DNA of 64,000 nucleotides, from positions 1 to 64,000 of the forward strand of contig NZ_JABFAO010000011.1 in assembly GCF_017168235.1 (NCBI RefSeq). The letters run 5' to 3'. A program made the position numbers and the translations under genes. The first letter of the stretch is position 1; every line of letters begins with the position of its first letter. This DNA comes from Rhodococcus sp. KRD197. Its GTDB lineage: Bacteria > Actinomycetota > Actinomycetes > Mycobacteriales > Mycobacteriaceae. The notes under the pieces are model-generated. The model worked only from the letters and a program-made list of their open reading frames with translations. It ran no database searches and was not told the DNA's origin. Shown here in pieces: positions 1 through 64,000 of the stretch.

Positions 1-1161
1 GACGTCGAGTCCGGGGAGTTCGAGGTGTGCGGTGGTGTTGTTCTGGAATTCGAGGAGGACTTGGAACAGGGGTGAGTGGTCGGTCGAGCGTGTGGGTGCG
101 AAGGCGTCGACGAGTCGCTCGAAGGGGATGTCGGTGTTGTCGAAGGCGGCGAGGTCGGTTGCGCGGGTGCGGGCGAGGAGGTCGGTGAAGGACTCGTGCG
201 GGGAGACCTCGGTGCGCAGCACCAGGGTGCCGACGAACATGCCGACGAGGTTGTCCAGGCCTGCTTCACCGCGGCCGGCGATGGGGGTTCCGACGGTGAT
301 GTCCTCGGTGCCACTGAGCCGAGAGAGGAGAAGTGCGAGCGCAGAGTGCACAACCATGAACAGAGTGGCATCGTGTGCAGCGGCGCAACGCGTGAGCTGC
401 GCACGAATATCGGACGGAATCTCGAATCGAGTCGTGGCGCCGTCGACAGTTTGCTGGGTGGGTCGTGGGTGGTCGAGCGGCAACGGCAACACATCGGGCA
501 CATCTGCCAACGTCTGCGACCAGAACGCCAACTGCTTCGACGCCACCGACTCCGGATCGTCCTCGTCACCGAGCAACGACCGCTGCCACAACGTGAAATC
601 GGCGTACTGCACCTCGAGCGGCGCCCACGACGGAGCACTGCCGGAGACCCGCGCCGAATACGCCACCATCACATCCGCCGCCAACGGCGCCATCGACGCA
701 CCATCAGCGGCGATGTGATGCACCACGATCGCCAACACGAACCGATCGAGCGACTCGGAGTCCGCATCGACGACCCGATACAACGACGCCCGGAACGGAC
801 GATCCACCGTCACATCGAACCCACGCGAGGCATCGGCCAACACCCGCGCCGACACCTCAGCGGACTCGACCTCGACAACATCGAACGAGAAAACTCCGAC
901 CTCGGCTGGATGAATCAACTGATGCGGCAACTCCCCCACCGTCGGGAACGTCGTCCGCAAACTCTCGTGCCGAGAAACCACATCGGACACCGCAGCACCC
1001 AAGGCAGCGATGTCGAGTGCACCGGTCAACTGCACCGCAAGAGGAATGTTGTACGCCGCCGAGGACGTATCGAACTGATTGATGAACCACATCCGCTGCT
1101 GCGCCTGCGACAACGGCACCCGATCCGGACGCTCCATCGGCACCAGAGCCGGACGCTCCAT
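1..1161 (-). CDS. Nonribosomal peptide synthetase, condensation-domain fragment (partial at both ends)
   Basis: Reading the minus strand from 1161 down to 1 gives 387 uninterrupted codons. They begin with the start of an NRPS condensation domain (LSQAQQRMWFINQFD). The catalytic HHxxxDG motif reads HHIAADG at 700-720. The fragment ends near the usual DHSPLFQVLLEFQN segment late in the domain. Condensation domains form the peptide bond between two carrier-protein-bound amino acids. Adenylation and carrier domains would lie beyond the left edge. The ATG at 1161 is probably not a true start: the domain is normally preceded by other modules, and the upstream bases are adapter-derived. The position of this piece next to the following genes is therefore unproven. 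Confidence 0.85.
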   Translation of the reverse strand, partial: MERPALVPMERPDRVPLSQAQQRMWFINQFDTSSAAYNIPLAVQLTGALDIAALGAAVSDVVSRHESLRTTFPTVGELPHQLIHPAEVGVFSFDVVEVESAEVSARVLADASRGFDVTVDRPFRASLYRVVDADSESLDRFVLAIVVHHIAADGASMAPLAADVMVAYSARVSGSAPSWAPLEVQYADFTLWQRSLLGDEDDPESVASKQLAFWSQTLADVPDVLPLPLDHPRPTQQTVDGATTRFEIPSDIRAQLTRCAAAHDATLFMVVHSALALLLSRLSGTEDITVGTPIAGRGEAGLDNLVGMFVGTLVLRTEVSPHESFTDLLARTRATDLAAFDNTDIPFERLVDAFAPTRSTDHSPLFQVLLEFQNNTTAHLELPGLDV

Positions 1162-1217
1162 AGATGCTTAACCGAGCCTTATCGTCGGCAGCGTCAGATG
1201 TGTATAAGGGACAGCGC
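1161..1217 (+). other. Illumina Nextera adapter plus i5 index: chimeric assembly junction
   Basis: Bases 1182-1195 are TCGTCGGCAGCGTC, the Nextera read-1 adapter start. Bases 1196-1214 read AGATGTGTATAAGGGACAG, the Tn5 mosaic end with one A-to-G change at 1209. The eight bases just before (1174-1181, GAGCCTTA) equal, from memory, Nextera XT v2 index S521. Translation gives the known artefact peptides SAASDVYK on the plus strand and LYTSDAAD on the minus strand. Bases 1161-1173 could be a degraded copy of the P5 tail, but that is weak. The flanks encode unrelated proteins in opposite orientations, so this is a false join. Confidence 0.95.
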
Positions 1218-1922
1218 ATGAGCACACCCACCCGCACACAAACCACTGACGACCGACGCCGAGCCACCCTCACCACCACCGACAACAAAGACGACCCGAA
1301 ACCCGACGACCCGAACCCCGACACCGAGACCGAAGGCACCGACACCGGCAACAACGGATTCCTCTACGACACCGACCTACTCGCCGACCTCACAGAACCC
1401 GAACCTGCCAGCACCACCCCCGACCTGATCCTCGGCCGCACCCGCACCCTCGCAGCCGGACACCTACCCGACCCGCCACCGAACCCGCCACGGGCGCCTG
1501 CACCCGCCACCACCGCCGCAGGCCTCGCCGACTACTACCGCGCCGTCGTCGCAGGCGACCCACACCACGATCACGCCGAACACCCCGACGGCCACGGCGG
1601 TCATCCGACACCTCCACCCGGAGCCCTCACCTACACCCCCGGCACAGCACTCGCGACGTACATCCGCGCCCAATACCCCACCTGCCGCCACCCCGGCTGC
1701 ACCATCGCCTCGAACCGCTGCGACCTCGACCACATCGTCGAATTCGACCATCACAACCCCCACCGCGGCGGCTGGACCATCGCCGCCAACCTCGCCCCCT
1801 ACTGCCGCACCCACCACAATCTCAAAACCAGCAAACTCTGGACCACCGAAAAACTCCCCTATGACGTCATCCACACCACCGACCCACACGGCAACCACTA
1901 TTTCGACCCACCCGAACTATGA
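1218..1922 (+). pseudogene. HNH endonuclease (DUF222/13E12-repeat type), 5' end lost at the adapter junction
   Basis: The 3' part encodes a clear HNH nuclease domain: a zinc-type CRHPGC, the DLDHIVEFDH core and YCRTHHNLK, spanning about the last 100 residues. These are features of the 13E12-repeat/DUF222-HNH family common in Rhodococcus and mycobacteria. The first ATG after the adapter is at 1218 and gives 234 residues. Family members are usually 400 or more residues with an N-terminal DUF222 domain, which is absent here. The middle is an acidic, Thr/Pro/Asp-rich linker. The gene is probably intact in the organism and truncated only by the artefact. These proteins are usually multicopy and of uncertain role. 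Confidence 0.75.
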
Positions 1923-1963
1923 GCGCGCACATAACCTTCGAGCAGACAGATTGCAGGCCGGGA

Positions 1964-1969
1964 TAGGCT
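1964..1969 (+). promoter_or_regulatory. Leaderless-type -10 (TAGGCT) for the 1976 gene
   Basis: TAGGCT ends exactly 6 bases before the GTG at 1976. That spacing puts transcription start at or next to the start codon. Confidence 0.5.
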
Positions 1970-1975
1970 GCGGGC

Positions 1976-2404
1976 GTGTGGAGAGCAGTGTGGTGGGCCC
2001 TGGTTGTGGTCGCAGTGGCCGTCACCGCGAGTGTCGGGACCTCGTGGTCGATGGCTGATGTGTCGCTCTCGTGCTCCAAGATCGGCGAAAGCGGATCTTT
2101 CTACCAATGCGATGACCGTGCCGTCCACGTGCTTGGGGTATGGCCGTTGATCGGTGTGGGACTGTTGCTCGCGGCACCGCTCGTAGTGGCAGCATTGGCC
2201 ATGCGAAAGTGGGTTTCCTGGGTCGCTGTTGCGGCGTTCCTCGGTCTGTCTTTCGCCGGGCTTCAGCTATGGGCCGCGTCCTCTTATTGGAGCCTGCTTT
2301 TCCTTGCGGTTCCCTTGGCGGCCCTCGGATCAGTCGCCGCCACGTTCCAGCGCAGTGCCCCGCGCCCAGGAACGTCAGGACGCCGTTCTACTCCAGTGGC
2401 GTAG
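1976..2404 (+). CDS. Small hypothetical membrane protein
   Basis: The gene encodes 142 residues. About four hydrophobic segments are visible: residues 4-27, 47-72, 76-97 and 101-121. A Cys-containing loop follows the first segment, and the C-terminus is short, basic and Ser/Pro-rich. The GTG at 1976 is chosen because a TAGGCT hexamer lies 6 bases upstream and the first helix starts at once. I do not recognise the family. The gene is monocistronic and convergent with the PPOX gene that ends at 2414. No enzymatic motif is visible. Confidence 0.6.
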   Translation: MWRAVWWALVVVAVAVTASVGTSWSMADVSLSCSKIGESGSFYQCDDRAVHVLGVWPLIGVGLLLAAPLVVAALAMRKWVSWVAVAAFLGLSFAGLQLWAASSYWSLLFLAVPLAALGSVAATFQRSAPRPGTSGRRSTPVA

Positions 2405-2413
2405 ATCTCCAGG

Positions 2414-2791
2414 TCACCCAGGTACGACGACGATCCCGACTGTTCCGTCCTTGCCACGGCGAAGTGAACTGCCCTTGACCACCAGCCATCCTACGATGCC
2501 GTACTTCGACGTGATCGCCGCGCGAGCCTTCTCGGTCCCCGCCGCGTCGAGGACTTCGGCGATGCCGTCGACAGCGTCGCCCTCGATCTTTCCGCGTGCC
2601 GAGCAGGGCGCGACGGTGACCTTCGCGTTGCGCCTGATCCGTTTGACCTTCCACGAATCGGCCGTGGTCCAGACGAGGAGTCGGTCACCGTCGCGCGCGC
2701 CCCACAGGGGTGTCGCGACGGGCGTTCCGTCCTTCTTGAACGTAGTGAGCGAAACGTACTTTCCGTCGGCGATCTCCTGGAACGTAGCCAT
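2414..2791 (-). CDS. PPOX-class F420-dependent oxidoreductase, Rv2061 family
   Basis: The 125-residue protein has the split-barrel flavin/F420-binding fold: a KYVSLTTFKKDGTPVATPLWGA strand pair, LLVWTTADSWKVKRIRRN and VTVAPCSARGKI. The family (TIGR03666, from memory) is named after Rv2061c, which also lies next to cobN in M. tuberculosis, so position supports the call. Such proteins bind deazaflavin F420 or FMN and act on small redox substrates; the substrate of this subfamily is unknown. A TACGCT hexamer 6 bases before the ATG suggests its own leaderless promoter in the 15-base gap after cobN. Confidence 0.8.
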   Translation of the reverse strand: MATFQEIADGKYVSLTTFKKDGTPVATPLWGARDGDRLLVWTTADSWKVKRIRRNAKVTVAPCSARGKIEGDAVDGIAEVLDAAGTEKARAAITSKYGIVGWLVVKGSSLRRGKDGTVGIVVVPG

Positions 2792-2797
2792 GCGCCA

Positions 2798-2803
2798 AGC
2801 GTA
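2798..2803 (-). promoter_or_regulatory. Leaderless-type -10 (TACGCT) for the PPOX gene
   Basis: TACGCT on the minus strand lies 6 bases before the ATG at 2791. Confidence 0.4.
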
Positions 2804-2806
2804 CGG

Positions 2807-5800
2807 CTACTCGCCCTCGAGGTCTCCCTCTGTTTCCAGGTACACCTGACGCAACCCGTCGAGCACATTCGGATCGGGTTCTGCCCACATCTTCCGTTCA
2901 GCGGCCTCGAGGAGACGCTCGGCGATTCCGTGTAGTGCCCAAGGATTCGACTGCTGCATGAACTTCTGGTTCTGCTCATCCAACACGTATGTCTCGGCGA
3001 GCTTCTCGTACATCCAGTCGGCCACCACGTCCGTTGTGGCGTCGTAGCCGAAGAGATAGTCGACAGTTGCCGCCATCTCGAACGCACCCTTGTAGCCATG
3101 TCTACGCATCGCATCGAGCCAGCGCGGATTGATCACACGCGCACGGAACACCCGAGCAGTTTCCTCGGACAGTGTGCGAGTGCGGACCGATTCCGGTCGC
3201 GTGCTGTCGCCGATGTAAGCCTCGGGTGACTTACCGGTCAGCGCACGCACGGTCGCAACCATGCCGCCGTGATACTGGAAGTAGTCGTCGGAATCGGCGA
3301 TGTCGTGCTCGCGCGTGTCGGTGTTCTTGGCTGCCACGGCAATACGCCGGTACGCGGTGCGCATGTCGTCGGATGCAGGAACACCGTCGAGGCCGCGACC
3401 GTAGGCGAAACCGCCCCACGTCGTGTACACCTGTGCCAGGTCCTCGTCGCTGCGCCAGGTCTTGCTGTCGATCAGCTGGAGTAGCCCCGCGCCGTAGGTA
3501 CCGGGCTTACTGCCGAAGATTCTCGTCGTCGCGCGTCGTTCGTCGCCGTGTTCGGCGAGATCGGCCTGGGCGTGGGCGCGGACATAGTTCTGCTCCGCCG
3601 ATTCGTCGAGGGCGGCGACCAATCTGACTGCGTCGTCGAGCAGTGCCAGCACGTGCGGGAACGCGTCCCGGAAGAAGCCGCTGATCCGGACGGTCACATC
3701 GATGCGTGGCCTACCCAGCTCATCGAGGTCGATCACCTCGAGTTTCGTCACCCGGCGGGAGGCCTCGTCCCATACCGGACAAACACCCAGCAGCGCGAAG
3801 ACCTCCGCAACGTCGTCGCCCGAGGTACGCATCGCCGAGGTACCCCACACGGAAAGGCCTACCGACTTCGGCCAATCGCCATGGTCCTTGCGGTATCGAG
3901 CGAGCAGTGACTCGGCCATCGCCTGACCGGTTTCCCAGGCCAGTTTCGACGGCACCGCTTTCGGATCGACCGAGTAGAAGTTTCGGCCGGTCGGAAGCAC
4001 ATTGATCAGTCCGCGCAGTGGGGAGCCGCTCGGACCGGCGGCGATGAATCCGCCGTCGAGGGCATGCAGCACCTGCGAAATCTCGTTCGAGGTTCCCCGC
4101 AGCCGTGGTACCACCTCGGTGGCAGCGAACCGGAGGATGTCGACGACAGTCGAACCATGCTCGCCCGCAACACTTTCCACCTCGGCCGGGTTCCATCCGG
4201 TGGCAGCCATCGCCGCGACGAGACCGTGCGCGGTGGCTTCGACCTCGTCGACCCGCACCCGCGCCTCGTCGCCGTCCTCACTGAGCCCGAGAGCTTCGCG
4301 AAGCCCCGGGACGGACTGCTCGCCGCCCCACATCTGGCGGGCACGAAGCATCGCCAGCACCAGTTCGACCTCGGCGTCGCCGACGGGTTCTTGCCCCAGG
4401 ATGTGCAACCCGTCGCGTATCTGGACATCTTTGATCTCGCACAGCCAGCCGTCGACGTGGAGCAGCATGTCGTCGAACACTTCTTCGTCCGGACGCTCCT
4501 CCAACCCGAGGTCTTGATGCATCTGCGCGGCAGTCATCAATGTCCAGATCTGCTGTCGGATGGCAGGCAACTTGGCAGGATCCAACGTCGAGATGTTGGC
4601 GTGCTCGTCGAGAAGCTGTTCGAGCCGTGAGATGTCGCCGTAGCTTTCCGCCCGCGCCATCGGTGGAATGAGGTGGTCGACGAGGGTTGCATGTGCCCGT
4701 CGCTTCGCCTGCGTGCCCTCACCCGGGTCGTTGACCAGGAACGGATAGATCAGGGGTAGGTCGCCGAGTGCGGCATCGGTACCGCACGAGGCCGACATGC
4801 CCAGCGTCTTACCCGGCAACCATTCGAGGTTTCCGTGCTTGCCGAGGTGAACCATCGCGTCGGCGCCGAATCCGCCGTCCTCACGGGCAGCTTGGATCCA
4901 GCGGTAGGCCGCCAGATAGTGATGACTCGGCGGCAGATCCGGATCGTGGTAGATCGCGACCGGCCGCTCACCGAATCCGCGGGGCGGCTGCACCATGATC
5001 ACGACGTTGCCGAACTGCATCGCGGCAATGACTATCTCGCCATCTGGATCGCTCGAACGGTCGACGTACATGTCCCCCGGCGCCGGGCCCCAATGCTCCT
5101 CCACCGAGGAGGTGAAATCCTCGGGTAGCTCGGCGAACCACGAGCGGTAGCGGGCGGCGGAGATTCGGATGGGGTTGCCCTCGAGCTGTTCTGCGGTAAG
5201 CCAGTCGGGGTCCTGTCCGCCGCGCGCGATCAGGGCATGGATCAAGGCGTCACCGTCTCGTGCCGCCAGGCCGGGAATGGCGTCGGGCCCATCCTCTGGA
5301 CCGAGATCGTAACCGGCGGAGCGCATTTCCGACATCAAAGCGATGGCACTGGCCGGGGTGTCGAGACCGACGGCGTTGCCGATGCGGGCATGCTTGGTCG
5401 GGTAAGCCGAGAACATCAGGGCTATACGACGGTCGGCGGCCGGGATGTGACGGAGCTTGGCATGGCGGACTGCGATTCCGGCGACCCGCGCCGCACGTTC
5501 GTGATCGGGAACGTAGGTCGTGAGGCCGTCCCCGTCGATCTCCTTGAAGGAAAACGGAACGGTGATGAGTCGACCGTCGAACTCGGGCACCGCCACCTGG
5601 GTCGCGACATCGAGTGGCGAGAGACCGTCGTCGTTGTCGTTCCAGGTGGCGCGGCTGCTGGTCAAACACAACCCCTGCAGGATCGGCACATCGAGAGCGG
5701 CCAGTTCGGCCACATCCCACGCCTCGTCGTCGCCGCCGGCCGATGCACCGGCCGGTTTGGTACCACCGGCTGCAAGCACGGTGACGACCATGGCGTCCGC

Positions 5801-6412
5801 AGACTTCAGCGTGCTGAGGAGTTCGGGTTCGGCGGTGCGCAGCGACGCGCAGAAGATCGGCAGTGCGCGCCCGCCGGCCTTCTCGATGGCAGTGCAGAGC
5901 GCGTCGATATAGGCGGTGTTGCCGGCGAGGTGCTGCGCCCGGTAGTACAGGATTGCAACGGTCGGGCCGTCCACCTCGATGGTCGGAGTGCGGCCGAGCA
6001 GGCCCCATGTCGGCGTATGGAGCGGTGCCGCGAAGCCGTGCCCGGTCAGCAGCACGGTGTCGGAGAGGAATGCGTGCAGCTGTGCGAGGTTCTCCGGGCC
6101 ACCCTCCGCCAAGTAGTTGTGGGCCTGAGCCGCGACATTGGCCGGAACGGTCGACAGCTCCATCAGCTCGGCGTCCGGAGCCTGCTCGCCGCCGAGGACG
6201 ACAACGGGAACTCCCGCGGCCAGGACTGCGTCGACACCGTCCTCCCAGGATCGCTTGGAGCCCAGGATGCGGAGGACGATCAGATCTGACCCGTCGGCCA
6301 AGCCAGGTACATCGTCGGCCAGCAATCGCGACGGATTGCCCCACCGGTATTCCGCGCCACTGGCACGCGCGCTGAGAAGATCGGTGTCCGAGGTGGACAG
6401 CAGCAGGATCAC
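2807..6412 (-). CDS. cobN: Cobaltochelatase subunit CobN
   Basis: The 1,201-residue protein is the large subunit of the ATP-dependent aerobic cobaltochelatase, which inserts Co2+ into hydrogenobyrinic acid a,c-diamide together with CobS and CobT or their equivalents (not in this window). It has the Mg-chelatase subunit-H fold throughout, with segments such as MVHLGKHGNLEWLPGKTLG and YQYHGGMVATVRALTGKSP, and matches the usual length (about 1,190-1,200). I place the start at the GTG at 6412 (VILLLSTSDTDLL). A longer open frame to 6502 runs through the riboswitch and is not credible. An AAGGG Shine-Dalgarno stretch lies about 9 bases upstream. Expression is probably B12-repressed. Confidence 0.93.
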   Translation of the reverse strand: MILLLSTSDTDLLSARASGAEYRWGNPSRLLADDVPGLADGSDLIVLRILGSKRSWEDGVDAVLAAGVPVVVLGGEQAPDAELMELSTVPANVAAQAHNYLAEGGPENLAQLHAFLSDTVLLTGHGFAAPLHTPTWGLLGRTPTIEVDGPTVAILYYRAQHLAGNTAYIDALCTAIEKAGGRALPIFCASLRTAEPELLSTLKSADAMVVTVLAAGGTKPAGASAGGDDEAWDVAELAALDVPILQGLCLTSSRATWNDNDDGLSPLDVATQVAVPEFDGRLITVPFSFKEIDGDGLTTYVPDHERAARVAGIAVRHAKLRHIPAADRRIALMFSAYPTKHARIGNAVGLDTPASAIALMSEMRSAGYDLGPEDGPDAIPGLAARDGDALIHALIARGGQDPDWLTAEQLEGNPIRISAARYRSWFAELPEDFTSSVEEHWGPAPGDMYVDRSSDPDGEIVIAAMQFGNVVIMVQPPRGFGERPVAIYHDPDLPPSHHYLAAYRWIQAAREDGGFGADAMVHLGKHGNLEWLPGKTLGMSASCGTDAALGDLPLIYPFLVNDPGEGTQAKRRAHATLVDHLIPPMARAESYGDISRLEQLLDEHANISTLDPAKLPAIRQQIWTLMTAAQMHQDLGLEERPDEEVFDDMLLHVDGWLCEIKDVQIRDGLHILGQEPVGDAEVELVLAMLRARQMWGGEQSVPGLREALGLSEDGDEARVRVDEVEATAHGLVAAMAATGWNPAEVESVAGEHGSTVVDILRFAATEVVPRLRGTSNEISQVLHALDGGFIAAGPSGSPLRGLINVLPTGRNFYSVDPKAVPSKLAWETGQAMAESLLARYRKDHGDWPKSVGLSVWGTSAMRTSGDDVAEVFALLGVCPVWDEASRRVTKLEVIDLDELGRPRIDVTVRISGFFRDAFPHVLALLDDAVRLVAALDESAEQNYVRAHAQADLAEHGDERRATTRIFGSKPGTYGAGLLQLIDSKTWRSDEDLAQVYTTWGGFAYGRGLDGVPASDDMRTAYRRIAVAAKNTDTREHDIADSDDYFQYHGGMVATVRALTGKSPEAYIGDSTRPESVRTRTLSEETARVFRARVINPRWLDAMRRHGYKGAFEMAATVDYLFGYDATTDVVADWMYEKLAETYVLDEQNQKFMQQSNPWALHGIAERLLEAAERKMWAEPDPNVLDGLRQVYLETEGDLEGE

Positions 6413-6424
6413 AGGTAACGCCCT

Positions 6425-6565
6425 TCTGAGAGGTTTTCGCGCCCCTCGTTCAAGTGTGTAGCTCACCGAGAGGGTCTGACTGTGACAGTGGCGCGACCGC
6501 ACCGGAATTTCACCGGTTTCCTCTCGGCCGAAGCCTACTTCAGCGGAATGCTACCGAAGTTCCAG
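6425..6565 (-). ncRNA. Cobalamin (B12) riboswitch ahead of cobN
   Basis: On the minus strand the segment contains the conserved riboswitch core: GAGAGGAAACCGGTGAAATT, then CCGGTGCGGTCGCGCCACTGT, then a B12-box-like GTCAGACC. An 8-base CCGAGAGG early in the core pairs perfectly with CCTCTCGG just after the B12 box. The element sits in the 5' leader of cobN, 10-150 bases before its GTG. B12-bound RNA would be expected to block cobN translation through the downstream CCTCTC/GAGGGG region. The outer boundaries are approximate. It is oriented away from the divergent cobG, so it should control cobN only. Confidence 0.85.
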
Positions 6566-6569
6566 CTAG

Positions 6570-6575
6570 TAACCT
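6570..6575 (+). promoter_or_regulatory. Leaderless-type -10 (TAACCT) for cobG
   Basis: TAACCT ends 6 bases before the cobG GTG at 6582. It borders the 5' end of the oppositely oriented riboswitch region. Confidence 0.45.
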
Positions 6576-6581
6576 GGATGC

Positions 6582-7715
6582 GTGAGCTCGCCCGCGCCCC
6601 GCACCACCCCCGACAGATGTCCGGGTGCGCTGTCCACGCACCAGGCTGCGGACGGGGCGCTGGCACGGGTTCGATTGCCCGGCGGTCTGCTCACATCGGC
6701 GCAGCTACAGGTACTGGCGCACTGCGCCGCGGAGCTCGGCAACGGGTCGATCGAGCTGACCTCACGCGGCAACGTGCAGCTTCGCGCGGTGACCGATACC
6801 GAAAAGTTGGCACGTAGGCTCGCCGATATCGGGCTGCTCCCGTCCCCCTCGCACGAACGCGTGCGGAACATCGTGGCGTCGCCGCTCAGCGGCCGCGTAG
6901 GCGGCACCTCCGACGTGCGTTCGATGATCGGCCGCCTCGATGTGGCGGTGTGCGCGGAGCTCGAGCTGGCAGATCTGCCTGGTCGTGTGCTGTTCGCACT
7001 GGACGACGGTCGCGGTGACGTCGCATCACTTGCCCCGGATTTCGGTGTTCTGGCGGTTGCACCCGACCGGTACGCACTGCTTCTCGCCGGTGCAGACACC
7101 GGTGTGCGGATCAGCGAGGACACCGTCGAGGTTCTCGTCGCGGCGGCACGTCACTTCGTGGAGTTGCGGCGCGAGCAGTGGAGGCTCAGCGAGCTGCCCG
7201 ACGGTACGGCCCGGGTGCTGGCCCGGTTGGGTCTCGCGTCAGGTGCCTCGACCGATGTTCCCCGGAGATCCGATTCTCTCGCACCGATCGGATGGCTACC
7301 GCAGCGTGACGGACGGGTGGCCCTGGGGGCCGCGCTCGCACTCGGCGTTCTCGATGCCCGTTCGGCCGAGTTTCTCGCGGCCGTCGACAAACCAATGGTC
7401 ATCACGCCGTGGCGAAGCCTCGTGCTGTGCGATCTCGACGAGGACGCCGCCGAATCGGTCGTGCGCGTGCTCGCCCCCATGGGGCTCATCTTCGATGAGC
7501 ATTCACCATGGATCCACGCCAGCGCGTGCACGGGGTCGCCCGGGTGCGACAAGTCCCACGCGGATGTACGAGCTGATGTCACCGCCGCTGTCGACGCCGG
7601 CAACATCTCGCCAGGAGAGCGTCAGCATTGGTCCGGATGCGAACGCCGCTGCGGGCGACCCAAAGGCGCAGTACTGGACGTGGTCGCCGGACCGACCGGA
7701 TACCGGGTGTCCTGA
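6582..7715 (+). CDS. cobG: Precorrin-3B synthase CobG
   Basis: The 377-residue protein belongs to the nitrite/sulfite reductase fold family. In the aerobic B12 pathway CobG converts precorrin-3A to precorrin-3B with O2. The C-terminal cofactor motif is present: C316 and C322 (CTGSPGC) with C353 and C357 (CERRC), which ligate the [4Fe-4S] centre. The two ferredoxin-like half domains are recognisable ([23 protein letters not shown]). The start is the GTG at 6582, 6 bases after a -10. Its divergence from riboswitch-controlled cobN and the downstream cobH-cobIJ set the context. Its presence marks the pathway as oxygen-dependent. Confidence 0.9.
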
Positions 7716-7746
7716 CGGCCGACCGGCCTGGCTTATCGTGATCCTC

Positions 7747-8373
7747 ATGCACGACTACATCCGCGACGGCGCGGAGATCTACCGACAATCCTTCGCGACC
7801 ATCAGGGCCGAGGCGGATCTTTCGGCGTTCTCCCCTGATATCGCGCAGGTGGTCGTTCGCATGATCCACGCGAGCGGTGAAGTCGATCTCACCGAGGTCG
7901 TCGCCGCCACACCCAACGTCGTGGTCGATGCACGCGCCGCTCTCGAGGCCGGCGCCCCGATTCTCTGCGATGCGAACATGGTCGCCGCCGGGATCACTCG
8001 ACGACGCCTCCCGGCGGACAACGAAGTAATCTGCACGCTCTCGCACCCGTCGGTTCCGGCGCTGGCCGAAAAGCTGGGGACCACCCGAACGGCCGCTGCT
8101 CTCGAACTGTGGGGTGATCGACTCGACGGTGCCGTCGTTGCCATCGGCAACGCGCCCACGGCGTTGTTCCACCTGCTGGAGATGCTCGAGGCAGGCGCGC
8201 CGAAGCCCGCCGCGATTGTCGGCGGTCCGGTCGGTTTCATCGGGGCAGCCGAGTCCAAGGAAGATCTGATCGAATCCGGCTCGGGTGTCGAATATCTGGT
8301 GGTGCGTGGGCGACGCGGCGGCAGTCCTATCACCGTCGCCGCGGTCAATGCTATTGCGAGCGAGACGGAATGA
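7747..8373 (+). CDS. cobH: Precorrin-8X methylmutase CobH
   Basis: The 208-residue protein moves the C11 methyl to C12 to give hydrogenobyrinic acid. The likely catalytic histidine is H41 in [11 protein letters not shown], matching the active His of the Pseudomonas enzyme. The [11 protein letters not shown] and [14 protein letters not shown] segments are typical of CobH/CbiC. Length is normal. The ATG at 7747 fits the family N-terminus ([15 protein letters not shown]); the longer open frame upstream overlaps cobG and is spurious. The stop overlaps the cobIJ start in ATGA, so translation is coupled. Confidence 0.92.
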
Positions 8374-9878
8374 GCATTCAGTCAGGAAAGCTGTGGGGCG
8401 TGGGCATCGGACCGGGCGACCCGGAACTGGTCACGGTCAAGGCTGCGCGTGTGATCGGCGAAGCAGATGTCGTCGCCTTTCACAGCGCACAGCACGGGCG
8501 CAGCATCTCTCGCGGTGTCGCCTCGCGCTACATGCGTGAGGATCAGATCGAAGTGCATCTCGTCTATCCAGTCACCACCGGCACCACCGATCACCCGGGC
8601 GGGTATCAGGGTGCCATCGACGAATTCTACGAGCAGGCCGCCGAACGCCTTGCCGAACATCTTGTTTCGGGCCGTTCGGTTGCACTGCTGGCAGAAGGTG
8701 ACCCGCTCTTCTACAGCTCGTACATGCATATGCACAAGCGACTCGCCGATCGGTTCGACGTCGAGATCGTTCCCGGTGTCACATCGGTGAGTGCGGCCTC
8801 CGCCGCGATGGAAACCCCACTGGTCGAACGGGACGAGGTGTTCACCGTCCTGCCCGGCACCCTGCCAGTCGACGAGCTGGCCCGCCGCCTTCGCACCACC
8901 GACGCCGCAGCAATCATGAAGTTGGGCCGCACATTTCCCACGGTGGTTCGTGCCCTGGAGCAGTCGGGCAGACTGGCCGAGGCTCGCTACGTCGAACGTG
9001 CGAGCACCGATCGTGAGCGGGTGCTCGCCATCGGCGACGTCGACCAGTCGGAAGTACCATATTTTTCCATCGCCATCGTTCCGAGTCCGTCCAACAACAA
9101 CGTTGCTGCCGATCCCCTGCCAGGTGAGGTCGTCGTGGTCGGGCTTGGGCCGGGCGCCGATCACTGGACCACCGACGAGGTACGCCAGGAAATCGCCGCC
9201 GCAACGGATCTCGTCGGCTACGTCACCTATCTCGATCGCGTGAGCGCACGCCCCGGACAGGTACGCCACGCCAGCGACAACAAGGTCGAGTCCGAGCGCG
9301 CCGCATTCGCCTTGGATCTCGCCAAGCGCGGCAAGCGAGTCGTGGTGGTCTCGTCCGGCGATCCAGGGGTGTTCGCGATGGCTGCTGCCGTCGTCGAGGT
9401 AGCCGCGGAGCCGCAATGGCGCGATGTCCGCGTGCGCGTGGTGCCCGGAATGACCGCAGCCAACGCTGTTGCCAGTCGCGTCGGAGCGCCACTCGGACAC
9501 GACTACGCGGTGATCTCGCTCTCGGACCGGCTCAAGCCGTGGGCTGTCGTGGCTGCTCGCCTGGCCGCCGTGGCCGCCGCGGACATGGCCATCGCGATCT
9601 ACAATCCCGCCTCGAAGTCGAGGACCTGGCAGGTCGGTGCCATGCGCGATCTCCTGCTCGAGCACAGGGAGGCGGACACGCCCGTGGTCATCGGTCGCGC
9701 AGTGGGTACCGCGGATGAATCCGTGCGCATCGTCACTCTCGAAGAGCTCGAACCCGAGGACATCGACATGCGGTGCCTGCTCATCATCGGCTCCTCCCAA
9801 ACCGAAGTCGTCGAATCCGACGCGGGCACCCGAGTATTCACCTCGCGTCGCTACCCGGATTCACAGCCGAGTTCGTAA
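8370..9878 (+). CDS. cobIJ: CobI-CobJ fusion: precorrin-2 C20- and precorrin-3B C17-methyltransferase
   Basis: The protein is a 502-residue fusion of two SAM-dependent tetrapyrrole methylases. Residues 1-240 are CobI ([40 protein letters not shown]), adding a methyl at C20. Residues 250-490 are CobJ ([36 protein letters not shown]), which methylates C17 with ring contraction. Fusion is usual in mycobacteria and Rhodococcus. The gene is coupled to cobH by a 4-base overlap. Its last 18 bases overlap the 3' end of convergent cobK. Confidence 0.93.
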
Positions 9879-10598
9879 CCAGGCCACGGCGCCGTCGACC
9901 GAATCGGTCACATGGTCGCTCGGTGATGCCGGGGGCCGGGCGATCATCACCACTGGGATACCGAGTCGACGGGCGGCCACCAGCTTTCCCTCCGTCATCG
10001 CCCCCCCGCTGTTCTTGCTGACCACGACATCGATTCGGTGCTCGCGCATCGTGGCGATCTCGTCGTCGATGTCGAATGGTCCACGCGCCAGCACAAGCTC
10101 GTGCCGCGATGGCAGCTCATCCACGGGTGCATCGATACTTCGGATCAGAAACCAGGTGCGACTGTTACCTGCGAACGCCCATACCCCGAGGCGTCCGATC
10201 GTGAGAAAGGCTCGTTCCGAGAACGATTCGACCATTCTTGCGGCGTCGGCGGGAGTCGAGGCGTCCAACCACACGTCGCCGGCGCCGGCTGTCCACTCCG
10301 GTCGATTCAACCGTAGCAACGGAACTCCCACGCTCGCAGCGGCAATAGCGGCATTGCCGGACATGGTTGCGGCAAAAGGGTGCGTTGCATCGACGACGAC
10401 CTCGATCGCATGGGCGTGGATCCAGGTAGTCAATCCATCGGCGCCACCGAAGCCGCCGACTCGCGAATCACCTTCTGGCAGATGTGGATCGGACACTCTT
10501 CCCGCCAGCGAGGTCATGATGGCGAATCGGCTGTCCTGCGACAAGCGCGCTGCGAGAAGTCGAGACTCGGACGTGCCCCCGAGGATCAGCACGTTCAC
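9861..10598 (-). CDS. cobK: Precorrin-6A reductase CobK
   Basis: The 245-residue NADPH-dependent enzyme reduces precorrin-6A to precorrin-6B. It begins VNVLILGGTSESRLLAARL, a Rossmann-type nucleotide-binding start. It also has VVDATHPFAATMSGNA and VVSKNSGGAMTEGKL, which are CobK hallmarks. The GTG at 10598 is chosen because it overlaps the cobL stop in GTGA and gives the family length. The open frame extends 15 codons further up without family similarity. In M. tuberculosis cobM lies between cobK and cobL; here the two genes touch and cobM is absent. Confidence 0.92.
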   Translation of the reverse strand: MNVLILGGTSESRLLAARLSQDSRFAIMTSLAGRVSDPHLPEGDSRVGGFGGADGLTTWIHAHAIEVVVDATHPFAATMSGNAAIAAASVGVPLLRLNRPEWTAGAGDVWLDASTPADAARMVESFSERAFLTIGRLGVWAFAGNSRTWFLIRSIDAPVDELPSRHELVLARGPFDIDDEIATMREHRIDVVVSKNSGGAMTEGKLVAARRLGIPVVMIARPPASPSDHVTDSVDGAVAWLRTRL

Positions 10599-11797
10599 GA
10601 CTTGACTGCACTCCACTGGGCAACCGGGAGCTGAGGTCGCCAACTCGTGAACGTCCCGAGCGGCTCACCCCGATAGATTTGAAACTTCCTGAGAGTACCG
10701 CCGAAACGCGAAACACAGTCCAGCAAGAGCGCTTCGGACTCGGCGGTCACGGCGTTGGCGGTGAGCCGGCCACCTCGACCCAGCTGCTCCCAACAGGCGT
10801 CGACCATGCCGTCCTGGGTCAGTCCTCCGCCGATGAAGACGGCGTCGGGCGGGTCGCCCCCGAACTCGTCCGGGGCCGGCCCCAAGACTCGCAGAGCAGG
10901 CACACCGAGCGCGGACGCATTCGATTCGATCTGTTCGCGGCGGCCGACAATCGATTCGAACACCGTTGCACGGCAACTCGGGTCGGTGCGCATCCACTCG
11001 ATCGCTATCGACCCGGAGCCGCCGCCGACATCCCAGAGGTGTTCACCGGGAGCCGGAGCCAGCGCTGACAATGTCAGACTGCGCACCTCGGACTTCGTCA
11101 GCTGCCCGTCGCCACTGTATGCAGAATCGGGTAGACCGGGGACACGCGTGAGTCGTTGGTATGTCGGATCGCTCACACACTCGATCGCGACCACGTTCAA
11201 CGCATCGCCGACGGGGTGACTCCACTTGTCGGCAGTTCCCGTGACCAGTCGTTCTGCGGGACCGCCGAGTTGTTCGAGCACGGTGACGGAGGAACCGCCG
11301 AAACCGGAACGGCGAAGCAGTTCGACGACGTGCGCCGGAGTGTGCTCGTCTCGAGACAGAACAAGAACGTGGGCGCGATCGAAGAGCGCAGGGGAAATGC
11401 TGGTGACGGCCGCATTGACGATGTTGACCGTGGTGGTGGCGTGTACGGCCCAGCCCAACCTGGCGCATGCCAGCGACAGCGAGGATGCAGCCGGGATGAC
11501 GTGCAGCCTCGAGGCGCCGAACTCGCGTGCCAGGCTCACCCCGATCCCATGGAACATCGGATCACCGCTGGCGAGTACACAGACCCGGCGTCCGTCGAAC
11601 TCCTCGATCGAGGATCGGAGTGCTGGAAGCAACGGGCTCGGCCAGCGACGTAGCCGGTCCGCAGCGATCGGCAGTGTCGATAGTTGCCGGGCGGACCCGA
11701 AGACCACATCGGCAGCGTGGAGTACAGCTCGCGTGTGCTCGGACAGGCCGTCCCAGCCGTCGGCGCCGATGCCGATCACCTCGATCGGGTGGTGCAT
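10595..11797 (-). CDS. cobL: Precorrin-6Y C5,15-methyltransferase (decarboxylating) CobL
   Basis: The 400-residue bifunctional enzyme has an N-terminal tetrapyrrole-methylase domain of about residues 1-200 (IEVIGIGADGWDGL; VCVLASGDPMFHGIG). A C-terminal CbiT-type Rossmann methyltransferase follows (LWDVGGGSGSIAIEWMR; DAVFIGGGLTQDG). It methylates C5 and C15 and decarboxylates the ring-C acetate to yield precorrin-8X. The start at 11797 gives [11 protein letters not shown] and overlaps the SDR stop by one base (TGATG). Upstream in-frame ATGs would run into the SDR gene. It forms a minus-strand operon with the SDR gene and cobK. Confidence 0.92.
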   Translation of the reverse strand: MHHPIEVIGIGADGWDGLSEHTRAVLHAADVVFGSARQLSTLPIAADRLRRWPSPLLPALRSSIEEFDGRRVCVLASGDPMFHGIGVSLAREFGASRLHVIPAASSLSLACARLGWAVHATTTVNIVNAAVTSISPALFDRAHVLVLSRDEHTPAHVVELLRRSGFGGSSVTVLEQLGGPAERLVTGTADKWSHPVGDALNVVAIECVSDPTYQRLTRVPGLPDSAYSGDGQLTKSEVRSLTLSALAPAPGEHLWDVGGGSGSIAIEWMRTDPSCRATVFESIVGRREQIESNASALGVPALRVLGPAPDEFGGDPPDAVFIGGGLTQDGMVDACWEQLGRGGRLTANAVTAESEALLLDCVSRFGGTLRKFQIYRGEPLGTFTSWRPQLPVAQWSAVKS

Positions 11798-12549
11798 CAG
11801 CGCGGCATCTTTCGCCACAGCCATGCCGGCAGCATGTTCAAGCCGAAGTAGATCGGTGCGAGGATGCCCGGTACCCACACGCGCGCTCGGCCGCGGGCGA
11901 GAGCCCGAACCACTGCGTCAGCGACCTGTTCCGGCGTGCTGGAAAACGGCGCGGGCGTCATCCCCTGGGTCATCGACCCGATGACGAAACCTGGCCTGAC
12001 CAGCAACAGTGACACGCCCGACCCGTGCAGCGCGTCGGACAGACCACACGCGAAGCCGTCGAGGCCTGCCTTTGCCGAGCCGTAGACGTAGTTGGCTTTC
12101 CGAACGCGGACACCGGCAACCGAGGAGAACACGACGAGTTGGCCACTACCCTGCTTTCGCAGCAAGTTTGCGGCATGGGTCAGGACGGACACCTGCGCAA
12201 CGTAGTCGGTGTGCACTATCGCCACCGCGTGCTCGGCGTCTGTCTGTGCGCGAGCGTTGTCGCCCAGAATGCCGAACGCCAACACGACGGTGCCCAGTTT
12301 GCCATGGGCTTCGACAACAGAATCTAGAAAGCGCCCGTGCGACGCCAAGTCGTCGGCATCGAAGAAGACTGTGGACACCTCCCGTGCCCCCGCTGCTGTC
12401 ACCTGCGCAACCTGATCGTCCAATTCGTGGCTACGCCGCGCGGCAAGCACCACTCTTCGGCCCTCGGCCAGCCGAAGAGCTACCTCCATGCCGATATCGC
12501 TGTGCCCTCCCAGAACGAGCAGGGTGTCGTTTACGCCTGTGGCAGTCAC
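11797..12549 (-). CDS. Short-chain dehydrogenase/reductase (Rv2073c-like)
   Basis: The 250-residue classical-type SDR has a glycine-rich nucleotide motif, GGHSDIG, near residue 14. The catalytic Tyr-Lys pair is YVYGSAKAG, with the conserved Ser in VVFSSVAG. The tail is hydrophobic ([16 protein letters not shown]), suggesting membrane contact. It resembles the DprE2-like branch ([23 protein letters not shown]). Rv2073c occupies the same place beside cobL in M. tuberculosis. The substrate is unknown; a B12 role is only suggested by operon position. The start is the GTG at 12549. Confidence 0.82.
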
Positions 12550-12568
12550 GCCTGACAGTGTCGCCGAT

Positions 12569-12574
12569 TACCGT
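12569..12574 (+). promoter_or_regulatory. Leaderless-type -10 (TACCGT) for the 12582 gene
   Basis: TACCGT ends 7 bases before the ATG at 12582, in the 32-base divergent spacer shared with the SDR gene. Confidence 0.4.
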
Positions 12575-12581
12575 TTGTTTC

Positions 12582-13007
12582 ATGACTACCACCCCCACGG
12601 ATCCGTCCTCGCTCACCGAGGGAGCGCTCGAGTTCTTGACCGAACGCCACCTGGCGACACTTACCACCCTTCGAAAGGACGGGACCCCGCACGTCGTTGC
12701 AGTGGGCTTCACCTGGGATGCGGAGAACTCGATCGCTCGGGTGATCACCAGCCGTGCGTCCCAGAAGGCCCTGAACGCAGCACGCGGCGGCTATGCCGCG
12801 GTGAGCCAGGTCGACGGCGCTCGCTGGTTGACGCTCGAAGGTCCGAGCGAGGTACTCACCGACAAGGACGACGTGGTGGACGCCGAACAGCGATACGCAC
12901 GGCGCTACCGAGTGCCGCGGGAGAACCCCGAGCGCGTCGTCGTGCGCATTTCGGTGCAGCGTGTTCTCGGTTCTCGGTCGCTGTTAGGACGAACGCCGAC
13001 ACCCTGA
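12582..13007 (+). CDS. PPOX-class F420-dependent biliverdin reductase-like protein (Rv2074-like)
   Basis: The 141-residue split-barrel protein has [20 protein letters not shown] and [13 protein letters not shown], typical of F420/FMN PPOX proteins. Rv2074, shown to reduce biliverdin with F420H2, lies at the same position next to Rv2073c and cobL, so orthology is likely. Activity on biliverdin or another tetrapyrrole is inferred from that orthology. The gene is divergent from the SDR gene with only 32 bases between the starts. It converges with the M24 peptidase gene. Confidence 0.8.
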
Positions 13008-13021
13008 TCAGTGGCCCGAAA

Positions 13022-14167
13022 TCAGTCGATGGGAAGCGAGACGAGACCGTGCGGCCGCTGGTTGACGGACTCGCAGCCGTCCGCGGTGACGATCACGATG
13101 TCCTCTATGCGCGCGCCCCAGTGACCACGGAAGTAGATTCCAGGTTCGATGCTGAAGGCCATCCCGTCGACCAGTTCGATATCGTTCCCGGCAACGATGT
13201 ACGGCTCCTCATGCACCGACAGCCCGATGCCATGCCCGGTCCGGTGTAGGAAAGCCTCTCCCAGGCCCTCGGCGACGAGAATGTCACGTGCAGCAGCGTC
13301 GATGGCCTCGGCAGTGACGCCGGGCGCGACCGCGCCGACGGCGGCCTGCTGAGCTCGCTCGAGCACCGCGTACTGGGCGGCGATCTCCGATGATGGTTCG
13401 CCCAGAACGTATGTGCGCGTCGAGTCGGAGTTGTAGCCGGGGTCGACCGGCCCGCCGATATCGATGACCACGACATCACCGACCTCGATCACCCGATCGG
13501 AGACCTCGTGGTGGGGGTCGGCGCCGTGCGGACCGGATCCGACGATGATGAATGCGGCCTCGGTATGACCTTCTGCAACGATCGCGTCACCGATATCGGC
13601 GGCGACGGCCGCCTCGGTACGCCCGACCTTCAAGAACTCGCCCATCCTGGCGTGAACCCGGTCGATGGCCTGTCCGGCCCGGCGCAGTGCAGCGATCTCG
13701 GAATCGTCCTTGAGCATCCGCAGCCGGCGCAGCACCTCGGTTGCGAGGATGGGGGTCCGGCCGAGCTTGTCCGCCAGCGGGACGAAATGCAATGCAGGCA
13801 TGGCGTCGTCGACTGCAGTGGCAGCCCCGCTGGGCAACAAGCCGGAGACAATGTCGTACGGGCTGACGCCGTCGACCCAGTCGGTGACACGCAGCCCTAG
13901 CTCGGTCACCGCCGAAGGCTGCAGGGCAGCAAGTTCGAGTCGTGGAACCACCACCGTCGGGGTGGATCCGTCAGCCGCGACGACAAGGCAGATCAAACGC
14001 TCGAAGGAGCTGGCTTGCGAACCCACCAGATAGCGAAGATCCGGACCCGGTGAAATCAACAGAGCATCGAGTCCGGCCTGCCCCGCGTACTCGGCTGCGC
14101 GGGCAAGCCGAGAGGAGTAGATCTCTGAAGGGAAGCGAGCAGCTGACTGCTGGGAATCGGAACTCAT
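13022..14167 (-). CDS. pepE: M24-family Xaa-Pro peptidase (PepE/PepQ type)
   Basis: The 381-residue protein has an N-terminal creatinase-like domain and a C-terminal pita-bread metallopeptidase domain. All five metal ligands can be assigned: two Asp in [20 protein letters not shown], His in [15 protein letters not shown], Glu in FSIEPGIYF and Glu in ARIEDIVIV. It is expected to cleave Xaa-Pro dipeptides in the cytoplasm. Rv2089c (PepE) is the likely orthologue, next to the Rv2090 exonuclease as here. A TAGCCT hexamer 6 bases before the ATG suggests leaderless expression. Confidence 0.88.
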
Positions 14168-14173
14168 GACTCC

Positions 14174-14179
14174 AGGCTA
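14174..14179 (-). promoter_or_regulatory. Leaderless-type -10 (TAGCCT) for pepE
   Basis: TAGCCT on the minus strand lies 6 bases before the ATG at 14167, in the 27-base spacer between divergent genes. Confidence 0.45.
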
Positions 14180-14194
14180 TCGGCGTTTGGCAAG

Positions 14195-15166
14195 ATGATG
14201 GCCATGACAGACCCGGGAAAGTCGCCTCTGCTCCTTCTCGACGGAGCCAGCCTGTGGTTTCGCGCCTACTACGCACTGCCCGAGTCGATTACGGCCCCGG
14301 ACGGAAGGCCCGTCAATGCTGTCCGCGGATTCATCGATATGGTTGCCGCGCTGATGACGCGAACCGAACCGAGCCGCCTCGCCGTCTGCCTCGATTTGAA
14401 CTGGCGCCCGCAGTTCCGTGTCGACGCCATCCCGTCCTACAAAGCCCACCGCGTCGCCGAGGCGGCGCCGGGAACTGAGGAAAGCGAGGAAGTTCCAGAC
14501 TCGTTGACGCCGCAGGTGGACATGATCATGGACGTTCTCCAGGCCGCGGGCATCGCCACGGCCGGCGCCGACGGGCTCGAGGCCGACGATGTGTTGGGAA
14601 CACTGGCGGCCCGCGAAAGAAACGATCCGGTGGTGGTGGTGAGCGGCGACCGTGACCTGCTTCAAGTTGCCGCAAACGAGCCCGTGCAGGTGCGGGTTCT
14701 GTACGTCGGCCGGGGGCTCGCGAAGGCCGAAATGTTCGGGCCGGCGGAGGTCGCCGAGAAGTACGGCGTGCCGTTGCACCGCGCCGGTGACGCCTACGCC
14801 GAACTGGCCTTGCTTCGTGGCGATTCGTCCGATGGACTACCGGGTGTCAAAGGCGTGGGCGAGAAGACAGCATCGACGCTCATGCTCCGATACGGGTCCG
14901 TCGCGGAGCTGCGTGCAGCCGCCCTGGACCCGAGCAGTGACATGGCGCAGGGTGTACGCGCCAAGTTGAACGCCGCGAGCGACTACCTCGACGCCGCCCT
15001 GCCGGTGGTGCGGGTGGTGACCGACGCCGACGTTCACCTGTCACGATCGGACGTCATCCCCGCAGCGCCGGCCGACAGCGAACGACTGAACCAGCTCGCC
15101 GTCGAGCTGGGAGTCGTCAACGCTGTGGACCGGCTCGTCTCGGCTCTCGCGGCCAACGGAAGCTGA
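14195..15166 (+). CDS. 5'-3' exonuclease (FEN-1/PolA N-terminal-like; Rv2090-like)
   Basis: The roughly 320-residue protein corresponds to the 5' nuclease domain of DNA polymerase I as a separate protein. It has the acidic metal-site motifs [28 protein letters not shown] and [12 protein letters not shown] helix-hairpin-helix follows ([14 protein letters not shown]). It should remove 5' flaps or RNA primers. Stand-alone copies are common in actinobacteria alongside full-length PolA. Two starts are possible: ATG at 14195 (MMAMTDPG) and ATG at 14204 (MTDPG). The second better matches the family N-terminus, but neither has a strong ribosome site. Confidence 0.88.
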
Positions 15167-15181
15167 GAAAGCCCTTCGCGG

Positions 15182-15931
15182 TCAACGAGGGCGCGATACC
15201 ACGTAGGTGCCCTGATCGTCGGTCATCGTCAGCGTGACGGTTCGCTGCGCGCCATCGACCTCGAGCGTGCACTCGAATGAGGCACCCTCCTCGACCGTCA
15301 TACCGTCGGGGCAGGACACACCGGACACCGTGGACGCGCCGTATGTTCCGATGACAATTTGCTCGACACCGGATTCGGCGGCTGCACGGTCCAGTTGAGC
15401 CGTCCGGCCGAAGGCGAAGACAAGACCGCCCACGACGACGATCGCCGCGAGGACCCCGGCGGCGATCAGCAAGGGCTTCTTCGATTTGCTTGGTGCTGCC
15501 TGCTGTTGCCCGGGGTTCCACTGTCCCTGTGTCGGATACTGGCCCTGCTGTGGGTACTGCCCTTGCGGATATTGACCCTGTGTCGGGTACTGGCCCTGCT
15601 GTGGGTACTGCCCTTGCGGATATTGGCCCTGCGGCGGGTACTGCCCCTGTGTCGGGTACTGGCCCTGCGGATACTGACCCTGCGGTGGGTACTGGCCCTG
15701 TGGTGAGTATTGACCGTACTGCTGCTGGGGATAAGGCTGTTGCGGGTACGGCTGGCCGTACTGCTGCTGAGCGTTGGGATCCGGAGCCCATCCCTGCTGA
15801 CCGGGTTCGATTGGTTCTCGAGGCGGGTTGTTCCAGCCGTCCGAGCCTGTATCTCGGGATTCGGGTTCGCGTGACCCGGCACCGCGGGACCACTGGTCGT
15901 CCGGATTGTTCGGACCGTACGGGCCGCTCAT
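15182..15931 (-). CDS. DUF4333 membrane protein with a Gln/Gly/Tyr/Pro repeat region (Rv2091c-like)
   Basis: The 249-residue protein has three parts. Residues 1-50 are hydrophilic. Residues 55-142 are a low-complexity GQYPxQ repeat region. Residues 153-175 form one transmembrane helix, followed by an extracytoplasmic DUF4333 domain (about 180-249) with two cysteines, C207 and C221, that could form a disulfide. Proteins with such tails and one helix are frequent next to helY in this group, and Rv2091c lies at the same position. The GGAGGCG Shine-Dalgarno supports the ATG at 15931. Function is unknown; a cell-envelope role is a guess. Confidence 0.8.
   Translation of the reverse strand: MSGPYGPNNPDDQWSRGAGSREPESRDTGSDGWNNPPREPIEPGQQGWAPDPNAQQQYGQPYPQQPYPQQQYGQYSPQGQYPPQGQYPQGQYPTQGQYPPQGQYPQGQYPQQGQYPTQGQYPQGQYPQQGQYPTQGQWNPGQQQAAPSKSKKPLLIAAGVLAAIVVVGGLVFAFGRTAQLDRAAAESGVEQIVIGTYGASTVSGVSCPDGMTVEEGASFECTLEVDGAQRTVTLTMTDDQGTYVVSRPR
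15518..15709. repeat. Tandem GQYPxQ-coding repeat
   Basis: About 190 bases encode short GQYPQ, GQYPTQ, GQYPPQ and GQYPQQ units. Within them a 51-base block recurs almost exactly: the copy near 15531 is repeated near 15582. The period is a multiple of three, so copy-number change keeps the frame of the DUF4333 gene. Confidence 0.8.
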
Positions 15932-15999
15932 CTCGCCTCCACTCGATTGGATCGATCGGCCGTCACCTTATCGCGCCGCCAACGGCTCCGGTCGGATGA

Positions 16000-18723
16000 T
16001 CAGGCCGCGTCGATGGCAACCACTCCTCGACGCAACGCTTTCACAGCTTTCGAGGCGGTCTGGGATATCTCGGGATCCGGTGACGCGAGCCGTACCTGAT
16101 CGAGAAGATCGATGACCTGGCGGCACCAGCGGACGAAGTCACCACCGGACAACGCCTTGCCGTTGTCGCCCGCAGCGATGAGCGCGTCCACGAGAGAGTG
16201 GTTGCTCGCCCACCGGTGCACCGCAGTGACGAATCCCACATCCGGTTCACGGGTAGGCGGCAGCTTGTGCCGAACCTCATCTGCTCGCAGCTCGGTCCAC
16301 ACGCGCACCGTCTCGCCCAGTGCGTGCCGAATAGGCCCGGTTGGGCCATGCGGGGTGGCGTCACCCTCCTGCCGGGACTCGAACACGACCGCCGATACGA
16401 CGGCGGCGAGTTCGGCCGGCGCCAGTCCCCGCCACAAATGCTGGCGTAGGCACTCGGCCACCAACAGGTCCGACTCGGAATAGATTCGGCCGAGACGGGC
16501 ACCGTGCTCGGTGACTACCGGCGTCTTGCCCGAGGTGATGTAGTCGCGTTCCACGAGCAGGGCCAGGATCCGATCGAAGCTTCGCGCCAGGGAGTTGGTC
16601 GTGGCCGACACCTCCCGCCGCATCGCCTCGGTGTCTCGGACGAGCTTGCTGTAGCGCTCGCCGACCCGACCGAGTTCGTCGCGGTCCGGGCGCGAGTGGA
16701 CAGGGTGCGAACGGATGCTTCGGCGCAGCGTAGCCAGCTCTCGATCGTCTGCCGCGGTGGACTTCTGACGCCGCCTGTCCGAGGGTGTCGAGATGCCGGT
16801 CGATCTGAGCGCTGCGGATAGATCTCGCCGAGTGCGCGCGGTCCGATGATCTACGAAGCGCGGCAGTCTCATCCGGCCCAAGGTATCGGCGGGCGAAGGG
16901 AAATCGGCCGCCGACAAACGTCCGGCCCACGCATCCTCGGTGAGTACGAGCGGGCGGGGGTCGAGGCGATCGTCGTCAGGCTCGAGAACAACGGCGAGTC
17001 CGCTTCGCTTCCCACTCGGTACCGAGACGACGTCACCGCGCTCGAGTCCGTGCAGTGACTCGACGGCTCGATCACGTCGGTCCTGTCGGCCTTGGCGCTC
17101 CAGAATCCGTTCGCGCTCCTTCAGCCGTTCGCGCAACCGTGCGTACTCGAAGTACTCGCCCTCCGGCCCGCCCAATCGATCACCGAGTTGAGCGATTGTC
17201 TTGTCGTTGCGGTCGATACCGCGAACCAACCCGACGACCGAACGATCGGCCTGGAACTGCGCGAACGATCGCTCGAGCAGAGCACGCGACTCCGGCGCCC
17301 CGAACTGCTCGACCATGTTGATCGACATGTTGTATCCGGGACGGAAGGAACTGCGAAGAGGGAAGGTACGTGTCGAGGCGAGCCCAGCAACTTCCGTAGG
17401 CTCGGTCCCCGGTTGCCACAGCACCACGGCATGACCCTCTACGTCGATTCCCCGACGCCCGGCGCGTCCGGTCAACTGCGTGTACTCGCCGGGGGTCAGT
17501 TCGGCGTGAGTCTCACCGTTGTATTTGACAAGCTTTTCGAGCACCACGGTTCGCGCCGGCATGTTGATACCGAGGGCAAGTGTCTCCGTAGCGAACACGG
17601 CCCGCACCAGACCCTTGACGAACAGCTCCTCGACGGTGTGCCTGAACACGGGGAGCATGCCCGCATGGTGCGCCGCGAGACCACGCTCGAGTGCCTCGCG
17701 CCACTCCCAGAAACCGAGGACTTCCAGGTCTTCACGAGGCAGTTCGGAGGTGTGTTGCTCGACGATGTAGCGAATTTCCTCCGCCTGCTCGGGCGTGGTC
17801 AGTACCAGACGAGACCGCAGGCACTGCGTCAGCGCGCCGTCACATCCTGCACGACTGAAGATGAAGGTGATCGCCGGCAACAACCCTTCTTGATCGAGCT
17901 TTGCGATCACGTCCGGACGCGGCAGAGGACGGTTGTTGGCACTTGTCCGACCACTGCTCCGCCCCCGCCCCCGCCCGTGCGCGGGCTGCCATCGGTCCGC
18001 GTGGTCGAGCGCCTGGCGCTGCTTCACATGCCGTACCAGTTCTCGGTCGACCACCAACCGGGACGCGCCGTCACCGGACTGCGCACGCGTGTCGAACAGG
18101 TCGAACAATCTGCGTCCGACCATGATGTGCTGCGAGAGGGGAACCGGGCGGTTCTCATCGACGACCACGGTGGTGTCGCCGCGCACCGTCTCCATCCATG
18201 CGCCGAACTCCTCGGCGTTACTGACGGTCGCAGACAGGCTCACCAGTCGAACGTCCTGAGACAGGTGCAGGATCACCTCTTCCCAGACTGCTCCACGGAA
18301 TCGGTCGGCCAGATAGTGCACCTCGTCCATCACCACGTGCGACAACCCACGCAGGGCATCGGAGGACGCATAGAGCATGTTGCGAAGAACTTCGGTCGTC
18401 ATGACCACGATCGGCGCGCTCGGGTTGATGGACGAGTCGCCGGTAAGCAAACCGACGGTGTCACGACCGTAGCGGGCGGTGAGCTCGGCGAACTTCTGAT
18501 TGCTGAGCGCCTTGATCGGCGTCGTATAGAAGCACTTTCTTCCCGCTGCCAGGGCAAGGTGAACGGCGAACTCGCCGATGATGGTCTTGCCTGCACCTGT
18601 CGGCGCACAGACCAGTACCCCATGACCGGCCTCGAGCGCGGTACACGCATCGACCTGGAAGCGGTCCAGTGGAAATGCGAGTGTGTCGGTGAACTGCTGC
18701 AATCGAGTGGCATGCACGCTCAC
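16000..18723 (-). CDS. helY: Ski2-like DEAD/DEAH-box helicase HelY
   Basis: The 907-residue superfamily-2 helicase matches M. tuberculosis HelY in length. Motif I is APTGAGKT in VLVCAPTGAGKTIIGEFAVHLA. Motif II is DEVHYLAD, motif III is SLSATVSNAEEF and motif VI is QLTGRAGRRGID. The C-terminal half has the rRNA-processing-arch and helical domains of Mtr4/Ski2 relatives, so RNA unwinding or processing is likely. The start is the GTG at 18723, 9 bases after the tatC stop. It is the last gene of a pafB-pafC-tatA-tatC-helY series; that grouping is conserved in mycobacteria. Confidence 0.92.
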   Translation of the reverse strand: MSVHATRLQQFTDTLAFPLDRFQVDACTALEAGHGVLVCAPTGAGKTIIGEFAVHLALAAGRKCFYTTPIKALSNQKFAELTARYGRDTVGLLTGDSSINPSAPIVVMTTEVLRNMLYASSDALRGLSHVVMDEVHYLADRFRGAVWEEVILHLSQDVRLVSLSATVSNAEEFGAWMETVRGDTTVVVDENRPVPLSQHIMVGRRLFDLFDTRAQSGDGASRLVVDRELVRHVKQRQALDHADRWQPAHGRGRGRSSGRTSANNRPLPRPDVIAKLDQEGLLPAITFIFSRAGCDGALTQCLRSRLVLTTPEQAEEIRYIVEQHTSELPREDLEVLGFWEWREALERGLAAHHAGMLPVFRHTVEELFVKGLVRAVFATETLALGINMPARTVVLEKLVKYNGETHAELTPGEYTQLTGRAGRRGIDVEGHAVVLWQPGTEPTEVAGLASTRTFPLRSSFRPGYNMSINMVEQFGAPESRALLERSFAQFQADRSVVGLVRGIDRNDKTIAQLGDRLGGPEGEYFEYARLRERLKERERILERQGRQDRRDRAVESLHGLERGDVVSVPSGKRSGLAVVLEPDDDRLDPRPLVLTEDAWAGRLSAADFPSPADTLGRMRLPRFVDHRTARTRRDLSAALRSTGISTPSDRRRQKSTAADDRELATLRRSIRSHPVHSRPDRDELGRVGERYSKLVRDTEAMRREVSATTNSLARSFDRILALLVERDYITSGKTPVVTEHGARLGRIYSESDLLVAECLRQHLWRGLAPAELAAVVSAVVFESRQEGDATPHGPTGPIRHALGETVRVWTELRADEVRHKLPPTREPDVGFVTAVHRWASNHSLVDALIAAGDNGKALSGGDFVRWCRQVIDLLDQVRLASPDPEISQTASKAVKALRRGVVAIDAA

Positions 18724-18732
18724 ATGATCACA

Positions 18733-19677
18733 TCAGATCGTGTCGGTGAAGTCCCGATCGGTCTGGACGGGAGGCTTGACCGAGACAGGCGACTCGACGG
18801 AACTTGCGAAATCGATCGACGTTGCCTCGTCATCGGACACATCACCCCATTCATCGGCTCTCTTGCGCAATTTACGCTTGTCGTGAATTCGGGCAATCTG
18901 CACCGCGAACTCGAACAGAAGCGTCAACGCGAGCGCGAGCGCCAGCATGGAGAACGGGTCCTGCCCCGGCGTCGCGATGGCGGCGAACACGAAGAGGCCG
19001 AATATCAGTCCGCGTCGCCATGCCTTCAGTCGTTCGTACGTGAGTACACCGACAAAATTCAACGCGACGACCAGCAGAGGAATTTCGAAGCTCACGCCGA
19101 AGATGATCAGCAGATTTATGACGAAGCCGAAATACTGTTCACCACTGAGCGCGGTGATCTGCACGTTGTCACCGATGGAGAGGAGAAACTCCAAGCCCTT
19201 CGCCACGATGTAGTACGCGAGTACTGCACCCGCGACGAAAAGGGTCGCCGCGGCTGTCACGAAGGAGACAGCGTACCGCCGCTCCTGCTTGTAGAGGCCC
19301 GGGGTGACGAAGGCCCAGATTTGATGCAGCCAGATGGGGCAGGCCATGACGATACCGGCAGTGAACGCAACCTTGAAGCGTAGGAGGAACTGGTCGAACG
19401 GACCGGTCGCCAGCAACCGGCATTCGTCGGTGTTGCTCAGGTTGGCGCGCAGGCTCGGATCCAATGAGCAGTAGGGACCCCTCAGCAGGTCACCCAGGCT
19501 ATCGATGCCGAACAGTGACTGCGAGTACCAGAAGAACCCGAGGGTAGTGGTGATCGCCACCGCGAGTACCGCCCACATCAACCGGGTACGGAACTCGTAA
19601 AGGTGGTCGACCAACGACATGGTGCCGTCGGGATTCAAGCGGCGCTTGGAGCGCCTCGGATCGAACGGGATTCGCAT
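18733..19677 (-). CDS. tatC: Sec-independent translocase subunit TatC
   Basis: The 314-residue protein has six transmembrane segments. It carries TatC hallmarks: [17 protein letters not shown] near the N-terminus, [28 protein letters not shown], and the [10 protein letters not shown] segment. TatC recognises the twin-arginine signal and, with TatA, moves folded proteins across the membrane. Residues 265-314 form a hydrophilic, acidic cytoplasmic tail, usual for actinobacteria. A GACGGAAG ribosome site precedes the ATG. It lies 66 bases downstream of tatA. Confidence 0.95.
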
Positions 19678-19743
19678 CTTCCGTCTTCAGTCAGCAGTGA
19701 ACCGGGGTACGGCGTGCGTACCCCGGTGTGGAGACGTATGCCC

Positions 19744-20025
19744 TCAGGCCGATTTGGAGTCGTGCTGTGCGCTCGACCCGTTGCTGAGGTGGATGTCACT
19801 CGCGCGAACGTCGGTCTGCGAGGTCGAGTCGAGCTCCGTCGGCGTGGACGATTGTCCGGTCTGCGTATCGGACTTGCCGTCGTTCTGCATTTCCTTCACC
19901 TCGCTCTTGAAGATGCGAAGCGAACGACCGAGTCCTCGAGCTGCTTCGGGCAGCTTCTTCGAACCGAACAGAATGACGACCACGATAGCGACGATGGCCC
20001 AATGCCACGGGCTTGTGAATCCCAT
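19744..20025 (-). CDS. tatA: Twin-arginine translocase subunit TatA
   Basis: The 93-residue protein has one N-terminal membrane helix ([15 protein letters not shown]) and the conserved hinge [21 protein letters not shown]. An amphipathic helix and a long Ser/Thr/Asp-rich tail follow. It oligomerises to form the Tat pore with TatC. A strong GGGAGG ribosome site lies 5 bases before the ATG. About 137 bases separate it from pafC upstream in transcription order. I see no clear gene or hairpin in that spacer, which probably holds the tatA promoter. Confidence 0.93.
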
Positions 20026-20162
20026 GTAAACCTCCCAAGATCAGATGCTGTGAGCCTACCCGACATGCGGCGCTGGAGGCTTGGTGGAAGCTGTACGTTT
20101 TCTGCGCGTTCACTGGGATGGACCGCAGCGAAACAGTAGAAAGTGTGTGCGAGATGCGCCTG

Positions 20163-21128
20163 TCACTTCAGGTCGGCGTATGCCGCCAGTGCAGCACGAG
20201 CACGCTCGTCCACACTGCGCTGCAGCTCAGGTGGGCCCAGGACTTCGATCGCCTCGCCGAACCCTAATGTCAGTCGCGTCATCCAGCTCAGCGTTGCGAA
20301 CCGCATGGTCACGGTGATCGAACCGTCGCCGTCTGCGCCCACCTGCGTCATCGGGTAGTAGTCCATCACCCACGAGTGTCCCGCGGCGATCCGCAGGCGT
20401 GCCTGCGATAGCGATGGGTCGTCGTTGAAGATCTCGAAACTGTCGTCGGCAGGGGCATCTTCCGGGGGCCGGGACGGCTCGGCCGACTCCACCGCGCGAT
20501 CGATACGGTCGAAACGGAAGAGCCGGACGCCTTCCGCGCGTCGACACCATGCCTGTAGGTAGCTGTGCCCGTCGATGAGCACCGTGCGGATCGGATCGAC
20601 GGTCCGCTCCGAGACGGCATCCCTCGATGCCGAGTAGTAGGTCAGCTCGATGGCGTGCTGGTTCCGGAGCGCCGACCGCACCGCGGCGGCGGCGGGGTTC
20701 TCCGGGCTGTCACCGGAGCCCGCTGCCGACGAGCTCGGCACGTTGGCAGCGGCCGCACCTGCAGCATCCTCGATTTTCGCGATCGCTCGTTGCGCGGCGG
20801 TGGGATCCACCATTCCAGGCATGGAGGTCAGCGACCTGAGTGCCACCAGCAGTGCGGTGGCCTCGGTAGAGGTCAGTCGCAGCGGGCGATCGATGCCCGC
20901 GGAGAACGTCACCTCGATGCTCTCCTCGGAGAACGAGAGGTCGATCAAATCGCCAGGGCCGTATCCGGGTAGTCCGCACATCCACAACTGATTCAGGTCG
21001 GTCATGAGCGTCGCGGTGGAGACACCTAGTTCCTGGGCCGCCTCTGCTGCACTCAGTCCGGGGTTGGCCAGAAAGAACGGCACCATGTTGAGCAGTCGGG
21101 CCAGCCTGACCGACAAACGTGCGCTCAT
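20163..21128 (-). CDS. pafC: PafC, WYL-domain transcription factor subunit
   Basis: The 321-residue protein has an N-terminal winged helix-turn-helix (NPGLSAAEAAQELGVSTATLMTDLNQLW) and a WYL domain (AIELTYYSASRDAVSERTVDPIRTVLIDGHSYLQAWC). PafB and PafC form a heterodimeric activator of the mycobacterial DNA-damage response (the RecA-independent branch), despite being named after the Pup ligase locus. The ATG at 21128 overlaps the pafB stop (ATGA). The open frame continues 38 codons upstream inside pafB and is rejected. Confidence 0.9.
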   Translation of the reverse strand: MSARLSVRLARLLNMVPFFLANPGLSAAEAAQELGVSTATLMTDLNQLWMCGLPGYGPGDLIDLSFSEESIEVTFSAGIDRPLRLTSTEATALLVALRSLTSMPGMVDPTAAQRAIAKIEDAAGAAAANVPSSSAAGSGDSPENPAAAAVRSALRNQHAIELTYYSASRDAVSERTVDPIRTVLIDGHSYLQAWCRRAEGVRLFRFDRIDRAVESAEPSRPPEDAPADDSFEIFNDDPSLSQARLRIAAGHSWVMDYYPMTQVGADGDGSITVTMRFATLSWMTRLTLGFGEAIEVLGPPELQRSVDERARAALAAYADLK

Positions 21129-22114
21129 CGAACACCTTCCGCAACGCCGGCGTGGAGCGTTGCGATCACGTCCGCGCGCAACTCGGGCGGATCGAGGACC
21201 AGCGCGTCCGAACCGTGGCCTGCGACCACACGTGTCATCCACTCCCAGGATCGAACCGGAACGTGCACCACCGAACCGTGCCTGTTTCCGATGGCGCGAT
21301 CTTCCACCACCGTCCCCATCCGACGAATTTCGAGAGCGCCGTCGTCGACGACCCAGATCGTGGCCGATCCGCTGACCTCTGCTGTTCCGGCGACACGTTC
21401 GACGATGGCCTGCAGATCGACGCCCTCAGGCTTGCGCACGCTCCCAGCCCGGCCGAACGTAGACACGTCGTCACCGATTCGGGACAACCGGAACGTCCGG
21501 ATGTCGTTGCGGTCCACGTCGTGACCGACCAGATACCAGCGGCCACGAAACGTCACGACACCCCACGGCTCGACGGCGCGTGTGACAAACGGATCCGTCG
21601 TCGAACTGCGATGCTCGAAGCGAACCGACCTGCCCGCATCGATCGCGGCCAGCAGGGCACCCAACGCGGGCTCGGACCCCCGCGTACGAGCCGGAACCGC
21701 AGTCACCGCCCCCGCGGAATCGTCCTGATCGACCTGGATGCCCGCTGCGCGCAGTTTCAGCAGCGCACTCTGTGCGGCGGATGTCAGCTCCGGCGACTCC
21801 CAGAGTTGAACCGCAACAGCGACGGCGGCCGACTCTTCGCGCGAAAGGTCGATATCGGGGAGTTCGTAGGCGTCCCTGTTGATGCGATAGCCCTCGACGC
21901 CGCCCGTTCCCGCCGATACGCCGGTCTCGAGTGGGACACCGAGATCGCGAAGTTCGTTCTTGTCACGCTCGAACATGCGACTGAACGCCTCGTCGCTGCC
22001 TGAGTCTCCGTAGCCCGCAACGCTGTCCTTGATTCGTTCCGCCGTCACGAACTGACGCGTGGAGAGCAGACAGATGACAAGGTTCATCAGCCGTTCAACT
22101 TTGGTGATCGCCAC
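21125..22114 (-). CDS. pafB: PafB, WYL-domain transcription factor subunit
   Basis: The 329-residue protein has an HTH (RLMNLVICLLSTRQFVTAERIKDSV, then EAFSRMFERDKNELRDLGVPLET). A WYL domain contains RSVRFEHRSSTTDPFVTRAVEPWGVVTFRGRWYLVGHDVDRNDIRTFRLSRI, written here as the region around residues 165-220. It partners PafC to activate DNA-repair genes. The start is the GTG at 22114, exactly 6 bases after a TAGGCT hexamer, so it probably has its own leaderless promoter in the 31-base gap behind pafA. Confidence 0.9.
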   Translation of the reverse strand: MAITKVERLMNLVICLLSTRQFVTAERIKDSVAGYGDSGSDEAFSRMFERDKNELRDLGVPLETGVSAGTGGVEGYRINRDAYELPDIDLSREESAAVAVAVQLWESPELTSAAQSALLKLRAAGIQVDQDDSAGAVTAVPARTRGSEPALGALLAAIDAGRSVRFEHRSSTTDPFVTRAVEPWGVVTFRGRWYLVGHDVDRNDIRTFRLSRIGDDVSTFGRAGSVRKPEGVDLQAIVERVAGTAEVSGSATIWVVDDGALEIRRMGTVVEDRAIGNRHGSVVHVPVRSWEWMTRVVAGHGSDALVLDPPELRADVIATLHAGVAEGVR

Positions 22115-22120
22115 CCATGA

Positions 22121-22126
22121 AGCCTA
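22121..22126 (-). promoter_or_regulatory. Leaderless-type -10 (TAGGCT) for pafB
   Basis: TAGGCT on the minus strand lies 6 bases before the GTG at 22114. It suggests that pafBC-tatAC-helY can be transcribed apart from pafA. Confidence 0.5.
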
Positions 22127-22145
22127 TCGGTCGAGTTCACATCCA

Positions 22146-23504
22146 CTACATCGACGCGATCAGCCGCTCCACCCGTTCGTCGACGGACCGGAACGGGTCC
22201 TTGCACAGAACCGTGCGCTGTGCCTGGTCGTTGAGCTTGAGATGAACCCAGTCGACGGTGAAGTCTCTGCCTGCTTCCTGCGCCGCGGTGATGAATTCAC
22301 CGCGCAGTTTGGCTCGGGTCGTCTGCGGGGGAAGATCGACTGCCTCGTCGATCTGCTCGTCCTCGACGATCCGCTTGGCCAGGCCCTTTCGCTGCAGCAC
22401 GTCGAACACGCCTCGACCACGCTTGATGTCGTGGTACGCCAGGTCGAGTTGCGCGATCTTCGGATCGGACAATTCCATCCCGTATCGATCCTGGTATCGC
22501 TGCAGAAGCTTGCGCTTGATCACCCAGTCGATCTCGGTGTCCACCTTCGCGAAATCCTGTGCCTCGACAGCGTCGAGGGTGCGGCCCCACAGGTCCACGA
22601 CTTGCTCGACCTGAGCGTCCGGCTCACGGGATTGGAGGTGCTCGACTGCCCGCGTGTAGTACTCGCGCTGGATCTCGAGCGCGCTGGCCTGCCGCCCGCC
22701 GGCCAACCGCACCGGTTTCCGGCCCGTCAGGTCGTGGCTGACCTCTCGAATCGCGCGAATCGGATTGTCCAGCGCGAAATCTCGGAAGGAGACACCGGCC
22801 TCGATCATCTCCAGGACGAGAGCGGCTGTGCCCACCTTGAGCATGGTGGAGGTCTCCGCCATGTTCGAGTCGCCGACGATGACGTGGAGGCGACGATACT
22901 TCTCGGCGTCGGCATGCGGTTCGTCGCGAGTGTTGATGATCGGCCGCGAACGAGTGGTCGCCGAGGACACGCCCTCCCAGATGTGTTCCGCGCGCTGCGA
23001 CAGGCAGAACGTGGCGGCCTTCGGAGTCTGCAGAATCTTGCCGGCACCACAGATGAGCTGGCGCGTCACCAGGAAGGGCAGGAGTACGTCCGAGATGCGC
23101 GAGAACTCACCGGCGCGTTGGACGAGATAGTTCTCGTGACAACCGTAGGAGTTGCCGGCCGAATCGGTGTTGTTCTTGAACAGGTAGATGTCACCGCCGA
23201 TACCCTCTTCGGCCAGACGCTGCTCGGCGTCGATGAGCAGGTCTTCGAGCACGCGCTCGCCGGCCCGATCATGGGTGACCAGCTGAAGCAGACTGTCACA
23301 TTCGGCCGTCGCGTATTCGGGATGTGATCCGACGTCGAGATACAACCGTGCGCCGTTGCGCAGAAAGACGTTGGAGCTGCGTCCCCAGGACACGACTCTG
23401 CGAAAGAGGTAGCGGGCAACCTCGTCCGGGCTCAGTCGCCTGTGCCCGTGGAAAGTACATGTGACACCGAATTCGGTCTCGATGCCCATAATTCGTCGCT
23501 GCAC
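22146..23504 (-). CDS. pafA: Pup-protein ligase PafA
   Basis: The 452-residue protein is a glutamine-synthetase-like ligase. It phosphorylates the C-terminal Glu of deamidated Pup and joins it to substrate lysines. The N-terminus [15 protein letters not shown] carries the metal/ATP-binding glutamates; [21 protein letters not shown] and [27 protein letters not shown] are shared by PafA and Dop. The GTG at 23504 is chosen because it gives exactly the mycobacterial N-terminus and length and lies 6 bases after TACTGT. An ATG five codons further up is less likely. Confidence 0.95.
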
Positions 23505-23510
23505 ACTTCG

Positions 23511-23516
23511 ACAGTA
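23511..23516 (-). promoter_or_regulatory. Leaderless-type -10 (TACTGT) for pafA
   Basis: TACTGT on the minus strand ends 6 bases before the pafA GTG at 23504, which supports that start. Confidence 0.45.
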
Positions 23517-23592
23517 CAACGCACACCGTCCCCTGGAGCGTTCGAACTATTCCGCCGCGCGTCGGTGTCCCCAGCGTCCGCACACCGGCGCA

Positions 23593-23598
23593 TAGGCT
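23593..23598 (+). promoter_or_regulatory. Leaderless-type -10 (TAGGCT) for the PAP2 gene
   Basis: TAGGCT ends 6 bases before the GTG at 23605. Confidence 0.5.
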
Positions 23599-23604
23599 GA
23601 TCAG

Positions 23605-24156
23605 GTGACCGAGACACCGGTATCCCTTCGCAGTCGGATCCACGACTGGGACGCACGCGTCTTCGATCGGGCGGCGGCAAGCGGGGCGTCCGTCGCCGAC
23701 CCGGTGCTTCGAGCGTTGAGCAAGGCCGCCGACCACAGCAAGCTGTGGGCCGCTTCGGCGCTGGTTCTCGGCAGTCGCCCGGGTGCGACCAGGCGCGGGG
23801 CTGTTCGGGGACTCCTCGCAGTGGCGGGCGCCAGCGCAATCGTGAACGGCATCTTCAAGCCGCTCTTTCCGCGAACAAGGCCCGGATACGACAGAACTCC
23901 CCTCGCCCGCCGGCTGCTGTCGCCGCCCGCGTCCTCGTCGTTTCCGTCGGGGCACTCGGCCTCGGCCGCCGCTTTCGTCACCGGTGTCGCGCTGGAGTCG
24001 CCGAGGGCCGGTGCAGTTCTGGCGCCTGTCGCAGCCGCAGTCTGCTATTCCCGAGTACACACCGGAGTTCACTGGCCTGTCGACGTCGTGGTGGGCGCTG
24101 CACTCGGAACCGGAATCGCACTGACGACACAGCGCTGGTGGGCTGTACCCGACTAG
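23605..24156 (+). CDS. PAP2-family (type 2 phosphatidic acid) phosphatase
   Basis: The 183-residue membrane protein has all three phosphatase motifs: KPLFPRTRP (near residues 92-100), SSSFPSGHSAS, and YSRVHTGVHWPVDVVVG with the catalytic His. Such enzymes dephosphorylate lipid phosphates such as polyprenyl or phosphatidyl phosphates at the membrane. It is short, and the residues before motif 1 carry one or two hydrophobic stretches. It is the only plus-strand gene within the Pup-proteasome locus and converges with prcA. Nothing shows a functional link with proteolysis. Confidence 0.85.
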   Translation: MTETPVSLRSRIHDWDARVFDRAAASGASVADPVLRALSKAADHSKLWAASALVLGSRPGATRRGAVRGLLAVAGASAIVNGIFKPLFPRTRPGYDRTPLARRLLSPPASSSFPSGHSASAAAFVTGVALESPRAGAVLAPVAAAVCYSRVHTGVHWPVDVVVGAALGTGIALTTQRWWAVPD

Positions 24157-24190
24157 GAATTCCCCCAACCAGGAAACTCCGGGGCGACGG

Positions 24191-24967
24191 TTACTCGGTC
24201 GTCTCCTGCTCGGGGCTATTGCTGCTGGTATCGGCGGCGGGAGCCGGCGACGGCAGCAGGTCACTCAGGGCAGATCCGCTTATGCGCCGAAAAGCGCGGC
24301 GTGGGCGTCGCTGATCCAACACGGCCACCTCGAGGGAGGCCACCTCGAGCGGCTTCTTTTCCGGTTCCGACGCCCCGTTGGGTGCGGGAGCCGAACCGGC
24401 CGCCAGAGCGTTGACCGCCACCTGCACCGCAGTAGCGAGGTCGAGACCGCTTCGGTACGACTCGCGTAGCGCCTTCACGATCGGCTCGGTGGTTCCGCCC
24501 ATCACGACGAAATCCTGCTCGTCGACGATGGAGCCGTCGTAGGTGATCCGGTACAGCTGGCTCGCAACCGGTTCGTCCGACCGCGACACCTCGGCCACAC
24601 AGATTTCCACCTCGTAGGGCTTGAGCTGTTCGGTGAAGATGGTTCCCAACGCCTGAGCGTACGTCTTGGCGAGCGAGCGGCCGGTCACGTCACGTCGGTC
24701 GTAGGTGTAACCCTTGGTGTCGGCGTGCAGGATTCCGGCTTTGCGTAGATTCTCGAACTCGTTGTACTTGCCGACAGCGGCGAACCCCAATCGGTCGTAC
24801 AGTTCGCTGACCTTGTGCAGAGCAGACGAGCGGTTCTCCGCAACGAAGAGCACTCCATCGGCGAACGACAGAGCGATGACACTGCGTCCCCGTGCGATGC
24901 CCTTCCTCGCCAGCTCCGACCGGTCGCGCATGATCTGCTCGGCCGATGCGTAATACGGCATGGTCAT
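24191..24967 (-). CDS. prcA: 20S proteasome alpha subunit PrcA
   Basis: The 258-residue alpha-type subunit has the N-terminal gate ([31 protein letters not shown]) and no catalytic threonine. PrcA forms the outer heptameric rings that gate entry and bind the C-terminus of the Mpa ATPase. A proline/serine/glutamate-rich C-terminal tail follows residue 225. Its ATG overlaps the prcB stop by 4 bases, so the two subunits are translationally coupled. Confidence 0.95.
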
Positions 24968-25839
24968 GACGCAGTCTCCCCCGCTCGTGCTTCCTCAGTG
25001 GCTGCAGCGCGGTCCGCGATCACGGCGCGAGCGGCTTCCGATATTTTGCTCTCTGCCACCTCCACTGCTCCCGCGCCGGTGATGGCAACCGCGGTCGGAT
25101 AGATGCCACGCGTGACATCGGGTCCACCGGTCGCGGAATCGTCATCGGCCGCGTCGTACAACGACTCCACGACCGCTCGAAGCGCGGCACTCTCACCTAG
25201 ACCGGGTTGGTACAGCTTCTTGAGCGCCGACTTCGCGAACAGAGACCCCGAGCCCACTGCGTGATACCCCGAACGCTCCTCGTAGCGACCGCCGACGATG
25301 TCGTAGGAGACGATCCGCCCGCCGCGCTCCGAATCCGCGATATCGAGGTCGAACCCGACGAGAAGAGGTACCGCAGCGAGGCCCTGCATCGCCGCACCCA
25401 GGTTGCTGCGAACCATCGACGAGAGCTTGTTGGCCTTGCCGTTGAACGTCAGCGGCACGCCTTCGATCTTCTCGTAATGCTCCAACTCGACCGCAAACAG
25501 TCGTACCAGCTCGATCGCGATGCCGGCCGTGCCCGCAATACCGGCAGCGGAGTACTCGTCGGTGACGAACACCTTCTGCATGTCACGGTTGGCGATCAGG
25601 TTTCCCTGGGTGGCACGACGATCGCCCGCGATCAGCACCCCGCCCGCATACGTCACCGCCACGATGGTGGTGCCGTGCGGAGCGGCATCGGACAGGTTCG
25701 CCGAGGACTGCGCCACTCGATTCTCCGGTAGGAGGTGCGGGGCATGGTCGCGTAGATGGTCGGTGAACGAAGAATGGTGCGACCCGAATGTCGGTAACAG
25801 CCCCCCCATCGACGCGTTCGGCGTGCGCTCTACCGTCAC
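24964..25839 (-). CDS. prcB: 20S proteasome beta subunit PrcB
   Basis: The 291-residue beta subunit has a 56-residue propeptide. Autocleavage before T57 in [23 protein letters not shown] exposes the catalytic threonine. [15 protein letters not shown] and the [27 protein letters not shown] region match the family. It forms the inner rings that degrade pupylated substrates. The ATG overlaps the pup stop (ATGA), and prcA overlaps its own end: a three-gene coupled operon pup-prcB-prcA. Confidence 0.95.
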
Positions 25840-26030
25840 TGGCCGCCCTTCTGAACGTAGGCACGCACGAAGTCTTCCGCATTCTCCTCGAGCACGTCGT
25901 CGATCTCGTCGAGGAGGTCGTCGGTCTCTTCCGCCAGCTTCTCGCGCCGTTCCTGACCGCCGCCGGCCTCGCCGGAAACCTCGTCGTCGCCGTCGCCACC
26001 GCCAGAGCGTCGTGTCTGCTCTCGAGCCAT
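25836..26030 (-). CDS. pup: Prokaryotic ubiquitin-like protein Pup
   Basis: This is a full-length 64-residue Pup. The N-terminus is disordered and Gly-rich, residues 27-50 are a helix-forming stretch ([20 protein letters not shown]) that binds the Mpa coiled coil, and the end is VQKGGQ. The terminal Gln means it must be deamidated by Dop before PafA can attach it to lysines. A strong AAGGAGG ribosome site precedes the ATG. About 93 bases separate it from dop; they contain only a weak hairpin (26090-26105) and probably a pup promoter. Confidence 0.97.
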
Positions 26031-26123
26031 AGTCGCCGACCTCCTTACGTGTTCGCAGTACCTACTCGGACCTTCACCCTACCGATTGGCACCCCCATAA
26101 GGGTGACAAGTCACCACCATCGT

Positions 26124-27623
26124 TCAGGAGGTCAGCTGATCGACCAGTTCCGCGGCTGTCTCCGCAGACTCCAACAGCTTGCCGACATGAGCTTTACTGC
26201 CGCGCAACGGCTCGAGGGTCGGTATCCGTACGAGCGAATCGCCGCCGAGATCGAAGATCACCGAATCCCAGCTCGCTGCCGCGATATCGGCCCCGAACTT
26301 GCGAAGCACTTCGCCGCGGAAGTAGGCCCGAGTATCCGACGGAGGTGTCCCGACGGCGTCGAGTACCTGCTGCTCGGTGACAAGGCGTTCCATCGACCCG
26401 CGGGCCACCAGCCGGTTGTACAGGCCCTTGTCGAGTCTGACGTCCGAGTACTGCAGATCAACCAGGTGTAGCCGGGGCGCCGACCAACCCAATCCCTCCC
26501 GCTGCCGGAAGCCCTCGAGCAACCGCAGTTTCGCCGGCCAGTCGAGAATGTTCGCGCACTCCATCGGGTCTCGCTCGAGCAGATCGAGCACCATGGCCCA
26601 CTTGTCGAGAATATCGGCGACCCGCGGGTCTTCGTTGCCTTCGCTGGCAACGAACTTCGCGACGCGCTGATGGTAGATCCGTTGCAGCGCCAGGGCAGTC
26701 ATCTCGCGGCCGTCGGTCAGCGCAACCGTCTGCCGGAGCGTGGGGTCGTGGCTGATCTGGTGCACGGCCGTCACCGGACGAGCCAGCTGCAGGTCGGACA
26801 GATCCACGCCGGCTTCGATGATGTCCAGCACCAATGCGGTGGTTCCCACCTTGAGATATGTGGCCATCTCCGCAAGATTCGCATCACCGATGATGCAGTG
26901 CAGGCGCCGGTACTTGTCCGCATCGGCGTGGGGTTCGTCGCGTGTATTGATGATCCCGCGCTTGAGTGTCGTCTCGAGACCGACCTCGACCTCGATGTAG
27001 TCGGCGCGCTGAGACAACTGAAAGCCTGCTTCGTCCCCGGACTGCCCGATACCGACACGGCCTGATCCGGTGATCACCTGTCGAGAAGCGAAGAACGGCG
27101 ACAGGCCCGCGATGACTGCCGAGAACGGCGTCGCGCGGGACATCAAGTAGTTCTCGTGGGTGCCGTACGAGGCCCCCTTGCCGTCGACGTTGTTCTTGTA
27201 CAGCTGCAGTCGGGGCGCGCCGGGCACGCTGGACGCATGGCGCGCCGCGGCCTCCATGACACGCTCGCCGGCCTTGTCCCAGATGACAGCGTCGAGTGGA
27301 TCCCGCACCTCGGGCGCGGAGTATTCGGGATGGGCATGATCGACATAGAGTCGCGCGCCGTTGGTGAGAATCATATTGGCCGCGCCGACCTCGTCGGCGT
27401 CGATCACCGGCGCTGGACCGCTGAAGCGCCCCAGGTCGAATCCGCGGGCGTCGCGCAGCGGCGACTCGACCTCGTAGTCCCAACGAGTGCGCTTGGCCCT
27501 CGGCACACCGGCGGCAGCGGCGTATGCCAGCACCGCCTGCGTGGACGTGAGGATCGGATTGGCCGACGGTTCGGTCGGGGACGATATTCCGTACTCGACC
27601 TCGATACCGATGATGCGCTCCAT
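26124..27623 (-). CDS. dop: Pup deamidase/depupylase Dop
   Basis: The 499-residue PafA paralogue converts the C-terminal Gln of Pup to Glu and removes Pup from proteins. The start [23 protein letters not shown] is diagnostic: the family has IGIEVEYG where PafA has MGIETEFG, and an inserted Dop-loop follows near residue 40. [17 protein letters not shown] and [27 protein letters not shown] are the shared active-site segments. A TAGGCT hexamer 6 bases upstream indicates its own promoter, behind the inverted repeat that separates it from mpa. Confidence 0.95.
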
Positions 27624-27629
27624 ACCGCG

Positions 27630-27635
27630 AGCCTA
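27630..27635 (-). promoter_or_regulatory. Leaderless-type -10 (TAGGCT) for dop
   Basis: TAGGCT on the minus strand lies 6 bases before the dop ATG at 27623. Confidence 0.5.
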
Positions 27636-27691
27636 AGTGATCGAAAGGATGCGGTCCGCACCGAGGACAGGGCAGCGAGAAGCAAGTACCA

Positions 27692-27757
27692 CTACGCAGC
27701 GCTGCGCACCGGCCCCGTGTGGCGTGTGCGTGGGGGCGGGTGCGCAGCGCTGCGTAG
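27692..27757. repeat. Perfect 19-bp inverted repeat between mpa and dop
   Basis: Left arm CTACGCAGCGCTGCGCACC (27692-27710) and right arm 27739-27757 are exact reverse complements, with a 28-base GC-rich loop. Each arm itself contains the 12-base palindrome CGCAGCGCTGCG. It lies between mpa and dop in the transcribed minus-strand direction. No T-run follows, so it is not a canonical terminator. It could be a REP-like palindrome, a processing site or a protein-binding site. Confidence 0.8.
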
Positions 27758-27779
27758 CCTTTCGCGCGAGCAGTCAGTC

Positions 27780-27822
27780 CTAGAGGTACTCCGTGCTAGA
27801 GGTACTCCGTGCTAGAGGTACT
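27780..27822. repeat. 16-bp tandem repeat over the mpa stop codon
   Basis: The unit CTAGAGGTACTCCGTG occurs at 27780 and 27796, and its first 11 bases recur at 27812. On the minus strand this is TACCTCTAG three times, the first copy being the last codons and stop of mpa (Tyr-Leu-stop). The period is not a multiple of three. The likely origin is replication slippage. Confidence 0.8.
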
Positions 27823-29584
27823 GACCGGTGTTCGCCTCGGTGTCGATGGCGCGGGACGCACTGGCGTTCTTTCCCGTCACCAGAGTTCGGATGTACACGA
27901 TGCGCTCACCCTTCTTGCCGGAGATACGAGCCCAGTCGTCGGGGTTGGTCGTGTTGGGCAGATCCTCGTTCTCTGCGAACTCGTCCACGATCGAATCGAA
28001 CAGATGCTGCACTCGAAGGCCCGGGGTGCCGGATTCGAGCACCGACTTGATCGCGTACTTCTTGGACCTGTCGACGATGTTCTGGATCATCGCACCCGAG
28101 TTGAAGTCCTTGAAGTACAGCACTTCCTTGTCGCCGTTGGCGTAGGTGACCTCGAGGAATCGATTGTCCTCGCTCTCGGCGTACATGCGGTCCACAACGC
28201 GCTCGATCATGGCCCGAATGCACGACGCCCGATCGCCACCGAACTCGGCGAGGTCGTCGGCATTGACCGGCAACGAATCCGTCAGGTACTTCGAGAAGAT
28301 GTCCTGAGCGGACTCCGCATCCGGGCGCTCGATCTTGATCTTGACGTCCAAGCGGCCGGGACGAAGAATGGCCGGGTCGATCATGTCCTCCCGGTTGGAG
28401 GCACCGATCACGATGACGTTCTCGAGGCCTTCCACACCGTCGATCTCCGCGAGCAACTGCGGAACGACTGTGGTCTCCACGTCCGAGGACACACCCGATC
28501 CGCGAGTGCGGAAGATGGAATCCATCTCGTCGAAGAACACGATGACCGGGGTGCCTTCCGACGCCTTCTCCCGGGCGCGTTGGAAGATCATCCTGATGTG
28601 ACGCTCGGTCTCTCCGACGAACTTGTTGAGCAGTTCGGGGCCCTTGATATTGAGGAAGAAGGACTTGGCTTCCTTGGCGTCCTGGCCGCGCGCCTCGGCG
28701 ATCTTCTTCGCGAGCGAGTTGGCGACTGCCTTGGCGATCAACGTCTTGCCGCAGCCAGGAGGGCCGTACAGCAGGACGCCCTTGGGGGGCCGCAACGAGT
28801 ATTCGCGGAAGAGGTCCTTGTGCAGGAAGGGCAACTCCACGGCATCGCGAATCTGCTCGATCTGCCGTCCGAGACCACCGATGTCCTCGTACCCCACATC
28901 GGGCACCTCTTCGAGCACGAGATCTTCGACCTCGGCCTTCGGGACACGCTCGAAAGCGTATCCGGCCTTGGTGTCGACCAGCAGCGAGTCACCTGGCCGC
29001 AGCCTGCGCGACGGCTCGTCCGGGTCGTCCGAGGGTTCCTCGGTGGCCATCTCGTAGAGTGGCTTGGCGAGCCAGACGACGCGCTCCTCGTCGGCGTGCC
29101 CGACGACCAGAGCCCGAGTGCCGTCACCGAGAAGTTCACGCAGGGTGCTGATCTCGCCGACCTGCTCGAACGATCCAGCTTCGACGATGGTCAGCGCCTC
29201 GTTGAGACGAACCGTCTGTCCGGGCGCGAGTTCGACGGCCTCGACGTTGGGCGAGCACGTCAGACGCATCTTGCGCCCAGATGTGAAGACGTCCACCGTG
29301 TCGTCCTCATGAATCGACATCAAGATGCCGTAGCCGCTGGGCGGCTGCCCCAGACGGTCGACTTCTTCGCGAAGCGCGATCAGTTGCTGACGCGCTTCCT
29401 TGAGCGTGTCCATCAACTTGGAGTTACGCACCGACAGCGAGTCGATACGAGATTCCAGTTCGCGAATGTGCTCCGGCGATTCGCCGAGTTGACCGAGTTG
29501 GCGCCGTAGGGACGCAGCCTCGGTGCGCAACTCTTCGAGTTCCGCCCTGGCCGCAGCCGAATCCGGATTGTCTGTTGAGCTCAT
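27812..29584 (-). CDS. mpa: Proteasomal AAA+ ATPase Mpa/ARC
   Basis: The 590-residue hexameric unfoldase recognises pupylated proteins and feeds them to the 20S proteasome. Residues 5-75 form the N-terminal coiled coil that binds Pup. Two OB-fold regions follow. The AAA domain has Walker A GPPGCGKT at 274-281 and Walker [10 protein letters not shown]. The protein ends GQYL, the HbYX-like proteasome-docking tail. A GGGAGGAG ribosome site precedes the ATG. It is at the head of the minus-strand Pup genes, separated from dop by repeats. Confidence 0.96.
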
Positions 29585-29702
29585 GAGCGACTCCTCCCAG
29601 TCCGATCTATCAACGCTACCGGCACAGCGGCAAAAGTGCGTGTGGACACGTCCACCGGCGAGTGGGTGTTCATGTCTTCATCGGATCCAAACCCGCGTGC
29701 GG

Positions 29703-29721
29703 TCATGTTAGCCTCACCTGA
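29703..29721. promoter_or_regulatory. Probable IdeR/DtxR iron box
   Basis: Read on the minus strand, these 19 bases match the IdeR/DtxR consensus (TTAGGTTAGGCTAACCTAA, from memory) at 15 of 19 positions, including an intact AGGCTAAC core. It lies about 40 bases before the LppK-like gene and about 120 before mpa on the other strand. Iron-dependent repression of the lipoprotein gene is the simplest reading. Confidence 0.5.
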
Positions 29722-29761
29722 CCCGAGTGGTTTCGCGCTCTGCAGGAAAGAGGCTTCACCA

Positions 29762-30244
29762 GTGAGTATGCGCATTTCGTCAGTGTTTGCGACCGCCGCA
29801 GCAGCTGCTGTCCTCCTTGTTGGATGCGGCTCGAGCGATGAATCCGATCACGCAGATCACAGTTCGGACTCTGCCGCCGTGACCACGTCCGAAGCAGCGG
29901 TGAGCGCCGCGCCGACGACGGACGAGCTCACCCGATCGTTGGCACTGCTCGTCTCTCCCGATGTCGATGCCGCGACCAAGGTCGCCGCTGTAGAGAACGG
30001 GCAAGCGCGCCTGGCCAACTTCGAGACCATGACCGCAGCGCTGGCGAACTACGGGGAGATCACGTTCGAGGTAGCCGAGCCGACCGTCGCGGGTGAAACC
30101 GTGAGCGCGCCGGTGACGATCGCAACCCCGCGAGGTACGGCCGCTCCCACGCCGAACACATGGGTACTGATCGACGGAGACTGGAAGTTGTCGGAGGCGA
30201 GCACGTGCCAACTCCTCGCGATGGGTCAGGCCCCCTGCGTCTGA
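29762..30244 (+). CDS. LppK-like lipoprotein with an MTB12-like domain
   Basis: The roughly 160-residue exported lipoprotein has a signal peptide ending in the lipobox LLVGC (Cys22 from the GTG). A Ser/Ala/Asp-rich linker follows, then a folded domain similar to the low-molecular-weight antigen MTB12 (TRSLALLVSPDVDAATKVAAVENG; NTWVLIDGDWKLSEASTC). Rv2116 (LppK) lies beside mpa in M. tuberculosis. The GTG at 29762 is favoured by the GGAAAGAGG ribosome site about 10 bases upstream; an ATG two codons later is also possible. The function is unknown. An iron box upstream suggests iron regulation. Confidence 0.75.
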   Translation: MSMRISSVFATAAAAAVLLVGCGSSDESDHADHSSDSAAVTTSEAAVSAAPTTDELTRSLALLVSPDVDAATKVAAVENGQARLANFETMTAALANYGEITFEVAEPTVAGETVSAPVTIATPRGTAAPTPNTWVLIDGDWKLSEASTCQLLAMGQAPCV

Positions 30245-30266
30245 CCGGTTTGCGCACGGCCGACGT

Positions 30267-31205
<939 letters not shown>

Positions 31206-31307
31206 CTACCTCTTTCGCTTGCTGAACCGGTGCAGTCGGTCCAGGGCGGACGATCGACTCGATTCGCTCACACTACTGGCCTGAACGATTTCGTCGGACC
31301 ACGGGCT

Positions 31308-31313
31308 TAGTCT
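31308..31313 (+). promoter_or_regulatory. Leaderless-type -10 (TAGTCT) for the RecB-like gene
   Basis: TAGTCT ends 7 bases before the GTG at 31321. Confidence 0.4.
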
Positions 31314-31320
31314 GCGTGAT

Positions 31321-32190
31321 GTGAGTATTACGGATGTGTCGGATCCACCTGTTCGTCGCAGCAGACCAGCGTTGTCACCGTCGCGCGCGAACGACTTCAA
31401 GCAGTGCCCGTTGCTGTATCGATTTCGTGCGATCGATCGTATTCCGGAACGGTCGACCACTGCTCAGGTCAAGGGAACCGTGGTGCATGCTGCCCTCGAA
31501 GCGCTGTACGCGATACCGAGCTCGAAGCGAGACTGCGACAGCGCCGTCGAGTTGATCGAGCCGGCGTGGGACAAGGTTATTGCCGAATCACCGCAGTTGG
31601 CCGAGCTGATCTCCGGGAACGAGCTGGCGACCCTGCTCGAGCAGGCCCGCAGCCTCGTCACGGGGTATTACGAGATGGAAGATCCGACCCGATTCGATCC
31701 GGAGTGCTGCGAGCAGCGGGTGGAAATCGAACTGGCAGACGGCACTCCGCTGCGCGGTTTCATCGATCGAATCGACGTGGCGTCCAACGGCATGCTGCGT
31801 GTCGTCGACTACAAGACCGGCAAGTCGCCGCGTGAGTTCACCGAGGCGAAGGCGCTCTTCCAGATGAAGTTCTATGCCTTGGTGGTCATGCGGATGCGAG
31901 GTGTCGTACCGGCTCAGCTCAAACTGATGTACCTGGCGGACAAGCAGTCGCTCACCTACAAGCCCGACGAAGGCGAATTGGTTCGTTTCGAGCGGATGCT
32001 CTCGGCGATCTGGCGGGCGATTCTCGCCGCCGGCGAGTCCGGCGATTTTCGTCCCAAACGCGGAAAGCTCTGCAACTGGTGCGATCACCAGGCACTGTGC
32101 CCGGAGTTCGGTGGCACTCCCCCAGCGTATCCAGGATGGCCCACAACCGTCGATGCGGCGAATTTGCTCGTTTCGGAGTCCGCGTCGTGA
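31321..32190 (+). CDS. RecB-family PD-(D/E)XK exonuclease (Rv2119-like)
   Basis: The 289-residue protein has the Cas4/AddB-type nuclease domain. It opens with LSPSRANDFKQCPLLYRFRAID and VVHAALEALY, the active site is FIDRIDVASNGMLRVVDYKTGKSP (Asp, Asp and Lys), and a C-terminal cysteine cluster reads LCNWCDHQALC. With the N-terminal Cys (FKQCPLLY) this would hold a [4Fe-4S] cluster. A role in DNA end processing or repair is expected. Its stop overlaps the GTG of the next gene, so the two are coupled. Confidence 0.85.
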   Translation: MSITDVSDPPVRRSRPALSPSRANDFKQCPLLYRFRAIDRIPERSTTAQVKGTVVHAALEALYAIPSSKRDCDSAVELIEPAWDKVIAESPQLAELISGNELATLLEQARSLVTGYYEMEDPTRFDPECCEQRVEIELADGTPLRGFIDRIDVASNGMLRVVDYKTGKSPREFTEAKALFQMKFYALVVMRMRGVVPAQLKLMYLADKQSLTYKPDEGELVRFERMLSAIWRAILAAGESGDFRPKRGKLCNWCDHQALCPEFGGTPPAYPGWPTTVDAANLLVSESAS

Positions 32191-33008
32191 CCGGGCAAAC
32201 GGAGCATGACGCCTTCTTCGTCCCGCTCGGCCGCAATGCAGCGGGAAACGAGGTGTTCGCGACCACCGAGCGGACCGTCAGCCTCTGGGCGCCGACCATG
32301 CAGCACGGAGCTCCCCCGTCGGCGTTGCTGCTGCGCGCTCTCGAACGAGTCGGCGCACGGGCAGACGTTCGTGTCTCCCGTGTCGTGGTCGAGCTACTCG
32401 GCCCGGTACCGATTGCAGAAATCGAGGTCAGATCCTGGGTGGAGCGGCCGGGTAGGAACATCGAACTGGTGATCGCCGAACTCTGGGAGCACTCCGGGAA
32501 CACAGCTGACCGGGCGGTGGCACGAGCAACCGCTTGGCGACTGTCCACGGTCGACACCGCGCAGGTCGCCTACGCGGCCGATCCACCCCTGGCGCCGGTG
32601 TCGGAGGCCTCGCAACACGTCTGGGAGGGGACGTGGAAATCCGGCTACCTGGACAACGTCGAGATACGCGCCCTCGGAAAACTCGGCGGCCCCGGACCTG
32701 GACAGGTCTGGGCTCGAGCGAGTACCGCTTTGGTTCTCGGCGAGACCATGACGCCGTTGGAACGACTGTTCGCCGTCGCGGACATCGCCAACGGGATCGG
32801 CGCGAAGCTCGACCTCGACGAATGGACGTTCCTCAACACCGATCTCACTGTCCACATCTTCCGGGTTCCGGAGAGCGAATGGGTGGGAATCTCGGCTGAG
32901 ACCTCCACCGGGCCCGACGGATTCGCCATGTCAGCAGGCGTTCTTCACGACGAGCACGGACCGGTGGGACGGATCGCTCAGACGGTGCTGGTGCGGCCCA
33001 GACCCTGA
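32187..33008 (+). CDS. TesB-like acyl-CoA thioesterase, double hot-dog protein
   Basis: The 273-residue protein looks like two hot-dog domains. The first contains TVSLWAPTMQHGAPPSALLLRALER and RVVVELLGPVPIAEIEV. The second contains PLERLFAVADIANGIGAKLDLDEWTFLNTDLTVHIFRVPESEWVGISAET. These are typical of actinobacterial thioesterase-family proteins acting on fatty acyl-CoAs; the substrate is not deducible. The GTG at 32187 overlaps the upstream stop (GTGA), and longer in-frame starts lie in the nuclease gene. It converges on hisG with 7 bases between the stops. Confidence 0.75.
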   Translation: MTGQTEHDAFFVPLGRNAAGNEVFATTERTVSLWAPTMQHGAPPSALLLRALERVGARADVRVSRVVVELLGPVPIAEIEVRSWVERPGRNIELVIAELWEHSGNTADRAVARATAWRLSTVDTAQVAYAADPPLAPVSEASQHVWEGTWKSGYLDNVEIRALGKLGGPGPGQVWARASTALVLGETMTPLERLFAVADIANGIGAKLDLDEWTFLNTDLTVHIFRVPESEWVGISAETSTGPDGFAMSAGVLHDEHGPVGRIAQTVLVRPRP

Positions 33009-33015
33009 ACAGCTT

Positions 33016-33867
33016 TCAGAACGCTCGGCACGACCTGATGTCCGAGGCAAGAATGGCTTTGGCACCGAGTTCGGCCAACTCGTCCATCACGGTGTTGTGG
33101 ACCTTGCGAGAGACCATCGCGCGCACGGCGAGCCAGTTCTCGTCCGCCATCGGCGAGAGCGTCGGCGATTCGATACCCGGAGTGATCTTGACGGCCTCGT
33201 CGAGAATTGACTTCGGGCAGTCGTAGTCGAGCATCAGGTATTGCTGAGCGAACACCACGCCCTGTACCCGTGCGATCAGCTGCTTGCGGGTCTTGTCGGT
33301 GCTGTTGCCGCCAGCGCGTTCGATCAGCACACCTTCCGAATCGCACAGCGATTCGCCGAAGGCAACCAGATTGTTCTGACGCAGCGAACGCCCGGATTCG
33401 ACCACATCCGCGATGGCGTCGGCGACACCGAGTTGAATGGAGATCTCGACTGCGCCATCGAGGCGGATGACGGTCGCCTCGAGTCCACGCGCCGCGAGGT
33501 CGGCTTTGACGAGGTTCGGGTACGACGTGGCAATGCGCAGGCCACCGAGATCATTCGGTGACCACTCCTTACCGGCGGGCGCAGCGTACCGAAACGTAGA
33601 CCGCCCGAAACCGAGGGACAGGATCTCGTCGACCGGCGCCCCCGAGTCGAGCGCGAGATCTCGGCCGGTGATACCCAGGTCGAGTTCACCGGAACCGACG
33701 TAGATCGCAATGTCCTTGGGGCGGAGGAAGAAGAACTCGACACCGTTGGCCGGATCGAGCACCGTCAGATCCTTGGAGTCACTACGGCGTCGGTAGCCCG
33801 CTTCGCTGAGAATCTCGGCGGCGGATTCGGACAGGGCACCTTTGTTGGGAACAGCTACGCGCAACAT
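33016..33867 (-). CDS. hisG: ATP phosphoribosyltransferase HisG (long form)
   Basis: The 283-residue protein is the first enzyme of histidine synthesis, joining ATP and PRPP. It is the long, self-regulated HisG: residues 1-210 are the catalytic periplasmic-binding-like fold ([62 protein letters not shown]). Residues 211-283 are the ACT-like histidine-sensing domain. The ATG is preceded by GAAGGA at about 9 bases. It lies 48 bases after hisE. Confidence 0.95.
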
Positions 33868-33915
33868 TGCGTGATCCTTCGGTCATAGTGGAGAGCAGTG
33901 CGGTGGAAGACATGC

Positions 33916-34197
33916 TCACAGATGTCGGTAAACATCCTTGGGCGTCAGACCTCGCCCGACCATCAACACCTGAACCCAGTACAGCAACTGTGAGATCTCC
34001 TCCGCGAGAGCCTCGTCGCTCTCGTGCTCGGCGGCGATCCACACCTCACCCGCCTCCTCGATGATCTTCTTGCCCTGAAAATGCACGCCGGCGTCCAACG
34101 CAGCGACCGTGCCCGAGCCCTCGGGACGAGAATCGGCGCGGTCGGTGAGCTCGGCAAACAGGGAATCGAAGGTCTTCACGGTCTGTGATTCTTTCAT
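33916..34197 (-). CDS. hisE: Phosphoribosyl-ATP pyrophosphatase HisE
   Basis: The 93-residue all-alpha NTP pyrophosphatase is the second step of histidine synthesis. It has the MazG-like metal motif [33 protein letters not shown] in its centre. The ATG at 34197 gives the same 93-residue length and N-terminus pattern as M. tuberculosis HisE. It overlaps the HAD gene stop (ATGA). A longer open frame upstream belongs to the HAD gene region and is not used. Confidence 0.94.
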
Positions 34198-34878
34198 GAG
34201 GACGCCGATACCTGCGCATCGCACCAGGCGGATCGGAGGTCGCCGGCGGTGACGCCCAGCAGAGTCTCGCGAATGACATAGCCAGGACCAGGGCTCACAG
34301 CGACCTCGGAGGGCACGAGCAACACCGAGCATCCGGCCCGGTAAGCCGAGAGCGATCCCGTCGGCGAATCCTCGATGGCCAAACACGTGGCCGGATCCAG
34401 ACCGAGCAGCGACGCCCCTCGTAGATACGGTGCCGGGTGCGGCTTTCCCTCGTCGACCTCGTCTCCACTGACGGTGAAGTCGAAGTACTCGCGGCCGATG
34501 GTCTCGAGCGCATTCTCGACGAGTCCGCGTTCGGTGTTCGTCACCAACGCGGTCTTCAGACCCATCTCGCGAGCGAGCGCCAGAGTGTCCTTCGCACCGG
34601 GTCGCCACGGAATGCCTTGCGAGAAAAGCTCCGCAACGCGTTCGGTCAACCAGTTGCGGCTGTCCTGCAGAGCGCTGTCGGTCGCGTCGGTGCCGGTGTG
34701 GGCAAAGACCTTGCGTAGCGCGCCGTGCATCGAGTTGCCGAGGGTGCTCTCGCGCACCTCTGCGGTGAGCTCACGGCCCAGTTCCAGCGAGAGCTCGGCG
34801 ACTGCCACGTCCCAGATCTTCTCCGAGTCGAGCAGTGTGCCGTCCATGTCGAACAGGACACCGAGGAAATCGTTGTTC

Positions 34879-34886
<8 letters not shown>
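34194..34886 (-). CDS. HAD-superfamily hydrolase (beta-phosphoglucomutase/Gph-like)
   Basis: The 230-residue HAD protein has the nucleophile motif FDMDGTLLD (D13 and D15), motif [10 protein letters not shown], motif [12 protein letters not shown] and motif [10 protein letters not shown]. An alpha-helical cap between motifs I and II suits small phosphorylated substrates. The ATG at 34886 overlaps the metH end by 8 bases; an open frame extending further lies inside metH. The gene is coupled at both ends, to metH and hisE. A link to histidine or one-carbon metabolism is only suggested by position. Confidence 0.85.
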
Positions 34887-38448
<3,562 letters not shown>

Positions 38449-38454
38449 CCCTAC

Positions 38455-38460
38455 AGAGTA
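38455..38460 (-). promoter_or_regulatory. Leaderless-type -10 (TACTCT) for metH
   Basis: TACTCT on the minus strand lies 6 bases before the ATG at 38448. GTAGGG in the spacer could also serve as a ribosome site. Confidence 0.4.
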
Positions 38461-38524
38461 GTGGGCACCGAGCTGTGCTCATGACAGGCACTCGAGCTGT
38501 CACCGCGCGCGGCCGGGCTGGTCG

Positions 38525-38530
38525 TAGGCT
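38525..38530 (+). promoter_or_regulatory. Leaderless-type -10 (TAGGCT) for the PAC2 gene
   Basis: TAGGCT ends 6 bases before the GTG at 38537. This favours that GTG over the adjacent in-frame GTG at 38534. Confidence 0.5.
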
Positions 38531-38536
38531 GTCGTG

Positions 38537-39574
38537 GTGAGTCCCCGAAACCGAGACGGCAATTTCTCCGCCGACAAAGACGACACAGCACCCGGTGAGT
38601 CCACCAGCGCTGCGGAAACACTGCTCAACGCGGTGTCCTCCGCTGTGTCGAACGCAACACCGATCTCGCCGGATGCCGAGTTCGACCCCGAAGACGATTT
38701 CGCCGAGGACGAAGTGGAGTTCCCCTCCCTTCGCGACCCGATCTTGGTGGCCGCGTTCGAGGGATGGAACGACGCGGGCGACGCAGCGAGCGGCGCCGTC
38801 GAGCACCTCGAGCTGACGTGGGATGCCAGCCCCCTTGCCGAGTTGGACTCGGAGGATTACTACGACTACCAGGTCAACAGGCCCACGATCCGGCAGGTCG
38901 ACGGTGTCACCCGTGAGATCCAGTGGCCTGCGACCCGGTTGTCGGTGTGCTCTCCCCCCGGAAGCAAGCGCGATGTGGTGTTGCTGCGCGGCATCGAACC
39001 GAACATGCGGTGGCGCAGCTTCTGCGACGATCTCCTCGAGTTCATCGAGCAGTTGGGTGTGGACACCGTTGTCATCCTCGGCGCGCTCCTGGCCGACACA
39101 CCGCACACTCGGCCCGTGCCGGTCACGGGAAGCGCGTACAGCGTCGAACCTGCCGAACGCTTCAACCTCGAACAGACCCGATACGAGGGGCCGACGGGTA
39201 TCACCGGCGTGCTGCAGGACGAATGTGTCAAAGCCGGTGTACCTGCGGTCTCGTTCTGGGCGGCAGTCCCGCATTACGTCTCGCAGCCACCGAACCCGAA
39301 GGCCACGGTCGCCCTGTTGCAGCGGGTGGAGGAGGTTCTCGACATCGAGGTACCGCTCGGCGAACTGCCCGCCCAAGCCGAGGAGTGGGAGGAGGCCGTC
39401 ACCGAGATGACGAAAGAGGACGACGAGATCAGCGACTACGTCCGAACCCTCGAGGAGCGGGGCGATGCCGAGACGGACATCTCCGAGGCGATCTCCAAGA
39501 TCGACGGCGACGCCATCGCGGCAGAGTTCGAGCGATACCTGCGACGCCGTGGACCTGGGAACTTCGGCCTGTGA
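38537..39574 (+). CDS. PAC2-family protein (Rv2125-like)
   Basis: The roughly 345-residue protein has a PAC2 core: FEGWNDAGDAASGAVEHLELTWDASPLAELDSEDYYDYQVNRPTI falls near residues 75-120, followed by VVLLRGIEPNMRWRSFCDDLLEF and VILGALLADTPHTRPVPVTG. PAC2 in eukaryotes is a proteasome assembly chaperone. Actinobacterial members such as Rv2125 have a known fold but no proven function. Residues 1-60 are hydrophilic and acidic. The C-terminal 60 residues are an acidic helical tail. Being near the Pup genes is suggestive, not proof, of a link. Confidence 0.85.
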   Translation: MSPRNRDGNFSADKDDTAPGESTSAAETLLNAVSSAVSNATPISPDAEFDPEDDFAEDEVEFPSLRDPILVAAFEGWNDAGDAASGAVEHLELTWDASPLAELDSEDYYDYQVNRPTIRQVDGVTREIQWPATRLSVCSPPGSKRDVVLLRGIEPNMRWRSFCDDLLEFIEQLGVDTVVILGALLADTPHTRPVPVTGSAYSVEPAERFNLEQTRYEGPTGITGVLQDECVKAGVPAVSFWAAVPHYVSQPPNPKATVALLQRVEEVLDIEVPLGELPAQAEEWEEAVTEMTKEDDEISDYVRTLEERGDAETDISEAISKIDGDAIAAEFERYLRRRGPGNFGL

Positions 39575-39677
39575 CTGCTCGAACGCACAGCCACAGCTGG
39601 TTCGTGGTGAGAACTTGCTGATGCGGCCGTAACGCGGACGCAGTGGCGGTGTCACCGGCAGAGACCAACCTGTGTTC

Positions 39678-40025
39678 ATGGCCAGCACACCGCGTTTTCT
39701 GCAGGGCGTCTTTCCGTTCACCGGACACGGGTTGAGCAAGCCCGAGGTGATCGATGTTTCGACCAGCTTCGTCGTCCCCTCGGGGTCGATTGCACAGCCC
39801 CTGTACTTTCGCGGCGGCAATTCGAGCGACGAGTTGATCGTCGTGACGCTTCTGCGGGACGGCCTGCCGATGCGGATGTTCCCGATGGGGGCCAGGGACG
39901 GCGTCAACGTTCCGCTGCGTGTCGTCGAGGATGTCGACCCGGATTCTGTGCTCGAACTGGTGATCGCGGCCCCCGAAGGCACGTCCGGTGAAGTCGTCGT
40001 CGACTTCGGCCTGGTGTTGATCTGA
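39678..40025 (+). CDS. Hypothetical protein co-translated with nirB
   Basis: The gene encodes 115 residues and I do not recognise it. The sequence is beta-strand rich (FVVPSGSIAQPLYFRGGNSSDELIVVTLLRDGLPMRMFPMG) without signal peptide, helix or Cys. It looks like a small cytoplasmic beta-sandwich. The stop shares a base with the nirB ATG (TGATG), so translation is coupled to the nitrite reductase. The ATG at 39678 is preferred to the GTG two codons earlier. A structural or regulatory partner of NirBD is possible. The roughly 100-base spacer upstream must contain the operon promoter. Confidence 0.6.
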   Translation: MASTPRFLQGVFPFTGHGLSKPEVIDVSTSFVVPSGSIAQPLYFRGGNSSDELIVVTLLRDGLPMRMFPMGARDGVNVPLRVVEDVDPDSVLELVIAAPEGTSGEVVVDFGLVLI

Positions 40026-42514
40026 TGCAGCGGCTGCTCGTCGTCGGCAACGGCATGGCCGGTGCCCGCACGGTCGAGGAGATTCTCGCGCGCAGTGCCG
40101 GCAAGGATGCCGACGACACCTTCGAGATCACGATGATCGGTGACGAACCCTACGGTAACTACAACCGGATCATGCTCTCGCACGTCCTTGCCGGCGAGAC
40201 CGGCGTGGACGATGAGGAACTGCTGCTCAACCCTATGAGCTGGTATCGCGAGAACGGCATCACCCTCTACGCCGGTGATCGCGCAATCTCGCTCGATCGT
40301 TTCGCCAAGTCCGTTCGATGCGAGAGCGGACGCGTCGTGGAGTACGACGTGCTCGTCATCGCGACCGGCAGCAACACCTTCTTTCCCAACATGGACGGAC
40401 TACGCGAGCCGGACGGGCGGCTTGCGCGCGGGGTGTTCGGTTTCCGCACCATCGCGGACACCAACGGCATGCTGCAGATGGCGGGCGCCCAGGACGAACT
40501 GGCCGCGGTGGTCATCGGCGGGGGGCTGCTCGGACTCGAGGCCGCCTACGGTCTGCGGACTCAGGGCATGAAAGTCGACGTCGTCCACTCCCCCGGACAC
40601 CTGATGAATCAGCAGCTCGACGAGCGCGGCGGACGCCTGCTACGGAACAAGATCACCTCGCTCGGGGTGGGGGTGCACACGTCGAAACGGACGACCGCCG
40701 TGCGACGCACCGAGTCCGGAAGTGTGGCCGGCGTCGAATTCAACGACGGCACCTGGCTCGCCGCCGACATGATCGTTGTGACCGCGGGCATCCGACCCAA
40801 CGTCGAGTTCGCCCGCGGCGGTGGCCTGGTGATCGAGCGAGGCATCGTCGTCGACGATCAGTTGCGTTGCGAGGACGAGGGATCCATCTACTCTGTCGGT
40901 GAGTGCTGCCAGCACCGCGGCGAGGTCTACGGGCTCGTCGCCCCGCTTTGGGAGCAGGCTGCGGTCCTGGCCGACCATCTGACCGGTAGCAACCCGGCCG
41001 CTGCGTACCACGGTTCGCGGTCGACAACGAAGCTCAAGGTTGCCGGGGTCGACGTCGCCGCAATGGGAGTCCAGGGCCCCGAACGCGAGGACGACGAGTT
41101 CGTCCAGTTCTACGAACCTCGCAGCGGCACCTACAAGAGTGTTGTCGTTCGAGACGGCAAACTCATCGGTGCCACACTGCTCGGCGACATCGGCAAAGCG
41201 AACTTCCTGACCCAAGCCTTCGACGAGAAAGTGCCGCTGCCGGAGGAGCGCATCAGCATGCTCTTCGACATGGGTACGCCCTCCGCTGCCACGAGCGCGG
41301 CGGAACTGGCCGACGACGTGCAGGTCTGCAACTGCAACGGTGTCACCAAGGGCGCGATCGTTGCGTGCGTGCATGCCGGGGCGAAGTCGATGAGCGATAT
41401 CGCCGCGGCGACGCGTGCCGGCAAGGGTTGCGGTTCCTGCAAGGGCCTCGTCGCCGATATCCTGGCGTGCGCAGCCGGGGGCGCCGTCGAATCCGATCCG
41501 GCCGCCGACTGGTACGTGCCCTGCATCCCGCTGACCAAACCAGAGCTCATCGCCGTCGTCCGTGAGCGAGATCTGCGGTCGGTCTCGCAGGTCTTCGCCG
41601 AACTGGCAACCGACGGGCGCGAGGACGCGGCGTCGAAGATGCCGCTCGCGTCGCTGCTACGCACCGTGTGGGGGCCCGATTGGGTGGACGAGCGGGGCGC
41701 TCTGTTCATCAACGACCGCGTGCACGCGAACATTCAGCGCGACGGTACGTTCTCGGTTGTCCCCCAGATGAAGGGCGGGGTGACCACACCGGATCAACTG
41801 CGCCGAATCGCCGATGTGGCCGATAAATACGGGGTCCCGTTGGTCAAGGTCACCGGCGGCCAGCGGATCGATCTGCTCGGGATCAAGAAGGAAGACCTAC
41901 CCAAGGTGTGGGGCGATCTGGATATGCCTTCGGGTTTCGCATACGGCAAGAGCATGAGAACCGTCAAGACTTGTGTCGGCAGCGACTTCTGCAGGTTCGG
42001 TCTCGGCGATTCGACCGCGCTGGGCATTGCCATGGAGGAACGCTTTCAGGGTCTCGAGACGCCTGCGAAGCTCAAGCTAGCCGTGGCGGGTTGTCCTCGC
42101 AATTGTTCCGAGGCCCTGTGCAAGGACCTGGGAGTGGTCTCCGTCGGCGACGACCGCTGGGAGATCTACGTCGGCGGCGCGGCAGGTGCACACGTGCGCA
42201 AGGGCGATCTGCTGGCGACGGTAGTCGGCGCCGAGGAAGTTCTCCGCGTCGCGGGGCTTTTCATCCAGCACTACCGCGAAACCGCAGGCTGGCTCGAACG
42301 CACCTATGCCTGGGTACCGCGGGTGGGCCTGGAAACGCTGCAACGGACATTGATCGACGACGCGGACGGCATTGCCGAAGGACTGGCGCAGCGCATGCAA
42401 ACGTCGGTGGACGGATATCGAGATCCATGGCAGGACCGAGTGGAACCGAAGTCGCCGGCCCAGTTCACGCCGTCGCTGCCGTTGCTGCCGCTGCCGCGGG
42501 TGCCGGTCCGATGA
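40025..42514 (+). CDS. nirB: Assimilatory nitrite reductase [NAD(P)H] large subunit NirB
   Basis: The 829-residue protein reduces nitrite to ammonium in the cytoplasm. The N-terminal 400 residues are an FAD/NAD(P)H disulfide-oxidoreductase module (LLVVGNGMAGARTVEEI; VVIGGGLLGLEAAYGL). A BFD-type [2Fe-2S] domain follows (VCNCNGVTKGAIVACVHAG...GCGSCKGLV). The sirohaem/[4Fe-4S] half carries CVGSDFC and CPRNCSEALC. All cofactor motifs are intact and length is typical. It forms an operon with the small upstream gene and nirD. Regulation by GlnR would be expected, but I saw no convincing box. Confidence 0.94.
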   Translation: MQRLLVVGNGMAGARTVEEILARSAGKDADDTFEITMIGDEPYGNYNRIMLSHVLAGETGVDDEELLLNPMSWYRENGITLYAGDRAISLDRFAKSVRCESGRVVEYDVLVIATGSNTFFPNMDGLREPDGRLARGVFGFRTIADTNGMLQMAGAQDELAAVVIGGGLLGLEAAYGLRTQGMKVDVVHSPGHLMNQQLDERGGRLLRNKITSLGVGVHTSKRTTAVRRTESGSVAGVEFNDGTWLAADMIVVTAGIRPNVEFARGGGLVIERGIVVDDQLRCEDEGSIYSVGECCQHRGEVYGLVAPLWEQAAVLADHLTGSNPAAAYHGSRSTTKLKVAGVDVAAMGVQGPEREDDEFVQFYEPRSGTYKSVVVRDGKLIGATLLGDIGKANFLTQAFDEKVPLPEERISMLFDMGTPSAATSAAELADDVQVCNCNGVTKGAIVACVHAGAKSMSDIAAATRAGKGCGSCKGLVADILACAAGGAVESDPAADWYVPCIPLTKPELIAVVRERDLRSVSQVFAELATDGREDAASKMPLASLLRTVWGPDWVDERGALFINDRVHANIQRDGTFSVVPQMKGGVTTPDQLRRIADVADKYGVPLVKVTGGQRIDLLGIKKEDLPKVWGDLDMPSGFAYGKSMRTVKTCVGSDFCRFGLGDSTALGIAMEERFQGLETPAKLKLAVAGCPRNCSEALCKDLGVVSVGDDRWEIYVGGAAGAHVRKGDLLATVVGAEEVLRVAGLFIQHYRETAGWLERTYAWVPRVGLETLQRTLIDDADGIAEGLAQRMQTSVDGYRDPWQDRVEPKSPAQFTPSLPLLPLPRVPVR

Positions 42515-42825
42515 GCATCCCGGTCGATGCGGTCCCAGTCGGGGCCCTCGAGGATCTCACTCCCGGCGAGGGACGCACATACGTCGTGGACGGCAAACAG
42601 CTGGCCGTGTTCCTACTGGGAGACGGCACAGTCCGCGCCATGGATGCCGTGTGTCCGCACAAGGGCGGGCCCCTGGCCGACGGGCAGATAGACGGCTCGG
42701 TGGTGGTGTGTCCGCTGCATCAGTACACGTTCTCTCTCGACGACGGTTCCTGTCCGAGCGGGATCGGGTCGGTCCGAACGTATCCGGCGGCCGTGGTCGA
42801 CGGGAAAGTCACCGTGCAGCTGTAG
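42511..42825 (+). CDS. nirD: Nitrite reductase small subunit NirD
   Basis: The 104-residue Rieske-type small subunit has CPHKGGPLADG and CPLHQYTFSLDDG, the two halves of a CxH...CxxH motif, so it should hold a Rieske [2Fe-2S] cluster (many NirD proteins lack it). Its ATG overlaps the nirB stop (ATGA). It is needed with NirB for nitrite reduction. A 44-base spacer separates it from the Wadjet operon. Confidence 0.92.
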   Translation: MSIPVDAVPVGALEDLTPGEGRTYVVDGKQLAVFLLGDGTVRAMDAVCPHKGGPLADGQIDGSVVVCPLHQYTFSLDDGSCPSGIGSVRTYPAAVVDGKVTVQL

Positions 42826-42857
42826 CCGCACGTTTTCGCTCGTACAGGGCCAACGCC

Positions 42858-42863
42858 TACCCT
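42858..42863 (+). promoter_or_regulatory. Leaderless-type -10 (TACCCT) for the Wadjet operon
   Basis: TACCCT ends 6 bases before the GTG of jetA at 42870. The promoter must lie within the 44-base gap after nirD or in the nirD 3' end. Confidence 0.4.
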
Positions 42864-42869
42864 GTTCCA

Positions 42870-44393
42870 GTGAGCGAATCAGGTGACGACCCGCAACTCG
42901 GGCCCGCGGCCGCGTTCCTGCAGGAAGATCGCCTCAAGTTGTTCGCGTTCACCGTTGCGGAAAAGCGCACCGAGTACCTGTGGGTGCTGCGAGCCTTCGA
43001 CGTAGCCCGTGCCAACTACGTGGTGCTGCTGCACGCGGCGGACGTCGCGGACACCCTAGCCCGCCACGCGCCTCCCGAAGGGCAGTTGAGCGCCGCCGAC
43101 ACCGCTCCCCTGCTCGAACAACTCCACTCGTGGGATCTCCTCGAACGCAGCTACGACGGCTCGCGGGCCGCCACCCTTGCCGAGTACCGAAATCGCCATT
43201 TCGTCTACCAGTTCAGCCAGGCCGGGTACGCGGCATTCCGCGCGGTCGAGGACGTCCTCGGAGCACGGCTCGACGACGCCTCGCTCTCGCGCCTCGTACT
43301 CCCCGAACTTCTCGCCGACATGCACGAGTTGGCCGAGGCGAACCGTCAGGGTGACGGCGACCGGATCTTCCGCAAGCTCAGTCGGCTGGACTCCACCTTG
43401 TCGGAAATGGCGACCCGCGCCGCACATTTCTACCTGGTCCTCGGGGATCTGGTTCGGACCACGGAGATCACCCCCGAATCGTTCCTCGTTCACAAGGACG
43501 CCCTGCTCACGCACATGCGTGAGTTCAGTTCCGATCTCAGCAGGTACGCACCGAAGCTGGCGGACGCGATCGCGCTCGTCGAGTCGACCGGGATCACCGA
43601 GTTGATCGAGCGGGCCGCCGTCAGCGACGAACGGGTGTTCCTGAGCGTCGAGGAACGGCGTGCCGACTGGCAGGCCCGCTGGTCCGGTCTCTCGCACTGG
43701 TTCGTCGCTGCCGAGGCCGAAACGAGCGAGTCCGATCGCCTGCGCGAGGGCACGATGAGCGCGATCGCGGCCGTACTGTCGCTGCTCCGGCGTGTGACCG
43801 AGACACGCAAGGGTGGTGTGAGCCGGGAAAGCCAGCTCCGGCACCTCGCCGGGTGGTTCGCCAACACCTCGTCGGAGGACAGCGCGCACGCGCTCTTTCA
43901 TGCCGTGTTCGGCTTGGGGCGGCCGCGTCACCTGTCGATGGTCCATCCCGACGCGGACATCGTGCCCTCGTCGAGAACATGGTGGGAGGCGCCGCCCGTC
44001 GAGATCTCACGGACGTTGGCCGAGACGGGACGCACCCCGACCCCGGGCATGCCCGGCCGCCTGCAACGCAACGACGGCGGAGTCCGGCGGCTCCGCGAGC
44101 AGCAACTCGAGGCACAGCGGACCCGCAGCGCCGCGGCACAATCACTGGCAGCGACCGGGGTGTACGAGCGCGTTCTGAGCGAAGAGGAGACCGAGGTGCT
44201 GCTGAGCCTGCTCAACGCCGCACTGACTGCGCGCGTGCGAGTGAGCGGACGCACCGCCAGCGGTACCGGCTCCGACAGCGGTGTCCGACTGACCCTGAGC
44301 GAAAGCCCGATCTCGACGGTGGTGCAGACCACGCGCGGGCGGCTGCACCTGGATCGGCTGCAGCTCGACGTCGCGGAGGTGGTGGCGCGATGA
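42870..44393 (+). CDS. jetA: Wadjet type II protein JetA (TIGR02677/DUF2397)
   Basis: The 507-residue protein matches the TIGR02677 family (LFAFTVAEKRTEYLWVLRAFDVARANYVVLLHAADV; HFYLVLGDLVRTTEITPESFLVHKDALLTHMREFSSDL). JetA is the kleisin-like subunit of the Wadjet SMC complex, which detects and cleaves small circular plasmids. It is mostly helical, with a winged-helix-like N-terminus and an Arg-rich segment near 405-440. The GTG at 42870 gives the first family residues; the open frame extends upstream through nirD and is rejected. It overlaps jetB by 4 bases. Confidence 0.9.
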   Translation: MSESGDDPQLGPAAAFLQEDRLKLFAFTVAEKRTEYLWVLRAFDVARANYVVLLHAADVADTLARHAPPEGQLSAADTAPLLEQLHSWDLLERSYDGSRAATLAEYRNRHFVYQFSQAGYAAFRAVEDVLGARLDDASLSRLVLPELLADMHELAEANRQGDGDRIFRKLSRLDSTLSEMATRAAHFYLVLGDLVRTTEITPESFLVHKDALLTHMREFSSDLSRYAPKLADAIALVESTGITELIERAAVSDERVFLSVEERRADWQARWSGLSHWFVAAEAETSESDRLREGTMSAIAAVLSLLRRVTETRKGGVSRESQLRHLAGWFANTSSEDSAHALFHAVFGLGRPRHLSMVHPDADIVPSSRTWWEAPPVEISRTLAETGRTPTPGMPGRLQRNDGGVRRLREQQLEAQRTRSAAAQSLAATGVYERVLSEEETEVLLSLLNAALTARVRVSGRTASGTGSDSGVRLTLSESPISTVVQTTRGRLHLDRLQLDVAEVVAR

Positions 44394-45778
44394 GAGCACG
44401 CGAGATCCCCACCCTGGCACTGGATTCCTATCAGCGCGCAGCGAGAGTGGCGCTGGCCAACCACCTCGTCACGCCGTCGTACCCGGATCGGATCGCGCTC
44501 CCACTCCTGCGGCGTTGGGCGACGGAACTACGCGAGGATCTTCTCGAGCTGTTCGGCTATCGCCTCGAGGTCACCGAAACCACCGCCCGCCTGTTTCCCG
44601 TTCTCGACAGCCTGGATGCCAGCCAGCCCGCGCGCACTGGCACGGACCGTGTGTTCGACCGGCGTCGGTACGCCTACCTGGCACTCTCGCTCGCTGCTCT
44701 CGGGCGAGCGGGCAATCAGATCACACTGTCCGAGCTGGCCGACCACGTCGCAGCCGAGGCCGGTCAGGTCGACGGCGTCGAGCTCGAAGCCGATCGCGCA
44801 TCCGATCGCGACGCGTTCGTCGATGCAGTCGGTTGGCTCGCCGCCCGGGGAGCGATCTCCCTCGCCGACGGTGACGCCGGCGGGTGGGCCCACAATCCTG
44901 CCGCAGGTGAGGCGCTCTACGACATCGAGCGGCCCGTCGTATTGGCGCTGTTCCGGCCCCCACGCGCCGTGCAACATCTGCGCTCGGCCGCTGGTCTGCT
45001 CGCGGGGTTCGAGGCCCCGGCCGGTGCGGACGACGAGGCACGCGGTCCGGAGGACCCGAAAGAGGTCCTGCGGCGCGTACGCCGAGCTCTCGTCGAGCAT
45101 CCCGTGGTCTACTTCGACGATCTGGACCCCGATGGGCGCACTGCCCTCGCCGCGCCGCGAACCGTTGCGGAGGTCGAGCTTCTCACCGGCCTCGTCTCGG
45201 AGCGTCGCGCCGAGGGTGTCGCGTTGATCGACACCTCGGGACGACTGTCCGACATACGCTTTCCCGGTACCGGCACGATTGCGCAGGTCGCTTTGCTCCT
45301 GGCAGGAGAGATATCGGACCGCGTCGTCGATCCGGATGCGCCCGCGCTGGTCCGTCATCCGATCGGCGACGACTCCGCCCTGCTTGCACTCCTCGACGAC
45401 GCCATTCCCGGCGGAGGCGTCTTCGACGACCTCGCCGAGTCCGCAGTGTCGACGACAACGGCGGCCGCGTTCGAAAGCAACCGGCGTGAACAGACGTACC
45501 CGTTCATCGAGCAGAGCTGGCTCGTGGACACCGTCGGCGCCCTGGTCGAGCGTTTCGGTCGTACGTTCGCCGCGCAGTGGCAGGCCGATCCCGACGGGTT
45601 ACGTGCACGCGCGGTGGACATGCTGCATCGACTTCGCCTCGTGCACATCGTTTCCGGAGGAGTCATCGTGCTTCCGGTGATCGCGCGGTACCGCGACGTG
45701 ATGGTCAGTATTCGAGATCGGGCACCCCAGGACTCCCTGTTCACCGGCGACAGCACAGAAAACGAGGCCACTGCATGA
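44390..45778 (+). CDS. jetB: Wadjet type II protein JetB (TIGR02678/DUF2398)
   Basis: The 462-residue TIGR02678-family protein shows RAARVALANHLVTPSYPDRIALPLLRRWATELREDLLELFGYRLEVT at about residues 15-65 and RRRYAYLALSLAALGRAGNQITLSELADHV. It ends with tandem winged-helix-like regions (TYPFIEQSWLVDTVGALVERFGRTFA). JetB is the KITE-type subunit bridging JetA and the JetC heads. The ATG overlaps the jetA stop and its own stop overlaps the jetC ATG, both in ATGA, so the stoichiometry is translationally coupled. Confidence 0.9.
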   Translation: MRAREIPTLALDSYQRAARVALANHLVTPSYPDRIALPLLRRWATELREDLLELFGYRLEVTETTARLFPVLDSLDASQPARTGTDRVFDRRRYAYLALSLAALGRAGNQITLSELADHVAAEAGQVDGVELEADRASDRDAFVDAVGWLAARGAISLADGDAGGWAHNPAAGEALYDIERPVVLALFRPPRAVQHLRSAAGLLAGFEAPAGADDEARGPEDPKEVLRRVRRALVEHPVVYFDDLDPDGRTALAAPRTVAEVELLTGLVSERRAEGVALIDTSGRLSDIRFPGTGTIAQVALLLAGEISDRVVDPDAPALVRHPIGDDSALLALLDDAIPGGGVFDDLAESAVSTTTAAAFESNRREQTYPFIEQSWLVDTVGALVERFGRTFAAQWQADPDGLRARAVDMLHRLRLVHIVSGGVIVLPVIARYRDVMVSIRDRAPQDSLFTGDSTENEATA

Positions 45779-48700
45779 CGGCACACGCCCGACGCTTCCG
45801 TCCCACGCGAGCCGGAATCATCAACCTGTGGGACTACCGAGATCAGGAATTCTCGTTCGCCGACGGACGACTGGTACTCCGGGGACCGAACGGGTCCGGT
45901 AAGACCAAGGCGCTGGAAGTGTTGTTCCCGTTCGTCCTGGATGGGCGAATCGAACCTCGCCGGCTCAATCCGTTCGCCGGTGAGGAGCGGACGATGAAGT
46001 CCAATCTGCTCTACCGCGGTCAGGAGAGCGCACACTCGTACGTCTGGATGGAGTTCGGTCGAGGATCACGCCACGATCCGGAGTCGGTCACCGTCGGCAT
46101 CGGCATGCGCGCGAGCCGTCAGAACGACAAGGTGACGCGCTGGTACTTCGTCGCCGACGGCCGTGTGGGAGTCGATTTCTCGCTTCTCGGACCCGATGAC
46201 CGGCCGCTGACGAAGAAGCAACTCGCCGAGCAGCTGGGCACCGACGCCATCACGGACCGACCGGTGGACTACCGGGCCGCGATCGATGCGCGCATGTTCG
46301 GATTGGGAGCCCAACGATACGACCAGCTGATCAATCTCATCCTGACGCTGCGGCGACCGCAGCTGGCGAAAAACCTGGACCCGAAGGGGCTTTCGCAGGC
46401 GCTCACCGACGGTCTGCGCCCGCTGGACGATCAGCTCGTGCTCGAGGCGGCGCGCTCGTTCAGCGACATGGAGGAGGTCGGTCGCGCCCTGGAAGGCCTG
46501 ACCCAGGCAGATCGCGCCGCCAGGAATTTTGTCGGCGTCTACTCCAAGTATTTGCGAGTGCAGGCGCGTTCGGATGTCGACCAGGTTGCGCGCAGACTCG
46601 AGGCCGTCACTCACGCAACCACGGCGCACTTCGCCGCTGCGGCGCTGAAAGAACGCAGATTGGCCGAGCGCGTGGCCGCCGAGCACCGATTCGACGAGGC
46701 CGAACGGGCACTGGACCAAGCTATCGCCGATCGTGAGACGTTGCAGCGTTCGAGCGCATACGAGGGCAAGCAACAACTCGACGATCTCGCCGAGTCCGCT
46801 GCCAAGCTCAAGGTGTCGGCCGCCCAGCAGTCCGAGCGTGCTCGCAAAGCGCAGTCGGACCTCGAACAACGTTCCACCGAGGCGGCCCGTGCGAGCGCAG
46901 CACTGCGCGACTGCGCTGCCGCATTGACCCGGGCCGAGGACGAACTCCAGATCGCAGCAGAGGACGCCGGTATCGTCTGGGCACCGGTGCCCGCCTCGGC
47001 GCGCACCGACCAGTTCAGTACGGCGCTGCGCGGTCACGCCGAGGAGCGCGACGGCGATGTTCGCGCGGTCCGCGAGGCGCTGAGCACCGTCGAGAAGGCA
47101 GCGGCAGAACGGACTCGAGCCGACACGAGCGCTGCGCGTGCACGTGGGCTGCACGAGTCCGCACGGGCGGCGGTTGCCGAGGCCGAGGCTTCGGTCGAGC
47201 TGGCACGGGCCCAGTACGCCTCAGCTCTGCGTGCCTGGTGGACGGAGAACTCGGGGCTCTACGCCACCGCTGGCATCACCGTCGCGGCATACGAGGATCT
47301 GGATGCGGCCGTTGCCCGGATCGGTGAGGACGATGCGCCCAGTCTCGATGCCGTGCTCGCCGACGCGTCCGCGGACGGGCTCGAGAATGTCCGCGCATCC
47401 CGCATGCAGGCCTCGAACACGGTGGTCGCGTTGACCGACGAGCTTTCCTCGATGCGCTCGGAGAGGGACCGCATCGGCGCCGAGCACGACGATGCACCCC
47501 CTCCGTTCGCTGCGAGGACGGCCGAGCGGGAGGGCAGAGTCGGCGCCCCCCTGTGGCGGCTGGTGCGATTCTCCGACGGCATCAACCCCGTCGATGCGGC
47601 CGGTATCGAAGCGGCTCTGCATGCGGCGAACCTTCTCGACGGCTGGATTTCGGCAGCGGATGGGCCGGATTCCGAGGAATCGGAGCAATATCTCGTACCG
47701 TTGCCGGAGGCGACGAGGCCCAGCGGTCGCACACTCGCAGACGTGCTCGAAGCCGAACCGGGAACCGAGGTCCCCGAACCGGTCATCCGCGCGGTGCTGG
47801 CCTCGATCTCGCTCGAGCACGACGAGAACGCGAGCACCTCGATCGGTCTCGACGGCCGGTTCTGGCAGGGCGTGCAGCAGGGCCGTCACCAGAAATCCGA
47901 CGCCGAGTACATCGGAGCCACGGCGCGTGCCCGGCGCCGGGCCGCACGCATCGCTGAGCTGAACACCGCGATCGATTCGGCGGCAGCTGCATTGGACGCT
48001 GCCCGAAGCGAGGAACGATCCGCGAAGGAACTGCTGCGCGGCCTCACCGTTGCCGCCAAGGCGCTGCCGAAGGTATCCGGGATCGTGCGGGCGCAGAAGT
48101 CGGTGACCGAGGCTGCCGGTGCCCTCCGCACGTCGGCAGCAGCGGCGACGGCCGCCGACCTCGAGCTCGATCAGTCGATCGCCGATCTCTCTGCGAAGGA
48201 GAAACGGCTGCGTAGCACGGCAGTTGCACACCGCACTCCGCACACTGCGCGGGACATCGACTCCCTGGCCGCGGCCATTCGGCATTTCGGAAATCAGGGT
48301 GAGCTGGTATTGCGTCGGCGCGGCGAACACGTCAGAGAGAGCGAGCGGGCCCGGGAGGCCGACAATCGCCTCGAGGAGGCCACAGGACTGGCGGAGGAAC
48401 TCGCCGAGGAAGCTGCCATCGCCGAGGAGAACCATCTGCAGCAGGTTCAGCGGTTGGACATCCTGACCGAGAAACTCGGTTCCACCGCCGATCAGATCAG
48501 CGTGGATCTGGAACGGGCACGCGAGAAGATCGAGGCCTGCAAGGTAGAACAACGTGCTGCGCGAAAGACCGACAAGGAGGCCGGTGAGGCTATCGGAAAA
48601 GCTGAGGGAGGCTGCAACACGGCCCAGGAGGCGCTGCGGGCCGCGCTGACCGAAACCCTCGACGACGCCGGCCGACTTGCGCCCTACGCCCGCAAGGACC

Positions 48701-49944
48701 TGCTCGGGATCCTCGGAGTGACAGAGGCCTACGCGTGGCCGTCGAGCGAGTCCGCCTGGCTCACCGTCGACCAAATCCTCTACGGCATCGCGCACGCATC
48801 CTCACCCGATTCCGAGATCGCAGTGCTGCCGCAGGTGGTGCACCGGCTGCATGCCGCGCTCGATACCGCAACCGAAACGGTGAAGGCGAGCGATTCCTAC
48901 CGCAAGAGCACCCGGACCGCTCTGACAGGTGCTTTGCAGGAATTCGACGCCCAACTCGCGTCCTCGGGTCAGGACTACCGCCTGCACTGGGATTCCCCCG
49001 ACGGGCTGACCGTCGTGCGCGTCCAGGACGAACAGGGCTATTCCTCCGTCGGTGAGTTCGCCGACCGGATCGAGAACGCACGGTCCAACCAGGAGACCCT
49101 GCTGACCGAGCACGAGCGTCGAATCCTCGAAGATGCCCTGTTGACCGGCCTGGCCCAGCAGATCCACGAACGGACCGTCGACGCTCGCGAGCTGATCGCG
49201 CAGATGGCGGCCGAGATGAAGCAGCGAAGAATGTCCTCGGGCAACACCATCGGGGTGCACTGGGTGCTCGCGGACAACCTCGACGAGGGTGCACGTGCGG
49301 TATCGAAGCTGCTGGACAGGGACGCCTCGGCGCTGGGGGCCGACGACTTGGCTGCGATGCGTGCACATTTCGCCTCGGAGATCCGCATCGCACGCGCGGC
49401 CCATCCCGAACGCTCGTACCCCGAGATTCTCGCGACCACGCTCGACTACCGTCGTTGGCGGGTGTTCTCCTTCACCCTGATTCGCGGTGACGGCACCGAG
49501 GACCGGCTCACCGTGGCGCGCCACAGCGCGCTCTCCGGCGGCGAGCAATCCGTCTCGCTGCACCTGCCGTTGTTCGCCGCCGCCCACGTGATGCTCTCGT
49601 CCGCGGACCCGCACGCGCCCCGGCTTCTCGCGCTCGACGAAGCATTTGCGGGTGTCGACGACAACGGTCGAGGCGAATTGTTGGGGTTGAGCGTGCAATT
49701 CGACCTCGACCTGTTCATGACCGGGTACGACCTGTGGATCACCTACACCGACGTGCCGGGGTGCGCGCATTACGATCTCGCCCATTCCACGGCCGAGAAC
49801 ACCGTCAGCGCGGCTCTGCTCGTATGGGAGAACGGTGAGTTGTTCGCCGAGCACGACGGCACGGATCTTGCGGCAGCGCTGGGTTCACCGTTGACCAGAC
49901 GAATTCCGACACACGCGGAGGGTGGGCTGGAATTTGTCGGATGA
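45775..49944 (+). CDS. jetC: Wadjet type II SMC-like ATPase JetC (TIGR02680)
   Basis: The 1,389-residue SMC/MukB-like protein is the ATP motor that extrudes plasmid DNA loops. Walker A is GPNGSGKT at 37-44. Long coiled coils run from about 280 to 520 and 800 to 1,010, with a hinge between them. The ABC signature LSGGEQ is at 1253-1258 and Walker B LLALDEAF has D1288 and E1289. All catalytic motifs are intact, so the complex should be active. Coding extends 23 bases into jetD. Length is in the family range. Confidence 0.93.
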   Translation: MTAHARRFRPTRAGIINLWDYRDQEFSFADGRLVLRGPNGSGKTKALEVLFPFVLDGRIEPRRLNPFAGEERTMKSNLLYRGQESAHSYVWMEFGRGSRHDPESVTVGIGMRASRQNDKVTRWYFVADGRVGVDFSLLGPDDRPLTKKQLAEQLGTDAITDRPVDYRAAIDARMFGLGAQRYDQLINLILTLRRPQLAKNLDPKGLSQALTDGLRPLDDQLVLEAARSFSDMEEVGRALEGLTQADRAARNFVGVYSKYLRVQARSDVDQVARRLEAVTHATTAHFAAAALKERRLAERVAAEHRFDEAERALDQAIADRETLQRSSAYEGKQQLDDLAESAAKLKVSAAQQSERARKAQSDLEQRSTEAARASAALRDCAAALTRAEDELQIAAEDAGIVWAPVPASARTDQFSTALRGHAEERDGDVRAVREALSTVEKAAAERTRADTSAARARGLHESARAAVAEAEASVELARAQYASALRAWWTENSGLYATAGITVAAYEDLDAAVARIGEDDAPSLDAVLADASADGLENVRASRMQASNTVVALTDELSSMRSERDRIGAEHDDAPPPFAARTAEREGRVGAPLWRLVRFSDGINPVDAAGIEAALHAANLLDGWISAADGPDSEESEQYLVPLPEATRPSGRTLADVLEAEPGTEVPEPVIRAVLASISLEHDENASTSIGLDGRFWQGVQQGRHQKSDAEYIGATARARRRAARIAELNTAIDSAAAALDAARSEERSAKELLRGLTVAAKALPKVSGIVRAQKSVTEAAGALRTSAAAATAADLELDQSIADLSAKEKRLRSTAVAHRTPHTARDIDSLAAAIRHFGNQGELVLRRRGEHVRESERAREADNRLEEATGLAEELAEEAAIAEENHLQQVQRLDILTEKLGSTADQISVDLERAREKIEACKVEQRAARKTDKEAGEAIGKAEGGCNTAQEALRAALTETLDDAGRLAPYARKDLLGILGVTEAYAWPSSESAWLTVDQILYGIAHASSPDSEIAVLPQVVHRLHAALDTATETVKASDSYRKSTRTALTGALQEFDAQLASSGQDYRLHWDSPDGLTVVRVQDEQGYSSVGEFADRIENARSNQETLLTEHERRILEDALLTGLAQQIHERTVDARELIAQMAAEMKQRRMSSGNTIGVHWVLADNLDEGARAVSKLLDRDASALGADDLAAMRAHFASEIRIARAAHPERSYPEILATTLDYRRWRVFSFTLIRGDGTEDRLTVARHSALSGGEQSVSLHLPLFAAAHVMLSSADPHAPRLLALDEAFAGVDDNGRGELLGLSVQFDLDLFMTGYDLWITYTDVPGCAHYDLAHSTAENTVSAALLVWENGELFAEHDGTDLAAALGSPLTRRIPTHAEGGLEFVG

Positions 49945-51199
49945 CCGAGAATCCGAAGTGCCGGCCGGCTCCGACCGGCGGGGCAGTATCGATTGGCGGG
50001 GCAGTCCCGAGCTCGAGGTGCTGCTGAGTGCGGCTCGCAAATCCTTGGAGTCGAACTGGTTGACAGTGGACGGCAAGATCTCCGTCCAGTTGTCGCGGGC
50101 TCCCGAACTATGGCGTCTGCTCAGCGCGATAAACAAGTCGACCACCAAACTTCACAGCCGTGCGCAGACGAGTCGCCTGGACCTGGGGGAACTCGACCGC
50201 TGGCTTGCGCACCCCGCCAACGGTGGTCTCGGACTGGTCGATACTCTGTCCGCCCAGGCCCCGCTCGTCGACAAGAAGCGCATCGCAGCGCAGAAGGCCG
50301 AGGTCAAGGCCGCGGCGCTCGCCGACGCGCGCGGGATTCTCGACACCGCATCGAACGAGGACTGGGCCGACCGCTGGTTGTCCTCGCTTCTCAATCAGGA
50401 CGGAACTCTCGGCGGCCGCGTCGCGGTCGACGCTCTTCGAGTGGCAGCCCGTGTTCTCGCGCAACTGCCCGTCGACGGACTCTCGCTCACCGAGCTCGCA
50501 GAGCTGGCCTGCGGCGATACCAAGGCATTGTCCTCGGGGGGTGCACCGAAGTTGGTGCTCGACGCGCTCTCCCTTCGCGAAGGGGTCCCCCTCCCCGTCG
50601 ATCCGGTCGGGATCCGCCTGCTCTGGGAAACCGCCGGAGTGTCGGTGGACGCACTGTCGAGCCGAGTGGTCGTGTTGAACTACCGCGTCCGCGAGGACCA
50701 TGTGATCGGGCGCTGGCTCGATGACGCCGCCGAGCTGGGCATCCCGTTCACGCTCACCCTCGACATGATCGCTCGGGGCCCGCTGACCAATCTCGGCGAT
50801 CGAGTCTTCGTCTGCGAGAACGTAGCGGTGGTGGCGGCGGCGGCACGGACCCTCGGCCCCGAGTGCGCTCCCCTGGTGTGCACCGACGGGCAACCGTCCG
50901 CCGCCGTGCACAAGCTGCTCGCCGGGCTGGCGCCGGAAACAGTGCTGCACTGGCGAAACGACTTCGACTGGCCCGGTCTGAACATGACCTCCCGTGCGGT
51001 CTCTCGCTACGGCGCGCAACCGTGGCGGATGGACAGCGACTCGTACTCGCGGGCCCTCGACGTACGTAATTCCGAGCCGCTCAAAGGTAAACCGACCGCG
51101 AGCGCATGGGATCCTGCGCTCGCGGCCGCGATGCGCGAGTCGTCGAAGGCCGTCATGGAAGAACGGCTCGTTTCCGACCTGCTGGCCGACCTACGCTGA
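49922..51199 (+). CDS. jetD: Wadjet type II nuclease JetD (TIGR02679/DUF2399, Toprim)
   Basis: The roughly 425-residue protein has an N-terminal wing region (SPELEVLLSAARKSLESNWLTVDGKISVQLSRAPELWRLL, from about residue 28) and a C-terminal Toprim nuclease domain. Toprim acids are visible: E299 in VFVCENVAVV and the DxD pair D347/D349 in WRNDFDWPGLNM. JetD nicks and cleaves the DNA trapped by the JetABC motor. The ATG at 49941 is out of frame, so the start is a GTG at 49922 (23-base overlap with jetC), a TTG at 49934 or a GTG at 49958. It converges on mshC with 7 bases between the stops. Confidence 0.9.
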   Translation: MGWNLSDDRESEVPAGSDRRGSIDWRGSPELEVLLSAARKSLESNWLTVDGKISVQLSRAPELWRLLSAINKSTTKLHSRAQTSRLDLGELDRWLAHPANGGLGLVDTLSAQAPLVDKKRIAAQKAEVKAAALADARGILDTASNEDWADRWLSSLLNQDGTLGGRVAVDALRVAARVLAQLPVDGLSLTELAELACGDTKALSSGGAPKLVLDALSLREGVPLPVDPVGIRLLWETAGVSVDALSSRVVVLNYRVREDHVIGRWLDDAAELGIPFTLTLDMIARGPLTNLGDRVFVCENVAVVAAAARTLGPECAPLVCTDGQPSAAVHKLLAGLAPETVLHWRNDFDWPGLNMTSRAVSRYGAQPWRMDSDSYSRALDVRNSEPLKGKPTASAWDPALAAAMRESSKAVMEERLVSDLLADLR

Positions 51200-51206
51200 A
51201 GAGCTG

Positions 51207-52448
51207 TCAGCGCAGCGGTATTCCCAGCAGCGCGTCGACGGCGTCGGCGAATGCACCCGGCGCAGAGACGTCCGAGCCGCCTCGCTCAACCGCGAAGCTC
51301 GCCCACGCATCGAGCGCGTCGAGCGCCTTCGCGGTGTCCAGGTCGTCGGCGAGATGCTGCCGCAGACGCATGACGACATCGTCGGCGCTGACCGCGGATT
51401 CGAGCGCCGCAGCGTCACGCCAGAGCTTCAGGCGAGTGTGGGCCCGGCCGAGAACTTCGTCGGTCCACGCCCGGTCCTGGCGGTAGTGGCCGGCGATCAG
51501 ACCGAGCCGAACGGCCGCCGGATCGACGCCCTCGGCGCGCAACGTCGAAACGAACACGAGGTTCCCCCGACTCTTGGACATCTTTTCACCGTCCAGACCG
51601 ATCATGCCGGTGTGCACGTAGTGGCGTGCGAAACGTCCTCCACCGGAGACAGCTTCGGCGTGCGCGGCCGAGAATTCGTGATGGGGAAAGATCAGATCGC
51701 TGCCGCCACCCTGGATGTCGAATCCGGTTCCGATGCGGTTGAGCGCGATCGCCGCACACTCGACGTGCCAGCCAGGACGTCCTGGACCGAACGGCGACGG
51801 CCACGAGGGCTCGCCGGTCCGTTCGGCGCGCCAGAGGAGCGCGTCCAGCGGATCCCTCTTTCCGACCCGGTCGGGGTCTCCCCCACGCTCGGCGAAGAAC
51901 TTGTCCATCGTCGCGCGGTCGTACCCTGATTCGTAGCCGAACTCCGGATTGGCGTCGGCTCGGAAGTAGATATCCGGGAACTCGGCGTCATCCACGGTGT
52001 ATGCGGCCCCCGAGGCCACGAGCTTGTCCACCAACTCGATCACCTCGCCGATCGATTCGATGGCGCCGATGTAGTCACGCGGCGGAAGTACCCGGAGAGC
52101 TTCCATGTCCTCGCGGAACAGTGCTATCTCGCGGGTGCCCAGATCCATCCAGTTCTCACCGTCGCGGTCCGCGCGTTCGAAGAGCGGGTCGTCGACATCG
52201 GTGACGTTCTGCACGTAGTGCACCTCGTGCCCAGCGTCGCGCCACAGACGGTTCACCAGGTCGAAAGTCAGATAGGTGGCAGCGTGACCGAGATGGGTGG
52301 CGTCGTAGGGGGTGATGCCGCAGACGTACATCTTCGCCTCGGCGCCCGGTGTGACAGGCCGCACCTGTCGATCAGCGGTGTCGTACAACCGAAGCGGGGG
52401 TCCCTGGCCTGGAATGGACGGTACGGCTGTCTCGGACCAAGAATGCAT
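51207..52448 (-). CDS. mshC: Cysteine:glucosaminyl-inositol ligase MshC (mycothiol synthesis)
   Basis: The 413-residue class-I aminoacyl-tRNA-synthetase-like enzyme joins Cys to GlcN-Ins, the third step towards mycothiol. The HIGH-type motif is THLGHA, the KMSKS motif is intact, and the zinc site includes the Cys of [15 protein letters not shown]. It differs from true CysS in being shorter, without the anticodon-binding domain. Its leaderless -10 is TAGGCT at 52456-52461. It opens a minus-strand group, but the SCO1664-family gene upstream is separately placed by 45 bases. Confidence 0.94.
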
Positions 52449-52455
52449 GCAGACG

Positions 52456-52461
52456 AGCCTA
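52456..52461 (-). promoter_or_regulatory. Leaderless-type -10 (TAGGCT) for mshC
   Basis: TAGGCT on the minus strand lies 7 bases before the mshC ATG at 52448. Confidence 0.45.
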
Positions 52462-52493
52462 TCCGAGGGGATTCGCAGCGAAGCAGGGAGACT

Positions 52494-53297
52494 TCAGAAC
52501 GCAGGCCACGGTATCGGCCGGCTCGATCGAGGCTCGGGCATCACCGGCATCGCGATCAACGCACAGGCTCGGCCGAGCAGCGCTTCGATCTCCTGCTCGG
52601 TGATGTGGCCCCTCAATCGAGGCTCGACGTCGGCGGCGAACGAGTCCACGAAGGACACGATGTCCGCCATCAACGCATCATCGACGGTTGTTCCGGCCCA
52701 ACCCCACAGCACGGTGCGCAGCTTGTCTTCACTATGTAGGCAGATGCCGTGATCGACTCCGTAGACGTACCCGTCGAGCCCTTCCAGTGCGTGTCCGCCC
52801 TTGCGGTCCGCATTGTTGAGGATGACGTCGAGAACCGCCATGCGCGAGAGTCTGGGGTCATCCGCGTGCACCAGCGCGACTTCTTCCCCGTCGCCGTCGT
52901 ACGCCCGCAGAATCGGAATCCAGCCCGACGGGATCCTGTCGGGCGGGCAAATGTCGATCAGACCCACTCGGTCGCCGTGTTCGCCATGTCGTTCCGGAGT
53001 GTCTATCCAGCGTTGCACCATGCCAGGTCCGAGCGGACCGTCACGCAGGACCGTCGTCGGAACCACGCCCCATCCCAGGGCGTCGGAGATCTCATACGAC
53101 GCGACTTCCCGTCCGGCCAGGGTCCCCTCCGGAAAGTCCCACAGCGGAACTTCGCCTCGAACCGGCTTGTAGACACACCGCACCGGAGCAGGCGCCGTCT
53201 CGGCGTCGGATGCACTGGGGGCGGTCGCATCGCACACGAGTGTCGTATTACTCGCGGACACGATGCGTCCGACCACGATGAGTTCACCGGTTTCCAT
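52494..53297 (-). CDS. SCO1664-family protein (TIGR03843), kinase-like
   Basis: The 267-residue protein of unproven function is restricted to actinobacteria (Rv2133c-like). It has conserved blocks: CVYKPVRGEVPLWDFPEGTLAGREVASYE (K44, E64), DVILNNADRKGGHAL (D164) and VYGVDHGICLH (D182). The order Lys, then DRKGGH, then DHG, resembles PI3/4-kinase or HipA-like kinase active sites; that is my inference. The ATG at 53297 has a GAGGGG ribosome site 9 bases upstream. A TTG at 53336 overlapping the preceding stop (TTGA) is an alternative. It clusters with DUF3090 and a phosphatase. Confidence 0.82.
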   Translation of the reverse strand: METGELIVVGRIVSASNTTLVCDATAPSASDAETAPAPVRCVYKPVRGEVPLWDFPEGTLAGREVASYEISDALGWGVVPTTVLRDGPLGPGMVQRWIDTPERHGEHGDRVGLIDICPPDRIPSGWIPILRAYDGDGEEVALVHADDPRLSRMAVLDVILNNADRKGGHALEGLDGYVYGVDHGICLHSEDKLRTVLWGWAGTTVDDALMADIVSFVDSFAADVEPRLRGHITEQEIEALLGRACALIAMPVMPEPRSSRPIPWPAF

Positions 53298-53332
53298 GAT
53301 GTGACGCCCCTCGAACGGGGGGCGGCCATCGG

Positions 53333-53926
53333 TCAAAGCTCTTCTCCGAGTTCGGCCGCCGAACCGAAAGTTGCATCGCGCCGGTACCCGTTGGTCCTGA
53401 TGCAGATGTGCCCTTCCTGTGCCAGGGGCTGTCCGCAGAGCGGGCATGGTGCACGTCCGGCTGCGATGACCCGTTCGGATCGCAGCGCGAACTCGCGGGC
53501 CTGGATCGGCGTGAGAAAGACGCGCACCGCGTCCGGTCCCTCCTCCGTATCGTCGAGTACCACCGATTCGTCGATCTCCGTCTCGGTGATCGCGAGCAGT
53601 TCGACCACGACAGCGTTTGCGTCCGCGTCCCAACCCAGTCCCATCGTGCCGACTCTGAACTCGGTGTCGATGGGCGTCAGCAAAGGACTGGTGTCGCCGA
53701 CCTGTGTCTCCTCCGGCGGCACTTCGGCCCCGAAACGCCGATGCACCTCTTCGAGCAGCAGTCCCATTCGGTCGGCGAGAACCTGCACCTGCTGCTTCTC
53801 GAGCGCTACCGATACCACCCGGGCGTCGTGCACGGCCTGGAGGAAGAACGATCGGTCGCCGGGTTCACCCACGGTCCCCGCAACAAATCGATCAGGGGTG
53901 CGGAAAACATGTATTGCGCGCGGCAT
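53333..53926 (-). CDS. DUF3090-family protein (TIGR03847)
   Basis: The 197-residue conserved actinobacterial protein (Rv2134c-like) has no known activity. Residues 1-150 form a mixed alpha/beta domain (PRAIHVFRTPDRFVAGTVGEPGDRSFFLQAV). The C-terminus has a likely zinc ribbon: C161, C164, H173 and C175 in CPLCGQPLAQEGHIC. An AGGAGG ribosome site precedes the ATG. It lies between the histidine phosphatase and the kinase-like gene, all on the minus strand, which suggests joint function. Confidence 0.88.
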   Translation of the reverse strand: MPRAIHVFRTPDRFVAGTVGEPGDRSFFLQAVHDARVVSVALEKQQVQVLADRMGLLLEEVHRRFGAEVPPEETQVGDTSPLLTPIDTEFRVGTMGLGWDADANAVVVELLAITETEIDESVVLDDTEEGPDAVRVFLTPIQAREFALRSERVIAAGRAPCPLCGQPLAQEGHICIRTNGYRRDATFGSAAELGEEL

Positions 53927-53998
53927 TGCACCTCCTGCGTCTCGTATCGAAGAACCCCTCGTTCGGGTCCCTGTTCGCCATTATCCGCTATCTCGGCG

Positions 53999-54718
53999 CT
54001 ACGTTCCGGAACCGCCGCCGGGAACTGCGTCGGAATTCGATGGCGCGGCCCCGTCCCGCTCGGCATTGCCGTCCGTGGCCGCCGCCGGAGCTGGTGCCAG
54101 GCTGGAGAGATCTGAGCCGGTGTCGTTCGTGCGTAGCACGAAAGACCGCGTGGCGGTGTACCTGATCACGCTGATCGATGCGGGGTCGGCGACGATGCGC
54201 TGGAATGCGTCGAGGTGGCAGCCGACTGCATCGGCGACGATCGACTTGATCACATCGCCGTGCGAACACGCCACCCACAACACGTCCCGGCCGTACTCCT
54301 CGGCGAGTCGTGCGTCGTGCTCACGGACAGCCGTGACGGCACGGACCTGCATGTGAGCCAGAGCCTCGCCGCCGGGAAACACGGCCGCGGACGGATGTTG
54401 CTGAACGACCTTCCACAACGGCTCGGAGAGCAACTCCTTGATGGTGCGGCCCGTCCATGATCCATAATCGACTTCCGCCAGCCGATCGTCCACCACCGGG
54501 GCAAGCCCCCTGCGTTCGGAGAGGGGCCGGACGGTCTGCTCGCATCGCTGCAACGGCGAGCGCACGATCTCTTCGATCGGGAGTGACCCCAACCGTTCGG
54601 TGACCAGCGCCACCTGCTCGCGTCCCCGCTCGTCCAGATCGACGCCCGGTGACCGTCCTGCGAGCGTTCCGGCCGTGTTTGAGGTCGAGCGGCCGTGCCG
54701 CAACAGGATCACCGTCAT
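53999..54718 (-). CDS. Histidine phosphatase, MSMEG_4193/Rv2135c-like (TIGR03848)
   Basis: The 239-residue branch-1 histidine phosphatase has RHG at R7-H8-G9, R53 in VRSPLQRC, E82 in LAEVDYGSWTG and H153 in ACSHGDVIKS. All catalytic residues are present, so it is an active phosphatase rather than a broken one. The last 40 residues are a disordered Ala/Pro/Ser/Gly tail. It is the first gene of the set with DUF3090 and the kinase-like protein. It has a TAGGCT 6 bases before its ATG. The substrate is unknown. Confidence 0.88.
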   Translation of the reverse strand: MTVILLRHGRSTSNTAGTLAGRSPGVDLDERGREQVALVTERLGSLPIEEIVRSPLQRCEQTVRPLSERRGLAPVVDDRLAEVDYGSWTGRTIKELLSEPLWKVVQQHPSAAVFPGGEALAHMQVRAVTAVREHDARLAEEYGRDVLWVACSHGDVIKSIVADAVGCHLDAFQRIVADPASISVIRYTATRSFVLRTNDTGSDLSSLAPAPAAATDGNAERDGAAPSNSDAVPGGGSGT

Positions 54719-54724
54719 GACACC

Positions 54725-54730
54725 AGCCTA
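54725..54730 (-). promoter_or_regulatory. Leaderless-type -10 (TAGGCT) for the histidine phosphatase
   Basis: TAGGCT on the minus strand lies 6 bases before the ATG at 54718. Confidence 0.5.
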
Positions 54731-54744
54731 CGGTCGCAGCGCGG

Positions 54745-55575
54745 TCAGGTCGCAGACACGACTCCGGTAGCGAGCAGTGCCATCACTGCAGCTCCGAGTG
54801 CAATCCGGTAGCCGACGAACCAATACAGCGAGTGATTGACCACGAACTTCAGGAGCCAGGCGATCGATGCATATCCCAGGGCGAAGGCGACCACGGTAGC
54901 CACGAGCAGCTGCGGACCGGACGCGTTGAGTCCTTCGCCGGCGGGCGCGAACGCGTCGGGAAGCGAGAACAGCCCCGAGGCTGTCACGGCTGGAATCGCC
55001 AGCAGAAACGAGAATCGGACAGCCGCTTCTCGATCGAGACCCATGAACAGCCCGGCGCTCGTGGTGGCGCCGGATCGGGATACACCCGGGATCAACGCCA
55101 GGCACTGCGAGAACCCCATGACGATTCCGTCTCGAGTGGTGATTTTCTCGATCGGCCGACGCTTGGTGCCGACGTATTCAGCGAGAGCGATGACGATCGC
55201 GAACACGATCAGCATGGTGGCGATCAGCCACAGATTGCGAGCCCCTGTTCGAATCTGATCCTTGAACAGGATCCCCAATATCCCGATCGGAATGGTGGCG
55301 ATGATCACATACCATCCGAGCCGATAGTCGAGGTTTCGTTCGGACGCGTGGCGCAGACCCACGAACCACGCCCGCACGATGCGAGCTATGTCGCGCCAGA
55401 AGAACAGCAGTACCGCAGCTTCGGTTCCGAGTTGGCTCACCGCGGTGAACGACGCTCCTGCATCATCGCCGAAGAAGACCTCGGAGACGATTCGGAGGTG
55501 GCCAGAGGAGGAAATCGGCAGGAATTCGGTCAGTCCCTGCACCGCTCCCAGCACTATGGCCTGCACCCAGGTCAT
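54745..55575 (-). CDS. uppP: Undecaprenyl-diphosphate phosphatase UppP (BacA)
   Basis: The 276-residue integral membrane enzyme recycles the C55 (decaprenyl in this group) lipid carrier for peptidoglycan and arabinogalactan synthesis. It has the E-rich/[14 protein letters not shown] motif near the N-terminus and [13 protein letters not shown] in the middle. There are about eight hydrophobic segments. The ATG at 55575 gives the mycobacterial N-terminus and length of 276; a GTG 5 codons further up is also open. Resistance to bacitracin is a known effect of this family. Confidence 0.94.
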
Positions 55576-55628
55576 GGATTCACCGATCACAGCTCGACCG
55601 CTCCCACGAGTCCGGTGGCCGTCGCGGT

Positions 55629-55650
55629 GCCCGCCGAAGTGAGGGCGGGC
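55629..55650. repeat. 7-bp GC stem-loop in the uppP / AKR spacer
   Basis: GCCCGCC (55629-55635) and GGCGGGC (55644-55650) are perfect complements with an 8-base loop. It lies in the roughly 280-base divergent spacer between uppP and the AKR-like gene. No gene is visible in that spacer; it otherwise holds the divergent promoters. There is no T-run. Confidence 0.4.
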
Positions 55651-55855
55651 CTCCCGTAGCGATGGATGCGGCGCACGCCGTCAACTGAATTCACGGCCAT
55701 GACCGTACTCGGAAGATGCAGTGCGCACCGCACGAGAGTCGGACTTCCGAGCTGCCGTGAACGGCGCGGCAGGCTCGCACGTAGCCGATCGGCACACTAC
55801 TGTCCTCACCTGGCGCCTCCGCGTCCGACGACCGTAGAGGAAAGTTTTCACAACG

Positions 55856-56788
55856 ATGAAGCAGAGATCTGTCGGCTCGAGTGGCCTGCGTGTGTCCAGA
55901 CTCGGCCTCGGGACGCTGGGGTGGGGCAGCGGCACCGACGGAGACGACGCTGCCGCGCAGCTCGCGGCCTTCGCCGAAGCCGGTGGAACCCTGATCGACA
56001 CGTCGCCGGCCTACGGCGAGGGTCGCGCGCAACGGGTGCTCGCCGAGGTGCTCGACGACGTCGTCCCGCGCCGCGAACTGATCGTCAGCAGCGCCGCCGG
56101 AATCTCGATTCGCGGCGGTCGCTCACGGATCGACTGTTCACGACGCGCCCTGCTCGATCAGCTCGACGCGACGCTCGCCGAGCTCGGCACCGACCACCTC
56201 GACCTGTGGCAGATCGCTGCCTGGGACCCGCACACTCCGGTCGACGAGGTTGCCTCGACGCTCGACTACGCCGTCACCAGCGGCAAGGCCCGCTACGTCG
56301 GTGCGCGCGGATACCTGGGATGGCAGCTCGCTACCGCCTCCGGTGCCGCCGGAGCGGGTCGCATCATCGCGACGCAGGCGGAATACTCGCTGCTCGCGCG
56401 CGGCGTCGAGGACGAACTATTGCCTGCAGCCGACCACCACGGTGTGGGGGTGCTGGCTGCCGTGCCGCTGGCAGGCGGTGTTCTGACGGGCAAGTATCGG
56501 AAGGGCACCCCGGCGGACTCCCGTGGGGCCGACGACGCGCATGCGGAGTGGATCCGGGGATATTTGACCGACACCGCCGAAAACGTGGTCGATGCAGCAG
56601 TCACCGCGGCCAGCGGATTGAAGACCTCGCCCTTGGCGGTTGCGCTGGCCTGGGCGCGCGACCGGCCCGGTATCAGCTCGGCCATCGTCGGCGCGCGTGA
56701 CCTCGCTCAACTCACTGGAATTCTGGTATCCGAGGAGCTGGAACTTCCGTCGGCGATAGCGTCGGCTCTCGACGACGTCAGCGGCTAA
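55856..56788 (+). CDS. Aldo/keto reductase-family protein lacking catalytic Lys and His
   Basis: The 310-residue protein has the AKR TIM barrel: VSRLGLGTLGWGSGTD, LIDTSPAYGEGRAQRVLAEVL, YAVTSGKARYVGARGYLGWQLA and the cofactor segment IVGARDLAQL. Of the D-Y-K-H tetrad, D48 and Y53 remain. The position of the Lys (usually in a TKAG-like motif) is VSSAAG, about A80, and the His (usually QVHxW) is QIAAW, A121. Both are therefore alanine, so normal hydride chemistry is doubtful. It may be a binding or scaffold protein. An AGAGGAAAG ribosome site precedes the ATG. Confidence 0.85.
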   Translation: MKQRSVGSSGLRVSRLGLGTLGWGSGTDGDDAAAQLAAFAEAGGTLIDTSPAYGEGRAQRVLAEVLDDVVPRRELIVSSAAGISIRGGRSRIDCSRRALLDQLDATLAELGTDHLDLWQIAAWDPHTPVDEVASTLDYAVTSGKARYVGARGYLGWQLATASGAAGAGRIIATQAEYSLLARGVEDELLPAADHHGVGVLAAVPLAGGVLTGKYRKGTPADSRGADDAHAEWIRGYLTDTAENVVDAAVTAASGLKTSPLAVALAWARDRPGISSAIVGARDLAQLTGILVSEELELPSAIASALDDVSG

Positions 56789-56790
56789 CC

Positions 56791-56809
56791 CTGCACAGGC
56801 TAACCTTGT
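56791..56809. promoter_or_regulatory. IdeR/DtxR-like operator ahead of hmuT
   Basis: The core AGGCTAACCT (56797-56806) matches half of the IdeR consensus perfectly; over 19 positions the match is 11. GGCTAACC is also directly repeated at 56783-56790 and 56798-56805. TAACCT (56801-56806) doubles as a -10, 7 bases before the GTG at 56814, so a bound iron regulator would block the promoter. Confidence 0.5.
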
Positions 56810-56813
56810 CTGC

Positions 56814-57839
56814 GTGAACGTGAAGACGGCTTTCCCTCGTGTGGCGACGGTCACGATCACCGCGACGACACTGTGCTTGCTCGTCGCGTGCGCCGGACCG
56901 GAGCCCGCACTGTCCTCCGAGACGGTCGGACCGCGGACCGCAGTGCTCACCGACCCTGATCCCGAACCCATCACCTCGTCCCCCGCGGCCCAACTCCCCG
57001 CTACCGTGCGCAGCTTCGACGGCACCGATGTCACCGTCACCGACACCAGCCGTATCGTCGCGGCCGATCAGTACGGGACGCTGACGACCACGGTCTACGC
57101 ACTGGGACTCGGAGACAATCTGGTCGGTCGGGACAGCGCAGCGGAGTTCCCGGCGGTCGCCGATGTCGCCGACGTGACGCCAGGTGGGCATTCGATGAGC
57201 GCGGAGGGCATCCTTGCGCTCGATCCAACCGTTGTTCTCACAGACACCAGCATCGGTCCCCGAGCCGTGCAGGAGCAATTGCGTGCCGCGGGAATCCCCG
57301 TGGTGTATTTCGATCCTTCGCGCACGCTGGATGGGGTATCGGCCCAGATCCAAGCCGTCGCCGACGCACTCGGAGTATCCGCGGAGGGCGAATCTCTCGC
57401 TGCCAGGACCGCAGAGGAGATCGCGCGGGCGCGTGAACTGGCACCCAGGGGCGAAAACCCAGTGAAAATCGCCTTTCTGTACATGCGCGGTCCAGCGATC
57501 AAGATGCTGGCAGGCCCCGGCTCGGGAGCCGACGAACTTGTCGAAGCCCTCGGCGCCGAGGACGCCGGCACAGCCTCCGGTCTCACGGCGCAGTTCGTTC
57601 CAGTCACCAGCGAGGCCCTCATCGCTGCCGGCCCCGATGTGATTCTCATGATGACCGGAGGCCTCGACTCCATCGGCGGTGTCGAAGGGCTCGAGCAGAT
57701 CCCCGGCATTGCCCAGACACCAGCAGGTCGGTCTCAGCGGATCGTCGACATGGCCGACGGAGTGATACTGAGCTTCGGACCCAACACGGGCAAAGTGTTG
57801 GATGCCCTGGCCAGAGCCGTTTACGAACCGGCGACGTGA
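56814..57839 (+). CDS. hmuT: Haem/iron ABC transporter substrate-binding lipoprotein HmuT
   Basis: The 341-residue lipoprotein has a signal peptide and lipobox LVAC with C26. It is a class III periplasmic-type binding protein (RIVAADQYGTLTTTVYALGLGDNLVGRD; ILALDPTVVLTDTSIGP; GADELVEALGAEDAG). HmuT-type proteins capture haem at the cell surface and deliver it to HmuUV; siderophore binding is an alternative. The GTG at 56814 lies 7 bases after a -10 within an IdeR-like operator, so expression is probably iron-repressed. Its stop overlaps the hmuU GTG. Confidence 0.9.
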   Translation: MNVKTAFPRVATVTITATTLCLLVACAGPEPALSSETVGPRTAVLTDPDPEPITSSPAAQLPATVRSFDGTDVTVTDTSRIVAADQYGTLTTTVYALGLGDNLVGRDSAAEFPAVADVADVTPGGHSMSAEGILALDPTVVLTDTSIGPRAVQEQLRAAGIPVVYFDPSRTLDGVSAQIQAVADALGVSAEGESLAARTAEEIARARELAPRGENPVKIAFLYMRGPAIKMLAGPGSGADELVEALGAEDAGTASGLTAQFVPVTSEALIAAGPDVILMMTGGLDSIGGVEGLEQIPGIAQTPAGRSQRIVDMADGVILSFGPNTGKVLDALARAVYEPAT

Positions 57840-58879
57840 GTCGACACCGCGCACGGACGACGCTGGTATTCGGTGCTCTCGTCCTACTGTGTGTCGCGCT
57901 GGCCGTGTTCTCTGCATGCATCGGACAGGTTCCGACGACGCCTGCCGAGGTGCTGGGCAGTGTTTTTCACCGACTCGGACTGGACATCGGTCCGATGCCT
58001 GCCCATCCCAGCGGGGACGTGACGCTGTGGCAGGTCCGTTTCCCGAGAGTCGTGCTCGGCGCGGTCGTCGGAGCAAGTCTCGGCTGCGCTGGAGCGCTCT
58101 TGCAGGGCGTGTTCGCGAACCCGTTGGCCGAGCCCGGAGTCATCGGAGTCTCCTCCGGTGCGGCAGTGGGGGCCTCGTCGGTGTTCGTGCTGGGAAGCGC
58201 GTTCTCCGGCGTGTGGACGGTAGCGGCAGCAGCATTCGCAGGCGGGCTCGTGACGACTATTCTCGTGTACTCCCTCGCACGCGGTGGGGGCCGCACCGAG
58301 GTGGTCACACTGATCCTCACCGGCGTCGCGATCAACGCATTCGCTGGAGGACTCATCGCGTTCTTCACCTTCGTCGCCTCGCCCGCCGCACGCGAACAGA
58401 TCGTGTTCTGGCAACTCGGCTCGCTGGCCGGTGCCACCTGGCAAGCAGTGTCCGTGGTCGCCCCGCTCGCCGCCGTGGGCATCGGCGCGTCGATCGCCAT
58501 CTCTCACCGACTCGATCTGCTCGCACTCGGCGAGAGCGTGGCCCGCCATCTCGGAGTGAACGTGGAACGACTTCGACAGTTCGCCATCGTCGTCGTTGCC
58601 GTGCTCGTGGCATCGGGTGTCGCGTTCACCGGCATCATCTTGTTCGTCGGTCTGGTAGTCCCTCATCTGATGCGCATGATCCTCGGACCGGCTCATCGCA
58701 TTCTGGTGCCCGCCAGTGCGCTCTGTGGGGCCGCCGTCCTGCTCGCCTCCGACCTGCTCGCCCGTACCCTCGTCGACAACGTCGACATGCCACTCGGCAT
58801 GATCACGTCACTGATCGGCGCGCCGTTCTTCTTCTGGATGTTGCGGCGCACCCGCGCACAGCAAGGTGGATGGGCATGA
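57836..58879 (+). CDS. hmuU: Haem/iron ABC transporter permease HmuU
   Basis: The 347-residue FecCD-family permease has about ten transmembrane helices. Characteristic segments are VRFPRVVLGAVVGASLGCAGALLQGVFANPLAEPGVIGVSSGAAVGA in the first third, FWQLGSLAGATW, and GVAFTGIILFVGLVVPHLMRMILGPAHR, which contacts the ATPase. It forms the haem channel with HmuV. The GTG overlaps the hmuT stop (GTGA), and its own stop overlaps hmuV (ATGA). Confidence 0.92.
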   Translation: MSRHRARTTLVFGALVLLCVALAVFSACIGQVPTTPAEVLGSVFHRLGLDIGPMPAHPSGDVTLWQVRFPRVVLGAVVGASLGCAGALLQGVFANPLAEPGVIGVSSGAAVGASSVFVLGSAFSGVWTVAAAAFAGGLVTTILVYSLARGGGRTEVVTLILTGVAINAFAGGLIAFFTFVASPAAREQIVFWQLGSLAGATWQAVSVVAPLAAVGIGASIAISHRLDLLALGESVARHLGVNVERLRQFAIVVVAVLVASGVAFTGIILFVGLVVPHLMRMILGPAHRILVPASALCGAAVLLASDLLARTLVDNVDMPLGMITSLIGAPFFFWMLRRTRAQQGGWA

Positions 58880-59715
58880 ACCTGTTCACCCGCTGCCCCG
58901 ACGAGATCGCGTCGGTCACCCCCGGTTTCGTGACGATGCAGGCGCGCAGTGTCGGCGCGGAACGATCCGGACGTGCTGTTCTCGATTCCGTCGACCTGAC
59001 CGTCGTCGCCGGTGAAGTGCTCGCGCTCGTGGGCCCCAACGGCGCAGGAAAGTCGACTCTGCTCGCGGTACTGGCCGGTGAACTCGCACCCAGCTCGGGC
59101 AGCGTCGAGATTCACGGTTGCCAAGTGCGCACGTGGTCGGATCTTCGACTCGCGAGGCGTCGCGCCGTCCTGCCGCAGCAACACACCGTCGGATTCTCGT
59201 TCACGGCCGAGCAAGTCGTCCGAATGGGCCGGTCACCGTGGCAACGGACGCCGCAAGCGGTGGACGACGACGCTGCAGTCGTGCGCGCGATGGCCGACTG
59301 CGATGTGGAACGGTTCGCGGACCGACCCTTCGCTGCACTCTCCGGCGGTGAACGTGCCCGGGTGTCACTGGCGCGGGTACTGGCCCAGCGAACATCGACC
59401 ATCCTTCTCGACGAACCGACCGCGGCGCTCGATCTCGGACATCAGGAAACAGTGATGGCTGTGGCACGCGCGCGGGCGGCGAACGCCGATGCCGTCGTCG
59501 TGGTCTTGCACGATCTGGCACTCGCGGCGGCGTACGCGGACCGGATTGCGGTTCTGCACAACGGGCGGATCGACGCGGTCGGAACGCCGCGAGAAGTCTT
59601 CGATGCACGGCGCCTGACACGTGTCTACGGCTATCCCGTAGAGGTGTTCGACCACCCGGTCACTGGTGAGCTTCTCGTGCTTCCTGTGCGCACCCGGCCT
59701 GCGAGAACTAGATGA
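58876..59715 (+). CDS. hmuV: Haem/iron ABC transporter ATP-binding protein HmuV
   Basis: The 279-residue ABC ATPase has Walker A GPNGAGKS, Q-loop region VLPQQHTVGFSFTAEQVVRMGRSPW, signature LSGGERARVSLARVLAQR, Walker B TILLDEPTAALD and the H-loop LHDLALAAAYADR. It energises import through HmuU. The ATG at 58876 overlaps the hmuU stop. The last 8 bases overlap the 3' end of the convergent gene at 59708. No haem oxygenase is in the window. Confidence 0.93.
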   Translation: MNLFTRCPDEIASVTPGFVTMQARSVGAERSGRAVLDSVDLTVVAGEVLALVGPNGAGKSTLLAVLAGELAPSSGSVEIHGCQVRTWSDLRLARRRAVLPQQHTVGFSFTAEQVVRMGRSPWQRTPQAVDDDAAVVRAMADCDVERFADRPFAALSGGERARVSLARVLAQRTSTILLDEPTAALDLGHQETVMAVARARAANADAVVVVLHDLALAAAYADRIAVLHNGRIDAVGTPREVFDARRLTRVYGYPVEVFDHPVTGELLVLPVRTRPARTR

Positions 59716-60109
59716 TCTTGATGAGCGAATCCACGCGATCGAGCAGGGTTCGCACGGCCGAAGAGTCTCGCGAGCCGGTGCCGAGTTCCTCGGCGGTGCC
59801 GACGGCGTCGCGAACCGCCGCGACGATGCTGCGTTCGTCGGTCAGATCGATCTCGGTCACCGACTGCTCCGACACAGCGGTGACATCGGAACTGTCGGGC
59901 ATCGCAGTGTTCAGATCAGCGCGATACAGCTCCAGGTACAGAGTGCTCTTGCGGACGCGAAACGAGAAGGGGCGACAATCGTCGGTGGACCCGAACCCGC
60001 TCGCGTGCGGGCCGGTGGTGATCTGCTCGACGGTGAATCGTGCATCCTTGGACGGTCGTCCAGGTCTGAACCCGGCCTCGACGCCGCTAGTAATCTCCTC
60101 GGTATCCAA
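59708..60109 (-). CDS. Hypothetical protein, Rv2137c position
   Basis: The roughly 133-residue cytoplasmic protein is one I cannot assign. It contains DARFTVEQITTGPHASGFG, FSFRVRKSTLYLELYRADL and a helical, acidic C-terminus (IDLTDERSIVAAVRDAVGTAEEL). The likely start is a TTG at 60109 because an exact GAGGAG ribosome site sits 5 bases upstream. GTGs at 60139 and 60157 extend it by 10-16 residues. It occupies the place of Rv2137c (137 residues) beside lppL, so orthology is plausible. It converges on hmuV with an 8-base overlap. Confidence 0.6.
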   Translation of the reverse strand: MDTEEITSGVEAGFRPGRPSKDARFTVEQITTGPHASGFGSTDDCRPFSFRVRKSTLYLELYRADLNTAMPDSSDVTAVSEQSVTEIDLTDERSIVAAVRDAVGTAEELGTGSRDSSAVRTLLDRVDSLIKII

Positions 60110-60258
60110 CTGGACTCCTCGTGTTTCCCCGTATGACACGGTACGCCGCCGGTGCACCCCGACCGTTTCGGTGGTCCGGGAGTGTCGCCCGGGACCCGAT
60201 CAGGCAGTCTGAACCGACGACCCATTCTCGTACCGAGCGCACCATTGGAGCTGGATTG

Positions 60259-61308
60259 ATGGAAGACAGACCCACGTCACGGCGAATGCTCGTCGTGGTC
60301 GCATCCGTATCGGCGTGTCTGTTGGCTGTCGGATGTTCCGGCGACAACGGTGCGGACGGATTCGATCCTGCCAGCCTGCAACCGCTCGACGGCATCGATT
60401 CGCCCGAGATTTCCGCTCCCCCGAGCGGTTCGATCACTTCGTCCCCCTCCGGTCTGCATTCCACCACATTCGACGCCTCGACGCGCAGTGTCGTTGCGCT
60501 GACGGACGATTCGAGGTCGATGCAAGTGTTCGACGCCGACCGGGCCGACGCGGCGCCGAGAGTGATCACGCTGCCCGCGGCGGCATCCGACATCGTGACC
60601 GTCGGCGACGGCTCTGTTCTGTTGCCGATGCAGGACCAACTCGCGCGGGTGGATCTCCGCAGCTCGAGCGCCGATATCGGCGACGGCTCCATCGACATTC
60701 TGAGTGTCGACGGAAATCTGCTCAGCGCCGCGATGCTGAACGACGGGCGCATCGCTGCCGGGGACGATCGTGGTTCGATTCACATGATCGACCCGGCCAC
60801 GAACGAGTCACAGGTTGTCGACGGCTTGACGTCCGTGGACGCCTTGGCCGTGACCGAATTCGGAATGGCGGCACTGGACCGACGACAGACTTCGCTGACC
60901 CAGATCGACATCGAAGCCGAGTCACTCTCGATCGCCCTGCGCGCCGGTACCGGCGCGGCGAAACTCGACACCGACAACTTCGGGCGCATTCTGGTCACCG
61001 ACGCCGCAGGGAGCGAGCTTCTCGTATTCTCGTCCGACGACCTTCTGCTCCGACAGCGTTTCCCAGTCGGCGCACAGCCGTGGGCGGTCACCTACGATGA
61101 CGTCACGAACGTGGTCTGGGTGAGCACCCCGGGAGACAACCAGGTGGTCGGATACACGTTGGACACGGGAATTCCCGTCGAAGTGGGCAGGTTCGCCACG
61201 GTGAGGCAGCCGGATTCCATCGCCGTGGACAGTGAAACGGGCACATTGTTCGTCGGGTCGGCATCGGGAAGCGGACTGCAACGCATTTCGGTCGAGGGCG
61301 TGGTCTGA
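60259..61308 (+). CDS. lppL: Lipoprotein LppL-like, beta-propeller fold
   Basis: The 349-residue secreted lipoprotein has a signal sequence ending LLAVGC, Cys26. The rest is a repeated beta-propeller pattern (STRSVVALTDDSRSMQVFD; ILSVDGNLLSAAMLNDGRIAAGDDRGSIHMID; VTYDDVTNVVWVSTPGDNQVVGYTLDTG). The family is YncE/SMP-30-like in shape, with no visible active site. Rv2138 (LppL) lies at the same place, upstream of pyrD. The GGAG ribosome site 8 bases before the ATG fixes the start. Role unknown; probably cell-envelope binding. Confidence 0.82.
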   Translation: MEDRPTSRRMLVVVASVSACLLAVGCSGDNGADGFDPASLQPLDGIDSPEISAPPSGSITSSPSGLHSTTFDASTRSVVALTDDSRSMQVFDADRADAAPRVITLPAAASDIVTVGDGSVLLPMQDQLARVDLRSSSADIGDGSIDILSVDGNLLSAAMLNDGRIAAGDDRGSIHMIDPATNESQVVDGLTSVDALAVTEFGMAALDRRQTSLTQIDIEAESLSIALRAGTGAAKLDTDNFGRILVTDAAGSELLVFSSDDLLLRQRFPVGAQPWAVTYDDVTNVVWVSTPGDNQVVGYTLDTGIPVEVGRFATVRQPDSIAVDSETGTLFVGSASGSGLQRISVEGVV

Positions 61309-61354
61309 GCCTTCTCGTCCCCGACCACGCGAGCGAAAAGAGGCAGCAGCCACG

Positions 61355-61603
61355 GTGTCGAAGAACAAGAGCGTGCGCAGCCGGATGCCGGCGGAATGGG
61401 AGTCGGCTTCGGACGACTGGGAGTACGTCCCGCTGAAGTTGCCACCCGACGTGACCCGGGTGACCGCATCGATGCGGCTCGCCATCCAGGCCGAGTTCGG
61501 CGGCTGGGAGCTCTCCCGTGTGCGCCTGTACACCGATGGCAGCCGCAAGGTCCTCCTCAAACGCAAAAAGACCGCGCATCATGTCCCGGATCCGGGCCTC
61601 TGA
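61355..61603 (+). CDS. DUF5703-family small protein
   Basis: The 82-residue basic protein contains [53 protein letters not shown], which spans about residues 20-72 and defines the DUF5703 family of actinobacteria. It is probably cytoplasmic and may bind nucleic acid, given its positive tail, but that is a guess. The start is a GTG at 61355 with AGAGG upstream. It lies between lppL and pyrD, only 16 bases before the pyrD start, so co-transcription is likely. Confidence 0.75.
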
Positions 61604-61619
61604 AGAAGAAAGTAGGACT

Positions 61620-62699
61620 GTGGGTCAAACCGTGTATCGCGCTGTTCTCCGATTGATGTTTCTGCTCCCGCCCGAACGCGTTCACCATCTCGCGTTCTCG
61701 GCAATGCGGGCAGCCACCTCACTCGGCCCGTTGCGCTCACTCGTTGCGCGAATCCTGGCGGTGAAAGACCCGGTACTGAGAAACACCGTGTTCGGAGTCG
61801 ATTTTCCCGCGCCCCTCGGGCTCGCCGCTGGCTTCGACAAGAACGCCGACGGTGTCGATGTCTGGGGACCCATGGGTTTCGGATTCGCCGAGATCGGCAC
61901 TGTGACGGCTCAGGCGCAACCGGGGAATCCCGCTCCCAGACTGTTTCGGTTGCCCGCCGACCGGGCTCTGGTGAACCGCATGGGCTTCAACAATCACGGC
62001 GCAGGGAGTGCAGCGAACACTCTGCGCACTCGGCGCGGCGGAATCCCGATCGGCGCCAACATCGGCAAGACCAAGGTGACGCCTGCGGCGCAGGCCGCGG
62101 ACGACTACACCGTCAGCGCTACTCTGCTGGGTCCTCTCGCGGACTTCCTCGTCGTCAACGTCAGCTCACCCAACACCCCTGGTCTACGTGACCTACAAGC
62201 GGTCGAATCGCTGCGGCCGATTCTCATCGCCGTACAGCAGGTAGCGACCGTGCCCGTTCTGGTCAAGATCGCACCCGATCTTTCCGAGGACGACATCGAC
62301 GCGGTCGCAGATCTCGCCGTCGAACTCGGGCTCGACGGCATCGTCGCCACCAACACCACGATCGGTCGAACCGGCCTCCACACCGACGCCGACACCATCG
62401 AAAGCATCGGAGCGGGTGGACTGTCGGGCGCACCGCTCGCCGACCGGTCGCTGGCGGTTCTGCGCAGACTCTACGGCCGGGTCGGTTCGCAGATCGCAAT
62501 CGTCTCGGTCGGCGGAATCGAGACTGCGGATCAGGCCTGGGAACGCATTCTGAGTGGCGCATCGCTGGTCCAGGGGTACACAGGATTCATCTACGGCGGG
62601 CCGTTCTGGATGCGGTCCATCAATCGAGGCATCGCAGCACGGGTTCGGGCCGCGGGCTTCGCATCGGTCGGCGAGGCAGTGGGCGCGGGAGTGCGCTGA
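61620..62699 (+). CDS. pyrD: Dihydroorotate dehydrogenase (quinone), class 2, PyrD
   Basis: The 359-residue enzyme oxidises dihydroorotate to orotate in pyrimidine synthesis with quinone as acceptor. The class-2 form is shown by the N-terminal membrane-associating helices ([21 protein letters not shown]). FMN/active-site motifs follow: [41 protein letters not shown] with the catalytic Ser, and [13 protein letters not shown]. The GTG at 61620 is chosen because GAAGAAG/TAGGA lies just upstream and the N-terminal helix starts here; a longer open frame overlaps DUF5703. Rv2139 is the orthologue. Confidence 0.94.
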
Positions 62700-62754
62700 C
62701 CGGCGAACCCGCACCGGCAGCGACATCCAGGCCATCGCCGCCGGTCGAAGCCTG

Positions 62755-63282
62755 TCAGGCCTCGTACACACCGGTCAGCAGGGCACGGCCGATGGCGTGC
62801 GAGAACAGGTTGAACCCGAGATACGCAGGCGTCGCCGTCTCGTCGACCTCCAAGCGGTCCACATCGACAGCGTGCACCGCGAAGATGTATCGATGCGGTC
62901 CGTGCCCGGCCGGCGGGGCCGCACCGATGTACCGGAACAGACCCGCGTCGTTCTTCAACGTAACCGCAGTGGCAGGGACCCCGGTTCCGGTGTCGTCCCC
63001 GGCACCCGAGACGAGTGATGTTGTGGTGACCGGGATGTTCGCAACGGCCCAGTGCCAGAAGCCGGACCCCGTCGGCGCGTCCGGATCGAAGACGGTAACC
63101 GCGAAGCTCTTGGTCCCGTCCGGGAACCCGGACCAAGAAAGCTGCGGCGACGCGTCGTGTCCTCCGGCGCCCATGATTCCGCTGACCTGCTGACCGGCGA
63201 GCGTCGCGCCTTCCGTGAGGTCCTCCGAAGTGAGTTCGAACGAGGGTAGGACAGGTAGCGCTTCGTAGGGGTCGTAAGTCAT
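62755..63282 (-). CDS. YbhB/YbcL (PEBP)-family protein, Rv2140c-like
   Basis: The 175-residue phosphatidylethanolamine-binding-protein fold has [51 protein letters not shown] (about residues 30-80) and [18 protein letters not shown]. These form the anion/phospholipid pocket. Rv2140c is the closest characterised homologue and lies beside pyrD. The ATG at 63282 is preferred because GAAAGGA is 6 bases upstream and its N-terminus matches Rv2140c. ATGs at 63288 and 63309 are less likely. Confidence 0.9.
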
Positions 63283-63334
63283 CGACATTCCTTTCGGTAC
63301 TTTCTTCATGGTCGTTCCGCAGCGTGAGTCATTC

Positions 63335-64000
63335 TCAGCTGTGGAGCAGGAAGTGTTCCAACACCTGTGTACCGAACTCGAGTGACTCCACCGGCACACG
63401 CTCGTCGACACCGTGGAACAGGGCAGCGAAATCTAGCTCGGGAGGCAGCTTGAGCGGTGCGAACCCGAAGCACCGAATACCCAGCTTCGCGAAAGCCTTT
63501 GCATCGGTCCCGCCCGACAGCATGTACGGAACAGTCCGACCGTTCTCGTCGTGTGCGAGCACTGCAGCGTTCATGGCGTCGACGAGATGGCCGTCGAAGG
63601 TGGTCTCGTACGAGTCGAGGGCGGTGATCCACTCCCGCTCGACGTTGGGACCGATCAGTTCGTCGACCTCGCGCTCGAACTCCGCCTGCCTACCGGGAAC
63701 GACGCGGCAGTCGATCACTGCCTCGGCCGTCTGCGGAATCACGTTTGCCTTGTAGCCGGCCTTCAACATCGTCGGATTGGCGGTATCGCGCAGCGTCGCA
63801 CCCACGATGCGTGCGATGCTTCCGAGCTTGCGCAGCGTTCCGTCCAGATCCGGGGACGCCGGGTCGAAGTCCAGACCGGTTTCCTCGGCCACCGCGGACA
63901 GGAATTCCGCCACCGAATCGGAGATCACCAACGGAAAAGTGTGATTGCCGAGTTTCGCGACGGCTTCGGCGAGATAGGTGACCGCGTTCTCATCGTGCAG
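63335..64000 (-). CDS. M20-family peptidase/deacylase (partial, N-terminus beyond right edge)
   Basis: The minus-strand frame runs without stop from 63335 to the right edge, at least 222 codons, so the gene is incomplete. It has M20 dimerisation-domain and C-terminal segments: [40 protein letters not shown]-like [18 protein letters not shown], and [24 protein letters not shown], which carries the C-terminal zinc region. The end [24 protein letters not shown] is typical. Rv2141c is the expected orthologue. The metal-binding N-terminal half is outside the window. Confidence 0.88.

Follow-up and report, generated by a model that had tools for sequence, protein, structure and literature searches.

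A sequencing adapter as the very probable false bridge between an NRPS fragment and an HNH-type gene in the assembly of Rhodococcus sp. KRD197

The window, i.e. the whole stretch of 64,000 nucleotides that was analysed, is C5:1-64000 of an assembly (G000) of 100 contigs. It begins with a condensation-domain fragment of a non-ribosomal peptide synthetase (NRPS) gene, followed by a tract of adapter sequence, by the 3' part of a putative HNH-type gene and by the genes of a small protein, a pyridoxamine-phosphate-oxidase-like protein (PPOX) and the cobaltochelatase subunit CobN (Table 1). The two coding pieces that flank the adapter are read head-to-head, the NRPS piece from the minus and the HNH piece from the plus strand, as the initial annotation had it. 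Searches for adapter sequence and a check for runs of N covered all of the window, while the remaining analyses of it reached to about position 8,000. No runs of N were found in positions 1-64,000.

Table 1. Features at the left end of the window, with the basis of each assignment
Feature	Position	Strand	Basis or remark
127-base contig overlap	1..127	.	exact match to the final 127 bases of C10 (278,337 bp) and of C45 (8,298 bp)
NRPS condensation-domain fragment, presumed copy of a collapsed repeat	1..1161	-	Condensation, Pfam E 3.2e-77
17 bases between NRPS homology and i5 index	1157..1173	.	read-tail error, P5 remnant or native
i5 index GAGCCTTA, S521 of Nextera XT v2	1174..1181	+	index name according to Table A2 of PMC7589761
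Nextera read-1 adapter TCGTCGGCAGCGTC	1182..1195	+	exact, directly before the mosaic end
Tn5 mosaic end	1196..1214	+	18/19, adjoins the genomic insert
HNH-type gene of the DUF222 kind (putative), 3' part	1215..1922	+	66% to residues 471-709 of 709, G006
Small protein, HNH side of the join	1976..2404	+	no Pfam family
Pyridoxamine-phosphate-oxidase-like protein (PPOX)	2414..2791	-	Pfam and synteny; nearest conserved gene to the right of the join
cobN, cobaltochelatase subunit	2807..6502	-	Pfam; anchor of the synteny test

The adapter is present in the sequence. The 33-nt string of read-1 adapter and mosaic end gave a single match in the window when up to three mismatches were allowed, at 1182-1214 on the plus strand and with one mismatch, and none of 100 dinucleotide shuffles matched it. 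With the mosaic end alone the same threshold again gave one match, at 1196-1214 and with one mismatch. Both SAASDVYK (plus frame) and LYTSDAAD (minus frame), the artefact peptides named at the outset, occur in the list of open reading frames, and the claim that proteins spanning the adapter are spurious is supported. The eight bases preceding the read-1 adapter, which had been taken for a kit index, are indeed in Table A2 of PMC7589761, under the name S521-C, among the i5 indices of Nextera XT v2; the oligos of that table carry a different tail, and it thus supports the index and not the whole oligo. The same eight-base string is also part of an unrelated primer given in PMC12047771. The extent of 1161-1217 first assigned to the adapter was too wide. 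Its recognisable part is 1174-1214, and homology of the NRPS side to the relative G006 reaches to 1156 and stops there. Compared with the Nextera XT v2 i5 adapter of Illumina, the window has the index and the read-1 adapter exactly, 18 of the 19 bases of the mosaic end and the expected order and polarity; it differs in the one mismatch of the mosaic end and in having no recognisable P5 upstream.

The polarity is rightward: the index is followed by the read-1 adapter, the mosaic end and then base 1215, within the HNH-type gene, and no mosaic end was found on the NRPS side of the join in the window search with up to three mismatches. The adapter therefore belongs to the tip on the HNH side, and Tn5 would have cut at base 1215.

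Seven matches to the mosaic end, that of the window included, were found in the whole genome with up to three mismatches, and none to the reversed control pattern. Three copies are internal (window, C36:747068 and C25:53059); they have a tract of read-1 adapter and index in the same polarity, with differing mismatches (1, 2 and 2 per 33 positions against the kit sequence). The copy at C36:747068 is preceded by the same eight index bases and the copy at C25:53059 by seven of the eight. Three copies, in contigs C2, C5 (121,394) and C14 (412,692), border N runs that are each exactly 100 bases long, and are spaced differently from the gap edge: L002 abuts the N run, L004 reaches it through the read-2 adapter and three bases, and L001 through seven T. 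The seventh copy has three mismatches; 13 read-1 bases separate it from the end of contig C14. The adapter remnants are a property of the sequencing library.

The second internal adapter, C25:53052-53091 (L110:5052-5091), lies between two open reading frames that resemble one gene. Its flanks are near each other in five of six relatives, and the distance is 247 nt here, adapter included, versus 185 nt in G006 and G018. The join at C25:53059 is probably right, one gene being split there by the adapter, and because this adapter lies in a true neighbourhood an adapter alone is no proof of false adjacency. The third internal adapter is found at C36:747060-747100 (L109:5060-5100). Its left flank is conserved in all six relatives searched, and its right flank gave weak and dispersed matches only; the right flank, by eye a ferredoxin and a molybdopterin oxidoreductase, was not found beside the left flank in the relatives.

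In the full Nextera i5 oligo, P5 presumably stands before the index, and the index before the read-1 adapter and the mosaic end. Placed in this fixed register, P5 matched 10 of 29 positions before the index of the window (reached by 4318 of 20000 shuffles), 9 of 29 upstream of the index at C25:53059 (6428 of 20000) and 16 of 29 at C36:747068 (18 of 20000). Gapped local alignment of P5 gave no significant score at the window, C36 or C25 copy. A P5-like match is thus found only in the C36:747068 copy, and there only in the fixed register. A degenerate P5 before the index of the window looked plausible by eye but is not supported, with 451 of 2000 shuffles reaching the gapped score and the fixed register unsupportive as well.

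The contig ends around the NRPS fragment describe a repeat. C10 and C45, which both end in the first 127 bases of the window, differ at the base immediately preceding this overlap. The start of C45 overlaps in turn with C34: C45:1-127 matches the final 127 bases of C34, taken in reverse, without a difference, and the two sequences part at base 128. Exact overlaps of 127 bases are consistent with a de Bruijn graph with k of about 127. In G006 the NRPS repeat occurs twice, the copies being 82% identical over 3.0 kb, and two such copies appear to have been collapsed in the present assembly. The overlaps of C10, C45 and C34 account for two ways into the repeat and two proper ways out, so that the exit through the adapter is a surplus third. 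A search for the remaining part of the repeat, about 1.7 kb past 1156, gave nothing of comparable identity in the 61 matches from the best 40 of 194 candidates; in this set the matches longer than about 300 bases were 65-71% identical and belong to other modules, and shorter ones reached up to 83%. The exact overlaps at the repeat ends, with two contigs leading in and two leading out, are those of a collapsed two-copy repeat of NRPS modules. What differs is that the repeat contig is broken here, the 1.7 kb being absent among the best 40 of 194 candidates, and is left by way of an adapter. The listed NRPS reading frame starts with the ATG at 1161, at which no gene probably begins in reality.

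The HNH-type piece is truncated, as claimed at the outset: about 470 N-terminal residues are missing relative to the 709-residue homologue in G006. A Pfam search of the piece gave no families, and thus no N-terminal DUF222; in the G006 homologue DUF222 occupies residues 100-249, within the part that the window piece lacks. The label HNH itself finds no Pfam family in the window piece, and the assignment of 1215-1922 is a putative one made from the identity to a DUF222-containing protein and a motif read by eye. Neither the ATG at 1164 nor that at 1218 is probably a real start of the gene.

Positions 1774-1943 of the window are 97.6% identical to the tail of an HNH-type paralogue on C36, and C34:1-240 is 98.3% identical to C36:369612-369850, the head region of that same paralogue. 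This head region contains the start of a DUF222/HNH-type gene and a LexA-type box, shared with the end of C34. The simplest reading of these identities is a single HNH-type gene that would have its head at the end of C34 and its finish at 1922 of the window, the middle having dropped out owing to the near-identical C36 paralogue. Since several HNH-type copies are present in the genome, pairing the head on C34 with the tail in the window needs synteny besides identity. The paralogue on C36 (C36:369612-371248; L111:1612-3248) lacks an internal stretch relative to the G006 homologue and shifts frame before the conserved tail; possible explanations are a pseudogene and another collapse in the assembly.

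Synteny was followed with the NRPS piece (1-1160) and the block 1215-2800, which holds PPOX, as queries against 30 relatives, of which 18 are congeneric, and distance was taken from the end of the nearest NRPS match to PPOX. Among the matches listed, 11 of the 18 same-genus relatives had both flanks on one contig. All 11 had them in the same orientation and order, at a spacing of 14.4-20.5 kb among the matches listed versus 1.3 kb here (14.4 kb in G001, G007, G012, G013, G014 and G017, 15.7 in G004, 17.4 in G003, 18.3 in G006, 19.0 in G011 and 20.5 in G010). The other seven give no test of spacing: among the matches listed, G008, G009 and G018 have the best NRPS and PPOX matches on separate contigs, and G002, G005, G015 and G016 have a weak NRPS match (best E >=1e-55) on a contig other than that of PPOX.

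The contigs around the repeat can be lined up along G006. The end of C10 aligns to 1989008-2000149, the repeat begins at 2000023, C45 aligns to 2002883-2011195, the repeat begins again at 2011082, C34 in reverse aligns to 2013905-2026018 and PPOX is found at 2030504. C34 (12.5 kb) thus aligns to the interval that the join in the window omits, and by synteny it would belong between the NRPS repeat and the HNH-type gene. Relatives and contig overlaps together point to C10-repeat-C45-repeat-C34-C5 as the probable true order. Among 80 named cobN loci, 31 had both PPOX and the outer conserved gene of C34 (C34:361 onward). These two genes were in the expected orientation in 30 loci, every one of which bears Rhodococcus or Rhodococcoides in its title (as 34 loci do), and less than 1 kb apart in 21; the 31st locus is from Nocardia and its arrangement does not fit. 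The other 49 loci had PPOX only (4), the C34 gene only (1) or neither (44). In Rhodococcus sp. Leaf247 (L139:13694-17936) PPOX and the C34-type gene likewise have an HNH-like stretch between them, in the orientation opposite to that of the window, and genes of the HNH-type family may insert preferentially into the interval between these two.

We regard it as highly probable that the spot is an assembly error in which an adapter acted as a false bridge, and not biology. On the comparison with relatives and on the contig overlaps the recorded adjacency can be judged wrong, and the flanks of the join are very probably non-adjacent in the genome itself. Even so, the NRPS piece and the PPOX/cobN block would be parts of the same gene neighbourhood, an estimated 15 kb or so apart, and the sequence skipped would be largely contig C34 of the same assembly. 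The skip is estimated at about 15 kb in total, to which the repeat would contribute about 1.7 kb, C34 12.3 kb and the HNH-type gene about 1.3 kb, and its consequence would be a truncated HNH-type gene and spurious protein ends.

The following course of events is proposed. A tagmented library fragment starting at 1215 would have been read through its insert into the adapter of the i5 side. Genuine coverage would have run out, and the contig would have been extended to the left through the mosaic end, the read-1 adapter and index S521. The adapter-bearing tip could then have been fused to the broken end of the two-copy NRPS repeat at a point no more than 17 bases from the index, possibly through a short imperfect overlap in the gap closing of the assembler.

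It is unlikely that the flanks are true neighbours, through a third copy of the NRPS repeat beside the HNH gene or through a deletion in this strain, with the adapter filling a tiny gap. The copy at C25:53059 looks like such a case, its flanks being close in most of the relatives searched. Against the same account here, the relatives have 14-20 kb at this place in eleven cases among the matches listed, the repeat already has its two entries and two proper exits, and C34, the counterpart of what fills the interval in the relatives, exists in this assembly with both ends fitting.

More improbable still is a random false join in which the NRPS fragment comes from a distant part of the genome. Adapters could in principle link any two tips, and NRPS modules are repetitive, with 53 matches in the own genome, but the alignments of the two contigs leading into the repeat, C10 and C45, fall in the same G006 locus, and the 11 one-contig relatives all keep the distance of 14.4-20.5 kb and the orientation among the matches listed. 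This origin was rejected on synteny. Of the false join first proposed, the non-adjacency of the flanks is thus very probably correct, while an origin of the NRPS piece elsewhere in the genome does not agree with its place in the same locus in the 11 relatives. A genuine end of a Tn5/IS50-type element or an engineered insertion has a negligible probability despite the 18 of 19 bases shared with the mosaic end, and is rejected because the end is joined to a read-1 adapter and a kit index; moreover it is single in the window (up to three mismatches), with no inverted pair, and other copies lie at contig tips and gap edges.

Of 396 genomes sampled from the phylum, 7 (the own genome among them) had read-1 adapter with mosaic end at up to two mismatches, with 13 sites between them. 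Copies with mismatches in other actinobacterial assemblies are at a contig end in G290 (L200) and internal in G172 (L201) and G393 (L202); in L202, 22 exact P5 bases are followed in order by AAGGAGTA, the read-1 adapter and the mosaic end. In viral contigs exact copies occur in at least 120 stretches, and 119 of 120 are within 200 bases of the stretch end. The sole exception, L204:2154-2186, has the exact adapter well inside a stretch of 4,734 bases and is possibly a further bridge. The window has the same tract of read-1 adapter and mosaic end as these remnants in public assemblies, but its copy is internal, bridges two contigs and has a mismatch. This mismatch may have helped it to escape screens for exact matches.

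The adapter-bridged join is an ordinary artefact, and the value of recognising it is curation. That mismatched read-through tips are recurrent false bridges which evade screens and prefer repeat breakpoints such as those of NRPS modules is a tentative and rather doubtful generalisation; if it is true, some of the natural-product loci in databases are many kilobases too short, with nothing to show it. The predictions 1-1161 and 1164/1218-1922 have ends at the adapter and are unfit for use as given. Both the HNH-type gene and the NRPS locus beside cobN are probably longer than in the record, the latter running by synteny through C10, the repeat, C45, the repeat and C34.
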